From the NCBI RefSeq assembly GCF_003253705.1, contig NZ_QKYU01000012.1, positions 62,001 through 126,000 of the forward strand: a DNA stretch of 64,000 bases. Reading direction: 5' to 3'. Below are positions 1 to 64,000 of this stretch, piece after piece. Both the position numbers and the translations under genes were made by a program. This DNA is from Humitalea rosea (GTDB lineage Bacteria > Pseudomonadota > Alphaproteobacteria > Acetobacterales > Acetobacteraceae). The notes below the pieces were generated by a model that was not told the DNA's origin, did not search any database, and was given only the letters and a program-made list of their open reading frames with translations. How positions within the stretch are numbered: the stretch's first letter is position 1; each line of letters begins with the position of its first letter.

Positions 1-2
1 CC

Positions 3-188
3 CAGAAATGGTTCGCGCTGCGGTTTTTGGGCGAGGATGCCGACATCAAGCTGGATGCCGAGACCCCGGCCGAGTTCGACGCCTGGGCCTGGGTGAAGCT
101 GGCCGAGACCCCGGCCATGGCGGCGGGCTTCAAGCGGCCGATCTATGAGCGGGTGGCGGAAGAGTTCTCACCCCTCGCGGCCGAGTAG
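3..188 (+). CDS. rppH: RNA pyrophosphohydrolase RppH (C-terminal part; gene cut by window edge)
   Basis: This is the last 61 residues of a Nudix hydrolase that removes pyrophosphate from the 5' end of triphosphorylated mRNA and so starts its decay. The reading frame entering from the left edge contains QKWFALRFLGED, a spaced Asp/Glu-rich stretch, FDAWAWVKL and a final FKRPIYERV, the C-terminal pattern of alphaproteobacterial RppH/IalA-type Nudix enzymes. The Nudix box itself lies outside the window, so catalytic residues cannot be checked. The gene ends tail-to-tail with the exonuclease gene on the opposite strand and overlaps it by 21 bases. Confidence 0.82.
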   Translation, partial: QKWFALRFLGEDADIKLDAETPAEFDAWAWVKLAETPAMAAGFKRPIYERVAEEFSPLAAE

Positions 189-941
189 GGCGGCGAGCGG
201 CGGGTCGTTCGCTTCCGGCAGATCATGCAGCAGCTCGGCCGAGGTTTCGGCATCCGCGGCGGAAAGCCCGCCGCAGGCGACCGCCCAGGCCAGGAACACC
301 CGATACAGCGCCAGCACATCCGAGCCGCAATAGGCGGCGATCCCCGCCCAGTCGCCGGCCGCGACCCGCCCCTCCACCTGCAACCCATCCATCCCCTCGG
401 GCTTGGCCGAGGCGCCGACCACGGCCGCGGCCTCGGCCAGCGACGGGCGGGGGCTGGCGCCGAAATCCGCCAGCAGGTCGCATAGATCCAGATGCCGCGG
501 CGAATACCGCCGCGTGTAGTGGTCGCCCTGGAACACCGCCGGCGCCGGCAGCCCCAGCGCCATGCAGCGCCAGCGCAGCACCGGCAGGTCAAAGCCCCGC
601 GTGTTGAAGCCGACCAGCACCGGCCGCTCCCGCAAGCCCGCGATGAAGCGGCGCAGCAGTTCGGCCTCCGGCATGTCCCCGGTATGGCGGACGGAGAAGC
701 GGGCGGGGCGGAACGGGCCTTCCGGGTCGTCGCGCTCCACCATCAGCAGCCCGATGCAAACCACGCGATGCAGCGGCGCCTTCACGAAGGCGGAGCCCGG
801 CGCTGCGCCTGCGCGGGCGTAGCGCGCATCCAGCGCCTCGCGCAGCGCCGCGTCATCCAGCGCGCCCGCCGGGTCCAGCAGGCGCCGCGCGGCGGCGAGG
901 TCCGGCACGGTCTCGAAGTCGAACACGCAGAGGCGATCCAT
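168..941 (-). CDS. Predicted PolB-type 3'-5' exonuclease (DEDD superfamily, PF10108-like)
   Basis: A 257-residue protein with an RNase H-like exonuclease fold. The first DEDD motif is visible at the N terminus (FDFETVPD, Asp and Glu at about residues 8 and 10). A middle GFNTRGFDLPVL stretch and a downstream HLDLCDLL provide the second acidic motif, and YCGSDVLALY near residue 212 gives the last. Family knowledge says such proteins are stand-alone exonucleases related to the proofreading domain of B-family polymerases; the physiological substrate is not established. Its start (ATG at 941) leaves 45 bases before the DUF423 gene transcribed the other way, so the two probably share a promoter region. 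Confidence 0.8.
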   Translation of the reverse strand: MDRLCVFDFETVPDLAAARRLLDPAGALDDAALREALDARYARAGAAPGSAFVKAPLHRVVCIGLLMVERDDPEGPFRPARFSVRHTGDMPEAELLRRFIAGLRERPVLVGFNTRGFDLPVLRWRCMALGLPAPAVFQGDHYTRRYSPRHLDLCDLLADFGASPRPSLAEAAAVVGASAKPEGMDGLQVEGRVAAGDWAGIAAYCGSDVLALYRVFLAWAVACGGLSAADAETSAELLHDLPEANDPPLAALLGREG

Positions 942-986
942 GGCGGCAAACTGGCACGCCCCGCGCCGCTGCCCTATGGGGTGTCC

Positions 987-1340
987 ATGTCACGCATCTG
1001 GTTCTTGCTGGGCGCCCTCGCGGGCCTCTCGGCCGTTGGCTTGTCGGCCTATGCCGCGCATGGGCTGGCCGAGGCCGCGCGCCCGGCCGTCGGCCAGGCC
1101 CTGAACATGCAGGGCTGGCACGCGCTGGCGCTGCTGGCGGTGGGGTTCCTGGCCGAACGGCGGGTGGGGCGGGCGGTGAGCTTCGCCGGCCTCGCCTTCG
1201 CGGTCGGGATGGCGATGTTCTGCGGCGCGGTCTGGTATGGCGCGCTGACCGGCGAGTCGGCCGGGCGCATCGCGCCGATCGGCGGGATGCTGCTGATGGC
1301 CGGCTGGGTCGCCTTCGGCCTCGCCGCGTGGCGGCGATGA
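987..1340 (+). CDS. DUF423 small integral membrane protein
   Basis: A 117-residue hydrophobic protein with about four predicted membrane helices and the family's N-terminal pattern (LLGALAGLSAVGLSAYAAHG) and C-terminal glycine-rich GGMLLMAGWVAFGLAAW. The family (YwdK/YgdD-like) has no established function. ATG at 987 gives the usual family length; an in-frame GTG at 981 would add two residues. The stop codon overlaps the ATG of the methyltransferase gene (ATGA at 1337-1340), so the two are probably translated together, an arrangement that places a membrane protein of unknown role with an RNA methyltransferase. Confidence 0.82.
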   Translation: MSRIWFLLGALAGLSAVGLSAYAAHGLAEAARPAVGQALNMQGWHALALLAVGFLAERRVGRAVSFAGLAFAVGMAMFCGAVWYGALTGESAGRIAPIGGMLLMAGWVAFGLAAWRR

Positions 1341-2260
1341 TGGGGGCGGCGATGATCGGCGCGGCCTACCTCGCCGCCACCGGCTACGAGCAGCCGCTGG
1401 CCGAGGAACTCGCGCGGCGCGGCCGCACCATCACCGCCTGGCATGGGCGCCTGGCACTTTCGCCCGAGCCGCCGATGGCCTCCATCTGGGCGCTGGAGGT
1501 CTGGACCGATCCGGTGGACATCCCCATCGCCAGCATCAAGACCGCGGCGATGGCCCTGCGCGGCATGCAGCGTAACTGGGCGCTGTATCCGCTGCTGCAC
1601 CACCGCCGCGCCGCGCTGATCCATGAGGCGCTGCCGCCGGTGAAGGCCCGGCCGCTGACCTTCCCCGAAGCCGCGCCCACGGGGCATCTCGGCGGCTGGA
1701 CCCTGCTCGCGACCGACCGGCTGCTGGCCAGCCCGACCAAGACCAGCCCCTTCGTGAACGGGGAGGTGGTCTTCGTCGAGGACCGGCTCGGCCCGCCCTC
1801 CCGCGCCTATCTGAAACTGTGGGAAGCGCTGACCCGGATCGGCCGCTGGCCGATGGTGGGCGAAAGCTGCCTCGACCTCGGCGCCTCCCCCGGCGGCTGG
1901 ACCTGGGCGCTGGCCAAGCTCGGCGCGCGCGTGGTGGCGGTGGACAAGGCGCCGCTGGACCACCAGATCGCCGCCATGCCCGGGGTCAGCGAACGGCAGG
2001 AAAGCGCCTTTGGCCTCGACCCGCGCACCGAGCCGCCGGTGGATTGGTTGTTCAGCGACATCATTTGTTACCCGGAGCGATTGCTGACCCTGGTGCAGGC
2101 CTGGATCGCCGCCGGAACCGCGCGAAATATCGTCTGCACCATCAAATTCCAGGGTGAAACCGATTTCGCGGCCCTGGATGCCTTCGCGGCGATCCCTGGA
2201 GCGGTGATTTTCCACGGCGCGCATAACAAGCATGAGGCGATGTTCACCCGCCTTGGGTGA
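1337..2260 (+). CDS. RlmM-like 23S rRNA 2'-O-ribose methyltransferase (FtsJ/RrmJ fold)
   Basis: A protein of about 307 residues. The SAM-binding motif LDLGASPGGWTWALAKLGA is followed by VVAVDKAPL, an acidic VDWLFSDII and CTIKFQGE, which supply the K-D-K-E type tetrad used by FtsJ/RrmJ ribose methyltransferases. The region in front of the catalytic domain is longer than in RrmJ and matches the architecture of RlmM, which modifies C2498 of 23S rRNA in E. coli. It is shorter than E. coli RlmM (366 residues), so the exact target is inferred. ATG at 1337 overlaps the stop of the preceding gene; GTG at 1328 and ATG at 1340 are alternative starts. Confidence 0.75.
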   Translation: MMGAAMIGAAYLAATGYEQPLAEELARRGRTITAWHGRLALSPEPPMASIWALEVWTDPVDIPIASIKTAAMALRGMQRNWALYPLLHHRRAALIHEALPPVKARPLTFPEAAPTGHLGGWTLLATDRLLASPTKTSPFVNGEVVFVEDRLGPPSRAYLKLWEALTRIGRWPMVGESCLDLGASPGGWTWALAKLGARVVAVDKAPLDHQIAAMPGVSERQESAFGLDPRTEPPVDWLFSDIICYPERLLTLVQAWIAAGTARNIVCTIKFQGETDFAALDAFAAIPGAVIFHGAHNKHEAMFTRLG

Positions 2261-2335
2261 CGCCCATGTTGACGCGGCGCCCCCTCGCGTGCGGAATCCC
2301 GCCAATGCCTTGAATGCCTTGGGGGGAAAGTTGCG

Positions 2336-4267
<1,932 letters not shown>

Positions 4268-4280
4268 CCGAAGCCGCCCG

Positions 4281-7200
4281 TCAGGCGGCTTCGGCCGGCT
4301 TCGGCATCGCGGCCGGGCTGTCGCCCCGCGCCAGTTCGACCGCCCGGGCCGCCGCGGCCCGCGCGGCATCGAGGTCGCCCATCGCCATAAACAGGTTGGA
4401 CAGGTCGGTGTGCGTCCTCGGGTCCAGCGGGTCGAGCGCCAGCGCCTGATCGAGCCAACCCCGCGCCGCGGCGAAGTCCCGCCGGCGCGACTCGATATGG
4501 CCGCGTCGCCGCAGCAGCGCCGCATCCGGCACCGGGCTGCAGGCAATCGCGCCCTCGATGGCGGCCGCAGCCTCGTCCAGCCTGCCCTCGGTGATGCGAA
4601 GGTGAGACAGGTCGAGGTAGGTTCCGACATCCTCCGGCCAATCCGCCAGCACCTGTTCCAGCAACGCGCCCGCCCGGGCAGGATTGCCGCGCCGTGCCTC
4701 GATGGTGCTCAGGCGGCGCAGCAGGCGGGATGTGTTGCCCACGCCCCGGGCGATCGCGGCCTCCGCGGCCTCGGCGGCTCCCTCCAGATCGCCCTCGCCG
4801 ATCCGCAGGCCGGCGAGCTCGTAATGGGGCCAGGGATTTTCAGGTGCGCTGACAATCGCCTCCTGCAGCGCGCGCTGGGCGGCGTCGATATTCCGCCGGC
4901 GCGTCTCGATGCCCGAAAGGCGCAGCAGGTAGGTGATGCGGCTAGGACCGCTGCTGCGCTCCAGGGCCGCCTCGCAGGCCTCCGCCGCGCCGTCCAGATC
5001 GTTCATCGCCAGCCGCGCGCCCGCCAGATCGAACAGCGTGGTCGCATCATCGGGATCGACGCTCAGCGCCTGGACCAGGAGCTGCTGCGCGGCCGCAAAG
5101 TCCTTGCGGCGCGTCTCGATATGGGCCCGGCGGCGCAGGACGCCGCCTGGGGCCACCGTGGTCAGGCTGTGCCCGATCCGCGCGGCTTCCGCGGCGGCGC
5201 CCAGGTCACCCTGTGCCATGCGCAGCCCCGCCAGATGCAGATGCGGCCCCGGATCCTCGGGCGCGAAAGCGATGGCCTGCTCGGCCATTTCCACGGCACG
5301 ACCGGGATTGTTGCGCCGGGCCTCGATGGTGCTCAACTGGATGTGGAAATGGGGAAACGTGCTCGTATTGCGGGCAATCGCGGCCTCGGCGGCTTCACCG
5401 GCCTCGGCCAACGCGCCTTCCTCCAGCCGCAGCCCGGCGAGATCGAAGTAGAGCCACGGATCGTCCGGCGTGGCCGCGATCGCTTCCCGCAACAGGCCGT
5501 TCGCGACCGCGATATTGCCGCGGCGGCTCTCGATCCTCACCAGCATGCGCAGGGCCGAGGTCCGCGACACCGGGGTGGTCCGGGCCAGGGCCGCCTCGGC
5601 CGAGGTGGCGGCGCGACCGAAATCGCCCTTCGTCATCTGCAGTTTGGCCAGGTCGAGATGGGCGCGATAGTTTTCGGGATCGTCGGCAAGGGCGAGGCTC
5701 AGCATCGCTTCCGCCGCCACCAGGTCGCCGCGGCGGGAGTCGATGCTGGCCAGCCGCAGGTAGAAGGGCGCCAGCTTGCCGACATTCGCGGCCTTCGCCC
5801 GCTGCAGCGCGGCCTCCGCCTCGGCCCGGTCGGCGGCGATGCGTTCGGCCGCGACCGCCTGCGGGTTGATGTCGCCAATGCCGGCCGCGCCATAGCCGCC
5901 GGCCGGCTCGATGCCGAGCAGACGGGCCATCCGCTGGCGTGCGGCGGGCAGCAGCAGCTCGTAGTCGTCGACCATCAGGCTCAGGGCTTCCGGCGTCTGC
6001 ACCCCGGCCAGCTCCTCCCGCGTCCAGCCCAGCTTCGGCTTGCCCAGGCCGAAGATGACGGCGCGCGTCAGGCGGCGGATCAGCGTCCATTCGGCGACGT
6101 GGTGCGAGAGCTGATCGATCGTGCCGGTATCGGCCGCGGCGCCGAATTCGGTGGCCAGCTCCGCCGCCAGCCGGGCAAAGGCCGCGTAGCGGATATTGAC
6201 GAACATCTGCCGCGACAGCTGGTAGTAGCGCGCGGCGCGCCCGGCCAGGCCGCGCTCGGCCAGCTCGTCGTCATCCTCGACGGTGATGATCTCGGGCGGG
6301 GTCGGCAAATTGAGGCGCGGCGGCGCCGGCGGCCGGGGGGCGGGAGGCTTGGCGGCAGGGGCGGCCTTGGCCTCATCCGGCTTGGCCACCTCGGGCTTGG
6401 CGTCGTCGGGCTTGGGCTCATTCCGCGCGCCGCGCAGGCCCCGTATCTGCGGCACCAGATCGGCGACGCCGAGCTGGAGCATCAGCTGCTGCAGATCGGC
6501 CTTGATCTCCAGCAGATAGTCTTCCGAGTCCGGCTGCAGCGCGCCGATGATGCTCTTCAGCCAGGGCGGGATATTCATGCGCACCAGATCGCCGAAGTCG
6601 CCGAACTGCACCTGGCGCTGGTCGCCGTCGCGGAAGCGCAGGAACTGGCGGTAGACCTCCGGCCGCACCCCGAAATCGGGCGGCAGCTCGACCAGGACGG
6701 TGCAGAGGCGGGAGGCGAAGGTGAAGCCGTAGGCCGGCGATTCCAGCGCCCAGCGCCGCCCCTCGACCATGGCATAGACCTCGCCGTTCGAGAGCACCGC
6801 GCCGAGCCCGACCGGGTTCACCGGCAGCGACAGCGGCGGCGAGGCCGTCCCGCGGTAGCAATAGTGGATCACGATCCCCTCCTCCACCGGGACGCGTTCG
6901 AAGCGGTCGAACTGCTTCGCGCCGAGCGGGGGATCGAACAGGACGGTCTGGGGGCTGCCGGCAACGGCGCGGTCCACCTGGAGCGTGACGCCCCGGGGCA
7001 GGCGGAAGAAGCGCCGGCTCAGCGCCTGCATCAGCCAGTCGCGCGGCACCGCCGGATCGTCGCCATAGGGCGAGAGGATGGTGTTCTGCTCCTCGGCATT
7101 GCCGAGCAGCACCACCTCGGTCCAGTCGTGGTCGAGCCGGCGGCGGCCCTCGGCCCGGCACTCCTCGGTGACATCCAGCACCTCGGCGGCTTCGCCCTCG

Positions 7201-7637
7201 GCCGCGGCCTGCAGCAGCCGGCCATAGACGCCGCCACGCTGGCCAAGAATGATCTGCGCGACCAAGCCATGGCGGCAGGAGCGGTAGCGCAGGCCCAGCT
7301 TGTTGGAGGACAGCGAGGCGACCTTCGCGCCCATGCCGAAGTTGCCATCCAGCGCCTGGGTCTTGAAGAGCGACGACGACAGGTCCGACATCTGCAGCAG
7401 CTCCTCGGGGGAGAGCCCGCGGCCGGTGTTCCAGATGCTCAGCTTGGGCGTGCCGCCAATGCGGCTGGACGAAATTTGTACGAATGGTGCGGTATCGGTC
7501 GCGGAGGTGGCTGCTTCCAGCGCATTCACCACCAATTCACGCAACATCATTGTTTTCGGGCAGCGCTCGATTGTGGACGCCACCAAAAATGCCTCATCGG
7601 CAATGCGGAGGGGGACAATGTCGGTATTGGATGACAT
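4281..7637 (-). CDS. GHKL (HSP90/MutL-like) ATPase fused to a TPR-like repeat array; function unknown
   Basis: A 1118-residue protein. Residues ~1-130 form a GHKL ATP-binding domain. The N box LRELVVNALEAA (Glu34, Asn38) closely resembles HSP90. The G1 box IWNTGRGL has Asn70 where Asp usually contacts adenine, and the G2 box GNFGMGAK sits at 98-105. A middle region runs to ~404, then a Lys/Pro/Ala-rich linker (~404-447). The C-terminal half holds seven ~70-residue units, each with a marker I-D/E-x-R-R (IDSRRGD, IESRRGN, IEARRNN, IETRRKD, IETRRRN, IEARRGN, IESRRRD) followed by A-x-x-LL-x-A and a second helix pair ending GDLxGAAEAAEAAIAR, a TPR-like pattern. The start MSSNTD is chosen because GGAG lies 11 bases upstream; the open frame continues upstream only through non-coding-looking sequence. 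It is monocistronic. The role is unknown; an ATP-driven scaffold or chaperone is an inference. Confidence 0.75.
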   Translation of the reverse strand: MSSNTDIVPLRIADEAFLVASTIERCPKTMMLRELVVNALEAATSATDTAPFVQISSSRIGGTPKLSIWNTGRGLSPEELLQMSDLSSSLFKTQALDGNFGMGAKVASLSSNKLGLRYRSCRHGLVAQIILGQRGGVYGRLLQAAAEGEAAEVLDVTEECRAEGRRRLDHDWTEVVLLGNAEEQNTILSPYGDDPAVPRDWLMQALSRRFFRLPRGVTLQVDRAVAGSPQTVLFDPPLGAKQFDRFERVPVEEGIVIHYCYRGTASPPLSLPVNPVGLGAVLSNGEVYAMVEGRRWALESPAYGFTFASRLCTVLVELPPDFGVRPEVYRQFLRFRDGDQRQVQFGDFGDLVRMNIPPWLKSIIGALQPDSEDYLLEIKADLQQLMLQLGVADLVPQIRGLRGARNEPKPDDAKPEVAKPDEAKAAPAAKPPAPRPPAPPRLNLPTPPEIITVEDDDELAERGLAGRAARYYQLSRQMFVNIRYAAFARLAAELATEFGAAADTGTIDQLSHHVAEWTLIRRLTRAVIFGLGKPKLGWTREELAGVQTPEALSLMVDDYELLLPAARQRMARLLGIEPAGGYGAAGIGDINPQAVAAERIAADRAEAEAALQRAKAANVGKLAPFYLRLASIDSRRGDLVAAEAMLSLALADDPENYRAHLDLAKLQMTKGDFGRAATSAEAALARTTPVSRTSALRMLVRIESRRGNIAVANGLLREAIAATPDDPWLYFDLAGLRLEEGALAEAGEAAEAAIARNTSTFPHFHIQLSTIEARRNNPGRAVEMAEQAIAFAPEDPGPHLHLAGLRMAQGDLGAAAEAARIGHSLTTVAPGGVLRRRAHIETRRKDFAAAQQLLVQALSVDPDDATTLFDLAGARLAMNDLDGAAEACEAALERSSGPSRITYLLRLSGIETRRRNIDAAQRALQEAIVSAPENPWPHYELAGLRIGEGDLEGAAEAAEAAIARGVGNTSRLLRRLSTIEARRGNPARAGALLEQVLADWPEDVGTYLDLSHLRITEGRLDEAAAAIEGAIACSPVPDAALLRRRGHIESRRRDFAAARGWLDQALALDPLDPRTHTDLSNLFMAMGDLDAARAAAARAVELARGDSPAAMPKPAEAA

Positions 7638-7728
7638 TTGAAACAATTCTCCGAACTGGATAGCACTCGAATGCGGCACGTTGCCGGCCCTTTTATGGCA
7701 GCCGGTGACATCCCATTTTGCACCGGGC

Positions 7729-7756
7729 GCAATAAGGCTGTGCCGGCTCTTGTAAA
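7729..7756 (-). promoter_or_regulatory. Possible sigma70-type promoter for the GHKL-TPR gene
   Basis: Read on the minus strand, TTTACA (7756-7751) is followed after 16 bases by TATTGC (7734-7729). This is a plausible but weak -35/-10 pair and would give a leader of roughly 85 bases before the start codon at 7637. It is the only candidate seen in the 188-base gap upstream of the gene. Confidence 0.3.
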
Positions 7757-7825
7757 GCAAATCCTGTTCCAATGAAGCGCCTGATTGTCGACGGCTCGCG
7801 CAGCTGTGTTCGCGCCGGCACGAGT

Positions 7826-8626
7826 CTAGCGAATTCCCGCGCGCATGAACGACTGCACGAACTGCCGCTGGAACAGCAGGAAGCCGAGCAGCAGCGGTGC
7901 CGAGGTCATCAGCGTGGCCGCGCTGATGATGGACCAGTCGATGCCCTGATCGGTGGAGGCGAAGACCGACAGCCCCACCGTCAGCGGGCGCGTCTCCACC
8001 GTGTTGGTGATGACCAGCGGCCAAAGAAAGTTGTTCCAGTGGAACGACACCGAGGTCAACCCGTAGGCCAGATAGGTCGGCCGCGCCAAGGGCACATAGA
8101 CCCGCATCAGGATGCGGAAGGTGCCGCAGCCCTCGACGCGGGCGGCATCATCCAGTTCCTTCGGCACCTGCTTGAAGGTCTGCCGCAACAGGAAGATGCC
8201 GAAGGCCGAGGCCATGTAGGGCAGCCCGATCGCCAGGATCGTGTCCACCAGCCCCAGCGCGCGCATGGTGCGGTAGTTCTCGACCAGCAGCACATCGGGC
8301 AGGATCATGAGTTGCAGCAGCACCAGCCCGAACAGCAGCCCGCTGCCGGGAAACTTCGCGCGGGCGAAGGCGAAGCCCGCCAGCGTGCAGAGCACCAACT
8401 GCGCCGCGAGCACGCTCGTCACCAGCAGGAAGGTGTTGAGGAAGTAGCGCCCGAACGGTGCCGCCGCCCAGGCCGCGGTGAAATTGTCGAAGGTCAGCGG
8501 CGCCAGCAGATCGAACCGCGTCGCATACATCGACGGATGCACCGCGGCCCAAAGCGCATAGGCCAGCGGCGCGATCCAGAGCAGGCCGAGCAGCCAGGCC
8601 GCCAGGGTTTCCAGCGTGCGGCTCAT
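7826..8626 (-). CDS. Carbohydrate/polyol ABC transporter permease, MalG/UgpE-like
   Basis: A 266-residue inner-membrane protein with six predicted helices. It is the second permease of the importer encoded between 7.8 and 11.9 kb. The EAA-loop segment (LDDAARVEGCGTFRILMRVYVPLARP, in pieces) that contacts the ATPase is clear near residue 170. The ATG at 8626 overlaps the stop of the preceding permease gene (ATGA). The family normally forms a heterodimeric channel with a MalF/UgpA-type partner, which is the adjacent upstream gene. The substrate cannot be read from the permease alone. Confidence 0.9.
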   Translation of the reverse strand: MSRTLETLAAWLLGLLWIAPLAYALWAAVHPSMYATRFDLLAPLTFDNFTAAWAAAPFGRYFLNTFLLVTSVLAAQLVLCTLAGFAFARAKFPGSGLLFGLVLLQLMILPDVLLVENYRTMRALGLVDTILAIGLPYMASAFGIFLLRQTFKQVPKELDDAARVEGCGTFRILMRVYVPLARPTYLAYGLTSVSFHWNNFLWPLVITNTVETRPLTVGLSVFASTDQGIDWSIISAATLMTSAPLLLGFLLFQRQFVQSFMRAGIR

Positions 8627-9498
8627 TGGTAATGCGTCCGGCGTTCGACCACCAGGAACTGCACGGCGGCGACCGTCGCCAGGATCGCCAGCAGCACCAC
8701 GGTCATCGCCGAAGCCGAGGCGGTATCCCAGAAGCGAAACCCGAGTTCGTAGATATATGTCAGCAGCAATGCGGTCGCATTGTCCGGCCCGCCGCGCGTC
8801 ATGACGATGATGTGGTCCACCAGACGGAAGGCGTTGATCACGGCATTGACCAGGATGAACAGCGTGGTCGGCCCCAGCAGCGGCAGCACCACGCGCCACA
8901 GAATTCGTGCGCGCGAGGCGCCTTCGACGGCCGCGGCCTCCAGCAGCACCGGCGGGATCGCCTGGAGTGCCGCGAGGTAGAAGATCATGAAGAAGCCGGC
9001 TTCCTTCCAGACGGCGACAACGATCATCGCGCCCAGCGCGGTCTCGTGCGAGCCGAGCCAGTTGGTCGGCCCCCAGCCGAAGAGGAATTGCGTCGCGCGA
9101 TCCAGCAGCCCGTAGTCAGGCGTGAAGAAGAACAGCCAGAGGTTCGCCACCGCGATCATCGGCAGCACGGTCGGCGTGAAATAGGCCATGCGCAGCGCGG
9201 TGCGGCCCTTGAGCTTGCCGTTCACCCAAAGCGCCATCAGCAGCGCGAGCCCGACCGAGATCGGGATCGTCGCTACTGCATAAACAAGGTTGTTCCACAG
9301 CGCCTGCCAGAAGATCGGGTCCTCGGCGAGAAAGCGGAAGTTGTCGAGCCCCACGAAGCGCGCGGGCCGGTTGGCCCGCGGCGTCGAGAACAGCGCGTGC
9401 CACAGCGTGGCGACGGCCGGGTAATGCGTGAAGGCCACCAGCAACAGCAGCGCCGGGCTCAACATGAGCCAGGCGTGCAGGGTCGTGCGGTCCTTCAT
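8623..9498 (-). CDS. Carbohydrate/polyol ABC transporter permease, MalF/UgpA-like
   Basis: A 291-residue inner-membrane permease. The N terminus is a cytoplasmic stub followed by LMLSPALLLLVAFTHYPAVATLWHAL, the typical first helix of UgpA-type permeases. The EAA loop (LEAAAVEGASRARILWRVVLPLL) lies near residue 205. The start is placed at MKDRTTLHAW (9498), 10 bases after the stop of the binding-protein gene; an upstream extension to 9552 would run into that gene and lacks family similarity. It is followed by the second permease gene with a 4-base overlap. Confidence 0.9.
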   Translation of the reverse strand: MKDRTTLHAWLMLSPALLLLVAFTHYPAVATLWHALFSTPRANRPARFVGLDNFRFLAEDPIFWQALWNNLVYAVATIPISVGLALLMALWVNGKLKGRTALRMAYFTPTVLPMIAVANLWLFFFTPDYGLLDRATQFLFGWGPTNWLGSHETALGAMIVVAVWKEAGFFMIFYLAALQAIPPVLLEAAAVEGASRARILWRVVLPLLGPTTLFILVNAVINAFRLVDHIIVMTRGGPDNATALLLTYIYELGFRFWDTASASAMTVVLLAILATVAAVQFLVVERRTHYQ

Positions 9499-9508
9499 CG
9501 CGGTTGCG

Positions 9509-10792
9509 TCAGTTATAGGGACGCAGGATGCGGGTCGCCTCGGCCTGGGCATCGGCCATCGCCGGCACCGCCGCCTTGCGCCCCGTCAGCGCCGCCTGAA
9601 GCTGATCGTTCAGCGCCTTGGTCACGCGCTGGTTCTCATGCGTCGAGAGTTCGGCGACGGCATCAGGCAACTGGTCGCGCGCCTCGGCCGCGGCGGGGAA
9701 ATCGGCGACATAGGCGCGCATCGCCGAAGTCTCCCAGGCGGCCGGGGTGACGGCGACATACCCCGTCTCGATGCCCCAATTCGCCGCGCGGTCCGGCGTG
9801 GTCAGGAAACGGGCGAATTTCGCCGCCGCCTCGCGCTGCGCCGGGCTCGCGGATTTGAACACATAGAGGTTGCCACCGCCGGTCGGGCTGCCGCGACGGC
9901 GGCCGGCCGGCAGCTTGGCGACACCGAAGGGGAAGGGCGCGTTGCGGCGCACGTTGGTGAGGTTGCCCGTCGTGGTCCACATGATCGCCGTCTTGCGCTC
10001 GAAGAAGTCGCGCGGGGTGGTGCCCCATTCGACGATGCCCGGCGGGTGCACCATGTGCTTCTGCGACAGGTCCATCCAGTATTGCAGCGCCTCGGCGACC
10101 TTGGGATCGCTGTAGGCGACGCGGGTGCCCTCGGCATTCATCAGCCGCACGTCGTTCTGCGTGGTCAGCGCCTGGAACAGCCAATAGGGAAAGCCGGAGG
10201 AGGGGATCTGGAGGCCCCACTGCGTCACCTGGCCACCCTCGCGCTTCGTCAGTTTTTGGGCGAAGGCGAGCTGTTCGGCCCAGTCCTGCGGCGCCTTGTC
10301 GGCGTCGAGGCCGGCGGCGCTGAACGCTTCCTTGTTCCAGAACTGCACGATGGTCGAACGCTGGAACGGGATGCCCCAGGTCTTGCCCGCGGTGCGGCTG
10401 TTTTCCAGAAAGCTCGGGTAGAAGCTGTCGAGCCAGGGGGCGTCGCTGCCGGGCAGGTCGTCCCAGGCGACGATCGCCTCCTCGTCGATCAGGGTGAAGA
10501 TGTCCACGGCCAGCAGGCAGGCCATCTGCGGCGCATCGCCGCCGCGCATCGAGGTCAGCGTCTTGGTCAGCGTGTCCTGGTAGGAGCCGGCATAGACCGG
10601 CTTGATGCGGATGCCCGGGTTTTCGCGGCTGAAGGCCTCGGCATAGCCGTCGATCAGCTTGGTGATCGGACCACCCACCGCGACCGGGTAGTTGAAGGTG
10701 ATCTCGACCGGCGCCTGGGCCTGCACGGCAGGTGCGGCCAGGAAGGGCGCGCTGGCCAGGGTGGCCAAGGCGGTGCGGCGGGTCAGGCTCAT
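9509..10792 (-). CDS. Extracellular solute-binding protein, UgpB-like (family 1)
   Basis: A 427-residue periplasmic binding protein for the adjacent importer. The N terminus (SLTRRTALATLASAPFLAAPAVQA) is a signal peptide with a twin-arginine-like start and an AQA-type cleavage site. The mature protein shows the UgpB pattern: a YAGSYQDTLTKTLTSMRGGDAPQM segment near residue 75, FWNKEAFSAAGLD, and FERKTAIMWTTTGNLTNVR. UgpB binds glycerol-3-phosphate and glycerophosphodiesters; substrate identity here is inference from resemblance only. The start overlaps the stop of the ATPase gene by 4 bases. Confidence 0.88.
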   Translation of the reverse strand: MSLTRRTALATLASAPFLAAPAVQAQAPVEITFNYPVAVGGPITKLIDGYAEAFSRENPGIRIKPVYAGSYQDTLTKTLTSMRGGDAPQMACLLAVDIFTLIDEEAIVAWDDLPGSDAPWLDSFYPSFLENSRTAGKTWGIPFQRSTIVQFWNKEAFSAAGLDADKAPQDWAEQLAFAQKLTKREGGQVTQWGLQIPSSGFPYWLFQALTTQNDVRLMNAEGTRVAYSDPKVAEALQYWMDLSQKHMVHPPGIVEWGTTPRDFFERKTAIMWTTTGNLTNVRRNAPFPFGVAKLPAGRRRGSPTGGGNLYVFKSASPAQREAAAKFARFLTTPDRAANWGIETGYVAVTPAAWETSAMRAYVADFPAAAEARDQLPDAVAELSTHENQRVTKALNDQLQAALTGRKAAVPAMADAQAEATRILRPYN

Positions 10793-11916
10793 GGCGTGTC
10801 GATCCTCTCGGGGTGAAGGCTTTGCTGGGCCGCGCGGAAAAAATCCGGCAGGCGCCGGCCGGTCGCGGCGTCGAAAAGATGCTGGGGCGGCGGCAGCCGC
10901 AGCCGCAGCGGAGTGCCCGCGGCCATCGCGTGGTGCCCGGGCACCCGGGCCTGCACCATCTGCCCGGCGGTGCCGAGGGCGCAGCTCAGCACCGTCTCCG
11001 CGCCCAAAAATTCCACCGCCAGCACCGCCGCCGGCAGGCCGTGGCCATCGGTCGGCACCACCTCCTCCGGCCGCACGCCGAGCAGGCCGCCCGCCGCCTC
11101 GGCCGGGGCCACCGCATGGCCGGGCAGGCCGGCGATGACGGCACCGCCCTGCCCTGCCTCCAGCCGCAGCAGCGACATCGGCGGCGTGCCGATGAAGGAG
11201 GCCGCGAAGACCGTGGCGGGGCGGGCGTAGAGTTCGGCCGGGGTGGCGTCCTGTTCGATCCGGCCCTCGCGCATCAGCACGACCTGGTCGGCCATGCTCA
11301 TGGCCTCGGCCTGATCGTGGGTGACATAGACCATGGTCAGGCCGAGCCGCTGTTGCAGCGCGCGAATCTCGCGCCGCATCTCGGCGCGCAGCTTGGCGTC
11401 GAGGTTGGAGAGCGGTTCATCCATCAGGCAGATCGGCGCCTCGGCCACCACCGCGCGGGCCAGCGCCACGCGCTGCTGCTGCCCGCCGGAGAGCTGGCTC
11501 GGCCGGCGGGCCAGCAGGGCGCCAAGGCCCAGCATGTCCGCCGCACGCGCCAGCCGGGCCTCACGCTCGCCCCGCGCGGTGCCGCGCGCGCGCAGGCCAA
11601 AGACGATGTTCTCGGCGACGGAGAGATGCGGGAACAGCGCGTAGGACTGGAACACCATGGCGATGCCGCGCGCCGCCGGCGGCAGCCCCGCGACATCCCG
11701 CCCGCCGAGGAACAGCCGCCCGGCGGCCGGCGCCTCCAGCCCCGCCATCACCCGCAGCAAGGTCGATTTGCCGCAGCCGGAGGGGCCGAGCAGGACGAGG
11801 AAGGTGCCGGCGGGGGCCGAAAGCGTCACATCGGCCAAGGCCCGGGTAGAGCCAAAGCTCTTGGCGACCCCATCCAGGCGAATGGCGCCCCTGCTGTCCT
11901 GCTGCGTCGAAATCAT
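10789..11916 (-). CDS. ABC transporter ATP-binding protein, UgpC/MalK-like
   Basis: A 375-residue cytoplasmic ATPase, first gene of the four-gene importer operon. Walker A (GPSGCGKST) is near residue 44, the signature LSGGQQQR near 140 and Walker B with CLMDEPLSN near 160. The C-terminal ~130 residues form an OB/TOBE-like regulatory extension typical of MalK/UgpC ATPases rather than a bare nucleotide-binding domain. The gene order (ATPase, binding protein, two permeases) and the 4-base overlaps show a single transcript running leftward. No operon repressor gene is adjacent. Confidence 0.92.
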   Translation of the reverse strand: MISTQQDSRGAIRLDGVAKSFGSTRALADVTLSAPAGTFLVLLGPSGCGKSTLLRVMAGLEAPAAGRLFLGGRDVAGLPPAARGIAMVFQSYALFPHLSVAENIVFGLRARGTARGEREARLARAADMLGLGALLARRPSQLSGGQQQRVALARAVVAEAPICLMDEPLSNLDAKLRAEMRREIRALQQRLGLTMVYVTHDQAEAMSMADQVVLMREGRIEQDATPAELYARPATVFAASFIGTPPMSLLRLEAGQGGAVIAGLPGHAVAPAEAAGGLLGVRPEEVVPTDGHGLPAAVLAVEFLGAETVLSCALGTAGQMVQARVPGHHAMAAGTPLRLRLPPPQHLFDAATGRRLPDFFRAAQQSLHPERIDTP

Positions 11917-11978
11917 GCGCGCCGCCTTAACCGGGCAGCACGTCGCTCCGATGACAACAGGGTTTCAGATGCGTGACA

Positions 11979-12641
11979 TCAACCCGTCCCGAAGACCTTG
12001 CCCCAGGCATCGCGCAGCGCCGCATCCAGCGCCGGCATATCCGCCGTGATGCCCAGGTCGGCGAGGCTGGTCACCCCATGCTGGCTGATCCCGCAGGGCA
12101 CGATGCCCGAGAAATGCCCGAGGTCCGGCGCCAGATTCACCGCGACTCCATGCCAGGCGACCCAGCGGGTCACCCGCACGCCGATCGCCGCGACCTTGTC
12201 CTCCCGCCCGCCGCCGCGATCGACCCAGAGGCCGATCCGCCCCTCCCGCCGCTCCGCGGTCACGCCGAGGCTGGCCAAGGCGGTGATGACCCAGCCCTCC
12301 AGCGCATGGACATAGGCGCGGATGTCGCGCGGCGGGATCGCGCGATCCTCCCGCGTCAGGTCCAGCATCACATAGGCGGTGCGCTGGCCGGGGCCGTGAT
12401 AGGTCCATTGCCCGCCCCGCCCGGCGGCGAACACCGGGAATCGGGGGTCCAGCATGCCCTCGGGCGTGGCGGAGGTGCCGCTGGTGTAGGTGGGGGGGTG
12501 TTCGACCAGCCAGACGAGGTCGCAGGCCGTCCCGGCCCGGAGTCCGGCCACCCGCGCGGCCATCGCCGCCAGCGCCTGCGGATATGGCAGCAGCCCCGGT
12601 GCGGTTATCCACGCAGGGCCAGTTGAACCCGCGCGCATCAT
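11979..12641 (-). CDS. lipB: Octanoyl-[acyl-carrier-protein] transferase (lipoate biosynthesis)
   Basis: A 220-residue enzyme that moves octanoyl from ACP onto lipoyl domains of 2-oxoacid dehydrogenases. Conserved features are [32 protein letters not shown], the catalytic lysine in [18 protein letters not shown] and the catalytic cysteine in [13 protein letters not shown]. The start is placed at the ATG pair 12641/12638. An upstream extension to 12713 would run through the tRNA-Leu gene and is rejected. LipA is not in the window. Confidence 0.93.
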
Positions 12642-12661
12642 AGGATAAGTCCCCGGCCTCT

Positions 12662-12747
12662 GCGGTCGTGGCGGAATGGTAGACGCGCCAGCTTGAGGTG
12701 CTGGTAGGGGCAACCCTGTGGAAGTTCGAATCTTCTCGACCGCACCA
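12662..12747 (+). tRNA. tRNA-Leu (anticodon GAG)
   Basis: An 86-base class II tRNA with an encoded CCA end. The acceptor stem GCGGTCG (12662-12668) pairs with CGACCGC (12737-12743). The discriminator A is at 12744 and CCA at 12745-12747. The anticodon stem CCAGC/GCTGG brackets the loop TTGAGGT with anticodon GAG at 12695-12697. A long variable arm (GTAGGGGCAACCCT) and the T arm with GTTCGAATC follow. It begins 20 bases from the divergently oriented lipB start. Confidence 0.95.
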
Positions 12748-12778
12748 GTACTTTACCTCTGAGTATCGGGGCCTGCCC

Positions 12779-12817
12779 GGAAACGGTGGCCCGCCAAGCG
12801 TGGTGGCACCGTTTTCC
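12779..12817 (+). terminator. Hairpin downstream of tRNA-Leu
   Basis: GGAAACGGTG (12779-12788) and CACCGTTTTCC (12807-12817) form a stem with one bulged base about 30 bases past the tRNA 3' end. It contains a short T run inside the second arm and probably ends the tRNA transcript. Confidence 0.5.
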
Positions 12818-12967
12818 GTCGATGGCCATGGCCGGACGGCCCGCTTCCCGCATCGCTGATCCGCGAATCGGCCGGGCCGGCTCATCCAGCCCGCTCATCC
12901 AGCTATGAACGGCCAAATACAACTTCCGGTGGCAATTTTTACCGGCGCGACACATATATGTCCGCTG

Positions 12968-14332
12968 ATGTCGCACAATTTCCTTAACCCATACCTGCTG
13001 CTCGCCGCTGGAAAGCTAGGCAAGGTGAAGGCCGCCCTGGCCCGGCGCCTGCCGCCGCGCGCCGTCGCGGCCCTGCGGAGCCGGCGCGGCGCCACGGCCG
13101 CGCTGTTCGCGGTCAGCGGCACCGCGCTGATCGCGATGGCCGGCTTGGCGACGGAGGGCAGCGGCTACTACCTCGCCTCCCGCGACGCGCAGAACAGCGC
13201 CGATGTCGCGGCGATGGCGGCGGCCTCGGCCTACCAGTTCCGCGGTCGCCCGGCGGCGCTCGGCGCGGCATCGGAGGTTTCGGTCCGCAACGGGCTGAAT
13301 GCGGCGATGGTCACGGTCCGCAACCCGCCGACCACAGGTAGCCTCGTCGGCAATAGCAATGCCTTCGAGGTGCTGATCGCCAAGCCCTATCACTTCAACC
13401 TGGCCCGCCCCTTCGTCACCAATGGGCAGTTGCAGGTGAATGCGCGGGCCGTGTCGGTGCTGCAGGCGACGACGCCGGCCTGCATCCTCTCGCTCACCGG
13501 GCCGCTGACGATCCAGAACTCCAGCTCCTTCCAGGCGCCGGGCTGCGCCATCGGCTCCAATGCGGCGGGCGCCTCGGTGTCCATCCCGCAGTCGAATTCG
13601 ACGGTGGTGGCGCGGGCGGTGATGAGCCTCGGCACCTGCTCCGGGTGCAGCAACACCCGCTGGAGCTTCACCGAGGGCTACCAGGAACACGCCCCCCCGC
13701 TGACCAACCCGTATGCGAGCCTGGATACCAAGCCCTATACGACCGCGACCGGCGCCTCCTGCCTGAACACCGCGCAGCTCAACGTGAATGGGCCGATCGC
13801 GCCGACCGGAACCAACAAGGCCTATTGCGGCCCGGTCAACGTCTCCAACACCTCGGCCGTCACCTTCACCCCCGGGACCTATGTCTTCCAGAATGCGTCG
13901 CTGACGGTCGGCAGCATCACCAGCTTCACCTGCAACGGCTGCACCTTCATCTTCCGCGGGACCTCGCCCGGCAATCTCAGCATCAGCAACATGTCGACCG
14001 CCAACCTCACGGCGCCGTCGAGCAACAGCAGCGATGCGGATTACAACGGCATCCTGTTCCACCGCACGACCGGCGGCACCATGGGCACCTCGGGCGCGCC
14101 GAACCTGAACCTGCAGAGCGTCTCGACCTTCAACCTCGCGGGCGGCATCTACTTCCCCGGCTCCTATGTCCGCATCGGCAATGTCAGCTCCAGCAGCACG
14201 GCCAATTGCCTGGCGCTGGTCGCGGGGACGGTGGATATCGGCAACCTCAGCAGTTTCCGCTTCGATGTCTCCGGCTGCCACAACTACGGCACCAACATCC
14301 CCGCCGCGCGCATCGCGCGGCTGGTGGAATGA
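12968..14332 (+). CDS. TadG/Tad-like protein with a long Ser/Asn/Thr/Gly-rich C-terminal domain
   Basis: A 454-residue protein. After ~40 residues of basic N terminus (RRGATAALFAVSGTALIAMAGLATEG) comes a single membrane segment and the Tad signature YLASRDAQNSADVAAMAAA. The remainder is exported and dominated by Ser, Asn, Thr and Gly, with repeated short beta-like units (for example LNLQSVSTFNLAGGIYFPG and VRIGNVSSSSTANCLALVAG) and six or more cysteines, suggesting a beta-solenoid. TadG-type proteins are minor components of tight-adherence pilus systems, but no other tad/cpa genes are visible here. The start is uncertain: ATG at 12905 adds 21 residues. The stop overlaps the TadE-like start by 4 bases. 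Confidence 0.75.
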   Translation: MSHNFLNPYLLLAAGKLGKVKAALARRLPPRAVAALRSRRGATAALFAVSGTALIAMAGLATEGSGYYLASRDAQNSADVAAMAAASAYQFRGRPAALGAASEVSVRNGLNAAMVTVRNPPTTGSLVGNSNAFEVLIAKPYHFNLARPFVTNGQLQVNARAVSVLQATTPACILSLTGPLTIQNSSSFQAPGCAIGSNAAGASVSIPQSNSTVVARAVMSLGTCSGCSNTRWSFTEGYQEHAPPLTNPYASLDTKPYTTATGASCLNTAQLNVNGPIAPTGTNKAYCGPVNVSNTSAVTFTPGTYVFQNASLTVGSITSFTCNGCTFIFRGTSPGNLSISNMSTANLTAPSSNSSDADYNGILFHRTTGGTMGTSGAPNLNLQSVSTFNLAGGIYFPGSYVRIGNVSSSSTANCLALVAGTVDIGNLSSFRFDVSGCHNYGTNIPAARIARLVE

Positions 14333-14778
14333 AGATGATCCGCCTCGGCCGCAAAGGCATCGCCGCCACCGAATTCGCGCTGGTCGCGCCGGTGCTGCTG
14401 CTGCTGTTCGTGACGATGTACGACATCGGCAATGCGATGTGGCGGACCACGCGGCTGGAGCTGGCGGCGCGGGCCGGGGCGCAATATGCCTTCGCCAAGC
14501 CGCTGGACAATACCGGCATCACCAGCACGGTGATGAACCAGCTCTCGGGCTGGAGCGGGGTCACCGTCGGCTCCACCGCCATGGTCTGCAAATGCGACAA
14601 CGGCGCCGCCGCGAACTGCGTCACCGGCACCTGCACCACGGGCGGCGTGACGCAGGCGCCGATCGGATATGTCTCGATCACCGTCACCCAGCCCTATACC
14701 TTCGTCTCGCCGATCAGCGCGGCGCTGCTGCCGCAGTTTGCCACGCTAAGGGGCAATGTGGAGCTGCGGGTACACTGA
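14329..14778 (+). CDS. TadE-like pseudopilin family protein
   Basis: A 149-residue protein with the TadE pattern: short basic N terminus (MKMIRLGRKGIAATEF), Glu at about position 15, then one hydrophobic helix (ALVAPVLLLLFVTMYDIGNAMW) and an exported C-terminal domain with paired cysteines. It is translationally coupled to the TadG-like gene (ATGA). TadE proteins are processed by the TadV peptidase in pilus systems; whether that happens here is not visible because TadV is absent from the window. Confidence 0.82.
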   Translation: MKMIRLGRKGIAATEFALVAPVLLLLFVTMYDIGNAMWRTTRLELAARAGAQYAFAKPLDNTGITSTVMNQLSGWSGVTVGSTAMVCKCDNGAAANCVTGTCTTGGVTQAPIGYVSITVTQPYTFVSPISAALLPQFATLRGNVELRVH

Positions 14779-14852
14779 GCAGCCCTGCCGCCCCGCACGT
14801 TGCCTTGGGCGCCATAGCCGCCCATCTTGGGCGCTCGACCTAGGGGGCCAGT

Positions 14853-17120
<2,268 letters not shown>

Positions 17121-17170
17121 TCGGCGGGGCCCGCGTGGACATCGCGCGGCCCCGCCCCCACATCGTCCCC

Positions 17171-17869
17171 ATGGCCCAACCACCAGCAAAAACCGGCAAT
17201 GCGGACGTCGCGGCCTTCCTCGCCCAGGTCGCCGCGATGCCGGCGGTCCGCACCGCGGGCGTGCCCGGCCGCCTGCTCTTCGCGATGGACGCGACGGCCA
17301 GCCGCCAGCCGAGCTGGGACCAGGCCTGCCACCTCCAGGCCGGGATGTTCCAGGCCGCGGCCACGGTGGGCAGTCTCGCCGTCTCGCTCGCCTATTACCG
17401 CGGCTATGGCGAATTCGCCGCGACCCCCTTCCTGACCGACGCGGCCGAGGTGACGCGGCGGATGACCGGCGTGCGCTGCCTCGCGGGGCGGACCCAGATC
17501 CTGCGCGTGCTGAACCACGCTTTGGCCGAAACCAGGCGCAGCCGCATCCATGCCCTGGTGTTCGTGGGCGATGCGGTGGAGGAGGAGGCGGACCTGCTCT
17601 GCCATACCGCCGGCGGGCTCGGGATGCATGGCACGCCGGTCTTCATCTTCCACGAGGGCGGCGCCCCCGCCCCGGCCGCGGTGTTGCGCCAGATCGCGCG
17701 GCTTTCGGGCGGCGCCTATGCCCCCTTCGACGCCGGGAGTGCGGCGGCGTTGCAGGAGCTGCTGCGCGCCGTCGCCGTCTTCGCGGCCGGGGGGCGTGCG
17801 GCGCTGGCGGCACTGCCCGGGCCGCAGGCGCGGCGCATCGCGGGCCAGCTCCCGGCGCCGAAGCGCTGA
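17171..17869 (+). CDS. VWA-like domain protein paired with a J-domain protein
   Basis: A 232-residue protein predicted to be cytoplasmic. LLFAMDATASRQPSWDQAC near residue 40 matches the first strand and metal site of a von Willebrand A fold (DxTxS). HALVFVGDAVEEE near 140 supplies a later acidic motif. No signal peptide is seen. The chosen ATG begins MAQPPAKTGNADV; a GTG at 17117 that overlaps the maeB stop is an alternative. Its stop overlaps the J-domain gene start (TGATG), so the two are probably made together. The function is not established. Confidence 0.7.
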   Translation: MAQPPAKTGNADVAAFLAQVAAMPAVRTAGVPGRLLFAMDATASRQPSWDQACHLQAGMFQAAATVGSLAVSLAYYRGYGEFAATPFLTDAAEVTRRMTGVRCLAGRTQILRVLNHALAETRRSRIHALVFVGDAVEEEADLLCHTAGGLGMHGTPVFIFHEGGAPAPAAVLRQIARLSGGAYAPFDAGSAAALQELLRAVAVFAAGGRAALAALPGPQARRIAGQLPAPKR

Positions 17870-18543
17870 TGGGCGCGCTCGCGCTCGGGGCCCTGGCTTT
17901 GCTGGGCGTGGCGCTGCTGCTGCGCGGCTTCGCCTCGGCCCCCATCGCCGCCATCAAGCGCGCGGCGGCCTGGAGCCTTGGCATCATTGGCGTGCTGCTG
18001 GTGGCGCTGCTGCTGGTGACGGGGCGCGGCGGGCAGGCGATCGGGGCGCTGATCTTCTTCGGGCCGCTGCTCTGGCGGTCCTGGAACTCCTGGCAGGCGC
18101 GGCGACGCTTCGCCGCCGGCGGCGGGGATACCACCAGCGTCGATACCGCGACCCTCGCCATGCGCCTCGACCACGCGACCGGGACCATGGCCGGGGAGGT
18201 GACGCGCGGCCCGCAGGCTGGGCGCTCCCTCGCCGAGCTGGGGCAGGAGGAACTGCTGGCGCTGCTGACCGAATGCCGCACCGCCGACCCCGACAGCGTG
18301 CCGCTGCTGGAGGCTTGGGCCGACCGCGCCTTCCCCGGCTGGCGCGAACACACCGCGCCGGGCGAGGAGGCGATGGACCGCGCCGACGCGCTGGCGGTGC
18401 TGGGGCTGGAGGAGAGCGCGGGCCCCGCCGAGATCAAGGCGGCGCACCGCCGGCTGATGGCCACGGCGCATCCGGATCGCGGCGGCAGCGACTGGCTGGC
18501 GGCGCGGATCAACCGCGCGCGTGATCTTCTTCTGCGGGATTAG
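17869..18543 (+). CDS. Membrane-anchored J-domain protein (Pam18/TIM14-like)
   Basis: A 224-residue protein. One or two N-terminal membrane helices (LALGALALLGVALLLRGF and LGIIGVLLVALLLVTG) precede a linker. A C-terminal J domain (~165-224) contains the diagnostic HPD tripeptide in TAHPDRGGSDW. J domains stimulate Hsp70 ATPases, so a role as a membrane-bound DnaK co-chaperone is inferred. The type III architecture with only the J domain at the C terminus resembles mitochondrial TIM14. It overlaps the VWA gene by one base. Confidence 0.82.
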   Translation: MGALALGALALLGVALLLRGFASAPIAAIKRAAAWSLGIIGVLLVALLLVTGRGGQAIGALIFFGPLLWRSWNSWQARRRFAAGGGDTTSVDTATLAMRLDHATGTMAGEVTRGPQAGRSLAELGQEELLALLTECRTADPDSVPLLEAWADRAFPGWREHTAPGEEAMDRADALAVLGLEESAGPAEIKAAHRRLMATAHPDRGGSDWLAARINRARDLLLRD

Positions 18544-18612
18544 GCGGCGCGCCTTGCCGTTACCGGGGGCTACGTGGCACTCCTTCGGTTACGTAGCCTG
18601 GGGAAAAACGCC

Positions 18613-19488
18613 GTGTCGATCAAGCCGCTCAGGAAAGCCGTCCTCCCCGTCGCGGGGCTTGGCACCCGCTTTCTCCCCGCCACCAAGCAGATGCCCAAGG
18701 AAATGCTGCCGGTGGTGGATAAGCCACTGATCCAATACGCGGTCGAGGAAGCCCGCGCGGCGGGGATCGAGCAGTTCTGCTTCGTCACCGGCCGCGGCAA
18801 GACCATGCTCGTGGAGCAGTTCGACGTCGCCTATGAGCTGGAACGCACCCTGCAGGAACGCGGCAAGGAGAAGGAGCGGGCGATGCTCCACGCCCAGGCG
18901 CTGCCCCCTGGCTCCATCACCTCCACCCGCCAGCAATCCGCACTCGGCCTCGGCCATGCCATCTGGTGCGCGCGGCATTTCATCGGCGACGAGCCCTTCG
19001 CCATCCTGCTGCCCGACGATCTGATGCAATGCGAGGTGTCCTGCACCAAGCAGCTCGCGGACGCCTATTACGCGACCGGCGGCAATGTCGTGGCCGTCGA
19101 GAAGGTGCCGCATGAGATCGTCAATCGCTACGGCGTGATCGATCCGGGCGAGGTCCATGGCAACCTCGTCGAGATCAAGGGCCTGGTCGAGAAGCCGCCG
19201 ATCGACGAGGCGCCCTCCGACCTCACCGTCATCGGCCGCTATGTGCTGATGCCCGAGGTGATCGCGCATCTGTCGAAGATGGAGCGCGGTGCCGGCAACG
19301 AGATCCAGCTCACCGACAGCATGGCCAAGCTGATCGGCCACCAGCCGTTCCACGGCGTGCTGTATGAGGGCAAGCGCTACGATTGCGGCGACAAGCTCGG
19401 CTGGCTGGAGGCGCAGATCGGCTTCGCTTTGGCCCGGCCGGAGCTCGCCGATGGCGTGCGCGCCTTCCTGAAAAACTACTGCCCGTAA
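18613..19488 (+). CDS. galU: UTP-glucose-1-phosphate uridylyltransferase
   Basis: A 291-residue enzyme that makes UDP-glucose from UTP and glucose-1-phosphate. The N terminus VSIKPLRKAVLPVAGLGTRFLPATKQMPKEMLPV (in pieces) is the nucleotide-binding loop of GalU. DDLMQCE carries the metal-binding aspartate, and VEKPP is near residue 192. I chose GTG at 18613 because family members start at this point and GGGGAAAA lies upstream; an ORF start at 18574 adds 13 unmatched residues. The phosphomannomutase gene follows 54 bases later, giving a sugar-nucleotide module for envelope polysaccharides. Confidence 0.93.
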   Translation: MSIKPLRKAVLPVAGLGTRFLPATKQMPKEMLPVVDKPLIQYAVEEARAAGIEQFCFVTGRGKTMLVEQFDVAYELERTLQERGKEKERAMLHAQALPPGSITSTRQQSALGLGHAIWCARHFIGDEPFAILLPDDLMQCEVSCTKQLADAYYATGGNVVAVEKVPHEIVNRYGVIDPGEVHGNLVEIKGLVEKPPIDEAPSDLTVIGRYVLMPEVIAHLSKMERGAGNEIQLTDSMAKLIGHQPFHGVLYEGKRYDCGDKLGWLEAQIGFALARPELADGVRAFLKNYCP

Positions 19489-19542
19489 AACTCCGCAGGG
19501 CCTGCGCCGTTCGCGACCTGACCGCCGTTTGAAGGAACTTCC

Positions 19543-20955
19543 ATGCCGAGCTTCAGCCATAGCTTCCACGCGACCTCGCTGCGGGAATACGACATCCGCG
19601 GGATTGTCGGCAAAACCCTGTCGGCCGCGGATACCTTCGCGATCGGCCGCGTGTTCGGCACCATCGTCGCGCGCAACGGCGGCTCGCATGTGGTGACGGG
19701 GCGGGATGGGCGGCTGTCCTCGCCGATGCTGGAGGATGCGCTGATCGCGGGGCTCATCGCCTCGGGCATGAAGGTCAGCAGCGTGGGATGCGGCCCGACG
19801 CCGCTGCTCTACTACGCCTCCTACGCGCTCAAGGCCGATGGCGCGGCGATGATCACCGGCAGCCACAACCCGCCCGACTACAATGGCTGCAAGATGATGC
19901 TGGGCAAGAAGCCCTTCTTCGGCACGCAGATCCAGGACCTTGGCCGCATGGCCGCCGAGGGCGATGTGGTCGAGGCCGCACCCGGTTCGTCCGAGACGGT
20001 CGATCTGCGCGACGCCTACATCACCCGCATGCTCCAGGACTACGACGGCGGCACCCGCGCGCTGAAGGTGGTCTGGGACCCCGGCAATGGCTCGGGTGCC
20101 GAGATCACCCAGATGATGACCAGGCGCCTGCCCGGCGAGCACATCATCATCAATGGCGACATCGACGGCACCTTCCCCAACCACCACCCCGACCCGACCG
20201 TGCTCAAGAACCTGGAGCAGATGATCGCCAAGGTGAAGGAGACCGGGGCCGACCTCGGCATCGCCTTTGACGGCGACGCCGACCGCATCGGCATCGTGGA
20301 CAATGAGGGCGTGATGTTCTTCGGCGACCAGTTGCTGGTCGTCCTCGCCCGCGACGTGCTGAAGAGCCACCCCGGTGCGACCATCATCGCCGATGTGAAG
20401 GCGAGCCAATTGCTGTTCGACGAGGTCGCCAAGGCCGGCGGCGTGCCCTTGATGTGGAAGACCGGGCATTCGCTGATCAAGGCCAAGATGGCCGAGACCG
20501 GCGCGCCGCTCGCCGGCGAGATGTCGGGCCACGTCTTCTTCGCCGACAAATGGTACGGCTTCGACGACGCGCCCTATTCGGCCATCCGCCTGCTCGGGAT
20601 CGTGGCGCGGATGACGGGGAAGCTCTCGGACGTGCGCCACGCCTTCCCGGTGCTGATCAACACGCCGGAACTGCGCTTCGACTGCCCCGACGACCGCAAG
20701 TTCGATGTGGTGGCCGAGGTGAAGGCGCGTCTGGCCACCGCCGGCGCCAAGGTGCAGGACGTCGATGGCGTGCGGGTGCTGTCGGAGGATGGCTGGTGGC
20801 TGCTGCGCGCCTCCAACACCCAGGCGGTGCTGGTGGCCCGCGCCGAGGCTGGCTCCGAGGTTGGGCTGGATCGGCTGAAGGCGCAGATCGCCGAACAGGT
20901 CGTCGCCAGCGGGCTGGTTGCCCCCGATTTCTCGGGCGAGAACGCCGGGCACTAG
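19543..20955 (+). CDS. Phosphomannomutase/phosphoglucomutase (AlgC/ManB type)
   Basis: A 470-residue alpha-D-phosphohexomutase that interconverts 6- and 1-phosphosugars and so feeds GalU. REYDIRGIVG marks the N terminus. The active-site phosphoserine loop is TGSHNPPDYNG (about residue 106), the metal-binding loop DGDADRIGIVD (about 245) and the sugar-binding loop GEMSGHVFF (about 326). A good Shine-Dalgarno (GAAGGAA) precedes the ATG. The next gene begins directly after its stop codon. Confidence 0.93.
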   Translation: MPSFSHSFHATSLREYDIRGIVGKTLSAADTFAIGRVFGTIVARNGGSHVVTGRDGRLSSPMLEDALIAGLIASGMKVSSVGCGPTPLLYYASYALKADGAAMITGSHNPPDYNGCKMMLGKKPFFGTQIQDLGRMAAEGDVVEAAPGSSETVDLRDAYITRMLQDYDGGTRALKVVWDPGNGSGAEITQMMTRRLPGEHIIINGDIDGTFPNHHPDPTVLKNLEQMIAKVKETGADLGIAFDGDADRIGIVDNEGVMFFGDQLLVVLARDVLKSHPGATIIADVKASQLLFDEVAKAGGVPLMWKTGHSLIKAKMAETGAPLAGEMSGHVFFADKWYGFDDAPYSAIRLLGIVARMTGKLSDVRHAFPVLINTPELRFDCPDDRKFDVVAEVKARLATAGAKVQDVDGVRVLSEDGWWLLRASNTQAVLVARAEAGSEVGLDRLKAQIAEQVVASGLVAPDFSGENAGH

Positions 20956-21522
20956 ATGGCGCCGCGCGTAACTGTGCTGGAAGGGCCGCGGGTGGTGCTG
21001 CGGCCCCTCGCGGAGCCCGACCGCGCCGCCTTCGCCGCGATCAATGGCGACCCCGAGGTGATGCGCCATTTCGCGAGCACGATGACGCGGGAGGAGAGCG
21101 ACGCCTTCCAGGACCGCATCGCCGCGCATTTCGCCGAGCATGGCTACGGTTTCTGGGCCATCGAGGATCGCGCGAGCGGCGCGCTGGCCGGGCTCTGCGG
21201 CTTGATGACCATCCCCTGGCAGGCGCGCTTCACCCCGGCGGTGGAAATCGGCTGGCGCTTGGCCCCCGCGTTCCAGCGCCAGGGCCTTGCCGAGGAGGCC
21301 GCACGGCTGTCGTTGGCGGCGGGGTTTGGCGCCCTGCGGCTGCCGGACATCATCGCCTTCACCACCCCCTCCAATGCCCGGTCCTGGGGGCTGATGGAGC
21401 GGCTTGGCATGACCCCGGATGGCGATTTCGACCATCCGAGGCTGCCCGAAGGCCACCCGCTGCGGCGGCATCTGCTCTATCGCCTGACGCGCGCGGCCTG
21501 GGTCGCGCGCGCCTTCGCATAG
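20956..21522 (+). CDS. GNAT-family N-acetyltransferase (RimJ/RimL-like)
   Basis: A 188-residue acetyltransferase. The sequence shows GPRVVLRPLAEPDRAAFAAIN at the start, ALAGLCGLMTIPW, and the acetyl-CoA-binding motif region WRLAPAFQRQGLAEEAARLSL, as in RimJ/RimL-type enzymes. The acceptor substrate is unknown. It starts immediately after the phosphohexomutase stop codon with no spacer, so it is almost certainly cotranscribed. A twin palindromic repeat lies just downstream. Confidence 0.86.
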   Translation: MAPRVTVLEGPRVVLRPLAEPDRAAFAAINGDPEVMRHFASTMTREESDAFQDRIAAHFAEHGYGFWAIEDRASGALAGLCGLMTIPWQARFTPAVEIGWRLAPAFQRQGLAEEAARLSLAAGFGALRLPDIIAFTTPSNARSWGLMERLGMTPDGDFDHPRLPEGHPLRRHLLYRLTRAAWVARAFA

Positions 21523-21527
21523 GGGGG

Positions 21528-21642
21528 GTCGCATTTTCCGAGTCGTCGGGTGAACCCACCCGACTTGAAAATGCTCTGATATAGGAGTCGTCGCATTTTC
21601 CGAGTCGTCGGGTGAACCCACCCGACTTGAAAATGCTCTGAT
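21528..21642. repeat. Two tandem 53-base palindromic elements between convergent genes
   Basis: Two identical 53-base copies, 21528-21580 and 21590-21642, lie with a 62-base period. Each holds a nested hairpin: an outer 7-base stem CATTTTC/GAAAATG and an inner perfect 8-base stem GTCGGGTG/CACCCGAC around an AACC loop. The second copy abuts the stop codon of the chemoreceptor gene. The position between convergent genes suggests a duplicated bidirectional terminator or a mobile REP-like palindrome. Confidence 0.9.
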
Positions 21643-23963
21643 CAGGCCGCCCGCACCGATTTGAGGAAATCGCCCGACCGCGCCTTCAAGGTGGCGGAGG
21701 AAGAGATCAGCATATCCGCCGCCGTCAGCAGGCTGTCCGCCGAGGCCCCGGTCGCTTCCGCCGCCCCCCGCACCGCCTGGATGCGGCTCGTCACCGTGAC
21801 GGTGCCTTCCGCGACCTGGGCGGCGCTGCGGGCGATTTCATGCGTCGCGGCGCCCTGTTCCTCGACCGCGGCGGCGATGGCCGTCGCGATGCCGCTGGTG
21901 CGCTCGACCGTGGCGCCGATCGCGCGGATCGCCGTCACCGCCTCGGTCGTCGCATGCTGCATGGCACTGATTTGCGCACCGATCTCCTCGGTCGCCTTGG
22001 CGGTCTGCGCGGCGAGGTTCTTCACCTCGGAGGCGACGACGGCGAAGCCCTTGCCGGCCTCGCCGGCCCGCGCCGCCTCGATCGTCGCATTCAGCGCCAG
22101 CAGGTTGGTCTGGCCCGCGATGCCCGCGATCATCCGCACCACATCGCCGATCCGCCCGGCACTCTCGGCCAGGCCCCGCACCGTCTCATCGGTGCTGCGG
22201 GCCTCGGCCACCGCCTGGTTGGCGACGGCGGCGGCGTCGCTGACCTGGCGGGTGATCTCGGCGATGGAGCTTGCCATCTCCTCCGCCGCCGCCGCCACGG
22301 CCTGCACATCGGCCTGGGCGCGGCTGGACGCCTCGGCGACCGCCGCGGCCTCGATGCCCGAGGTCGCTGCCGCCTCCCGCAAGGCACGCGCCGCGGTCTG
22401 GGTCTGGTAGGCTTGGCTTGCCACCGCATCGACCACGCCGCCGACCTCCAGCTCGAAGGTATCGGCGAGGCGCACCTGCTCCGTCACCACCGTCCAGGCC
22501 AGCATCGGCCCGACATAGGCGCCGGCGGCATCAGTGATCGCCGAGACCGACAGGTCCAGCGTTTCCTTGCCCAGCGGGATCCGGGCGCGATGCGGCAGGT
22601 TCGCCATATCGGCCAGCATCGCGCGCTGCTGCGCGGGGTCGCGGTGGAAGACGTCGATGCTCTGGCCGAGCAGGCCGTCCGCCTTGAACCCCATCACATC
22701 CTCGACCCGCTTCATGATCGCGATACTCTCGGCATTCATCGCGACGATGCGGAACGCGTCCTTCGGATCGGCCAGCATCACGCCGACCGGAAGCTGTTCC
22801 AGCATCTGGCCGCGCTTGAAGGCCTCGGCCGCGGTCTGGCGCAGGCTTTCCAGCGCCTCGGCGATCCGCCCGATCTCATCCTTGCGGCCACGGTCGGGCA
22901 CGATGAGGGCGGTATTGCCCTCCGCGATGCCGCGCATGCTGGCGGCGAGGCGCCGCAGCGGCGAGCCGAGGGAGCGCGCGATCAGCGTGCCCGAGACCAG
23001 CAACATCACGACAATGGCGCCGCCGAAGCCGAGCACCGTCCAGCGCGTCGAGGCGATGGTGTCCGCCACCTTGGCCTGGCTCTGCGCGACGCCATCGGCC
23101 ACGGCGGCCGTCATCCGGGTGATGATGGCGGTGAAGCGCTGTTCGGCCGCAACCTGCAGCTCCTGCCGCGTCTGGGTCATCGCGGCGCTGGCCGCGATGA
23201 CCTCATCCGCCGCCGTCACGATGCCATCGGCATTGGCGGTGACGCGGGTCAGGTCGGTTTGCAGGCGGGCCTGTTCCAACAGGGAGCGCAGGCCGCGCAG
23301 ATGCACCCGCTGCTGCGCCGCCCCGCGCCGCACGCGGCGAAGCTGGTCGGGATCGCCGGTGACCAGGAAGCGCTGCGCGCCGAGGCGGACATCGTTCAGC
23401 GCGTTGTGAAAGGTCAGCATGCGCTGACGCACCTCCTCCGCCCCATCGTAGCCGCGCAGGTCGAATTCGATGCTGCTCTGCACCGCCTCGAACACCTGGT
23501 CGTAGTCATTGGAGCGCGGGAAGAAGCGTTCGTCCCGCGCGGTCAGCAGCGTTTGCCGTGCCGTCGCGACCGCGGTGATGCCGGCGTCATAGGCATCGAT
23601 CGCGATCAATGCCTCGGCCACACCGTCGCGCGCGGGCCCGGGCCGCATCAGCGCGCCGCTGGCCTGGATATCGGCGCGGGCCTGCCTCACGGCCTCACCA
23701 GCGGTGGCGCTCAGCGCGGAGATGCCCTCCGACGTCTGTGCCAGCGCGATATCGCTGAGCATGCCGGGAATGGTCCGCATGCTCGCATTGGCCGATTGCA
23801 TGTGGTCATCGGCCATCATGCTGCGGCCCAGGGCATCCTGTTCCGCGGCCAGCCCTTCGAGGCCAAGTTCGGTGACGATGGTCAGCCCGGCCAGGAGCAG
23901 CAGGGTCAACAGGGCCGAGGCAGTCAGTTTTCGTCCAACCGCCAGATTGTCGAGGAAGCGCAT
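21642..23963 (-). CDS. Methyl-accepting chemotaxis protein with HAMP and PAS domains
   Basis: A 773-residue chemoreceptor. Helix 1 is near residues 10-32 and a long periplasmic helical-bundle sensor follows to ~295. Helix 2 ([20 protein letters not shown]) leads into a HAMP domain. A PAS domain (~385-500, [24 protein letters not shown]) comes next. The C-terminal signalling domain has the highly conserved hairpin tip [36 protein letters not shown] (in pieces). The start is set at [12 protein letters not shown], where the membrane anchor begins. The cytoplasmic PAS domain between HAMP and signalling hairpin suggests a second, intracellular input. No che genes are adjacent. Confidence 0.92.
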
Positions 23964-24028
23964 GTCGGTTCGGTTCCACTCGTCAGGAAGCCGCACCCTG
24001 CGCCCCTGGGGCTTAACCGGTCGTTACG

Positions 24029-24844
24029 CTATTCGCCCATTCCCAGCAGCGCCCCGCGTTGCCGCGCCGCACGTAGCTGGCCCATGAAGATCGCCGCCCC
24101 CGCGCCGAGCCAGACAAGGTCCAGCCCAAAGGCGGCACCCAGATGGCCCCAGGCGATGCGCCCCTCCAGCAAGGCCGCGCGCATGCCCTCGAACACATGC
24201 GTGGCGGGGACCATCAGCGCGATCTCGCGCATGCCATGCGGCAGGATCGAGACCGGGTAGAACACCGCCGAAAGCGGTGCGAGGCCGAACAGCACCGACC
24301 AGGCCAGCGCCTCGGCCCCCGCGCCATGCCGCAGGATCATCGCCGTCACGCCCAGCGCCACCGCCCAGCCCATGGCGACGAGGGCGACGAAGAACAGCAC
24401 CACCACCGGCCCCATGGCGAACAGGCCGAAGCCATAGAACGCCCAGGCGAGCCCCACCGCCGGCAGCACGCCGACCAGCATCCGCGCGACGCTCATCGCC
24501 ATCAGCGCCGCCACAAGCTCGGCCGGTCGCAGCGGGCTGACGAAGAGATGGCCGAGGTTGCGCGACCAGATCTCCTCCAGGAAGGAGATCGCGAAGCCCA
24601 TCTGGGAGCGCAGCGCGACCTCCCACAGCAGCACGCCGCCGAGCAGCACGCCCGCCGCGACCGAGCCGAAATTGCCCTGCACCCCGGCGAGATAGGCGGT
24701 GACGAAGCCCCAGACGATCATCTGCAAGGTCGGCCAATAGGCCAGCTCCAGCACCCGCGGCCAGGAGCGGCGGTAGAGCGACAGATGCCGGTACACCAGC
24801 CCCCAGATGCGGCGCCCGGAAGCCTGTATTCCAGAGGCCTTCAC
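24029..24844 (-). CDS. ABC-2 type transporter permease
   Basis: A 271-residue membrane protein with about six helices and the ABC-2 pattern (WPTLQMIVWGFVTAYLAG, and the late motif FYPVSILPHGMREIALMVPATHVFEGMR). It forms the channel for the ATPase encoded just upstream. The start is GTG at 24844, which overlaps the ATPase stop (GTGA), and the first residues VKASGIQASGRRIWGL fit a cytoplasmic N terminus. NodJ-like exporters have this arrangement; the exported substrate is not known. Confidence 0.88.
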   Translation of the reverse strand: MKASGIQASGRRIWGLVYRHLSLYRRSWPRVLELAYWPTLQMIVWGFVTAYLAGVQGNFGSVAAGVLLGGVLLWEVALRSQMGFAISFLEEIWSRNLGHLFVSPLRPAELVAALMAMSVARMLVGVLPAVGLAWAFYGFGLFAMGPVVVLFFVALVAMGWAVALGVTAMILRHGAGAEALAWSVLFGLAPLSAVFYPVSILPHGMREIALMVPATHVFEGMRAALLEGRIAWGHLGAAFGLDLVWLGAGAAIFMGQLRAARQRGALLGMGE

Positions 24845-25593
24845 GCCGCGCGCCCCGGGGCCATGCGGTCGCGGGCGATGTCGAGGAAGACCTGCTCCAT
24901 GTCGTCGCGCCCGTATTTGCGCAGGAGCCCGGCCGGGCTGTCGCTGTCCACCACGCGGCCCTGCTTCAGCATCAGCACATGGCTGCACAGGCGCTCCACC
25001 TCGGCCATGTTGTGGCTGGCGAGCAGGATCGCGGCCCCGGTCTCGGCGCTGTAGGTTTCGAGCAACCCGCGCACCCAGTCGCCGGTGTCGGGGTCGAGGC
25101 TCGCGGTCGGCTCATCCAGCAGCAGCAGGTCGGGGGTGTTGATCAGCGCCTTGGCGATGGCGACGCGGGTCTTCTGGCCGGCCGAGAGGCTGCCCGCGGG
25201 GCGGTCGATGAACTCGCCCATCTGGAAGCGTTCGGTCAGTTCCTCGATGCGTCGTGCCGCGCGCGGCACATTGTAGAGGTGGCCATAGACGGTGAGGTTT
25301 TCGCGCACGCTCAGCCGGTGTGGCAGCGAGACATAGGGCGAGGAGAAATTCATCCGCGCCAGCGCCGCGAAGCGATCCGTCGCCATGTCATGCCCGAGCA
25401 CGGTGACGCGGCCCGCGCTTGGGATCAACAGGCCGAGCAGCATGGCGATGGTCGTGGTCTTGCCCGCGCCATTGCCGCCAAGCAGCCCCCAGGTGGCGCC
25501 GCGCGGCATGGTGAAGGAGAGGTCCTCCACCGCCGCGGGCGCGTCATCGGCATAGCGCTTGGTCAGCGCGTCACACTCTATGGCAGGGGGCAT
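24841..25593 (-). CDS. ABC transporter ATP-binding protein (NodI/CcmA-like)
   Basis: A 250-residue cytoplasmic ATPase. Walker A GGNGAGKTT is near residue 40, the signature is the variant SLSAGQKTRVAIAKAL, Walker B is LLLLDEPTASLD and the switch histidine is in LASHNM. The start is uncertain: ATG at 25593 (MPPAIECDAL) is chosen by family length, and ATG at 25605 adds four residues. It pairs with the permease gene through a 4-base overlap, giving a two-component exporter typical of ABC-2 systems for lipids, polysaccharides or drugs. Confidence 0.9.
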   Translation of the reverse strand: MPPAIECDALTKRYADDAPAAVEDLSFTMPRGATWGLLGGNGAGKTTTIAMLLGLLIPSAGRVTVLGHDMATDRFAALARMNFSSPYVSLPHRLSVRENLTVYGHLYNVPRAARRIEELTERFQMGEFIDRPAGSLSAGQKTRVAIAKALINTPDLLLLDEPTASLDPDTGDWVRGLLETYSAETGAAILLASHNMAEVERLCSHVLMLKQGRVVDSDSPAGLLRKYGRDDMEQVFLDIARDRMAPGRAA

Positions 25594-25636
25594 GCGGGGT
25601 CTCATAGGGGAGGCAACGCACGGCCGCCAGCTTGGT

Positions 25637-26371
25637 TCAGATGCTGCCGCCATCCACGACGAAGCTCTGCGCGGTCACCATCCGGCTGTCGTCGGCGGCG
25701 AGCCACAGCGCCATGCGCGCCACATCCGGCGCGCGCAGTTTTTCCGGGATGCATTGGCGCTTCATGGTTTCCGCCACGCTTTCCGGCGTGGCCCAGAGCG
25801 CTTCCTGCCGCTCCGTGAAAATCCAACCGGGGATGATCTCGTTCACCCGGATGCCGTAGCCGCCAAGGTCGCGCGCAAGCCCGCGCGTCAGCCCGCGCAC
25901 CGCGGATTTGGCGGCGGTATAGGCCGGCATGCCGCCCTGGCTCAGCAGCCAGGAGACCGAGCCCATGTTGATGATGGAGCCGGCGCGGGCCGCCTTCATC
26001 GCCGGGGCCACCGCCTGTGCCGCGAAGAACTGGTGGCGCAGATTGGTCGCCATGCGCTCGTCCCAGAACTCGGGCTCGACGGTCTCCAGCGCGTGGCGAT
26101 CGTCCCGCGCCGCATTGTTCACCAGCACGGCGACATCGCCGACCGCCGCGACGGCCGCCCGCAGCGCCGCGATGTCGCGCAGGTCGCAGGCCAGGAACCG
26201 CGCGCCGGTCCGCGCCGCCAGATCCTTGCCGGCCGTCACGTCGAAATCGAGGAAGGCGGTATCGGCGCCCTGGCCGCAGAAATGCTCCACCACGCTGGCG
26301 CCGATGCCGGTCGCCCCGCCGGTGACCAGCACCGCGCGGCCGCGCAGGCTGGGATACATCGCGCAGCTCAT
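25637..26371 (-). CDS. SDR oxidoreductase, probable NAD-dependent D-xylose 1-dehydrogenase
   Basis: A 244-residue short-chain dehydrogenase. It has TGGATGIG (cofactor loop), NNAARDDRH, a catalytic serine in GSVSWLLSQ, and YTAAK (Tyr and Lys). The sequence around [30 protein letters not shown] and QAVAPAMK matches the Caulobacter D-xylose dehydrogenase pattern as I remember it, and the gene is the last of a xylFHG operon, so conversion of xylose to xylonolactone is a strong inference. The ATG at 26371 overlaps the xylG stop (ATGA); an internal ATG at 26359 is possible. Confidence 0.83.
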
Positions 26372-27126
26372 ACCCGCGCTGCTCTTGTCTGAACTGGCAT
26401 CCGGCCAGCGATGATCATCCCCAACACATCGTCCTGCGTCACGTCCTCGGTCCTCACATGCCCGACCGGCCGCCCGGTCTTCATCACCGTCAAACGCCCG
26501 CACAGGGAAAAGACGTCATGCAAATCGTGACTGACGATGATGAGGCCCATGCCTTCCGATTGCAGCCGGCGGACCAGATCGCCGACCATCGCGGTCTCGG
26601 CGGGACCGAGGGCGGCCGTCGGCTCGTCCATCACCAGCACCCGGGCCTGGAACTGGATGGCGCGGGCGATGGCCACCACCTGGCGCTGCCCGCCCGAGAG
26701 GCTGCCGACCGGGACGTGGTGGTTGGTGAAATTCGGGTTCAGCCGCGCCAGCACGTTTCGGCCGGCATGTTCCATCGCGGCCTGGTCCAGCGCGCCGCCC
26801 CATTTCACGATCTCCCGGCCGAGGAAGATGTTGGCGACGGCATCGAGATTGTCGGCCAGCGCCAGGGTCTGGTGGATGGTCTCGATCCCGAGTTTGCGGG
26901 CGTCGCGCGGGTTGCGTATCTCGACGCGCTGCCCGTCCAGCAGGATCTCGCCGCGATCGGCCGGATAGGCGCCGCAGAGCACCTTCACCAGCGTGGATTT
27001 GCCGGCGCCATTGTGGCCGAGCAGGCCCAGCACCTCGCCCGCTTCCAGCCAAAGCTCGGCCCCATCCAGTGCGGCGACGCCGCCGAATTGCTTGTGGATG
27101 TCGTGCATCTCGACCAGCGTCGTCAT
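26368..27126 (-). CDS. xylG: Sugar ABC transporter ATP-binding protein, single-domain XylG-like
   Basis: A 252-residue ATPase with only one nucleotide-binding domain. Classical XylG of E. coli has two, but single-domain versions are typical of alphaproteobacterial xylose systems. Walker A is GHNGAGKST near residue 35, the signature is [15 protein letters not shown] and Walker B is [11 protein letters not shown]. Sugar specificity is inferred from the adjacent binding protein. Both ends overlap neighbours by four bases, so translation is chained through the operon. Confidence 0.85.
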
Positions 27127-28334
27127 GCCTCGCCCCCCCGCGCGCCGCCCGCCCGCCGGCGCCACAGCGCATCCGCCCAGACCGCGACGATCAGCACCAC
27201 GCCGATGATGACGTTGCGCAAGGCCGAGGGCAGGCCGAGCAGCACCATCCCATTGTCCAAGCTCTGCATGATGACAGCACCCAGCACCGCGCCGACCACG
27301 GTGCCGGAGCCGCCGGCCAGCGAGGTGCCGCCGATCACCGCGGCCGCGATGACCGAAAGCTCGGCCAGCTCGCCGGTGGAATTGGCCCCGGCATTCAGCC
27401 GCGCGGTCGCGACGGCCCCTGCCAGTGCCGCCAAAAACCCCATCAGCGCGAAGACGGCGACGATGATGCGCGCACTCGGCACGCCGGCCAGCCGCGCCGC
27501 CTCCGGATTGCCGCCGATGGCATAGACGTAGCGCCCGAAGCGCCGCGTGCGCGCCAGCCACTCCAGCACGCAGGCGACCCCGATCAGCACCAGCACGGGG
27601 ATGGAGATGCCCTGGGCAATATCGGTGCGCGGGCGGTTGTAGCTGTTCATCACCGCGACGAAGCCGAGGATCAGCCCCGACATCAGCAGGATCGTCACCG
27701 CCTCCGCCCAGAGCGGCCGAGGGGTGAAGCCGAAGCGCTGCCGCCGCGCCCGCGCCGAAAGCCGCAGCCAGGCCAGCGCCGCCACCCCCAAGGCCCCCAG
27801 CACCCAGGAGGCCGCAGCACCGATCGAGCCCTGGAACCCGCCGCCCAGCAGTTGGAAGGTCGGGTCCATCGGCGCGACCGTGCGGCCGGAGGTCAGCAGC
27901 CAGGCGACCCCGCGGAAGATCAGCAGCCCCGCCAGGGTCACGACGAAGGCGGGGATGGCGAGCCAGGCGTTCAGCGCCCCCTGCGCCGCCCCGATCGCCG
28001 CCCCCACCCCGAGCCCGATCGCCAGGGTCAGCCACGGATTCCACCAGGTGCCGGGGGCAAACACCTCCACCTGCAACACCGCGATCACCATGCCCGCGCA
28101 GCCGGCGATGGAGCCCACCGACAGGTCGATCCGCCGCGTCACGATGACCAGCACCATGCCGCAGGCCATGATCCCGACGACGGCCGTCTGCGAGGCGAGG
28201 TTCCATAAATTGCGCGGCGTCAGGAAGATGCCGTCGGTCAGCACATGCAGCCCGAGCCAGATCGCCGCCAGCGTGCCGAGCAGCGCCGCCAGCCGGGCAT
28301 CGATGCCGAGCGTGCCCAGCAAGCCGGGTTTCAT
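27123..28334 (-). CDS. xylH: Sugar ABC transporter permease, XylH-like
   Basis: A 403-residue inner-membrane permease of the BPD_transp_2 family with about ten helices. The family signature [23 protein letters not shown] and the later [19 protein letters not shown] are clear. Length and hydrophobic profile match XylH. The start [10 protein letters not shown] at 28334 overlaps the xylF stop. A longer open frame upstream reads through the binding-protein gene in another frame and is not used. Confidence 0.88.
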
Positions 28335-29383
28335 CCCCGGCAGGCAGCCGGGGCGTCGGTGCCCGAGACCCCGCGGCACAGCCGCTCCTTGGTGATCCAG
28401 CTTGCCTCCACGACGAGGTTGAGCGTCGCGGCGGTGATCGGCACCGGGGTCAGCAGGATGGAATCGAGCGACATGCCGCCCGGCGAACGCCATTTCGCGG
28501 CACCGTTCACCCCCGCCGGGGCGGTGCCGCCGGCCATGGCCACGGCGATCTCCGCCGCGCGGGCGCCCAGCACCCGGCTGTCCTTCCAGACCGAGACGGT
28601 CTGGGTGCCGAGCGCGATGCGGTTCAGCGCCGCATGGTCCGCATCCTGCCCCGAGACCGGCACCCGGCCCGCCATGCCCTGCGCCGTCAGCGCGGCGATG
28701 GCGCCCCCCGCGGTGCCGTCATTGGCGGCCAGCACGGCGTCCACGGCATTGTTCTGCGCGGTCAGGATCTGCTCCATGTTCCGCTGCGCGACCTCGGGCC
28801 GCCAGCCGTCGGTGTATTGCTCGGCGACGATGCGGATGGCGCCGGAGTCCACGCCGGGCTTCAGAACCTCGCGCTGCCCCTGGGCCAGGAAATCGGCGTT
28901 GGGGTCGGAGGAGGAGCCCTTGATCATCACGTAATTGCCGCGCGGCTTCAGCTTCAGCACCTCGCGCGCCTGCATCCGCCCGACCTCGACATTGTCGAAG
29001 GTGAGGTAGAACACCCCCGGCATCTCGATCAGCCGGTCATAGGCGGCGACGGGGATGCCCTCGGCCTGGGCGCGGCGGATGGCGGGCTGGATCGCCTGGG
29101 CATCCTGCGCCAGCACGATCAGCGCGCCGACGCCGCGCGTCAGCAGCGCATCGACATCGGCGATCTGCTTGCCATTGTTGGCCTGGGCATCGGCGGAGAT
29201 GTATTCGGCGCCGAGGCGCGTGAGGGCGGCGCGGATCGCCGCCTCATCCGTGCGCCAGCGTTCCTCCTGGAAATTGGACCAGGAGACACCGACCGTGAGG
29301 GGACGGCGCTGCGCCCGCGCCCCGCCCGCCACCAGCCCGACGCCGAGCGCCGCCTGGCCGAGAACCCGCCTGCCGAACATCAT
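28331..29383 (-). CDS. xylF: D-xylose ABC transporter substrate-binding protein
   Basis: A 350-residue periplasmic protein and first gene of the xylose operon. A signal peptide ([24 protein letters not shown]) precedes the mature domain. It follows E. coli XylF closely: [76 protein letters not shown], and [23 protein letters not shown] (in pieces). The double ATG (29383/29380) has GGGAG eleven bases upstream. The gene is divergent from the CDF-like gene; the 150-base gap probably holds both promoters, but I could not assign a convincing operator. Confidence 0.92.
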
Positions 29384-29533
29384 CGTCCGCTCCCATGGAT
29401 CGCCCGTTTTCCGGCTTGCGGAGAAGGCTATGCCTCGCCCCCTCGCCGCAGCAAGCATCTTCGCGTCGTGTGGCGGCCACAACCATTGCGAGAAACCCCG
29501 AGACAATCGCGTGACGCGTTTCTATCGTTGCGC

Positions 29534-30508
29534 ATGCCCGACCAGACCGTAGCCCCCACGAGCGTGCCCACCGGTCCCCTGCAAACCGGCCACCTGCAAA
29601 CCGGCCACCTGCCGCCCGAGGCGCGAGCACGCGAATCCTCGATGCTGCTCGGCATCGGCTTCGACCTCTGCATCTTCTTTCCCTACATCATCGTCTCGGT
29701 CTGGGGCGGGTCGCTGACCATGCTGGCCGAGACGGTGCGCGGCGGGCTGCTGCTGGCGCTGGAGGTCGTGGTCTTCATCCTGCTGCGCCGGATCCAACGC
29801 GGGCAGATGAGCGAGTACGAATTCGGCTCCGGCAAGGTCGAGCAATTCGCCAATCTGCTGGTCGGCGCCGCCATGGCGCTGGGCGCGGTCTGGCTGGCGA
29901 GCAAGGCGCTCGGGCGGCTGCTGGCCCCGGCGGCGGAGGTCGCGGCGCATCCGGCCATGGGCATGGCGGTCAGCGCGGCGCTGGCGGCGGTCAATGTCGT
30001 GGTCAATGCGCTCGCCGCCGTCTCGCTCTGGCGCGCCGGGCGGGACGGCACCTCGATGATCATGATCGGGCAGATCAAGAGCCGCTTCGCCAAGGTCTTC
30101 GCCTCGGTGGTGGTGCTGCTGGCCATCGTCGTCGCCGCGATCGACGAGGGGCAGGTGGCCAGCGTCTATGCCGACCTCGGCGGCACCGCCTTCGTGGTGC
30201 TGGTGATGCTGGCGGTGGCGGTGTCGCTGTGGCGCGCCTCGCTGCCCGACCTGCTCGACCGCAGCCTGGGCGAGGAACGCCAGGCCGCCATCAACCGCGT
30301 GCTGGTGGCGCATTTCGAGGCCTATGACGCGCTGCTCGCGGTGCGGTCGCGGCAATCGGGCAAGGCGATCCATGTGCATATCGAGCTGGGCCTGGACCCC
30401 GACCTGCCCCTGGTCCGGGCCGATGCGCTGAGCCGGTCGATCGCGGCGGCGATCGAGGCCGAGATGCCCGGTGCCGAGGTCGTCGTCATTCCGCGCTGCC
30501 GGGCCTGA
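29534..30508 (+). CDS. Cation-diffusion-facilitator homologue lacking the usual metal-site residues
   Basis: A 324-residue membrane protein with six hydrophobic helices and a C-terminal cytoplasmic domain (IHVHIELGLDPDLPL) like the ZT dimer domain. CDF exporters use His/Asp residues in helices 2 and 5. Here the helix-2 position reads MLAETVRGG rather than ADxxHSxxD, and helix 5 reads IGQIKSRFAK with no H-x3-D. The rest of the fold (EFGSGKVEQFANLL after helix 2) is retained. Zinc or iron export is therefore doubtful. The N terminus carries a short exact duplication LQTGH-LQTGH. The start ATG 29534 lies 150 bases from xylF. Confidence 0.78.
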   Translation: MPDQTVAPTSVPTGPLQTGHLQTGHLPPEARARESSMLLGIGFDLCIFFPYIIVSVWGGSLTMLAETVRGGLLLALEVVVFILLRRIQRGQMSEYEFGSGKVEQFANLLVGAAMALGAVWLASKALGRLLAPAAEVAAHPAMGMAVSAALAAVNVVVNALAAVSLWRAGRDGTSMIMIGQIKSRFAKVFASVVVLLAIVVAAIDEGQVASVYADLGGTAFVVLVMLAVAVSLWRASLPDLLDRSLGEERQAAINRVLVAHFEAYDALLAVRSRQSGKAIHVHIELGLDPDLPLVRADALSRSIAAAIEAEMPGAEVVVIPRCRA

Positions 30509-30560
30509 GGTGCCGCCGTCGCATCTGGCCTCGGCCCTGGTTCCCGCCTAAGTCCCCCGC

Positions 30561-31199
30561 ATGTCCGGCACACGCTTCTTCCTCATCCGCCACGCGCTGG
30601 TGGAACCCTCGGCCCGTGCCGTCCTCTATGGCGACATGGACGTGCCGCTCTGCGGCCTGTCGCTGCTGGCCGATGCCGCCGCCTATCGCTGGCTGGCGGG
30701 GCGGCTGCCGGCCGAGGCCAATTGGGTGGTCACCCCCCTCTCGCGCACCCATGCGACGGCGGCGGCGATCTTCGCCTCCGACGCCGGGCTTGCGCCCCAG
30801 CCCCTGGCGGTCGAGGAGCATCTGCGCGAGCAGACCTTGGGCGAATGGCAGGGGCTGCCGCATGACGAGGCGGCGCGGCGCATGCTGCGCCCCGCGCATC
30901 CCTTCTGGCCGCATGGCGCGGATGAGCGGCCGCCGGGGGGTGAGAGCCTCGCCGATGTGGTGCTGCGCGTCGGCGCGGTGATGGAGCGCCTGGCCGAAAC
31001 CCATGCCGGGAAGGATGTGGTGATCGTCGCCCATGGCGGCAGCATCCGCGGCGCCGTCGCGCATGCGACCGGCATCACCCCGCATCAGGTGCTGCAATTC
31101 TCGATCCGCAACCTCTCGCTGACCCGGCTGGAAAAGCGCGGCCCGGATTGGCGGGTCTGGGCGGTGAACGAGGAAAGCGGGCTCGCCTCGGTCAGCTGA
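30561..31199 (+). CDS. Histidine phosphatase family protein (PhoE/CobC-like)
   Basis: A 212-residue phosphoglycerate-mutase-like phosphatase. The N-terminal phosphohistidine motif is modified to IRHALVEPS and the second histidine is in VIVAHGGSIRG near residue 158. The glutamate of the EExxLGEWQG motif near residue 92 is present. CobC-type members dephosphorylate alpha-ribazole-phosphate, but no cobalamin genes are nearby, so the substrate is open. It lies 52 bases after the CDF homologue and directly before the P-loop kinase gene. Confidence 0.86.
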   Translation: MSGTRFFLIRHALVEPSARAVLYGDMDVPLCGLSLLADAAAYRWLAGRLPAEANWVVTPLSRTHATAAAIFASDAGLAPQPLAVEEHLREQTLGEWQGLPHDEAARRMLRPAHPFWPHGADERPPGGESLADVVLRVGAVMERLAETHAGKDVVIVAHGGSIRGAVAHATGITPHQVLQFSIRNLSLTRLEKRGPDWRVWAVNEESGLASVS

Positions 31200-31208
31200 G
31201 CGCCGGGC

Positions 31209-31679
31209 ATGCGCTGCCTGATCATCGGCAACAGCGGTGCGGGGAAAAGCTGGCTGGCGGCGCGGCTGGGCGGGCCGGTGACCGGGCTGGACGATATCCA
31301 TTGGGAGCCGGGCGGGTATGACCGCGCCCGCGACAAGGACACGGCGATCGCGATGGTCCGCGCCGCCGCGGCCGCCGAGAGCTGGGTGATCGAGGGCGTC
31401 TTCGGCTGGCTGGCGCGCGAGGCGATGCCACGCGCGACGCGGTTGGTCTGGCTGGACCTGTCGGTCGCGGACTGCCTCGCCAATCTCCACCGGCGCGGCG
31501 CGCGTGGGGCGCCGGAAAGCTTCGAGGCGCTGCTGGCCTGGGCGGCGGATTACCCGTGGCGCGAGGGCTCCAGCGCCCGCGGCGGCCATGCGCGGCTCCT
31601 TGCCGAATGCAGGGCCGAGACCTGCGTGCTGAGGTCGCGGGCGGAGGTCGATGCCTTCCTCAGCCCGACCTTGGGGTAG
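31209..31679 (+). CDS. Small P-loop nucleotide-kinase-like protein
   Basis: A 156-residue ATPase of the topology-modulation/adenylate-kinase-like type. Walker A is GNSGAGKS at residues 7-14, the early LDDIHWEPG follows, and a VIEGVFGWL then RLVWLDL appear where these proteins read out the substrate nucleotide. No specific substrate can be assigned. It lies 9 bases after the histidine-phosphatase stop and is probably cotranscribed. A strong hairpin follows. Confidence 0.78.
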   Translation: MRCLIIGNSGAGKSWLAARLGGPVTGLDDIHWEPGGYDRARDKDTAIAMVRAAAAAESWVIEGVFGWLAREAMPRATRLVWLDLSVADCLANLHRRGARGAPESFEALLAWAADYPWREGSSARGGHARLLAECRAETCVLRSRAEVDAFLSPTLG

Positions 31680-31682
31680 AGC

Positions 31683-31760
31683 GGCGCTGAAAAAGGGCTG
31701 CTGTCTGGGAAAAGACCGAGAGGCTTCGTGGGAAGGCAAGCCCTTCTGGTTTTCAGCGCC
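31683..31760. terminator. Bidirectional hairpin between the P-loop kinase and rhodanese-ChrB genes
   Basis: GGCGCTGAAAA (31683-31693) pairs perfectly with TTTTCAGCGCC (31750-31760), and an inner AAGGGCT pairs with AGCCCTT. The hairpin sits between two convergent genes and carries A-run and T-run flanks inside the arms, so it can terminate both transcripts. Confidence 0.7.
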
Positions 31761-31763
31761 CTG

Positions 31764-32579
31764 CTAAGCGGGCGGCTGCAACGCCGGCCAGGCAGGGACA
31801 GCCCGCACCACATCGCGCGACCAGCGGTAGAAGGCGTCATAGAGGCTGATCGCCGCATCGAGCTGCGACAGGTCATCGCGGTACATCCGCGAAAATCCCA
31901 GCGAGGCGGCCAGCAGCCCCGCCGCCTCAGGCACCTCGTCGAAGCTGCCGGACCCGGCACGGCGCACGATGTCCGCCATCCGCTCCAGCGTCTCCGACTC
32001 CAGGCCGAACTCATCCAGCATGGTGTCGAAGGTGCAGTCCCGGCCGCGATGACCCCAGAACACGCCTTCGATGTCGAAGGGCGTGGCACCGAAGCGGCGG
32101 GCGACCTGCTCGACCTCGGCGGGGGCGAGGAAGAGGAACACCGCCTCGGGGTCCACGAAGCGGCGGATCAGCCAGGGGCAGGCGACCCGGTCGATCTTCG
32201 GTTCGGCTTGCGTGACCCAAAGGGTCCGGCCCCAGGTGTCGCGGGGCGGCATATGGTCGGGCCGGACCAGCGGCCCGCCGGCATCGTCCCAGGCCTGGAA
32301 GCCACCCTCCAGCACCGTGGCGCTCGCGCCGGCCTGGCAGAGGGCCGCGGCGACACCCTCGCTGATCCTCATCCCATGCTGGCAGGCGACCACCACGGCC
32401 CGGCCGGCGTAATTCGGGGCCCATTCGGCGACGGTGGCATGGTCGCGGCAGCGGCTGGCGGGTAGCAGGCGCGGGTCGATGGCCCGGTCATCCTCGGCGC
32501 GGACATCGAGGAGGACCGGCGCCTCGGGCGTGCCGATCAGGCGCAGCAGGTGCGGAACGGTGGTGGTAAGCGCGGGCAC
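31764..32579 (-). CDS. Rhodanese domain fused to a ChrB (chromate resistance) domain
   Basis: A 271-residue two-domain protein. The N-terminal rhodanese domain (~1-110) has the active-site cysteine in VVACQHGMRIS. Residues ~115-270 form a ChrB-type C-terminal domain (WVTQAEPKIDRVACPWLIRRFVDPEAVFLF, and DIEGVFWGHRG, in pieces). ChrB senses or supports chromate resistance in operons with the ChrA pump, but no chrA lies in this window. The fusion suggests sulfur-transfer chemistry coupled to metal-oxyanion detoxification, which is inference. Confidence 0.84.
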   Translation of the reverse strand: MPALTTTVPHLLRLIGTPEAPVLLDVRAEDDRAIDPRLLPASRCRDHATVAEWAPNYAGRAVVVACQHGMRISEGVAAALCQAGASATVLEGGFQAWDDAGGPLVRPDHMPPRDTWGRTLWVTQAEPKIDRVACPWLIRRFVDPEAVFLFLAPAEVEQVARRFGATPFDIEGVFWGHRGRDCTFDTMLDEFGLESETLERMADIVRRAGSGSFDEVPEAAGLLAASLGFSRMYRDDLSQLDAAISLYDAFYRWSRDVVRAVPAWPALQPPA

Positions 32580-32707
32580 GGCATCCCCTCAATATTGGAA
32601 GTCCGCACGCGATGCCTGGGCCGCCGGATGAAGGGAAGATCGCTCCGCCCCCCATTTCCATGAGGCTGGCGAACCGCACCCACACGGTCAAGGACAGACT
32701 GCGGTCC

Positions 32708-33535
32708 TCAGGCCGCCCAATCCGGGTGGAAGGCCGGGTTCACCACCCGCCGGTCCTTCGGCAGGGCGGCGATGGCGGCCAGATCATCCTCGGTCAGCAA
32801 AGGCGCCACGTCGATCGCGGCAAGGTTGGCGGCCTGGCTCTCGCGGCGTCCGGCCTTGGGGATCGGCACCACCCCCTCCTGCCGCAGCAGCCAGGCCAGG
32901 GCGACCTGCCCGGCGGTGACGCCAAGCCGCTCACCGATCGCCATCATCACCGGGTCCTGCGCCATCCGCCCCTGGGCCAGCGGCGAATAGGCGGTCAGCG
33001 CCATGCCGGCGGGGCGGGTGATCTCCAGCAGCCGCGACTGGTCCAGCATCGCATGGTACTCGACCTGCAGGCAGGCGAGCGGCGCGCCATGCGCCAGCGC
33101 CTTCCGCAGCAGCCCGGCGGGGAAGTTGGCGACGCCGATGGCGCGGACCAGCCCCTCCTCCTTCAGCGCCACCAGCGTGTCGAGCGCGGCGCCGAGGTCC
33201 ATGCCCTTGGCCGGCCAATGGATCAGGTACAGGTCCAGGTAATCGAGCCCCAGCCGGCGCAGCGACATCCCGCAGCAGGTGCGGATCGCATCGGGGGCGA
33301 GGTTGGTCCACCACACCTTGGAGGTGACGAAGGCCTCGGCCCGCGGCAGGCCGGAGGCGGCCAGCGCCATGCCGACCATTTCCTCATTGCCATACATCTC
33401 GGCGGTGTCGAGGTGGCGGTAGCCCAGCCCGATCGCCGATTCCACCGCGGCCTGACCCGAAGCGCCCGCCAGACGCCAGGTCCCGAGGCCGAGACGCGGG
33501 ATGGAAATGCGGTCCGTCGTGTACTTCGGGATCAT
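32708..33535 (-). CDS. Aldo/keto reductase
   Basis: A 275-residue NAD(P)H-dependent reductase. The active-site tetrad is visible: Asp and Tyr in YRHLDTAEMYGNE, Lys in VTSKVWW, and His in YLIHWPAKG. PKAGRRESQAANLAA near the C terminus is the cofactor-binding region. The start MIPKYTTDRISIPRLGLGTW is the usual N terminus; a longer frame to 33586 would overlap the WD40 gene. It follows the WD40 gene by 11 bases and may share its transcript. The carbonyl substrate is not predicted. Confidence 0.92.
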   Translation of the reverse strand: MIPKYTTDRISIPRLGLGTWRLAGASGQAAVESAIGLGYRHLDTAEMYGNEEMVGMALAASGLPRAEAFVTSKVWWTNLAPDAIRTCCGMSLRRLGLDYLDLYLIHWPAKGMDLGAALDTLVALKEEGLVRAIGVANFPAGLLRKALAHGAPLACLQVEYHAMLDQSRLLEITRPAGMALTAYSPLAQGRMAQDPVMMAIGERLGVTAGQVALAWLLRQEGVVPIPKAGRRESQAANLAAIDVAPLLTEDDLAAIAALPKDRRVVNPAFHPDWAA

Positions 33536-33546
33536 GCGGAACTCCG

Positions 33547-34587
33547 TTACTGCCGGGACAGGTTCACCACGCCACAGAAGCCCCATTCGGTGCCGAAGGC
33601 GAGATGGGTGCCGCTGGGATTCCAGGCCAAGGCCGAAATCGGCCCGCGCCCGGGGGCCGCGACCGGCACCACCTTGCCCGAGGTGACCTCGACCATCAGC
33701 ACCAGACCGTCGTTGAAGCCGGCGGCCACCACCTCATGCTTCGGGTGGCAGGCGACGCGGGAAACCAGCGCCTCATCCCCCCCGGCGAGTTCCGTCGGCG
33801 CCTTGCCCATCGGCCCGCCGCCGAAGAAGGGCCAGAGCACCACCGCCTCGGACCCCGCCGTGGCCAGGAACCGGCCGCTCTGGGTGAAGCCCATGCTGCG
33901 CGTCTTGCCCGGGTAGCCGGACATGCGCATGTGCTGCCCATCCTCCAGCCGCCAGCCGTGCAGCGAGGCTTCCTGCATCGCCGTCACCACATGCGTGCCA
34001 TCGGGGTGGATGGCGACGCCGATGTGGCTGCCCTTCCATTCCAGCAGCCGGGGCTTGTCCTCCTTGGCCGCGACGTACCAGAGGCTTGCCCCATTGTAGT
34101 GCGAGGCGACGATGCGCTTGCCCTTGCCGTCCAGCGCCACGCCGGTGACGGTGGAGGGGTGGGCCAGGCTCTTGAGCAGCCTGCCCTTGCCATCCAGCAC
34201 ATGCACGGCGCGGCCGATGGCGGCCAGCCGCACGCCGGCGGGATGCGCGGCCAGGTTCTCCACCCATTTCATCGCGCCATAGCTGCCAAGCTCGGTGCCG
34301 GTGCCATCCGGGGCGGTGCGCAGCAGCCGCCCGTCATCGCCCCCGGTCAGATAGCCATCGGCGCAATCGGCGACGAGCGCGCGGGTCGAGCCCTCATGCG
34401 CGGCGATGCCCTGCCATTCGGCCTCCGGGGCCGCCACCTCGGCGATGTGCAGGCTGCCGTCGCCCAATGCGAAGGCGGCGGTGCCCCCGGTACGGCAGAA
34501 GGCAGCCCCCATGACCCAGGCTTCCAGGTTCCGCGACACGCCGCGCGTTTGCAGCAGCGCATCGGCCTCGTTCAGGCTCGTGCTCAT
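33547..34587 (-). CDS. WD40-repeat protein partnered with a COG0523 GTPase
   Basis: A 346-residue protein without a signal peptide, built of about six to seven WD40-like blades of ~40-45 residues that carry loose versions of the motif (for example GTAAFALGDGSLHIAEV, DGYLTGGDDGRLLRTA, ALAWNPSGTHLAFGTEWGF). It should fold as a beta-propeller and act as an interaction platform. The start codon overlaps the stop of the CobW-type GTPase gene by one base (TGATG), so the two are probably produced in fixed ratio; the biochemical link is unknown. Confidence 0.8.
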   Translation of the reverse strand: MSTSLNEADALLQTRGVSRNLEAWVMGAAFCRTGGTAAFALGDGSLHIAEVAAPEAEWQGIAAHEGSTRALVADCADGYLTGGDDGRLLRTAPDGTGTELGSYGAMKWVENLAAHPAGVRLAAIGRAVHVLDGKGRLLKSLAHPSTVTGVALDGKGKRIVASHYNGASLWYVAAKEDKPRLLEWKGSHIGVAIHPDGTHVVTAMQEASLHGWRLEDGQHMRMSGYPGKTRSMGFTQSGRFLATAGSEAVVLWPFFGGGPMGKAPTELAGGDEALVSRVACHPKHEVVAAGFNDGLVLMVEVTSGKVVPVAAPGRGPISALAWNPSGTHLAFGTEWGFCGVVNLSRQ

Positions 34588-35591
34588 CAGGCGGCGCAGG
34601 CCTCGAAGCCGCGACGCAGGCGCGGGCGGTTCAGGTCGCGGCCGATGAAGACGATCTTGCTCTTGCGCGCCTCGCCCGGCTTCCAGGGGGTGATGAAATC
34701 GCCGTCCGCGATCATGTGCACGGCCTGGAAGGCGAAGCGCCGGTCCTCGCCCGCATAGGCCAGGATGCCCTTGGTCCGCAGCAGGTCCTGGCCCTTGGTC
34801 GCCAGCAGGTCGCTGATCCAGGCGTTGAATTTTTCCGGGTCGATCGGCTTGTCGGTCTCGAAGGAGAGGCTCTGGATCTCCTCGTCATGGCTGTGGTTGT
34901 CCTCGCCCGAGAGGAACTCCGGCTCATGCTCCAGGATGCGGGCGAGGTTGAAGGCGTCGCGCCCGATCACCTGGTCCAGCGGCACCTGGGATTTTTCGGA
35001 CCGGATGAGCTGCGCCCAGGGGTTGATGGTGCGGATACGGGCCTCGACGGCATCGGCCTCGGCGGGCGTCACCAGATCCATCTTGTTCAGCACGATGAGG
35101 TCGGCGAAGGCGAGCTGCTCGGCGGCCTCCTTGCTGTCGGCGAGGCGGGCCAGCAGGTTCTTGGCATCGGCCACGGTGACGATGGCATCGAGCCGGGTCG
35201 CCCGCTTCACATCCTCATCGACGAAAAAGGTCTGCGCGACGGGCGCCGGATCGGCGAGGCCAGTGGTCTCGACGATGATGCCGTCCAACTGACCGCGCCG
35301 CTGCACGAGGCCGGAGAGGATGCGGATGAGGTCCCCGCGCACGGTGCAGCAGATGCAGCCGTTGTTCATCTCGAACACTTCCTCGTCGGCATCCACGACG
35401 AGGTCGTTGTCCACCCCAAGCTCCCCGAACTCGTTGATCACCACCGCGAATTTCTTGCCGTGGTTCTCGGTCAGGATGCGGTTCAGCAGCGTGGTCTTGC
35501 CGGCGCCGAGGTAGCCCGTCAGCACGGTGACCGGGACGGGGGGGCGATCATGCGACGCGGCAGGGGAAACGGGGGGGACGGGTTGTGACAT
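34587..35591 (-). CDS. COG0523 (CobW/ZigA-type) GTP-binding metal chaperone
   Basis: A 334-residue G3E GTPase. Walker A is GYLGAGKT at residues 26-33. The metal-binding CxCC motif is in NNGCICCTVRGDLI. Walker B and the NKMD guanine-specificity motif follow (LIVLNKMDL). Residues ~260-334 form the CobW C-terminal domain. Family members deliver zinc or cobalt to target enzymes, and many are induced by zinc shortage. A Zur box was not recognised upstream. The start MSQPVPPVSP is taken because the frame upstream of 35591 does not resemble the family. Confidence 0.9.
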   Translation of the reverse strand: MSQPVPPVSPAASHDRPPVPVTVLTGYLGAGKTTLLNRILTENHGKKFAVVINEFGELGVDNDLVVDADEEVFEMNNGCICCTVRGDLIRILSGLVQRRGQLDGIIVETTGLADPAPVAQTFFVDEDVKRATRLDAIVTVADAKNLLARLADSKEAAEQLAFADLIVLNKMDLVTPAEADAVEARIRTINPWAQLIRSEKSQVPLDQVIGRDAFNLARILEHEPEFLSGEDNHSHDEEIQSLSFETDKPIDPEKFNAWISDLLATKGQDLLRTKGILAYAGEDRRFAFQAVHMIADGDFITPWKPGEARKSKIVFIGRDLNRPRLRRGFEACAA

Positions 35592-35689
35592 CGCGGGCCT
35601 CCGGGCATTCCGCGCTATATGGGCCGTCCGCCCCCGGCTGGCCACGCCCCCTCGGGGGGGCAGGGCTGCACCGGTGGCGGGAAGGGCGG

Positions 35690-36307
35690 CTAGCGGAAGC
35701 CGTATTGCGTCACGCTGCAGGTGTCGATGCCGCGGCGCTCCTGGGCGGCGCCGTTCATGAACACGACCCGCATATCCGCGGTGCAACTGCCGTTGGGCGG
35801 CAGCGCAATCCATATAGTCCCCCCGGGGTTCAGCAGATTGGCACCCAGCCGGTCCTGCCCCCAGACGCTTTGCGAGGAGGACGAGACGTAGAGCTCGCGG
35901 ATCGTCGTCCCGGTCCGGTTCACGAAGGTGAAGGACGGGTTGCGATCGACCGCGACCTGCTTGCCGCCCGGCGCGATCGCCGCCCCCGCCCCGCCGCCGA
36001 AGGTGATGGTGGTGATCTGGCAGGCATCGACGCCCATGCGCCGATCCTCCCCACCGCCCTGGTAGGTGACCCGCACATCGATCCGGCAGTCGTAGGTATT
36101 GGGTGTGACCCAAACCCGCTGGCCCGGGTTCAGCACCCCGGCGCCGAGAATATCGCCGCCCCAGTCGCTGATCACGCTGGGCGAGACGAAGGCCGACATG
36201 ATGACCTGGCCGGTATTGTTCTGTAGCCAAAACCTGTTCCGCTGCTGTGCCTCTGCCGGAGCGCAGAAGCCGAGCAGGACCGCGAGGACGGCGAGCCAGA
36301 CGCGCAT
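35690..36307 (-). CDS. Secreted protein with two tandem ~85-residue beta-rich repeats
   Basis: A 205-residue protein. A signal peptide (MRVWLAVLAVLLGFCAPAEAQ) is followed by two homologous halves, about residues 25-106 and 118-203. Each half contains a N-N/R-T-G-x-x-I strand, a W-G-x-D-x-L-G-A-x-x-L-N-P-G turn, and a C-x-x-D-x-R-V segment ending D-T/A-C. The two cysteines per repeat suggest one disulfide each. I cannot name a function. The start ATG is preceded by AGAAGGAA. It is monocistronic and convergent with nothing nearby. Confidence 0.75.
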   Translation of the reverse strand: MRVWLAVLAVLLGFCAPAEAQQRNRFWLQNNTGQVIMSAFVSPSVISDWGGDILGAGVLNPGQRVWVTPNTYDCRIDVRVTYQGGGEDRRMGVDACQITTITFGGGAGAAIAPGGKQVAVDRNPSFTFVNRTGTTIRELYVSSSSQSVWGQDRLGANLLNPGGTIWIALPPNGSCTADMRVVFMNGAAQERRGIDTCSVTQYGFR

Positions 36308-36631
36308 GGGGCGTATTCCTTCTGGATGTCGGACCATCGCCGCCACGCTAGCAAAGCTGGAATGGACGGCAAGTGACGGGAGGGAGAGCACCCGCCCCGC
36401 CCGATTCGGAACGATTCGGCCCTGTAGTGGTGGCGAGCCTTCCGACCCACCAGGGCTGGAGTCGTTCCCTGACGCGATTCGTTCTCGCGACTCGGCGCAT
36501 GGCATTGATTTATATAACGGCGTTCCTTGCGAATCGGGCCGGAACGAATCACGGAACGTTCCGGGGGCCGAAGCGGGAACCTGCGGACCCAGGCGGTGCG
36601 GCCCCTGAGCGCAACGATACTCCCTGGGGGG
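36308..36631. other. Non-coding gap with inverted short motifs
   Basis: No credible gene is seen between the secreted-protein start and the TRAP remnant. The segment holds repeated GATTCG/CGAATC-type words, a perfect 12-base palindrome CGGAACGTTCCG at 36552-36563, and an AT-rich patch ATTTATATAA near 36507 that may be a promoter. Their meaning is unknown. Confidence 0.4.
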
Positions 36632-36854
36632 CCTGTTCCTGCGGCGGCGGTGAGGCAAGCCTCCAACCGCGTCACCGCCGCGATCCGCACCTCCGAGGAG
36701 GCGCTGCCACCCTGGTTCACCGCCCAGGGCAAGACCGTGCAGACCCCGGACCGCGCCGCCTTCCGCACCGCCGCGGGGCCGCTGCACCATGACGCCTCGG
36801 CCGGCGCGGGCTGGAACCGGGAGCAACGACCGCCTCCAGGCGATCACCGCCTGA
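36632..36854 (+). pseudogene. Remnant of a TRAP-transporter DctP-type solute-binding protein gene
   Basis: An open stretch reads PAAAVRQASNRVTAAI, then RTSEEALPPWFTAQGKTV, then QTPDRAAFRTAAGPLHHDA, which resembles the C-terminal end of DctP-family binding proteins as I know them. At the end the frame loses two bases: reading on in the shifted frame gives DRLQAITA and a stop at 36852-36854. No N-terminal half or dctQM genes are visible. I read this as a decayed 3' fragment left by a rearrangement. The TPP riboswitch follows 54 bases later. Confidence 0.5.
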
Positions 36855-36907
36855 CGGCGCGGCAACGAGGCTTGCGCGCCCGCCCCGGCGGACGCACAAA
36901 CCTCGCG

Positions 36908-36995
36908 GACATCGGGGGGAGCCCATACCGGGCTGAGAGGCGGGCAACCGCGACCCCTGGAACCTGCTCCGGTTCGGACCGGCGAAGGGATCGGT
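36908..36995 (+). promoter_or_regulatory. TPP (THI-box) riboswitch
   Basis: The segment carries the conserved elements in order: GGGGGGAGCCC, GGGCTGAGAGGCGGGC with CTGAGA at 36933-36938, GACCCCTGGAACCTG, and CCGGTTCGGACCGGCGAAGGGA. These match the thiamine pyrophosphate aptamer, including the GAACCTG and GCGAAGGG cores. A GC-rich hairpin CCCCGTC/GACGGGG (37027-37033 with 37039-37045) lies between aptamer and gene and may act in the switch. It precedes the family-5 binding protein at 37123. Confidence 0.93.
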
Positions 36996-37122
36996 GCGCC
37001 TTACCCGGCCAACCGTACGTCCGCCCCCCCGTCCGCGTGACGGGGCCGGCGGCGCACGGCTGCACGGTCGCCCCCTCCCCCCGCCTGCCACCAGACCCGG
37101 CGTGGGAGGAGATTTTAGGCCC

Positions 37123-38688
37123 ATGCATCGTCGTAGCCTGTTCGCCGCCGCCCTCGCGGCGCCGCTCGCCGCCCCGGCCCTGGCGCAACCCGCCGCGTCC
37201 CGCGTGCTGCGCTTCATGCCGCAGGCGGGGCTGGTCGGGCTGGACCCGATCACCCAGCCCACCACGATCAGCACGACGCATGGCTATTGCGTGTTCGACA
37301 CGCTCTACGGTGTCGATGCGGCGCTGCGGCCGCGGCCCCAGATGGCCGAAGGGCATCAGCTTTCGGCCGATGGGCTGCTCTGGACCATCCGCCTGCGCGA
37401 CGGCTTGCGCTTCCATGATGGCGAGCCGGTCCGCGCCCGGGATTGCGCCGCCAGCCTGCGCCGCTGGGCCGCGCGCGACGCTTTTGGTCGCATCCTGGCC
37501 GAGGCCGTGGCCGAATGGGGTGCTGCGGATGACCGGACCCTGGCGATCCGGCTGCACCGCCCCTTCCCGGCGCTGCTGGATGCGCTGGCCAAGCCGGTGG
37601 CGACGCCGGCCTTCATCATGCCCGAGCGGCTGGCCGCGACCCCACCCGAGCGCGCGATCACCGAGTTGGTCGGCTCTGGCCCCTGGCGCTGGCTGCCGGA
37701 TGAATTCGTGCCGGCCTCCCATGCGGGCTACGCGAAGAACGAGCATTACATTCCCCGCGACGAGCCGGCGGAAAGCGCCTCGGGCGGCAAGCGGGTGCAT
37801 TTCGACCGGCTGGAATTCGTCTGGATCCCCGATCCCGGCACCGCCGTCGCGGCCCTGCGCCAGCATGAGGTCGATTGGGTGGAATATCCGCTGCCCGATC
37901 TGCTGCCGGTGCTGGCGCGCGACCGCGGGATCACCACCCAGGTCTATGACCCCAACGGCTTCCTGGGCTTCCTGCGCTTCAACCATCTGCATCCGCCCTT
38001 CGACCAGGTGGCGGTGCGGCGCGTGGTGCGCGACCTGATCGGCCAGTCGCAGATGGACTACATGGCCGCCGTGGCCCTGCCGGGCGATGGCAAGGAATGC
38101 CATGCGCTCTACGCCTGTGGCCTGCCGGGCGTGGTCGAGGCGCCAATGCCGCCGCCGATCCAGGACCCCGCCGCCGCGTTGCGCGCCGCCGGCTACAAGG
38201 GCGAGAAGGTCACCATCATCAACCCGACCGATTTCGCCGCGATCGTGCCGCAGGGCCGGATCACGGCGGAAGCCCTGCGCCGGGCCGGCATGGACATCGA
38301 CCTCATCGAGGCCGACTGGCCCACCATCGTCGCCCGCCGCGCCAACAAGGCCGCCCCGGCCCAGGGCGGCTGGAACATCTTCCACACCAATCTGCCCGCC
38401 GCCGGCACCGCCAACCCGGCGGTCAACCCGATCATCCGCGCCAATGGGGAGGCCGCCTGGTTCGGCTGGCCGAGCGATGCGGCGACCGAGGCGGGGGTGG
38501 CGGAATGGCTGTCCGCGCCGGATGCGGCGGCGCAGGCGGCGGCCTTCGCCAAGGTGCAGCGGATCGGCTGGGATGCGGTGCCCTTCGCGCCGACCGGGCA
38601 ATTCGTGCTGCGGACGGCCTTTCGCAGCGACCTTACGGGCGTGCTGCAAGGGCCGAACCCGATGCTGTGGAATCTGCGGCGGGGGTAG
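37123..38688 (+). CDS. ABC transporter substrate-binding protein, family 5 (DppA/OppA-like), under a TPP riboswitch
   Basis: A 521-residue periplasmic protein. The signal peptide (MHRRSLFAAALAAPLAAPALAQ) is followed by the family-5 pattern: YCVFDTLYGVDAALRPRPQMAEG, LRDGLRFHDGEPVRARDCAAS, and YIPRDEPAESASGGKRVHFDRLEF (in pieces). Length and fold are those of peptide/nickel-type binding proteins. The upstream TPP riboswitch implies that the ligand is thiamine, a phosphate or a precursor; this is inference, since family-5 proteins usually bind peptides. No permease or ATPase gene follows. A strong Shine-Dalgarno (GGAGGAG) precedes the ATG. Confidence 0.9.
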   Translation: MHRRSLFAAALAAPLAAPALAQPAASRVLRFMPQAGLVGLDPITQPTTISTTHGYCVFDTLYGVDAALRPRPQMAEGHQLSADGLLWTIRLRDGLRFHDGEPVRARDCAASLRRWAARDAFGRILAEAVAEWGAADDRTLAIRLHRPFPALLDALAKPVATPAFIMPERLAATPPERAITELVGSGPWRWLPDEFVPASHAGYAKNEHYIPRDEPAESASGGKRVHFDRLEFVWIPDPGTAVAALRQHEVDWVEYPLPDLLPVLARDRGITTQVYDPNGFLGFLRFNHLHPPFDQVAVRRVVRDLIGQSQMDYMAAVALPGDGKECHALYACGLPGVVEAPMPPPIQDPAAALRAAGYKGEKVTIINPTDFAAIVPQGRITAEALRRAGMDIDLIEADWPTIVARRANKAAPAQGGWNIFHTNLPAAGTANPAVNPIIRANGEAAWFGWPSDAATEAGVAEWLSAPDAAAQAAAFAKVQRIGWDAVPFAPTGQFVLRTAFRSDLTGVLQGPNPMLWNLRRG

Positions 38689-38702
38689 GTTTGAGGCCGT
38701 TT

Positions 38703-38740
38703 GCTCTCGTCTGCGCGCTCAAGGGTTAACCCTCGAGAGC
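38703..38740 (+). terminator. Hairpin after the family-5 binding protein gene
   Basis: GCTCTCG (38703-38709) pairs with CGAGAGC (38734-38740) and the loop holds a perfect 12-base palindrome AGGGTTAACCCT (38722-38733). A T-run (CCTTTTTGG) follows at about 38758. The arrangement fits an intrinsic-like terminator. Confidence 0.5.
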
Positions 38741-38853
38741 AGCGCGCGCTGAGGCGCCCTTTTTGGCCGCGGAAGCTGCTGTGAACAGGTTGATAGGGAT
38801 CCGCGGAACTGGCGCTCGCTGGCTCCGCCCTCCCGGCAACCACGGAGTCCACC

Positions 38854-39078
38854 ATGAGCCTTCCTCAAAGAGCGACCGCGGCCGGCCGATCGCTAGGCGT
38901 TCTGACCGACACGTCGTCGTTCAATCGCTTCCCACTCTGGAACTTGCCCGACTGTGCTGGCCATCTTGGGCTGGCTTCACCGTTCATTCTTACATTGAGG
39001 TATATGGCCAGAGTAGCCATGACTCCTTGCGGCCCCGCTGTTCCCAGGGATACAGTGAAAAAGGAACCGGGACAGTGA
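38854..39078 (+). CDS. Possible small ORF coupled to the UDG-like gene; weak
   Basis: A 74-residue open frame starting MSLPQRATAAGRSLGVLTD and ending at a TGA that overlaps the GTG start of the next gene (GTGA at 39075-39078). No domain is recognised and it has no clear Shine-Dalgarno. It lies in the 386-base gap after the binding-protein gene, in sequence with lower G+C than its neighbours. It may be a leader ORF or only chance. Confidence 0.25.
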   Translation: MSLPQRATAAGRSLGVLTDTSSFNRFPLWNLPDCAGHLGLASPFILTLRYMARVAMTPCGPAVPRDTVKKEPGQ

Positions 39079-39602
39079 TTCCCTCGTATTCCTTTGCGCC
39101 TGGCGCAGATAGATGCGGGACGGTCATTCTCCTTTCTGCCGCAGGCAACAGGGAGCGTAGCGCCAATCGTCCGGCAGCAGGACAGACGGGCAAGAACATA
39201 GCTGTTGCGCTGCGTGAGTTACGCATTGCGCTTCCACAGGTATTCCCCGAAACTGATCTGGAGTTCTATCGTATAGTCAATGCGAGTTCAGACGTACATT
39301 TTCGGCGGCTCACCGAACGTACAGAGGCAACTGATGCCGAGATCCGGAATCCAGCCAATCTGGCAAGGGTGAGAGATGCCGTGGGATCCCCGCGCTACTT
39401 GGTAATCCTTGGTAGGAAGGCGTGGGTAGCAGCGGAATGGGCTCAGCTTCCCGGCGAGCGGCTGAGTGCCTGCCATCCCGCCCACGGTGGCATTAACAGA
39501 AAGTACACATCAACGGGCCGCACCCCCTCCGAGCGAAATCATGAGCGGATTTCGCTTTGGGGGGGGGATTTAATTCAAAGCCTGAGCCCCAGTTGCAGGT
39601 AG
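39075..39602 (+). CDS. Uracil-DNA-glycosylase-like family protein in an AT-richer patch
   Basis: A 175-residue protein from the GTG at 39075, which has AAGGAAC about eight bases upstream. Residues ~17-130 resemble a UDG-like family: NRERSANRPAAGQTGKNIAVAL, then FYRIVNASSDVHF, RTEATDAEIRNPANL, YLVILGRKAWVAAEW and CHPAHGGINRKY (in pieces). The paired motifs (GQTG-like loop, late H-P/H) fit the UDG fold, but the classical catalytic motif is not obvious, so repair activity is unproven. The C terminus is doubtful because a hairpin and a run of nine G lie inside it. Base composition differs from the flanks, suggesting transfer. Confidence 0.55.
   Translation: MIPSYSFAPGADRCGTVILLSAAGNRERSANRPAAGQTGKNIAVALRELRIALPQVFPETDLEFYRIVNASSDVHFRRLTERTEATDAEIRNPANLARVRDAVGSPRYLVILGRKAWVAAEWAQLPGERLSACHPAHGGINRKYTSTGRTPSERNHERISLWGGDLIQSLSPSCR
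39533..39558 (+). terminator. Hairpin inside the UDG-like reading frame
   Basis: GCGAAATC (39533-39540) pairs with GATTTCGC (39548-39555) around a 7-base loop and is followed by TTT and then nine G (39559-39567). It looks like a terminator, which suggests that the true protein ends earlier than the open frame. Confidence 0.5.
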
Positions 39603-39681
39603 CAAGCGCCACTCGCCCTGGGCCAAGTTGTCGTTTTCGCGCTTATCCCCGGTCGGGCGATTCTTCCAGGGCTGAAGAGCC

Positions 39682-40341
39682 TCAGGCCCGCCCCGCCGCC
39701 CCCGAGAGCAGCAGCGGGTCCACCCGCAGCTTGCGCAGGGCGCGGCGCCACTTCGCCTCATGGTCCGGGTCGAACAGCAGCGCCTCATCGGGCGACACGC
39801 TCAGCCAGGCATTCTGCTGGATCTCATTCTCAAGCTGCCCCGGCCCCCAGCCGGCGTAGCCGAGCGCCAGAACACCCTCGCGCGGGCCACCGCCCTCGGC
39901 GATGGCTTTCAGGATATCGACGCTGGCGGTCAGCGCGTAATCGCCGCCGACATGCAGGCTGCCTTCGCTGGACCAGTCGGCGGTGTGCAGCACGAAGCCG
40001 CGCGCCCCCTCCACCGGGCCGCCGGCCAGCAGGCGGATGCGCCGCGCGGGCGGCGTCGGCGCCACATCGAGCTGCTTGAGCAGATCCTCGAAGGAGGGAG
40101 TCTCCAGCGGCTTGTTCATCACGATGCCCATCGCCCCATCGGGCGAATGCGCGCAGAGGCAGATGATCGCCTGCGCGAAGCGCGGGTCCTGCATCCCCGG
40201 CATGGCGATCAGCAGCTGACCCCCGAGGTAGCCGCCACCGGCCTGCCCCGCCCGTGTTCCACTGCCGTCGCCGGACGCCGTCTTCCGGGCCGCGGCCCGG
40301 AAGTCTTCCGGAATCTCACCTGTGCGTGCTCGTCGTCCCAT
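39682..40341 (-). CDS. YqgE/AlgH family protein
   Basis: A 219-residue cytoplasmic protein of the UPF0301 family. Recognisable are YLGGQLLIAMPGMQDPRFAQAIICLCAHSPDGAMGIVMNKP (in pieces), RLLAGGPVEGARGFVLHTAD and the closing GYAGWGPGQLENEI. The molecular role is unknown; AlgH in Pseudomonas affects alginate regulation. The start is placed at MGRRARTGEIPEDF (40341); the frame continues upstream without similarity. It is divergent from the peroxiredoxin gene, with about 100 bases between them. Confidence 0.9.
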   Translation of the reverse strand: MGRRARTGEIPEDFRAAARKTASGDGSGTRAGQAGGGYLGGQLLIAMPGMQDPRFAQAIICLCAHSPDGAMGIVMNKPLETPSFEDLLKQLDVAPTPPARRIRLLAGGPVEGARGFVLHTADWSSEGSLHVGGDYALTASVDILKAIAEGGGPREGVLALGYAGWGPGQLENEIQQNAWLSVSPDEALLFDPDHEAKWRRALRKLRVDPLLLSGAAGRA

Positions 40342-40442
40342 GGGCCTAAGTGTGGACACCCGCCGCCGCCGCCGCAAGCGGGGTGACAGTTCTGCGGACT
40401 CATCATACAATTCGTCCTGATTTTCACACGGAGTTCTGCCCC

Positions 40443-40925
40443 ATGGCGATTCAGCCCGGCGATGCCATACCCGTCATGAGCATCCAGCAGGCGACGCCCG
40501 AAGGGCCGCAGGCGCTTGATACGGCAGCGTTTTTTGCCGGCCGCACGGTGGTGCTCTTCGGCGTCCCCGGTGCCTTCACCCCGACCTGCTCGGCCAAGCA
40601 TCTGCCCGGCTTCGTCACCCATGCGGCGGCGCTGAAGGCCAAGGGCGTGAACGCGATCGCCTGCATGGCGGTGAATGACTCCTTCGTGATGTCGGCCTGG
40701 GCCAAGGATCAGGGCATCACCGACGAGGTGACGATGATCGCCGATGGCTCGGCGCTGTTCACCAAGGCGCTCGGCCTGGAGTTGGACCTGACGGCCCGCG
40801 GGCTTGGCGTCCGCTGCCAGCGCTTCGGCCTGATCGCCAAGGATGGGAAGGTCACCCACATCGGCGTCGAAGCCCCCGGCGGCTTCGAGGTCAGCACAGC
40901 CGAAGCCATGCTGGCCGCACTTTGA
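40443..40925 (+). CDS. Peroxiredoxin (Prx5 type)
   Basis: A 160-residue thiol peroxidase. The peroxidatic cysteine is Cys49 in GAFTPTCSAKHLPGF, which is the Prx5 subfamily motif. ACMAVNDSFVMSAWAKDQG is also typical. These enzymes reduce hydrogen peroxide and alkyl hydroperoxides, often with glutaredoxin or glutathione. No resolving cysteine is obvious close to the active site; a second Cys occurs in ACMAV and another in GVRCQRFGLI. The ATG at 40443 follows the start of a divergent yqgE gene. Confidence 0.93.
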   Translation: MAIQPGDAIPVMSIQQATPEGPQALDTAAFFAGRTVVLFGVPGAFTPTCSAKHLPGFVTHAAALKAKGVNAIACMAVNDSFVMSAWAKDQGITDEVTMIADGSALFTKALGLELDLTARGLGVRCQRFGLIAKDGKVTHIGVEAPGGFEVSTAEAMLAAL

Positions 40926-40933
40926 GTCGCCAT

Positions 40934-41200
40934 ATGGATCCCCTGTCGCTGAGCCTATTCGCGTGGCAGGCCTCGATGGTCTTCGCCCTGCGCTCCGCGT
41001 CGCTCGCCTTCGACCCGATGACCGCGAGCAGCCGTCTGGCGGATATGGCGGCGGAGAAGCACACCGCCTTCACCGCGGGCTGGTTCGACGCGGCGGCGGC
41101 GATGGCCTCCGGCGCCCGGCCGGACCAGGTGGCGGCAGCCGCGATAGCGCCCTCCCGCCGTCAGGTCGCGGCGAATGCACGGCATCTGACCCGGAGCTGA
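40934..41200 (+). CDS. Small phasin-like/antifreeze-annotated family protein
   Basis: An 88-residue alanine-rich helical protein (MDPLSLSLFAWQASMVFALRS, EKHTAFTAGWFDAAAAMASG, and a C-terminal RQVAANARHL). The pattern of a W at about residue 10 and EK in the middle is shared with small phasin-like proteins often misnamed antifreeze. A possible upstream TTG at 40922 would overlap the peroxiredoxin stop. The role may be granule coating, but this is only resemblance. Confidence 0.6.
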   Translation: MDPLSLSLFAWQASMVFALRSASLAFDPMTASSRLADMAAEKHTAFTAGWFDAAAAMASGARPDQVAAAAIAPSRRQVAANARHLTRS

Positions 41201-41339
41201 ACCAATCAGGGCGTAAGGGGCGCTGTTGTATTATTGCGACAGCTCTCGCCATAAGAGTACTTGCAGGGGCCTTCAGGCAACTTTGACGCGTCTACCGTGT
41301 TGACCTTTCCTGATGTCCATGTCGCAAGGAAAATCTCGT

Positions 41340-41702
41340 GTGTCGGATGACCCGTTCCTGATTGTCGAAGACGACGTCGTGGTTTCGCTCGACCTTGAGT
41401 ACATTGTCGCACGGCGGTTCCATGGTCCTGTCGTTGCCGTCTCCAGCGTGGCACAGGCACGCGCCCGGGTATCCGGGCCGATCCGGGCGGCCTTGCTCGA
41501 CATCGACGTGCGCGACGGCACCACTTTGGCCCTGGCCGAGGATCTCCGCTTGCGCGGGGTGCCGTTCGCCTTCGTCTCGGGCAGCGAGCCCGGGAGTCTG
41601 CCGGCGCGGCTGCGCCATATCCCCTTTGTGTCGAAGCCCTATGCACCGGATGCGGTAACCCGGGCGCTGGGTGAAATTCTCCGGGCGCCAGTCACCTCGT
41701 GA
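41340..41702 (+). CDS. Single-domain response regulator (CheY-like)
   Basis: A 120-residue receiver domain. The acidic pair is in IVEDDVVV, the phosphoacceptor aspartate is in LLDIDVRDG (about residue 46), and the switch residues are a serine in FVSGSEPG and a lysine in VSKPY. No output domain is present. I place the start at GTG 41340 because AAGGAAAA lies eight bases upstream; an ATG at 41313 would add nine residues but lacks a Shine-Dalgarno. The stop overlaps the kinase start (GTGA), so the pair is coupled. Confidence 0.85.
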   Translation: MSDDPFLIVEDDVVVSLDLEYIVARRFHGPVVAVSSVAQARARVSGPIRAALLDIDVRDGTTLALAEDLRLRGVPFAFVSGSEPGSLPARLRHIPFVSKPYAPDAVTRALGEILRAPVTS

Positions 41703-43168
41703 GGCAATACCTCGCCGATCCAGGGCGTCTCGCCGCGCTGGACGCCTTCAATATCCTGGACACCCCCCGCGAAGGGGCCTTCGACGACGCCGTGCACCTT
41801 GCCAGGACGATCTGCGGCACCGCGGTCGCGGCCGTGAACCTGCTGGCGGCGGATCGGCAGTGGTTCAAGGCGGAGGCAGGCCTGGGCGTGCGCGAGACGC
41901 CGCTGGATGGCTCGATCTGCGGCGTGGCCGCCATGTTGGCGCCCGGTCTGACGGTGGTGCCGGACACGCTGGCCGACCCCCGCTTCGCGGACTCCCCCCT
42001 GCTCGGCACCCCGCCCTTGCGCTTCTACGCCGGCGCGGTGCTGCAAACCGCCGAGGGCTTCCGGATCGGCACCCTCTGCGTGCTGGACCCAACCCCCCGC
42101 CCCGAGGGGCTGACCGAGGCGCAGACCTCCGGGCTGACCGCCCTCGCCCGCCAGGTCATGGCGCAGCTGGAGCTGCGCCGCGCGCTCGCCGCCGTCGGTG
42201 TCGGGGCGCGCAGCTTCCGCGCCATCGCCGAAACCGTGCCGCAGATGATCTGGTCGGCGCGGCCGGATGGGCACGTCGATTACTTCAACCGCCGCTGGCA
42301 TGAATTCACCGGCGGCGCGCCCGGCGCGGCCGATGGCGATGGCTGGGCGGTCTCGATCCACCCGGAGGACCTCCCGGCGACACATCTGGCCTGGAACGCG
42401 GCGGTGGCGACGGGGGAGCCCTATTTCGCCGAATACCGCGTGCGCCGCCACGATGGCGCCTGGCGCTGGTTCATCGCCCGCGCGACCCCGGTGCGGGATG
42501 CCGAGGGGCGGATCGAGCGCTGGTTCGGCACCAGTACCGATGTCGATGACCTCAAGCAGGCCGAGGCCGCGCGCGAATTGCTGGCGCGCGAGCTGAACCA
42601 CCGGATGCGGAATATCTTCACGCTGATCGGCGGCCTCGTGTCCATCACCTCCCGCAGCTTCGCCGAAGCCACCGATTATGCCGATGCGCTGCGCGTGCGG
42701 ATCAGCGCCCTGGCCCGCGCCCATGAATTCGTCACCCCGGTCGAGGCCGATGCCGCCGCGCAGGGCGGGCTGCCGGGGCTGTTGGAAGTGCTTCTCGCGC
42801 CCTACCCGGGCACCGCGGGGGCCGATATCGTGATCGATGTGCCGGACCTGCCCGTCGGCCCCCGCGCCGCGACGGCGCTGGCGCTGATCCTGCATGAGCA
42901 GGCGACCAATGCGTTGAAATACGGCGGCCTGTCGCGGCCGGGCGGCCGGGTCGCGGTGACGGCCCGGGCAGAGGGCGACCGGCTGCTGCTGGTCTGGCGC
43001 GAAACCGGCGGCCCCGCGATCGATGGGCCGCCGAGCCGGTCAGGCTTCGGCACCATGCTGGCGGCGCGCTCGGCCGAGGGCCACCTCAACGGCAAGATCA
43101 CCCATGACTGGCAGCCCGAGGGGCTGGTCGCCACGCTCTCGGTGCCGCTGGCGATCCTGGACAGCTGA
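41699..43168 (+). CDS. GAF-PAS sensor histidine kinase, HWE type
   Basis: A 489-residue cytoplasmic kinase. GAF domain ~10-150 (DGSICGVAAML), PAS ~175-290 (TVPQMIWSARPDGHVDYFNRRWHEFTG, in pieces) and kinase core ~295-489. The phosphoacceptor histidine is in ARELNHRMRNIFTLIGGL and the ATP-binding N box is LHEQATNALKYGGLS followed by VWRETGG, which is the HWE/HisKA_2 subfamily signature. No membrane segment is seen, so it should sense a cytosolic signal. It is coupled to the receiver gene. Confidence 0.9.
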   Translation: MRQYLADPGRLAALDAFNILDTPREGAFDDAVHLARTICGTAVAAVNLLAADRQWFKAEAGLGVRETPLDGSICGVAAMLAPGLTVVPDTLADPRFADSPLLGTPPLRFYAGAVLQTAEGFRIGTLCVLDPTPRPEGLTEAQTSGLTALARQVMAQLELRRALAAVGVGARSFRAIAETVPQMIWSARPDGHVDYFNRRWHEFTGGAPGAADGDGWAVSIHPEDLPATHLAWNAAVATGEPYFAEYRVRRHDGAWRWFIARATPVRDAEGRIERWFGTSTDVDDLKQAEAARELLARELNHRMRNIFTLIGGLVSITSRSFAEATDYADALRVRISALARAHEFVTPVEADAAAQGGLPGLLEVLLAPYPGTAGADIVIDVPDLPVGPRAATALALILHEQATNALKYGGLSRPGGRVAVTARAEGDRLLLVWRETGGPAIDGPPSRSGFGTMLAARSAEGHLNGKITHDWQPEGLVATLSVPLAILDS

Positions 43169-43175
43169 AGCCGGT

Positions 43176-44894
43176 TCAGGCGCCGCAGCCGGCGTCCCGC
43201 AGCAGGCTTTCCACCGCGTCTTCCGGGACATCGCTGCTGGTGAAGGCCTGCCCCGGCCCACGCAGCAGGATGAAGCGCATCTTGCCCTCGCGCGCCTTCT
43301 TGTCGCTGCGCATCCGCGCCATCAGCCGCTCGGTCGAGAACGGCCGGGGCATGTCCACGATCCGCGCCCGCAGCCCGACCGAGGCCACATGCCGCGCGAC
43401 CCGCGCCGGCAGCCCCGCCTCGGCATGGCCGAGCCGGGTGGAGAGCGCGGCCGCCAGCACCAGCCCGATCGCCACCGCCTCGCCATGCAGCAGGCTGCCG
43501 TCGTAGCCGCATTCGGCCTCGATCGCATGGCCGAAGGTATGGCCGAGGTTGAGCAGCGCGCGGCCGCCATCGGGCGCCTCCTCCCGCTCATCCGCCGCGA
43601 CCACGGCGCCCTTGAGCTTGCAGGAGGCGAGCACCGCATGGCGCAGCGCCGCAGGGTCGCCGGCGATGGCGGCGGGGCCATTCGCCTCGCACCAGTCCCA
43701 GAGCGGGCCGTCCAGCAGCCCGTGCTTGGCAACCTCGGCCCAGCCCGCGCGCAGTTCGCGCGCAGGCAGGGTCGCGAGCGTCGCGGTATCGGCCAGCACC
43801 AGCTTCGGCTGGTGGAAGGCGCCGACCAGGTTCTTGCCGGATTTGAGGTTGATGCCGGTCTTGCCGCCGACGCTGCTGTCCACCTGGGCCAGCAGCGTCG
43901 TCGGCACCTGCACGAAGGCCAGGCCCCGCAGCGTGGTCGCGGCGACGAAGCCCGCCAGATCCCCGACCACCCCGCCGCCGAGGGCGATCACCGTGGTCCG
44001 CCGGTCCGCCCCCGCGGCCAGCACCCGCTCGGTCACCTCGGCGTAGGAGGGGAAGGATTTGGTGGCCTCCCCGGGCGGCACCACGATTTCGGCGAGGATC
44101 GTGAGCCCGCCCTCCTCCAGCCCCGCGCGCAGCGAGAGCCCGTGGCGGCTCGCGACATTGGCATCGGCGATGACGACGACCCGCCTGCTCGGCAGCAGCG
44201 GCGCCAGCAGCGCCCCGGCCCGGGCCAGCAGATTGCCGCCGACCAGTATGTCGTAGGGCTGGGAGAGCGGCACCGTCAGCCGCTCCGCCTCGGCATGGTT
44301 GCCGATCGCGGCCATGACGCGGCGGGTGGTGGTTTCGGGCGGTTCGTCGGTGCAGTCCACGATCAGCTCGGCCTCGGTATAGATGGGGTGGCGGGCCGTG
44401 ATCAGCCCGTCCAGGACGGCCGCGGGATCGCGGCCATGGAACATCGGGCGGTGGTCCCGCCCGGCGACGCGGCGCAGCAGGGTCGGCGCCCGCGCGCGCA
44501 GCCAGACGCTCATGGCGCCCGAGGCCGTCACCGCGCGGCGGGTGGCCGGGTCCATGAAGGCCCCGCCCCCGGTCGCCAGCACCAGCGGCGGGCCGGCCAG
44601 CAGCCGGGCGATCACCCGGCGCTCGCCGTCGCGGAAATGCGGCTCGCCGTAGCGCGCGAAGATTTCGGTGATCGGAAGCCCCGCGGCGGCCTCGATCTCC
44701 ACATCCGCGTCGCGGAACGGCAGGCCCATGCGGGCCGCCAGGCGCCGCCCGATCGCCGACTTTCCCGCGCCCGGCAGGCCGATCAGGACAATACTCCGCT
44801 CCTGCGCCACGGGCTCGCCCGGGCGGTGGGGGCGGGCCGTCTCGGGGGCGCGTTCGGGGCGATCCGGGGCCGTGAGGTCGAGGTTGCGTGACAC
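43176..44894 (-). CDS. Shikimate kinase-3-dehydroquinate synthase fusion (AroK-AroB)
   Basis: A 572-residue bifunctional enzyme for two steps of the shikimate pathway. The kinase domain (~30-190) has P-loop GLPGAGKS at 39-46 and ATGGGAFMDPATR. The synthase domain (~200-572) has ALGGGVVGDLAGFVA, the metal and substrate segment VPTTLLAQVDSSVGGKTGINL (in pieces) and LNLGHTFGHAIEAE with its metal-binding histidines. The start is GTG at 44894, chosen because the alternative ATG would overlap the divergent small membrane gene. A complete fusion with no linker stop is unusual but reported in some alphaproteobacteria. Confidence 0.9.
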   Translation of the reverse strand: MSRNLDLTAPDRPERAPETARPHRPGEPVAQERSIVLIGLPGAGKSAIGRRLAARMGLPFRDADVEIEAAAGLPITEIFARYGEPHFRDGERRVIARLLAGPPLVLATGGGAFMDPATRRAVTASGAMSVWLRARAPTLLRRVAGRDHRPMFHGRDPAAVLDGLITARHPIYTEAELIVDCTDEPPETTTRRVMAAIGNHAEAERLTVPLSQPYDILVGGNLLARAGALLAPLLPSRRVVVIADANVASRHGLSLRAGLEEGGLTILAEIVVPPGEATKSFPSYAEVTERVLAAGADRRTTVIALGGGVVGDLAGFVAATTLRGLAFVQVPTTLLAQVDSSVGGKTGINLKSGKNLVGAFHQPKLVLADTATLATLPARELRAGWAEVAKHGLLDGPLWDWCEANGPAAIAGDPAALRHAVLASCKLKGAVVAADEREEAPDGGRALLNLGHTFGHAIEAECGYDGSLLHGEAVAIGLVLAAALSTRLGHAEAGLPARVARHVASVGLRARIVDMPRPFSTERLMARMRSDKKAREGKMRFILLRGPGQAFTSSDVPEDAVESLLRDAGCGA

Positions 44895-44946
44895 GGTGGC
44901 GAAGGCTAGCACACAGCAACCCCCCGCACAGGATGCCTCTCCCCTC

Positions 44947-45093
44947 ATGTTTCGCCGCCCCGTGCTTTCGATCCTGCTGGTGATGATCCTCGTGATCCTG
45001 GCCGGGCTCCTGGCCGTTGGCGCCTTTCCGCCGAGCGTGGTGCCGCAGCCGGTCGAGCGCGCGATCCCCAACGAGCGATTCGGCACCCGCTGA
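44947..45093 (+). CDS. Small single-helix membrane protein upstream of xerD
   Basis: A 48-residue protein (MFRRPVLSILLVMILVILAG with a C-terminal polar tail NERFGTR). One membrane helix fills residues 6-27. It starts 52 bases from the aroKB start on the other strand and ends five bases before xerD, suggesting a shared transcript with it. Function unknown. Confidence 0.6.
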   Translation: MFRRPVLSILLVMILVILAGLLAVGAFPPSVVPQPVERAIPNERFGTR

Positions 45094-45098
45094 CGCCC

Positions 45099-46001
45099 AT
45101 GCCCGGCGGCCGCCACGTCGAGGCGTTTCTGGAAATGCTGGCCGCCGAACGCGGCGCCGCGCGCAACACCATCGCCGCCTATGCCGCCGACCTCGCCGAT
45201 TTCGCGCCCAATGCCGGAGGCCCCGTGCATCAGGCGCGGCCGGAGGCGCTGTCGGCCTATCTACGCGGGCTGTCGGACCAGGGGCTGGCCCCGCGCACGG
45301 CACAGCGCCGCCTCTCCGCCCTGCGGCAATTCTTCGGCTTCCTGGCGCGGCAAGGGGTGCGGGAGGATGACCCGACCCTGCTGCTGGCAACTCCCAAGAT
45401 CCCGGCCAGCCTGCCCAAGCCCTTGGCCGAGGCCGAGGTCACGCAATTGATCGAGGGCGCGGCCCGCCTGCCCGAACCGCGCGGCGCGCGGGCGGTGGCG
45501 ATGCTGGAGCTGCTCTATTCCTCCGGCCTGCGCGCGAGCGAGGCGGTGACCCTGCCCGCCGCCGCGTTGCGGGCGGGCTCCGTGCTGGTCACGGTGCGGG
45601 GCAAGGGCGGGCGGGACCGGCTGGTGCCGATCTCGGACCGCGCGCGCCAGGCGGTGGCGGCGGCGCTGGGGGCGCCCGAGCCGAATCGGCGCTGGCTGTT
45701 CCCCTCGCGCGGGGCCTCAGGGCATCTGACCCGCCAGGGGCTGGGCGTGCTGCTGAAGGATGCGGCGCTGGCCGCCGGGATCGACCCCGGGCGGGTCAGC
45801 CCGCATGTGCTGCGCCATTCCTTCGCCAGCCATTTGCTGGCCCATGGCGCCGATCTGCGCAGCCTGCAGATGCTGCTGGGCCATGCCGATATCGCCACGA
45901 CGCAGATCTACACGAAGGTGCTGGAGGAGCGGCTGCGGGCGCTGGTCGAGGCGCACCACCCGCTGGCCGGCCGCACAAAAGAAGACCCCCGCCTCCCGTG
46001 A
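45099..46001 (+). CDS. xerD: Site-specific tyrosine recombinase XerD
   Basis: A 300-residue recombinase that resolves chromosome dimers at dif. The N-terminal core-binding domain begins HVEAFLEMLAAERGAARNTIAAYAADL. The catalytic residues are in LYSSGLRASE (Arg), VRGKGGRDR (Lys), HVLRHSFASHLL (His-x-x-Arg), GHADIATTQ (His) and IYTKV (Tyr). FtsK-gamma-interacting C terminus is present in length. It is cotranscribed with the small membrane gene and closed by a hairpin. Confidence 0.93.
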   Translation: MPGGRHVEAFLEMLAAERGAARNTIAAYAADLADFAPNAGGPVHQARPEALSAYLRGLSDQGLAPRTAQRRLSALRQFFGFLARQGVREDDPTLLLATPKIPASLPKPLAEAEVTQLIEGAARLPEPRGARAVAMLELLYSSGLRASEAVTLPAAALRAGSVLVTVRGKGGRDRLVPISDRARQAVAAALGAPEPNRRWLFPSRGASGHLTRQGLGVLLKDAALAAGIDPGRVSPHVLRHSFASHLLAHGADLRSLQMLLGHADIATTQIYTKVLEERLRALVEAHHPLAGRTKEDPRLP

Positions 46002-46014
46002 GGGAAGCGGGGGC
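45986..46014 (+). terminator. GC-rich hairpin overlapping the xerD stop
   Basis: CCCCCGCCTCCC (45986-45997) pairs with GGGAAGCGGGGGC (46002-46014) with one mismatch around a GTGA loop that holds the xerD stop codon. No T-run follows, so it is a possible transcription terminator or mRNA end-stabiliser. Confidence 0.45.
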
Positions 46015-46177
46015 AAGGTGCCATGGCCGGCAAGGGAGAGTCCTGGAGGCTGCAACCGGCCACGGAGTCTGGGGGGAGAGAGGCGCAGCCCCAGGGTATG
46101 TCTGGAGTGTCAACGCCAAGTCTTGACGAAAGGTTTCGCTGCGCCGCGAAAAAATCGGGCGAAGGCGTCACTTATCT

Positions 46178-46600
46178 TTACGGCGCGCCGGGGACGCCCC
46201 GCTCCACCTGCCGCTTCCAGTCGTTGACGTCATAGCAGGTGGTGACCCGGGCGATCCGACCGTCGCGGATCTCGAGGAAGGCCCCGGCGGGCAGCACATA
46301 GCCCTGGCCATGGGCAGGCGGCATGCCGGCATCGGCAATGAGATAGGTGCCGGTCACGGTGAATTCCGCCGCGGCCCGGGTGCCGGTCGCATCCACCATC
46401 ACCACCATGCCGGTCAACTGCTCGCGATAGGCGCGCCCCATCCAGCCGAGGAAGGACGCGAAGGCGGCACGGCCGGTCTCGCGGCCGCCCTGGTTGATGT
46501 CATGCACCACATCCTCGGTCAGCAGCGCCAGCATCCCCGGCCAATCGGCGCGGTTGAAGGCGTCGTAGTAGCGGCGGACCAGGGTTTCAGTGGCGTGCAT
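46178..46600 (-). CDS. SnoaL/NTF2-like nuclear transport factor 2 family protein
   Basis: A 140-residue protein with the NTF2-like fold: a starting [29 protein letters not shown], a central [28 protein letters not shown] and a conserved final [16 protein letters not shown] (in pieces). Such proteins include ketosteroid-isomerase-like enzymes and polyketide cyclases; the substrate is unknown. The ATG at 46600 faces away from glyQ, whose start is 76 bases away. Confidence 0.85.
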
Positions 46601-46675
46601 CGGGGGGCGCTTCCTTGCCGGGGCTTCGGGCCCGCGCTTATGGTGCGGCCCCTTGCGAGAGCCCAGCCAAAAAGC

Positions 46676-47557
46676 ATGACCGACCGCCCTCCCTCCTTCC
46701 AGGAGATCATTTTCCGCCTTTCCGCCTTCTGGGCGGCGCAGGGCTGCGTGATCCTCCAGCCCTACGACATGGAGATGGGGGCCGGGACCTTCCATCCGGC
46801 GACAACGCTGCGCGCGCTCGGTCCGCAGCCCTGGCGCGCGGCCTATGTGCAGCCCTCGCGGCGGCCCTCGGATGGGCGCTACGGCGAGAACCCCAACCGC
46901 TTGCAGCACTATTACCAGTATCAGGTCATCCTGAAGCCCAGCCCGGCCGATCCCCAAGGGCTGCTGCTGGACTCCTATCGCGCGCTCGGGCTGGACCCGA
47001 TGCTGCATGATTTCCGCTTCGTCGAGGATGACTGGGAAAGCCCGACCCTCGGGGCCTGGGGCCTCGGCTGGGAGGTCTGGTGCGACGGGATGGAGGTGAC
47101 GCAGTTCACCTATTTCCAGCAGGTCGGCGGCATCGCGGTGGAAAAGCCCTGCGCCGAGCTGACCTACGGGCTGGAACGCCTGGCGATGTACATCCAGGGC
47201 GTCGAGAATGTGTACGACCTGGATTACAACGGCGCCGGCGTCACCTACGGCGATGTCTTCCTGCGCGCCGAACAGGAGTTCAGCGCCCATAATTTCGAGG
47301 CTGCCGACATCGCCATGCTGTTCCGCCATTTCGAGGATGCGGAGGCGGAATGCGCGGCCCTGCTCGACCGCAAGCTGGCTCTGCCGGCCTATGACCAGTG
47401 CATCAAGGCCTCGCATCGCTTCAACCTGCTGGATGCGCGGGGGGCGATCAGCGTGACCGAGCGCGCGGCCTATATCGGCCGGGTGCGGGCGCTGTCGCGG
47501 CGCTGTTGCGAGGCCTGGATCGCGCCGCAGGAAAACGCCCCGGCGACCCATGCCTGA
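46676..47557 (+). CDS. glyQ: Glycine-tRNA ligase alpha subunit
   Basis: A 293-residue catalytic subunit of the bacterial alpha2-beta2 glycyl-tRNA synthetase. Conserved segments are [50 protein letters not shown] (in pieces) and [10 protein letters not shown]. Length is standard. The ATG at 46676 follows AGCC and a purine-poor leader; an ORF extension to 46310 is not supported. Its last codons overlap glyS by eight bases. Confidence 0.95.
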
Positions 47558-49778
47558 GTTTCTTCTCGAACTCTTCTCCGAAGAGATTCCCGCCCGCATG
47601 CAGCCGCGCGCGGCCGATGACCTGAAGCGCCTGCTGACCGAGGCGCTGGCCCCCGCCGGGCTGAAGCTGGCCGAGGTGCAGCTGTTCCACGGCCCCCGCC
47701 GCATCGCGCTTACGGCCGAACTGCCCGCCGGCACCGCCGCGGAGACGCGGGAGGAACGCGGCCCCCGCCAGGGCGCCCCACCCGCCGCGATCGAGGCTTT
47801 TTTGCGCTCCAAGGCAGGACTGCCGCCGGAGCAGGTCGCGCGCGCCGCCGCAGCCCTGGCGGCGGGCGAGGATTTCGCCGAGGCGGGGGTTGCCGCGGGC
47901 TTCGCCGATACCGGCAAGGGCGTGTTCCTGCTCGCCCGGCTGGACCGGCCGGGGCGGCCGACCGCCGAGCTTCTGGCCGGCGCCCTGCCCGGGCTGCTGC
48001 GCCGCTTCCCCTGGCCGAAGTCGATGCGCTGGGGCGGGAGTTCCGCCTTCACCTGGGTGCGGCCGCTGAAGCGCATCCTCTGCGTCTTCGACGGCCGCGT
48101 GGTGCCCTTCGACCTGCGCCACGGCGAGGATGACGGGCATGGCCTGGCCTCGGGCGAACTGACCGAGGGCCATCGCATCATGTTCCCCGGCGCCTTCCCC
48201 GCGACCAATGCGGTGGATTGGCAGCGCGGGCTGCGGATGCGGAACGTGGTCGCCGATGCCGCCGAGCGGCTGGCGCTGGTGCGCGACGGCATCACCACCT
48301 TGGCCGCGGCCGAGGGGCTGGTGATGGTGCCGGATGAACCGCTGCTGGCGGAGATCGCGGGGCTGGTGGAATGGCCGGTGCCGCTGCTGGCGCGGATCGA
48401 CGACGCCTTCATGGACCTGCCACCCGAGGTGATGCGGACGACCATGCGGGCCAACCAGAAATACGTCTCGCTGCGGGAGGCCGATGGCCGGCCCGCGGCG
48501 CGCTTCGCTTTGGTCGCCAATATCGCGGCCAAGGATGGCGGGGCGGCGATCGCGGCGGGCAATGAGCGGGTGCTGCGGGCGCGGCTGTCCGATGCGCGCT
48601 TCTTCTGGGACCAGGACCGCAAACAGCGGCTGGAAAGCCGGTTGCCCAAGCTCGATACCGTGGTGTTCCACGCCAGGCTCGGCACCCAGGGGCAGCGCGT
48701 GGCGCGGCTGGCGCGGCTGGCGCGCTGGCTGGCACCACATGTCGGGGCCGATCCCGCGCTGGCCGCACGGGCGGCGAAGCTGGCCAAGGCCGATCTCGGC
48801 ACCGGCATGGTCGGGGAATTCCCCGAATTGCAGGGGCTGATGGGCCGCTACTACGCGATCCATGACGGCGAGGTGCCGGCGGTGGCCGATGCCATCGCCG
48901 AGCATTACCGCCCCGCCGGGCCCGGCGATGCGGTGCCGGTGCATCCGGTCAGCATCGCCGCGGCATTGGCGGATAAGCTGGACCAGTTGGCGGGCTTCTT
49001 CGCCGTCGATGAACGCCCGACCGGCAGTGGCGACCCCTATGCGCTGCGCCGCGCGGCCTTGGGCGTCATCCGCATCATCCGCGAGAACGCGCTGCGGCTG
49101 CCGCTGACCGATGCGCTGGCCGAGGCCTTCTTCGGCTTCCCCCAGGCGGTCGGCATGACGAGCGACCCCGAATTCGGCATGGCGGTCGCGGCCGAGGTGA
49201 TGGCAACCGGCTGGGAGCCCGCACGCGACTCCGCCCAGCCGACGATGGTCGCCGCCTTCGCCACCGGGGTGCTGCGCTTCCTGACCGAGCGCCTGCGCGT
49301 CACGTTGCGGGCCGAGGGCGCGCGGCACGACATCCTCTCGGCGGTGATGGAGCGGGACGACGACCTGCTGCGCCTGCTGGCCCGGGCCGAGGCGCTGGGC
49401 GACACGCTGGACTCGGCCGAGGGCGCGGATCTGCTCGCGGCCTATCGGCGCGCGCAGAACATCCTGCGGATCGAGACCAAGAAGGACGGCCCGCATGACG
49501 GCCCGGTCGAGGATGTGCTGCTCTACCAGACCGAGGAGCGGGCGCTCTCCACGGCCATCGACGAGGCCCGGCCGGTCCTGGATGCGGCGCTGACGGCGGA
49601 GGATTTCCCCGCCGCCATGGCTGCTCTCGCGACCTTGCGGACGCCGCTCGATGCTTTCTTCACCGCCGTGGTGGTCAATGACCCGGATGCCGCGTTACGA
49701 CGCAACCGCCTGGCGCTGCTGTCGCGGCTGACCACGGCGATGGATCGCGTCGCAGACCTCTCAAAGATCGAAGGGTAA
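47550..49778 (+). CDS. glyS: Glycine-tRNA ligase beta subunit
   Basis: A 742-residue subunit that provides tRNA recognition for GlyQ. It begins [25 protein letters not shown] and shows [12 protein letters not shown]-like and [19 protein letters not shown], the latter near residue 293 and typical for GlyS. The eight-base overlap with glyQ shows coupled translation. ppdK follows 6 bases downstream, so the two tRNA-ligase genes and pyruvate phosphate dikinase form one likely operon. Confidence 0.95.
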
Positions 49779-49784
49779 GCCACT

Positions 49785-52447
<2,663 letters not shown>

Positions 52448-52451
<4 letters not shown>

Positions 52452-52624
52452 ACAAGGACGGGGGCGCTGCCCCCGAGCCCCCGCCGGGGGGCGAGGCGCC
52501 CCCCGGACCCCGCCCCAGCCAAAAGGCCAAGCGGGAGGCGAAGCTGGCGGCGGCGCTGCGGGAGAACCTCAAGCGCCGCAAGGCACAGGCGCGGGAACGA
52601 CAGGACGAGACCAAGCCGCGTTAG
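52448..52624 (+). CDS. 58-residue proline-rich/basic protein coupled to ppdK
   Basis: A short gene whose ATG overlaps the ppdK stop by four bases. The first half is Pro/Gly-rich (AAPEPPPGGEAPPGPRP) and the second half is a strongly basic helix (KAKREAKLAAALRENLKRRKAQARERQDETKPR, in pieces). The translational coupling argues that it is real. I do not recognise a function; the basic tail suggests nucleic-acid or ribosome contact. Confidence 0.7.
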
Positions 52625-52626
52625 GC

Positions 52627-52770
52627 ACGGGATGGACGCCGCGCGAGATCGTCATGACCGGCCGGGCGATCCAGGGCGCCAAATTCGTCGGCACCCCCGA
52701 TAGGGTCGCGGGGCAAATGGCCGAGGTGATGGAAGACATCGGCGGAGCAGTAAAAGATGCTCCATCTTAA
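52627..52770 (+). pseudogene. C-terminal remnant of an LLM-class flavin-dependent oxidoreductase
   Basis: Read in frame, the sequence gives TGWTPREIVMTG, RAIQGAKFVGTP, DRVAGQMAEVMEDIGG, which is the end region of NtaA/SnaA-type flavin monooxygenases (the usual continuation is DGF). After the GG at about 52746 the composition drops to AT-rich and the frame ends with unrelated AVKDAPS. The 5' part is also missing. The remnant marks a deletion or insertion junction where the AT-rich island begins. Confidence 0.6.
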
Positions 52771-52832
52771 CAATTCTATGGCAATATGGACTCATTCTCG
52801 GTCGAAGATTATATTCCAATAGAGGTCCCAAA

Positions 52833-53477
52833 ATGCCCCAACCCTTTATATATCAAAATAATAATAACGACGTTCTAATTCATGGAGTACATGCTTTAGA
52901 GCAAAGACCCGCGCTTTCTATCGGCATTGCAAAAATATGCACGCAATGGAGCTGGCTAGAACAAAATTTGGCGATCCTCTTTGTGAATGCTCTTGCAGGC
53001 GCTCAAGGCGCAGCATTAGCAATTTACAATACATTTGTAGATAGAAGACTTAAATCTGAAGCATTCAAGGCCGTGATTGCTGCGAGAAAATCGGATGAGC
53101 TAAATCAGAAGTCGGGTGCATTATTTATAAATGTAGATAAGTTGGCAAAAAGAAGAAATTACATAATACACGGCGCTTGGTCGGCGCTAGAAAGAAGGCC
53201 AAATTCCCTTTTGTTGTGGGGCCAGACAGAACGTGCGAACCGACTATTTGAAATTGATAACGATTTACGTGAGCGGCAAGATAATAATCTTGCCCGATCT
53301 AGAGGTGAACTCGCAGATTCAGAGTGGAACGAAAAAAGAAAGATTCACACCATTTCTGTAAAGCCATTGCATTTCACGGAATATACTGCGGCCGATTTCG
53401 ACCAACTTTTATTGGATATCCGCAAATCCGATGCGCAAATCGCTGAGATCAGTAATCTTCTTAGATTGCCTTTGTAA
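52833..53477 (+). CDS. Orphan protein with an R-X4-H (HEPN-like) motif in an AT-rich insert
   Basis: A 214-residue protein, mostly helical. The segment KLAKRRNYIIHGAWSALE contains R108-N-Y-I-I-H113, the R-X4-H arrangement of HEPN-family RNases. It follows a helical stretch rich in Lys and Asn and is followed by about 80 polar residues. HEPN members include toxins and phage-defence nucleases. No partner antitoxin gene is visible, so any toxin role is inference. The gene is AT-rich with codon use unlike its neighbours, has GAGGT just upstream of the ATG, and sits in the insert that interrupts the oxidoreductase remnant. Confidence 0.65.
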   Translation: MPQPFIYQNNNNDVLIHGVHALEQRPALSIGIAKICTQWSWLEQNLAILFVNALAGAQGAALAIYNTFVDRRLKSEAFKAVIAARKSDELNQKSGALFINVDKLAKRRNYIIHGAWSALERRPNSLLLWGQTERANRLFEIDNDLRERQDNNLARSRGELADSEWNEKRKIHTISVKPLHFTEYTAADFDQLLLDIRKSDAQIAEISNLLRLPL

Positions 53478-53527
53478 TACCCCCCACAAGTAGCAATGCG
53501 CCGCAGCACGAAAGGGATCGAAATTCC

Positions 53528-53556
53528 TTGACATTTCCGATGAAATAGGCTATTTA
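53528..53556 (+). promoter_or_regulatory. Promoter for the DUF4096 gene
   Basis: TTGACA (53528-53533), a 17-base spacer and TATTTA (53551-53556) match a sigma70 promoter closely at -35 and moderately at -10. It lies at the right end of the AT-rich insert and 25 bases before the ATG at 53581. Confidence 0.55.
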
Positions 53557-53580
53557 TCCTAGATCCTCACCGAGCCCCCC

Positions 53581-54165
53581 ATGCCCCCTCACCGCACCCC
53601 ACCCCGCCCTGCCGGCCCCATGACCGACCTCGAGTGGAACGCCCTCGCCCCCTACATCCTCTGGCATGGCGCCGGCCGCCCCGTCGCCAACCTGCGCGCC
53701 CGCATCGACGGCATGTTCTGGATCGCCGCCACCGGAAAGCCGTGGAAGGACCTGCCAAAAACCCACGGCACCCCCGACACCGTCTCCCGCCATTTCCGCC
53801 GCCTCACGCAGCGCCACCTCTGGCAGCGCCTGCTGCATGCCTTGGCGGACCCGAAAGTCCCCGCAGCGCTGAAGTCGCTTGAGCCTTGGATCTGCCGCGC
53901 CTGCCACCGCGCCGTGCGTCTGGCGGGGATGAGCCTGATCACCACAGCCCGGCGTCTCGGCTTCTTTTCCGCCTTGCGCGGCCCCTCCTGGATGGTGCCC
54001 GACCTGGATTTGTCCGAAACCATCCGCCGCGTCACGGATTACTGGCTGGATCGTGTCCTGCGGGACCGCGCTTCGGTCCCCCGCGGCATTTTCGCCTTGT
54101 GTGGGCGGCTTCTGGCCACCGCCGGGGGGCGTCGCTACGTCCCTCGCTGCCTATGGCCTGCCTGA
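53581..54165 (+). CDS. Lone DUF4096 (IS5-type transposase N-terminal domain) protein
   Basis: A 194-residue protein. Its N-terminal ~80 residues (MTDLEWNALAPYILWHGAGRP, NLRARIDGMFWIAATGKPWKDLP, HFRRLTQRHLWQRLLHAL) match the DNA-binding DUF4096 domain of IS5-family transposases. The C-terminal half shows no DDE catalytic domain and ends after about 110 further residues. No inverted terminal repeats or target duplication were found around it. It may be a domesticated or decayed transposase. Confidence 0.7.
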   Translation: MPPHRTPPRPAGPMTDLEWNALAPYILWHGAGRPVANLRARIDGMFWIAATGKPWKDLPKTHGTPDTVSRHFRRLTQRHLWQRLLHALADPKVPAALKSLEPWICRACHRAVRLAGMSLITTARRLGFFSALRGPSWMVPDLDLSETIRRVTDYWLDRVLRDRASVPRGIFALCGRLLATAGGRRYVPRCLWPA

Positions 54166-54237
54166 TGCGCGCCCACCACGGTTGCCCCGCCCCCCGCATC
54201 GTCGTATCCGACGCGCCCGATCCACCGGAGAGTCCCT

Positions 54238-54792
54238 TTGCCGATCCTGCCCGATACCTGGATCCGCCGCATGGCGACGGAACACGGCATGATCGAGCCT
54301 TTCGCCGATCGCCAGCACCGTGACGGCACCATTTCCTGGGGCCTGTCCTCCTTCGGCTATGACGCGCGCATCGCCGATGAGTTCAAGATCTTCACGAATG
54401 TGGACAACGCCCTGGTGGACCCCAAGCGGTTCGACGACACGAGCTTCGTCACCCGTCGCGGCCCGACCTGCATTATCCCGCCAAATTCATTCGTGCTCGG
54501 CCACACCATCGAATACTTCCGCATCCCCCGCGATGTGCTGGTGATCTGCCTGGGCAAAAGCACCTATGCCCGCTGCGGGCTGATCGTGAATGTCACGCCG
54601 CTGGAACCGGAATGGGAGGGCCAGGTGACGATCGAGATCAGCAACACCACGCCTTTGCCCGCCCGCATCTATGCCAATGAAGGCATCTGCCAGTTCCTGT
54701 TCCTGCGTGGTGAAACCGCCCCCGAAATCTCCTACGCCGACCGCAAGGGCAAGTATCAAGGCCAGCGCGGCGTGGCATTGCCGAGGCTCTGA
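54238..54792 (+). CDS. dcd: dCTP deaminase
   Basis: A 184-residue enzyme that turns dCTP into dUTP in thymidylate supply. [19 protein letters not shown] contains the catalytic and binding segment, and [35 protein letters not shown] (in pieces) is the conserved core. The start is TTG at 54238 with GGAGAG upstream; no ATG fits the family N terminus [13 protein letters not shown]. The stop overlaps the murA start (TGATG). Confidence 0.93.
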
Positions 54793-56051
54793 TGGATCGC
54801 ATCCGCATCCGGGGTGGGCGCCAGCTTTCCGGCACCATCCCCATCTCCGGCGCCAAGAACGCCGCTTTGCCGCTGATGGCCGCCGCCTTGTTGCTGGACG
54901 GCCCGCTGGTGCTGACCAACGCGCCGGACCTGGCCGACATCGGCACCATGGGGGCGCTGCTGCGCCAGCACGGGCTGGTGGTGGAGCATGACAAGGTGGC
55001 GCGGACCATCACCCTCTCGGGTGCCGCGACCAATCTTGAGGCACCTTATGATCTGGTGCGGAAGATGCGCGCCTCCGTGCTGGTGCTGGGGCCGCTGGTC
55101 GCGCGCTATGGCCAGGCGAAGGTCTCGCTGCCCGGCGGTTGCGCCATCGGCACGCGGCCGGTCGACCTGCACTTGTCGGGGCTGGAGAGCCTGGGGGCGA
55201 CCATCTCCCTCGACAGCGGCTACATCAACGCCACGGCCAAGGACGGGCTGCATGGCGCCAAGATCATCTTCCCCCAGGTCAGCGTCGGCGCCACCGAGAA
55301 CCTGATGATGGCCGCGACCCTGGCGACCGGCGAAACCACGCTGGTGAACGCGGCGCGGGAGCCGGAAATCATCGACCTGGCCGCCTGCCTCATCGCCATG
55401 GGCGCGCGGATCGAGGGCGCGGGCTCTGACCGCATCCGCATCCAGGGCAAGGCGCCGCTGGGCGCCGCCACCCATGCCATCGTGCCCGACCGCATCGAGG
55501 CCGGCACCTACGCCTGCGCCGCCGCCATCACGGGCGGCGAGGTGGTGCTGGGCGGGGCCCGGCTGGAGCACCTCGGCGCCGTGGCCCGGGTGATGCGGGA
55601 AGCGGGCGTGGAGGTCACCGAAATCCCCGAGGGGCTGCGCGTCTCCCGCCTGAACGGCCTGCACGGCGCCGATGTGATGACCGAGCCCTTCCCCGGCTTC
55701 GCCACCGACATGCAGGCGCAGTTCATGTCGCTGATGGCGGTGGCCGAGGGCGCCTCGATGGTCACCGAGACGATCTTCGAGAACCGCTTCATGCACGTCC
55801 CGGAGTTGACCCGGATGGGCGCCAGGATCGTGATCCACGGCGCCTCGGCGATCGTGCGCGGCGTGCCGCAGCTTTCGGGCGCCCAGGTGATGGCGACGGA
55901 TCTGCGCGCCTCGGTCTCGCTGATCCTGGCGGGGCTGGCGGCGCGCGGGGATACCGTGGTCAGCCGCGTGTATCACCTGGACCGCGGCTACGAGCATGTG
56001 GAGCGCAAACTCGCCGCCGTGGGTGCCGATATCGAACGTTTGCCGGGCTGA
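54792..56051 (+). CDS. murA: UDP-N-acetylglucosamine 1-carboxyvinyltransferase
   Basis: A 419-residue enzyme for the first committed step of peptidoglycan synthesis. The catalytic cysteine, target of fosfomycin, is in [16 protein letters not shown]. The N-terminal [30 protein letters not shown] (in pieces) and late [31 protein letters not shown] (in pieces) match the family. It overlaps dcd by one base and is followed after three bases by hisG, so the genes form one transcript. Confidence 0.95.
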
Positions 56052-56054
56052 CCG

Positions 56055-56747
56055 ATGGATCTGCCGATCAACGAACGCAGCCTGCGGATGGAGGCTCAGA
56101 CCCCCTTGGTGCTGGCCCTGCCCAAGGGCCGCATCCTCAAGGAGCTTGGGCCCCTGCTGGCCCGCGCCGGCATCTTCCCCGCCGCCGACTTCGACGATGA
56201 GGACAGCCGCCGCCTGCGGTTCGAGACCAACGACCCTGGTCTGGACGTGGTGCGTGTGCGCCCCTTCGATGTCGCGACCTTCGTCGCCCATGGCGGCGCG
56301 CAGATCGGCGTCGCCGGCGGCGATGTGCTGATGGAGGCCGACAGCCCCGAGGTTTACGCCCCCCTCGACCTCGGCATCGGCCGCTGCCGGGTGTCGGTGG
56401 CCGAGCCCGCCGCGACGGCGGGGCGGGATGACCCGAGCCGCTGGTCGCGCGTCACCGTGGCGACGAAATACCCCAACATCGCCCAGCGCCATTTCGCCGC
56501 GCGCGGCGTGCAGGCGGAGATCGTGCACCTCAACGGGGCCATGGAGCTGGCGCCGGGGCTCGGCCTCGCCCGGCTGATCGTGGATCTGGTGCAGACCGGA
56601 TCGACCCTGGCCGCCAACGGGCTGGTGGAGACCGAGGTGATCGCCCAGGTCACCTCCCGCCTCGTGGTCAACCGCACCGCGCTGAAGACCCGGCCGGAGG
56701 CGATCGCCGCCCTGATCGCCCGTTTCCGGGCGGCGCTGCCGGCATGA
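56055..56747 (+). CDS. hisG: ATP phosphoribosyltransferase, short form
   Basis: A 230-residue enzyme for the first step of histidine synthesis. [21 protein letters not shown] marks the N terminus, [31 protein letters not shown] (in pieces) follows, and the PRPP-binding loop [17 protein letters not shown] is near residue 175. Short-form HisG lacks the regulatory C terminus and needs HisZ, which is not in this window. It overlaps hisD by four bases. Confidence 0.93.
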
Positions 56748-58033
56748 AGCGGCTCGACACCAGCGAGGAAGGTTTTGCCGGGGATTTCGCCGCCCTGCTG
56801 GATCAGGCGCGGGAGACCACCGCCCGCGTGGATGGCGTCGTCGCCGGCATCATCGCCGAGGTCCGGGCCGGGGGCGATGCCGCGCTGATCGACCTCACCG
56901 CCCGCTTCGACCGCTGGCGCCCGGCGGATGCCTGCGCCCTGCGCGTCACCGCCGCCGAGATCGACGCCGCCATCGCCGCCTGCGACGCCGAGGACCTGGC
57001 CGCGCTGGATATGGCCGCCGCCCGGATCGAGCTGTTCCACCGCGCCCAGATGCCGCGCGACATCGAGATCGACGATCCCCTGGGCCTCACCCTCGGGATG
57101 CGCTGGGGTGCCTTGGATGCGGTCGGGCTCTACGTGCCGGGCGGCAAGGCGGCCTACCCGTCCTCGGTGCTGATGAACGCGATCCCCGCGCGGGTCGCGG
57201 GCGTGGGCCGGATCGCCATGTGCGTGCCGACGCCGGATGCGGTGCTGAACCCGCTGGTGCTGGCCGCCGCCCGCCGCGCCGGGGTCGCCGAGGTCTTCCG
57301 CATCGGCGGCGCCCAGGCCGTGGCCGCGATGGCCTATGGCACCGCGACCATCGCCCCGGTGGACCGCATCGCCGGTCCCGGCAACGCCTATGTGGCCGAG
57401 GCCAAGCGCCAGGTGTTCGGCCGCGTCGGCATCGATTCCATCGCCGGGCCGTCCGAGGTCGTGATCCTCGCCGATGCCGCCAACGACCCGCGCCATGTCG
57501 CCCTCGATCTGATGGCCCAGGCCGAGCATGACGAGGCCGCCCAGGCCATCCTCATCACCGATGACGCGGATTTCGCGGACGCCGTCGCCGCCGCGGTGGC
57601 CGAGGCGCTGACCACCCTGCCGCGCGCCAATATCGCCGCCGCCTCCTGGAACGCGCATGGCGCGATCCTGCTGGTGCGCGACTGGGAGGAGGCCGCCGCC
57701 CTGACCGACCGTCTGGCGCCCGAGCATCTGCAGGTCATGGTCCCCGACCCGCGCGCGCTCTTCGCCCGCATCCGCCATGCCGGCGCGGCCTTCCTCGGCC
57801 GGCATTGCCCCGAGGCGCTGGGCGATTACGTCGCCGGGCCGAACCATGTGCTGCCGACCGGGCGCAGCGCGCGGTTTTCGTCCGGGCTGTCGGTGTTCGA
57901 CTTCCTCAAGCGCACCACCTGGGTCGAGGCGACCCCCGCCGGCATCGCCGCCATCGGCCCCGCCGCCGTGCGCCTGGCGACAGCCGAGGGGCTGACGGCG
58001 CATGCGGCCTCGGTCGCGGCGCGGCTGGGCTAA
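56744..58033 (+). CDS. hisD: Histidinol dehydrogenase
   Basis: A 429-residue enzyme for the last two steps of histidine synthesis. [27 protein letters not shown] (in pieces), [29 protein letters not shown] (in pieces) and [12 protein letters not shown] with its zinc-site residues, then [20 protein letters not shown], are all present. Its stop overlaps the last codon of the convergent rsmI gene by four bases. Confidence 0.95.
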
Positions 58034-58926
58034 GCCTCGCCCGCCAGGACCAGCGCCCGCGCATAGACCTGGCGGCGCGGCAGGCCCGTCGCCTCCGCCA
58101 CCGCCGCCGCCGCGTCCCGCAGGCTGAGCCTGGCCATCGCGGTGCGCAGCGCGGTGTCCAGGTCCTCCTCCGCCGTGGCGGGTTCCTCGGGCGCGGGGGC
58201 GACGACGACGACCATCTCCCCGCGCGCGGCATGGGTCGCGTAATGCGCGGCCAGATCGGGCAGCGTGCCGCGCCGCACCTCCTCGAATTTCTTGGTCAGT
58301 TCGCGGGCGACCGCGGCCTCGCGCGGCCCAAAAACCTCGGCCATGGCGGCGAGGCTTTCTGCCACGCGATGCGGCGCCTCGTAGAAGATCAGCGTCGCGG
58401 TCAGCCCGGCGCGTTCGGCGGCGCGCAGCCGGGCGAGCTCGGCCAGCCGCGGCCCGTCGCGCGGTGGCAGGAAGCCGTGGAACAGATGCGGGTTCGGCGG
58501 CAGCCCCGAGAGCACCAGCGCCGTCAGCGCCGCATTCGGCCCCGGCACCGCCGTCACCGGCAGCCCCGCCGCGATCACCGCCCGCACCAGCCGGTAGCCG
58601 GGGTCGGACATCAGCGGCATCCCGGCATCGGAGACCAGGGCCAGCCGCTGCCCGACCAGCATCCGTTCAACAAGTCGCGGTGTCGTGCCGATTTCATTGT
58701 GGTCGTGCAGGGCAACCAGTGTCGCCGACACCCCTTCCCGTGCCAGAAGGGGAGCGGTTACACGCGTATCCTCGCACAGCACCACATCCGCCCCCCGCAG
58801 GGCGGCGACGGCGCGGGGCGAGAGGTCACCAAGATTGCCGATGGGGGTGGCGACCAGCGTCAGCCCCCCGGTGACAGGAGGTTCGATTGCCGGTCCAACA
58901 CGCTCGTCCTCGTTTTCGGCTGACAC
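58030..58926 (-). CDS. rsmI: 16S rRNA 2'-O-ribose C1402 methyltransferase
   Basis: A 298-residue tetrapyrrole-methylase-fold enzyme. LTLVATPIGNLGDLSPRAVAAL, CEDTRVTAPLL, LVSDAGMPLMSDPGYRLV and the closing GEMVVVVAPA match RsmI. The start is GTG at 58926, whose first codons overlap the lipoprotein gene on the other strand by 40 bases. In E. coli rsmI is next to lpoA; here the pair is divergent instead of linked. Confidence 0.93.
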   Translation of the reverse strand: MSAENEDERVGPAIEPPVTGGLTLVATPIGNLGDLSPRAVAALRGADVVLCEDTRVTAPLLAREGVSATLVALHDHNEIGTTPRLVERMLVGQRLALVSDAGMPLMSDPGYRLVRAVIAAGLPVTAVPGPNAALTALVLSGLPPNPHLFHGFLPPRDGPRLAELARLRAAERAGLTATLIFYEAPHRVAESLAAMAEVFGPREAAVARELTKKFEEVRRGTLPDLAAHYATHAARGEMVVVVAPAPEEPATAEEDLDTALRTAMARLSLRDAAAAVAEATGLPRRQVYARALVLAGEA

Positions 58927-60083
58927 GCTGGCGGTTCCTCCTCGCCCTGCTTGTGCTGCCGGCCGCCTGCGCGCCGCAACCCCCTCGTCCCGCCTTCGTC
59001 GGCGCGGTTCCGGGCGCGGCCCTGGCGCCCGAGGCGCCCCGCGCCCGCGTCGCCTTGCTGTTCCCGATGACGGGGCCCAATGCGGCCCTGGGTGCTGCGA
59101 TGCTGAACGCGGCGCAGCTGGCGCTGTTCGAGCACGGCAATGCGGACATCGAATTCGTCACCCAGGACACCGGCGGCACACCCGCCGGCGCGGCCCAGGC
59201 GGCGCGGACCGCCATCGCCGATGGCTCTCGCATCGTCGCCGGCCCGCTGACCGCGGCCGAAACCGCCGCCGCCGCCATCCCGGCCCGCGCCGCGCGGATG
59301 CCGTTGCTCGCCATGACCAATGATGCGGCACAGGCGACACCGGGCGTCTGGCCGCTCGGCGTCACCCCCGCCCAGCAGGTCCGCCGGGTGTTCGAGGTGG
59401 GCATGAGCCAGGGCATCCGCCGCTTCGCCCTGGCCGGGCCGCAGGGTGCCTTCACCCAGCAGCTGGCGCTCGCGCTGCGCGCCGCCGCCAGCCAGCAGGG
59501 GCTGCCGCAGCCGGCGGTGGTGCTCTACCCCGGGGCGGCCAGCCCCATGCTGGCGGCGCGCGACCTCGCGCGGCAGCTCGGCGCGGCCAGCGAGGGCGAA
59601 GGCCCGCTCGGGCTGATCCTGGCCGAGGGCGGCGAGCGCGCCCGCGCCTTCGCCGCGGCCCTGCCCGAGGCCGGGCTGCCGATCCCGCCGCTGCGCCTGC
59701 TCGGCACCGCGAGCTGGGGCAATGATTCGGTGGTCGCCGCCGAGCCGGTGCTGGACGGCGCGCTCTACCCCGGGCCGGACGCGACGGCACGGATCCGCTT
59801 CGAGGCGCGCTACCGCGCCGCCTTCGGTGCCTCCCCGCCGCGCATCGCCGCCATCGCCTATGACGCGGCCGGCCTCGCGGCCCAGGCGGCGCGCGGCAGC
59901 GATGCGTCGCGGCTCGGCTATGCGCTGGTGCCGGTCGGCACGGTGTTCGAGGGCGCGGATGGCGAGCTGCGGCTGCTCCCGGATGGCACGGTGCAGCGGG
60001 CGCTCTCGGTCTATGCGGTCACGCCGGGCGGCCCGGCGCGGATGATCGAACCGGCGGTGCTGCCCGGCCTGCCGGCCTCCTGA
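58887..60083 (+). CDS. LpoA-like penicillin-binding-protein activator lipoprotein
   Basis: A 398-residue lipoprotein with lipobox LPAAC (Cys28) after a short hydrophobic signal. The rest is a periplasmic-binding-like fold (family 6): VALLFPMTGPNAALGAAMLNAAQLALFE (in pieces), QDTGGTPAGAAQAARTAIADGSRIVAGPL (in pieces) and later FEARYRAAFGASPPRIAAIAYDAAGL. LpoA activates PBP1A in E. coli; the neighbour rsmI fits that identity. The start is TTG at 58887, supported by AGGAGG six bases upstream. It lacks the N-terminal TPR of E. coli LpoA. Confidence 0.82.
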   Translation: MPVQHARPRFRLTRWRFLLALLVLPAACAPQPPRPAFVGAVPGAALAPEAPRARVALLFPMTGPNAALGAAMLNAAQLALFEHGNADIEFVTQDTGGTPAGAAQAARTAIADGSRIVAGPLTAAETAAAAIPARAARMPLLAMTNDAAQATPGVWPLGVTPAQQVRRVFEVGMSQGIRRFALAGPQGAFTQQLALALRAAASQQGLPQPAVVLYPGAASPMLAARDLARQLGAASEGEGPLGLILAEGGERARAFAAALPEAGLPIPPLRLLGTASWGNDSVVAAEPVLDGALYPGPDATARIRFEARYRAAFGASPPRIAAIAYDAAGLAAQAARGSDASRLGYALVPVGTVFEGADGELRLLPDGTVQRALSVYAVTPGGPARMIEPAVLPGLPAS

Positions 60084-60091
60084 CCGGAGAC

Positions 60092-61480
60092 ATGCCCGAG
60101 ATGCGCGGTCGGCCCAAACCCGGCCGGGTCTTTTCCGCGGCCATGCTGATCGGCGGCCCGCCGGCCGGCGTGCTGCTCGCCCTGAGCCTGCTGGACCTGC
60201 TGGCCCCCGCGCCGGCGATGCTGGCCATCGCCGCCTGTGCCGCCGCCGCCCTCGGCGTCGCGCGGCTATGGCTGGGCAATCTCGCCGCGCTGGCCGCGGC
60301 GGTGGAGCGGGCGGCGGCGGGCGACGGGCGCCTGCCGGAACCGGCCGGGCCGCTGCTGCCGGCGGTGGCCGAGGTCGCCGATGGCGTCGCCCGGCTGGCC
60401 CGCACCCTGGCCGAACGCGGCGGGCTGGTCGCGCGGCTGACCGCCGCCGATGCGGCGATCGTCGAGGCGCTGCCCGATCCGCTGCTGGTGCTCTCGGCCG
60501 CGCGTGAGCCGCTGCGCGCCAATGCCGCGGCGCGGAGCCTGTTCGGCGGGCTGATCTCCAGCAAGACCGGGGGCGAGATCGCCGCCCTGCTGCGCCACCC
60601 GACGCTGGCCGAGGCGGTGGAACGCGCCAGCGCCTCCGGCGAGGTCCAGCGCGTCGATCTGGTGCTGCCGCTGCCGGTGCCGCGCGATCTTTCCGTCCAG
60701 GTCACGCCGCTCGACCCGCCGCTTGCGGATGGCGGGCAGTTGCTGGTGCTGCTGGCCGATCGGACGCGGGAACGCGCGGTGGATCGGATGCGGGCGGATT
60801 TCGTCACCAACGCCAGCCATGAGCTGCGCACGCCGCTCGCCAGCCTGCTCGGCTTCATCGAGACCCTGCGCGGCCCGGCCGAGGATGATCCGGTCGCGAC
60901 CAAGCGCTTCCTTGGGATCATGGCCGAACAGGCGGAGCGGATGCGGCGGCTGATCGATGATCTGCTCGGCCTGTCGCGCATCGAATTGTCGGAACACCAG
61001 CCGCCATCGGGGCTGGCCGATATCAGCGACATCGCCATCGCCGAGGCGGAGGCGATGACCCCGCTGCTCGCCGCCCGCAAGGTGACCCTGCTGCGGGAGG
61101 TCACGCAGGGCTGCATCGCCCGCCCCGCCGATGCCGAGCAGATCGCCCAGGTCGTCCGCAACCTGATGGAGAACGCCATCCGCCATGGCCGCATGGGCGG
61201 GCAGGTCATCCTCAAGGTGGAGCAGGTGGCCAGCCCCCGCCCGGGCGTGATGCTCAGCATCGCCGATGACGGGCCGGGCATCGCCCGCGAACACATCCCC
61301 CGGCTGACCGAGCGCTTCTACCGCGTGGACAGCGGGCGATCTCGGGCGGCGGGGGGCACCGGGCTCGGGCTCGCCATCGTCAAGCACATCGTCAACCGGC
61401 ACCGCGGCCAGTTGCTGATCGAGAGCGAGCCGGGCGAAGGCGCGGTGTTCAAGGTCTGGCTGCCGGGGGAGGTCGCCTGA
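60092..61480 (+). CDS. PhoR-like membrane sensor histidine kinase
   Basis: A 462-residue kinase. Two membrane helices (~17-35 and ~42-60) flank almost no periplasmic loop, a HAMP-like segment and a PAS-like region (LPDPLLVLSAAREPLRANAAARSLF) follow. The phosphoacceptor His243 is in TNASHELRTPLASLLGF and the ATP-binding boxes are NLMENAIRHG, DDGPGI and GGTGLGLAIVKHIVNRHRG. This arrangement fits PhoR, but no phoB or pst genes are adjacent. It follows the lipoprotein gene by eight bases. Confidence 0.85.
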   Translation: MPEMRGRPKPGRVFSAAMLIGGPPAGVLLALSLLDLLAPAPAMLAIAACAAAALGVARLWLGNLAALAAAVERAAAGDGRLPEPAGPLLPAVAEVADGVARLARTLAERGGLVARLTAADAAIVEALPDPLLVLSAAREPLRANAAARSLFGGLISSKTGGEIAALLRHPTLAEAVERASASGEVQRVDLVLPLPVPRDLSVQVTPLDPPLADGGQLLVLLADRTRERAVDRMRADFVTNASHELRTPLASLLGFIETLRGPAEDDPVATKRFLGIMAEQAERMRRLIDDLLGLSRIELSEHQPPSGLADISDIAIAEAEAMTPLLAARKVTLLREVTQGCIARPADAEQIAQVVRNLMENAIRHGRMGGQVILKVEQVASPRPGVMLSIADDGPGIAREHIPRLTERFYRVDSGRSRAAGGTGLGLAIVKHIVNRHRGQLLIESEPGEGAVFKVWLPGEVA

Positions 61481-61499
61481 GCGGGCGGTGAGTTGAATA

Positions 61500-61524
61500 C
61501 CATACCGTACAGTACTATTTGGGT
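61500..61524 (+). promoter_or_regulatory. Likely TetR-type operator upstream of the FMN reductase
   Basis: The leader reads ACCATACCGTACAGTACTATT with an imperfect palindrome ACCGTACAGT (8 of 10 positions symmetrical). It lies about 40-60 bases before the FMN reductase ATG, in front of an operon that also encodes a TetR-family regulator, which suggests autoregulation. Confidence 0.4.
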
Positions 61525-61561
61525 GCCACGGACCCTTCCCTTTTTGGAGAACACCCCTGGC

Positions 61562-62134
61562 ATGACCCAGCCTTACCGCCTCCTCGGCCTCTGCGGCAGC
61601 CTCCGCCGCGCCTCCGGCAACAGGGCCGTCCTGCTCGCCCTGCGGGCGGCGCTCGCGCCCCGGGCCGAGCTCACGATTTTTCCGCTCGATGAGATTCCTC
61701 CCTATAATGAGGATGACGATGTCGCCCCGCCACCGCCCGCGGTCGCGGCGCTGCGCCAGGCCCTGGCCGATAGCGATGGCGCGATCATCGCCTCGCCCGA
61801 GTACAACCACGGCATGTCCGGGGTGTTGAAGAATGCGCTGGACTGGGCCTCGCGCCCCTATGGCCAATCGCATCTGACCGGCCTGCCGGTGCTGACCCTG
61901 ACCGCCTCCCCGGCCTTCACCGGCGGGGTGCGGGCGCAGCAGCAGGTGAACGAGACATTGGCCGCGGTGCAGGCCCGGATCGTGCGCCGGCCGCAGCTTG
62001 TCATCGGCGGCATCCACGAGAAGCTCGGCGAGGGCGTGCTGACCGACGCCGCGACCTTGCGCTTCGTCCTCGCCGGGGTGGAGGATCTGCTGGCCGAGGT
62101 GGACCACCTGCAACACCGCCACGCATTGGCATGA
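61562..62134 (+). CDS. NADPH-dependent FMN reductase family protein
   Basis: A 190-residue flavodoxin-fold reductase. GLCGSLRRASGNRAVLLALRAAL holds the flavin phosphate-binding loop. IASPEYNHGMSGVLKNALDWASRP is the diagnostic FMN-binding motif. The ATG at 61562 with GGAGAA upstream gives the usual length; a longer frame to 61493 would run through the operator. It overlaps the regulator gene by four bases. Confidence 0.9.
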   Translation: MTQPYRLLGLCGSLRRASGNRAVLLALRAALAPRAELTIFPLDEIPPYNEDDDVAPPPPAVAALRQALADSDGAIIASPEYNHGMSGVLKNALDWASRPYGQSHLTGLPVLTLTASPAFTGGVRAQQQVNETLAAVQARIVRRPQLVIGGIHEKLGEGVLTDAATLRFVLAGVEDLLAEVDHLQHRHALA

Positions 62135-62778
62135 GTGCCGAGGCGGCGGCGCGGCGGCCGGTGCGCCGGACCCGGCGAGGCGACGAGAAATCCGAGCAGA
62201 TCCGCCTCGCCGCCGCCGAGATGTTCCTGGAACGCGGCTTCGACGGGGTGAGCCTCGATGAGATCGTCAAGGCGGTCGGCGGCTCCAAGGCCAATGTCTA
62301 TACGCATTTCGGCAATAAGGAGGGGCTGTTCGCCGCCGTGGTCGAGGGGCTGTGCGAGGGCTTCCTCGCCTCCGTCGTCGCCATCGATGCGAGCGGGCTC
62401 AGCCCGGAGGAGGGCTTGGCGCGGCTCGCCCGGGCGCTGGTCGAGACGCTGTTGCAGGACCGGCATCTCGCCTTCCACCGCCTGATGATCGCGGAATCGG
62501 GCCGGTTTCCAGCCCTGGGCCGCGTCTGGTTCGAGAGCGGGCCGGAAACCTCGCGCCGGGCGCTGGCCCGGTTTGTCGCGGCGCAGCAGCGGGCGGGGCG
62601 CCTGGATGCCGGCGATCCGCACCGGGCGGCGACGCTCTTCCACGACATGGTCACCTTCAACCTGCTGGTCCGCGCCATGCTGGGCGACCGGCCGTCGGAG
62701 GGGGAGATCGGGCAGACGATCGACGCGGCGGTGGCCGTGTTCCTGCGTGGCTACGCCGGCCGGTCGATCATCCCGTAA
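62131..62778 (+). CDS. TetR/AcrR-family transcriptional regulator
   Basis: A 215-residue regulator. The helix-turn-helix domain is residues ~15-70: RLAAAEMFLERGFDGVSLDEIVKAVGGSKANVYTHFGNKEGLF (in pieces). The ligand-binding C-terminal domain (~80-215) is helical. Coupled translation with the FMN reductase and the palindrome upstream suggest that it represses its own operon. Its 3' end overlaps the convergent methyltransferase-like gene by 28 bases. Confidence 0.92.
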   Translation: MSAEAAARRPVRRTRRGDEKSEQIRLAAAEMFLERGFDGVSLDEIVKAVGGSKANVYTHFGNKEGLFAAVVEGLCEGFLASVVAIDASGLSPEEGLARLARALVETLLQDRHLAFHRLMIAESGRFPALGRVWFESGPETSRRALARFVAAQQRAGRLDAGDPHRAATLFHDMVTFNLLVRAMLGDRPSEGEIGQTIDAAVAVFLRGYAGRSIIP

Positions 62779-63683
62779 ACCATCCGCCCGTTCGCGCCGT
62801 AGAACACGCGCTTGCGGATGCCCGGCCCATCCGGAACCTGGTCGAGCAGGGTCCGCATGTCCTGCCCATCGAGCAAAGGCGGGCACCAACCCATGTAAGC
62901 GTCCATATAGCCGGCCTCGGGCAAGTCCTTGGTCAGGCAGGCGATGAGCATGCGCCCGCCGGAGCGGAGCGAACGGAACATCGCCGAGGCGAGGCGGTGC
63001 ACCGTCTCGCCATCGATCTGTTGCGTCAGCCCGGTCGCATAGGCGAGGTCGAAGCTGCCGTGGGTCATCGGCCGTGCCAACAGCCGGGCCAGCCCGCCAT
63101 GCACCGCGACCAGGCCGGGGAGGTCGGCATGGGACTCGGCCATCTCGTCCACGGTCTCGGCATCCTCATCCATCGCGACCCAGCGGCCGATGGACTGGGC
63201 ATCGAGTGCGAGCGAGGCCTCCCGCAGATGGCCGGCGGTGGCGGAGAGGACATGTGCGTCATCGACACGCTCGGCGGTCTGGTCGATCAGGCTGGCCAGC
63301 AGCGCGTGGCATTCCCGCACCGCTTCCGAGGCGCTGAGCGAAAGGGTCCAGTTCAGGATGGCGCGTCCGCGAGGGGTCGCGGCTTCCAGCACCTCGGACA
63401 CGCTTTCATGGCGTTGCAGGTAATCGATCAGGCGGGCATCGCCGGAATAGCCGCGCGGGCGGGCCAGGCTGTGGTTCGCGGCCGGGCATTCACGCGCGAT
63501 GGCCAGGATGGGATGATCGCGCAGCATCGCGCGCCCAGCCTCGCCAAAGCTTCGCAGCACGCGGGCGCTGGTTTCCAGCAGCCGGGGCCAGGCCATGAAA
63601 ACACCCACCGCGTCCGTGGCCTCGGCGGCCACGCTGTCAAGCTCCGCCATGATGGCGGTCCGCGTTGGGTCCCGCTGATCCAT
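62751..63683 (-). CDS. Class I SAM-dependent methyltransferase, PhcB/EF-biosynthesis-like
   Basis: A 310-residue protein. ILAIARECPAANHSLARPRGYSGDARLIDYLQ (in pieces) near residues 55-85 resembles the KPRGYAGD pattern of methyltransferases that make extracellular factor (3-hydroxypalmitic acid methyl ester). The later GHLREASLALDAQS and FRSLRSGGRMLIACL fit a Rossmann methyltransferase core. The start is ATG 63683, which places AAGGGGG at seven bases; ATG 63689 is an alternative. The substrate is not certain. The upstream 317 bases are AT-rich and hold no other gene I can support. Confidence 0.7.
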   Translation of the reverse strand: MDQRDPTRTAIMAELDSVAAEATDAVGVFMAWPRLLETSARVLRSFGEAGRAMLRDHPILAIARECPAANHSLARPRGYSGDARLIDYLQRHESVSEVLEAATPRGRAILNWTLSLSASEAVRECHALLASLIDQTAERVDDAHVLSATAGHLREASLALDAQSIGRWVAMDEDAETVDEMAESHADLPGLVAVHGGLARLLARPMTHGSFDLAYATGLTQQIDGETVHRLASAMFRSLRSGGRMLIACLTKDLPEAGYMDAYMGWCPPLLDGQDMRTLLDQVPDGPGIRKRVFYGANGRMVYGMIDRPA

Positions 63684-63689
63684 GCACAT

Positions 63690-64000
63690 GCCCCCTTGTA
63701 TAACAATCTGGCCATGCCTCGAAAATCTTTGCATGGTCAAAACTGGTGATCGATTGGCATGCCAAGAGAGATCATTTGACGCGGTCATTGCAGACGCATT
63801 GAAAATTGGACTTTTCCCCCAAAATATAAATACAGATGATTTCTTTCTGGTCATTCTTGCTGTTATTTTGACGTTATCAATTAAAATATGGACCTTTCGA
63901 GGGTGTGAGTCGCACCGCACGCATGGCGGCCATTCGATACCCGGCGCGGGCATGGCGCCGGTGGTGCCCTAATGCTTTTGCGCCGCCGCCCGGCTGGGGC
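63690..64000. other. AT-rich gap at the right edge without a supported gene
   Basis: The segment is visibly richer in A and T up to about 63900 and then returns to high G+C. An open frame on the plus strand overlaps the start of the methyltransferase gene and matches nothing I recognise. The AT-rich part probably holds the methyltransferase promoter, though I could not place a convincing -35/-10 pair at normal spacing. Confidence 0.5.

Follow-up and report, generated by a model that had tools for sequence, protein, structure and literature searches.

A predicted GHKL-S5 ATPase with a TPR arm and an Asn at the adenine-contact position in Humitalea rosea

The window, a stretch of 64,000 nucleotides from Humitalea rosea, contains a gene for a protein in which a GHKL-S5 module, of Hsp90/MORC type in the predicted model, is fused to an array of TPRs. 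In all aligned members of its family the Asp that contacts adenine in most GHKL proteins is replaced by an Asn, and the catalytic Glu is kept. That the protein is a clamp ATPase with a TPR partner part we regard as very probable. The complete reading, a clamp ATPase with a GHKL-S5 module like that of paraMORC or Hsp90 and a TPR arm serving in conflict or DNA modification, is proposed tentatively, and for the conflict or DNA-modification role taken by itself we have slightly more doubt still.

The gene and its ATPase module

The features of the gene are listed in Table 1. Its translation start is the same as the starts of the relatives. The sequence-only reading had the coordinates exact, although it left the minus strand unsaid. 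The nearest upstream gene lies 188 nt away and, from its translation, read with no search, we take it to be a sugar ABC permease; by our own reading of the neighbours the flanks are presumably an acetyl-CoA synthetase and a sugar ABC operon. The promoter-like region proposed earlier was not recovered, as a scan with one promoter type gave no sigma-70-like site in 4200-8000. A palindrome search of the upstream regions of six fused genes found nothing. In seven relatives the 9-12 kb around the likely orthologous permease did not reveal acs, so an empty site could not be shown.

Table 1. Features of the gene and of the encoded protein, in window coordinates.
Feature	Position	Strand	Basis
Whole gene, 1118 aa	4281..7637	-	ATG at 7637, stop at 4281
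GHKL + S5 (Hsp90/MORC-type) ATPase module, residues 13-369	6531..7601	-	AF2 model, Foldseek, VIA
N box MLRELVVNALEAA, residues 31-43, with catalytic Glu34 and Mg-binding Asn38	7509..7547	-	A2 conservation
Asn70 codon in G1 box WNTGRG	7428..7430	-	Asp in most GHKL proteins
ATP-lid/G2 motif NFGMGAKV, residues 99-106	7320..7343	-	A2/A3 conservation
Arg330, candidate catalytic basic residue of the S5 domain	6648..6650	-	Arg in 39/39 A2
Pro/Ala-rich linker, residues 396-445	6303..6452	-	Low pLDDT, sequence
C-terminal domain conserved in the core proteins, residues 446-580	5898..6302	-	Conserved across A2
TPR array, residues 592-1104, 14 TPRs as seven ~69-residue super-repeats	4326..5864	-	Pfam, model, marker

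The AF2 model of the ATPase module has a pLDDT of 85 and contains the Bergerat fold of the GHKL superfamily (Foldseek E 2.9e-10, VIA Z 18.2). Against the PDB, Foldseek matches the predicted module to Hsp90 at that E-value and to MORC2 at E 9.3e-10. The best VIA match of residues 13-369 is to the N-terminal and middle domains of Hsp90 (rmsd 4.5, 286 aligned residues), followed by MORC2 and SMCHD1, both with Z 17.1. The closeness to HSP90 that was noted earlier for the N box holds for the module, yet MORC2 and SMCHD1 match it almost equally. In the predicted model GHKL is joined to S5 within one bacterial protein, as in paraMORC in the broad sense.

By sequence, Pfam assigns generic HATPase and TPR models to the protein; HATPase_c at residues 31-115 (E 1.9e-4, 22.3 bits) does not reach the curated cut-off of 26.4, and there is no Pfam match in residues about 446-580. 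A profile search of the PDB gives weak matches only, TRAP1 being the best GHKL match (E 0.25). Neither NCBIfam nor PADLOC has a model matching the GHKL part, PHROGs has no match for residues 1-400, and the two matches of the window protein in PADLOC-DB 2.0.0 (E 1.1e-6 and 8e-4) are both in the TPR part. The core proteins of loci L050 and L043 match no family in the same database at E 0.01. That no described family has this layout, as the sequence-only reading supposed, agrees with our searches of the literature, Pfam, NCBIfam, PADLOC and PHROGs, and PMC10853773 makes no mention of HSP90, GHKL, TPR or related words.

Alternatively, the protein could be a chaperone dedicated to a client in the host and unconnected with conflict, in which an Hsp90-like clamp has been fused to its TPR co-chaperone arm. 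Eukaryotic Hsp90 works with TPR co-chaperones, the top fold matches are Hsp90 proteins, and partner and ATPase are fused here. Nevertheless we consider a chaperone unlikely: MORC2 and SMCHD1 match almost as well, and the Hsp90-type matches lie mostly within 13-369, the C-terminal dimerisation domain going undetected in a region, residues 446-580, that was barely probed. The protein ends in SPAAMPKPAEAA and not in MEEVD, which bacterial HtpG also lacks, and the spread of the family is patchy, unlike that of a housekeeping chaperone.

Asn70 and the active site

Few positions of GHKL ATPases are as conserved as the one that recognises adenine, and its substitution should impair ATP use. Instead of the GHKL G1 box DxGxG the window protein has NxGxG, with G72 and G74 retained, and in the weak profile match Asn70 is opposite the Asp of TRAP1 DTGIGM. 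The N box and the G1 box IWNTGRG noticed earlier are both present. Position 70 is Asn in 39 of the 39 aligned family members (alignment A2) and also in nine viral-contig loci of the family; Asp, whose presence in relatives would make the protein ordinary, occurs in distant relatives only (19 of 24 more distant rows). Among distant rows from viral contigs, L087, L090, L094 and L101 have an aligned Asn, but in a broken G1 motif, and fall outside the family in the tree; row L084 has Ser. A simple motif search of HATPase_c_3 proteins from 30 loci gave Asp in 22 and Asn in none, with no motif in four and a motif starting with Leu in the other four, probably the wrong stretch. A2 is without L037 and L053, which were both in the first alignment: L037 has a broken frame and, in the same region of the contig, one in-frame TGA, and L053 is distant and has Asp.

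Besides E34 and N38, which give all 39 members the GHKL N box with its catalytic Glu and Mg-binding Asn and bear out the check proposed for Glu34, positions G72, G74, G101, G103, K105, T173 and R330 are each conserved in 39/39. Seven positions of the ATP-lid/G2 motif are invariant and Met102 is almost so (A2/A3). Since the catalytic residues and the other motifs are kept, the protein looks, as far as its sequence tells, like an active NTPase whose recognition of the base is altered and in which Arg330 may be catalytic. The Asn implies that base recognition is altered or weakened, so that either ATP would be held by a hydrogen bond only or the nucleotide would be a non-adenine one.

One passage in the literature describes a change at the GHKL adenine-contact residue as rare. 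According to passages of PMC10017428 on histidine kinases with Asn in G1, VanSA and VanSC bind ATP only in the millimolar range, a weakness that could not be tied to the Asn, ThkA still bonds adenine, and a Bacillus anthracis kinase has a reported preference for GTP (cited there). As the same Asp-to-Asn change is found in accepted GHKL kinases, Asn70 alone does not exclude GHKL membership.

These kinases also bear on a nucleotide sensor working without hydrolysis, in which Asn70 would make a weak or slow site used as a switch. Hsp90 needs its adenine-contact Asp for ATP, and the millimolar binding by VanSA and VanSC would fit such a switch if it came from the Asn. We find a sensor improbable, less plausible than a chaperone, since Glu34, Asn38 and the other catalytic positions would be superfluous in a dead enzyme and ThkA bonds adenine with the same Asn.

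The TPR array, its neighbours and the spread of the family

Pfam TPR_19 matches the array with E 1.1e-38, and the predicted model shows 14 helix pairs that agree with the 34-residue TPR. Each of the ~69-residue repeats is two TPRs, which makes 14. The seven repeats had been recognised by their shared marker I-D/E-x-R-R; it occurs seven times at a spacing of 69-70 residues, compared with a mean of 0.03 and a maximum of 2 when residues 590-1118 are shuffled. The predicted fold and the Pfam TPRs together bear out the fusion of a GHKL/Hsp90-like ATPase with seven repeats, each of them a TPR pair.

Among the 14 loci of the window's clade, seven have a TPR gene next door, six are fused and one is an exception. 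The gene stands alone in the window, as was claimed, but at seven sister loci the TPR half is encoded by an adjoining gene of its own. The Acidisoma locus L049 is one example of such a separate ATPase and TPR pair. The fused proteins form one clade in the tree (99/97), joined with the next-door loci (98/95), and the repeat period is 68 residues in the seven separate genes and 69 in the window array. As a TPR protein is adjoining or fused in nearly all these loci, the ATPase and TPR parts probably act together. The fusion points to the TPR array as the clamp's partner, and we infer that a two-gene unit, the ATPase gene followed by the TPR gene, was merged into one.

In other clades the neighbours differ. 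A DndB-like gene is directly upstream in L043, L044 and L070 (Pfam) and in L045 (BLAST counts only), a conserved gene of ~75 aa is directly upstream in six loci, and a cyclase gene is a neighbour in another clade. A C5 methylase follows L071 and a ParB-MT-A70 protein follows L079. Operons of paraMORC in the broad sense would include an SFII helicase, a methylase or an endonuclease; in the part of the neighbours scanned, a methylase is seen at these two loci and the DndB-like gene at four. In the same part, no SFII helicase, methylase or endonuclease was seen beside the window gene. GajA and GajB are downstream in L050 and L051, which count as one observation because their plasmid ATPases are 85% identical; the window protein matches neither GajA nor GajB, which are separate neighbours, and is not Gabija.

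A defence scan within about 2.3 kb of 31 of the 33 genome-contig loci matched 32 PADLOC families among 108 neighbour proteins at E <= 1e-15 (raw count). The 25 families listed have one member each and carry three names only, PDC-S05, PDC-S23 and mad3. Known defence genes are rare beside the scanned loci, which speaks against a conflict role, as do the place of the window gene between what we read as an acetyl-CoA synthetase and a sugar ABC operon and the position of some TPR-clade loci by glycan genes. The latter are four of the 14: L016 (Polysacc_synt), L018 (FkbM and a glycosyltransferase), L021 (a convergent TPR-glycosyltransferase) and L023 (an upstream TPR-glycosyltransferase). Elsewhere in the family a glycosyltransferase lies beside L042, and a weak match to one (E 0.0039, below the cut-off) beside the second copy of L031. 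On these loci a regulator of surface-glycan or envelope synthesis, its TPRs binding glycan enzymes, could be proposed, but it is the least probable alternative, as gene and position differ from locus to locus, the counts are raw and from the part of the neighbours scanned by Pfam, a sugar ABC transporter alone was read beside the window gene, and glycan clusters are common island sites.

The spread of the family is patchy. Relatives occur in 11 of the 149 other genomes in the family sample, in one of the 239 other genomes in the class sample, which is poor in the window's own family, and in seven out of 72,556 plasmid records, including the distant L053 of the Asp type. The host also carries a paralogue of the gene, C57. 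On viral contigs 32 loci were found, nine of them of the Asn type; L072 and L073 are identical, and L071/L075 and L074/L076 nearly so. Since the scans detect only loci that retain short conserved peptides, the family is surely larger than the collected set. The outgroup tree was built by a quick method and has long branches; the short pieces L077, L086, L089, L098 and L100 were dropped from it, and, with one piece kept per name, the long piece of L077 as well. A phage origin was rejected, as a tblastn search of 50,697 phage records gave no match to residues 1-400, nor to the core proteins of L070, L071, L072, L079, L082 and L095; as a control, the C5 methylase of L071 matched 1,675 phage records.

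Proposed role and comparison with known systems

In the clamp-ATPase reading, a nucleotide bound in the GHKL pocket would close the lid and bring two subunits together, and hydrolysis would use a basic residue from the S5 domain, for which Arg330 is the candidate. Opening and closing of the clamp would act on whatever the TPR superhelix holds, the TPRs being the putative target- or partner-binding part in Acetobacteraceae. As the neighbours vary by clade and the loci are partly on plasmids and virus-classed contigs, a role in conflict (invading DNA, phages) or DNA modification appears the most likely one. The sequence-only reading offered a scaffold, a chaperone or a defence ATPase; its architecture of a GHKL ATPase with TPRs stands, whereas all three roles are still conjecture.

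A bolder and rather unlikely proposal is that Hsp90/MORC-type clamps here run on a non-ATP nucleotide (GTP, or a signal nucleotide produced upon infection) with clade-specific recognition modules, namely the TPR array, the DndB-like protein, the small protein and the cyclase neighbour, and form a modular conflict system of Alphaproteobacteria and their viruses. A family with a fixed Asn and a kept catalytic Glu is a natural experiment on whether a clamp of this type can change its nucleotide, and one or two proteins would suffice to address both fuel and ligand. Should the conflict role be true, the TPR array would be a new kind of recognition arm for paraMORC-like systems.

Hsp90, HtpG and TRAP1 share the GHKL and middle-domain fold and the N box LRELVVNALEAA. 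In contrast, the window protein has Asn for Asp, its TPRs are fused and not on separate co-chaperones, and the Hsp90 C-terminal domain was not detected in the barely probed region. With RIIA of T4-type phages the GHKL-S5 module is shared by fold (KVP40 RIIA, E 2.2e-9), however the match is partial, with a TM of about 0.3, and topoisomerase II and viral Hsp90 match equally; we rejected an RIIA identity since the fold match is generic.

MORC and paraMORC1-5 have an N-terminal GHKL joined to S5 (Iyer, Abhiman, Aravind 2008, PMC2292703). According to that paper, the likeness extends to an extra C-terminal domain in several, a patchy spread and DNA-methylase neighbours at some loci. The window protein differs by its Asn at the G1 Asp and its TPR arm, and no helicase or nuclease gene was seen beside its gene. 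The MORC S5 motif GhXhhpXXRhl is absent from it and is found in 0/39 members by a strict and 3/39 by a loose definition. VcSduA, a Shedu protein with a GHKL domain, is likewise a bacterial GHKL ATPase in a phage-defence protein, but passages of PMC12137116 give it a PD-(D/E)xK nuclease domain, for which Pfam has no match in the window protein. VanSA, VanSC, ThkA and the Bacillus anthracis kinase have an identical Asp-to-Asn change in their GHKL pocket, as passages of PMC10017428 describe; these are kinases, whereas the window family consists of predicted GHKL-S5 clamps in which the change is fixed family-wide.

Predicted fold and domains of the window protein

The window gene encodes a protein of 1118 residues (see the table). 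Translation of the frame confirmed the N box and the G1 box with Asn70 proposed by the sequence-only reading, as well as its seven I-D/E-x-R-R markers, which are spaced 69-70 residues apart; shuffled sequence gave a mean of 0.03 markers and a maximum of 2. According to Pfam the TPRs score strongly, and the GHKL domain is matched weakly, under the cut-off. HATPase_c is matched at E ≤ 0.1 by 34 of the 39 aligned family members.

Residues 1-600 were modelled from the window protein aligned with 33 relatives, and the mean pLDDT is 85. Residues 13-369 of this model match the Hsp90 N-terminal and middle domains (Z 18.2, rmsd 4.5, 286 aligned residues), MORC2 (Z 17.1) and SMCHD1 (Z 17.1), and they are predicted to be the GHKL-S5 module of clamp ATPases. 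Judged by motif, the family does not belong to MORC. A putative third domain, likewise conserved, spans residues 446-575, where Pfam gave no match in the window protein. In the full-length model the TPR helices run unbroken from residue 592 to 1104, forming 14 TPRs; the pTM of this model is 0.50, which does not fix where the arm lies relative to the clamp.

Elsewhere in the window we observed a TPP riboswitch aptamer and a tRNA-Leu (gag), the latter overlapping the start of a reading frame on the opposite strand.

Features of the window and of related loci
Feature	Location	Coordinates	Strand
GHKL-TPR gene	window	7637-4281	minus
tRNA-Leu (gag)	window	12662-12747	plus
Reading frame overlapped by tRNA-Leu	window	11979-12713	minus
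TPP riboswitch aptamer	window	36905-37008	plus
Paralogous GHKL-TPR gene	C57	1300-4638	
DndB-like (PF14072) gene	L043	6434-7918	
DndB-like (PF14072) gene	L044	6471-7928	
DndB-like (PF14072) gene	L070	1761-3212	
~75-residue protein gene	L050	11779-11976	
GHKL + CHASE2-cyclase stretch	L072, L073	8001-11979	
GHKL + CHASE2-cyclase stretch	L077	7965-12042	

Asparagine at the adenine-contact position

Position 70 is Asn in 39/39 members of the family alignment, and Glu34, Asn38, Gly72, Gly74, Gly101, Gly103, Lys105, Thr173 and Arg330 are kept in the same 39 rows. L070-L077 and L079, nine of the 32 virus-contig loci with several near-copies among them, likewise have Asn in the G1 motif; the L079 motif is missing one Gly. 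Among the 24 other rows, which are more distant (23 virus-contig loci plus L053), 19 have Asp, four have Asn in a broken motif and one has Ser. The four are L087, L090, L094 and L101, distant viral-contig GHKL proteins whose G1 motif is broken and whose Asn aligns at the Asp position. A simple motif search of 30 other HATPase_c_3 loci read Asp in 22 and Asn in none, eight being unreadable by that search. In a profile alignment with TRAP1, weak by itself (E 0.25), Asn70 falls on the Asp of DTGIGM.

In a quick outgroup tree, computed without the position-70 column, the 47 Asn rows form a single group (SH-aLRT 99) with 15 Asp rows outside. Asp is likely the older state, graded no higher because the tree is quick and its branches are long.

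According to PMC10017428, G1 boxes seldom have Asn in place of Asp, but there are precedents: in ThkA a hydrogen bond with adenine persists; binding of ATP by VanSA and VanSC is confined to the millimolar range, and neither shows a preference for GTP; and for a further histidine kinase with the same change, as cited there, a GTP preference was reported. The family described here may retain the adenine bond, bind ATP weakly or prefer GTP. The kept catalytic residues argue for an active enzyme.

The TPR arm, fused or next door

The TPR arm is joined to the ATPase in one clade of the family. In the tree of 39 members the six fused proteins (those of the window, its paralogue on C57, Roseomonas nepalensis, Siccirubricoccus deserti, Rhodospirillales bacterium 69-11 and Pseudochelatococcus lubricantis) form one clade with support 99/97. 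Joining it are seven proteins encoded 10-114 nt upstream of a separate TPR gene. The joint clade has support 98/95 and includes one exception, L021, with a convergent TPR-glycosyltransferase gene. Pfam identified the next-door gene as TPR in six of the seven loci; in L023, where it is cut by the contig end, the assignment comes from BLAST and the repeat pattern. The repeat period is 68 residues in the separate TPR proteins versus 69 in the fused array. Such an arrangement is typical of partner proteins that have fused into a single one.

The paralogue lies on a 5.4-kb contig of the window genome and is 69% identical to the window protein over residues 1-600. The clamps are 70% identical and the TPR arrays 50%, i.e. 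the arm changes faster.

Spread, neighbours and possible role

A relative is carried by 11 of 149 other genomes in the family sample, 1 of 239 others in the class sample and 7 of 72,556 plasmid records, where the distant Asp-type protein accounts for one; phage records gave 0 of 50,697.

ATPases of the other clades either lack an evident partner or have different neighbours. Directly upstream in L043, L044 and L070 lies a gene that Pfam identifies as DndB-like; in L045 it was recognised by BLAST counts only. The L043 and L044 copies are in rhizobia, and the copy in L070, a contig classed as viral by IMG/VR like the others so described here, matches phrog_36010. In six loci (L025, L030, L046, L050, L051, L052) a conserved protein of ~75 residues is encoded directly upstream; GNLSNR is common to the four printed copies, and neither Pfam nor PADLOC matched the one in L050. 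GajA and GajB are found downstream on two kinds of plasmid. Beside the ATPase, L071 has a C5 methylase gene, L079 a gene for a ParB-MT-A70 protein, and L072 and L077 a CHASE2-cyclase gene (Pfam); L072 and L073 hold one and the same stretch. In the virus-classed contigs L072, L073 and L077 the CHASE2 + guanylate/adenylate cyclase gene starts 55 nt after the Asn-type GHKL gene.

A conflict role would rest on the patchy spread, the mobile carriers and the DNA-modification neighbours in sister clades. Beside the window gene are an acetyl-CoA synthetase and a sugar ABC transporter, named from reading translations. The neighbour scan took in 108 proteins, 130-1,100 residues long and at most about 2.3 kb away, at 31 of the 33 loci, with genes called by a custom script and TPR partners excluded. 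At E 1e-15 they matched 32 PADLOC families (raw count); of the 25 listed, each has a single member, and their names come down to three. The plasmid ATPases with Gabija neighbours are closely related, at 85% identity. A conflict role is thus not backed by defence islands near members of the window's own clade.

The proteins are a real family, for which we found no name: clamp ATPases of the GHKL-S5 kind in whose adenine pocket Asn has become fixed. From sequence and predicted fold it is well supported that they would work like a paraMORC/Hsp90-type clamp, a likeness that does not by itself make them Hsp90 proteins.
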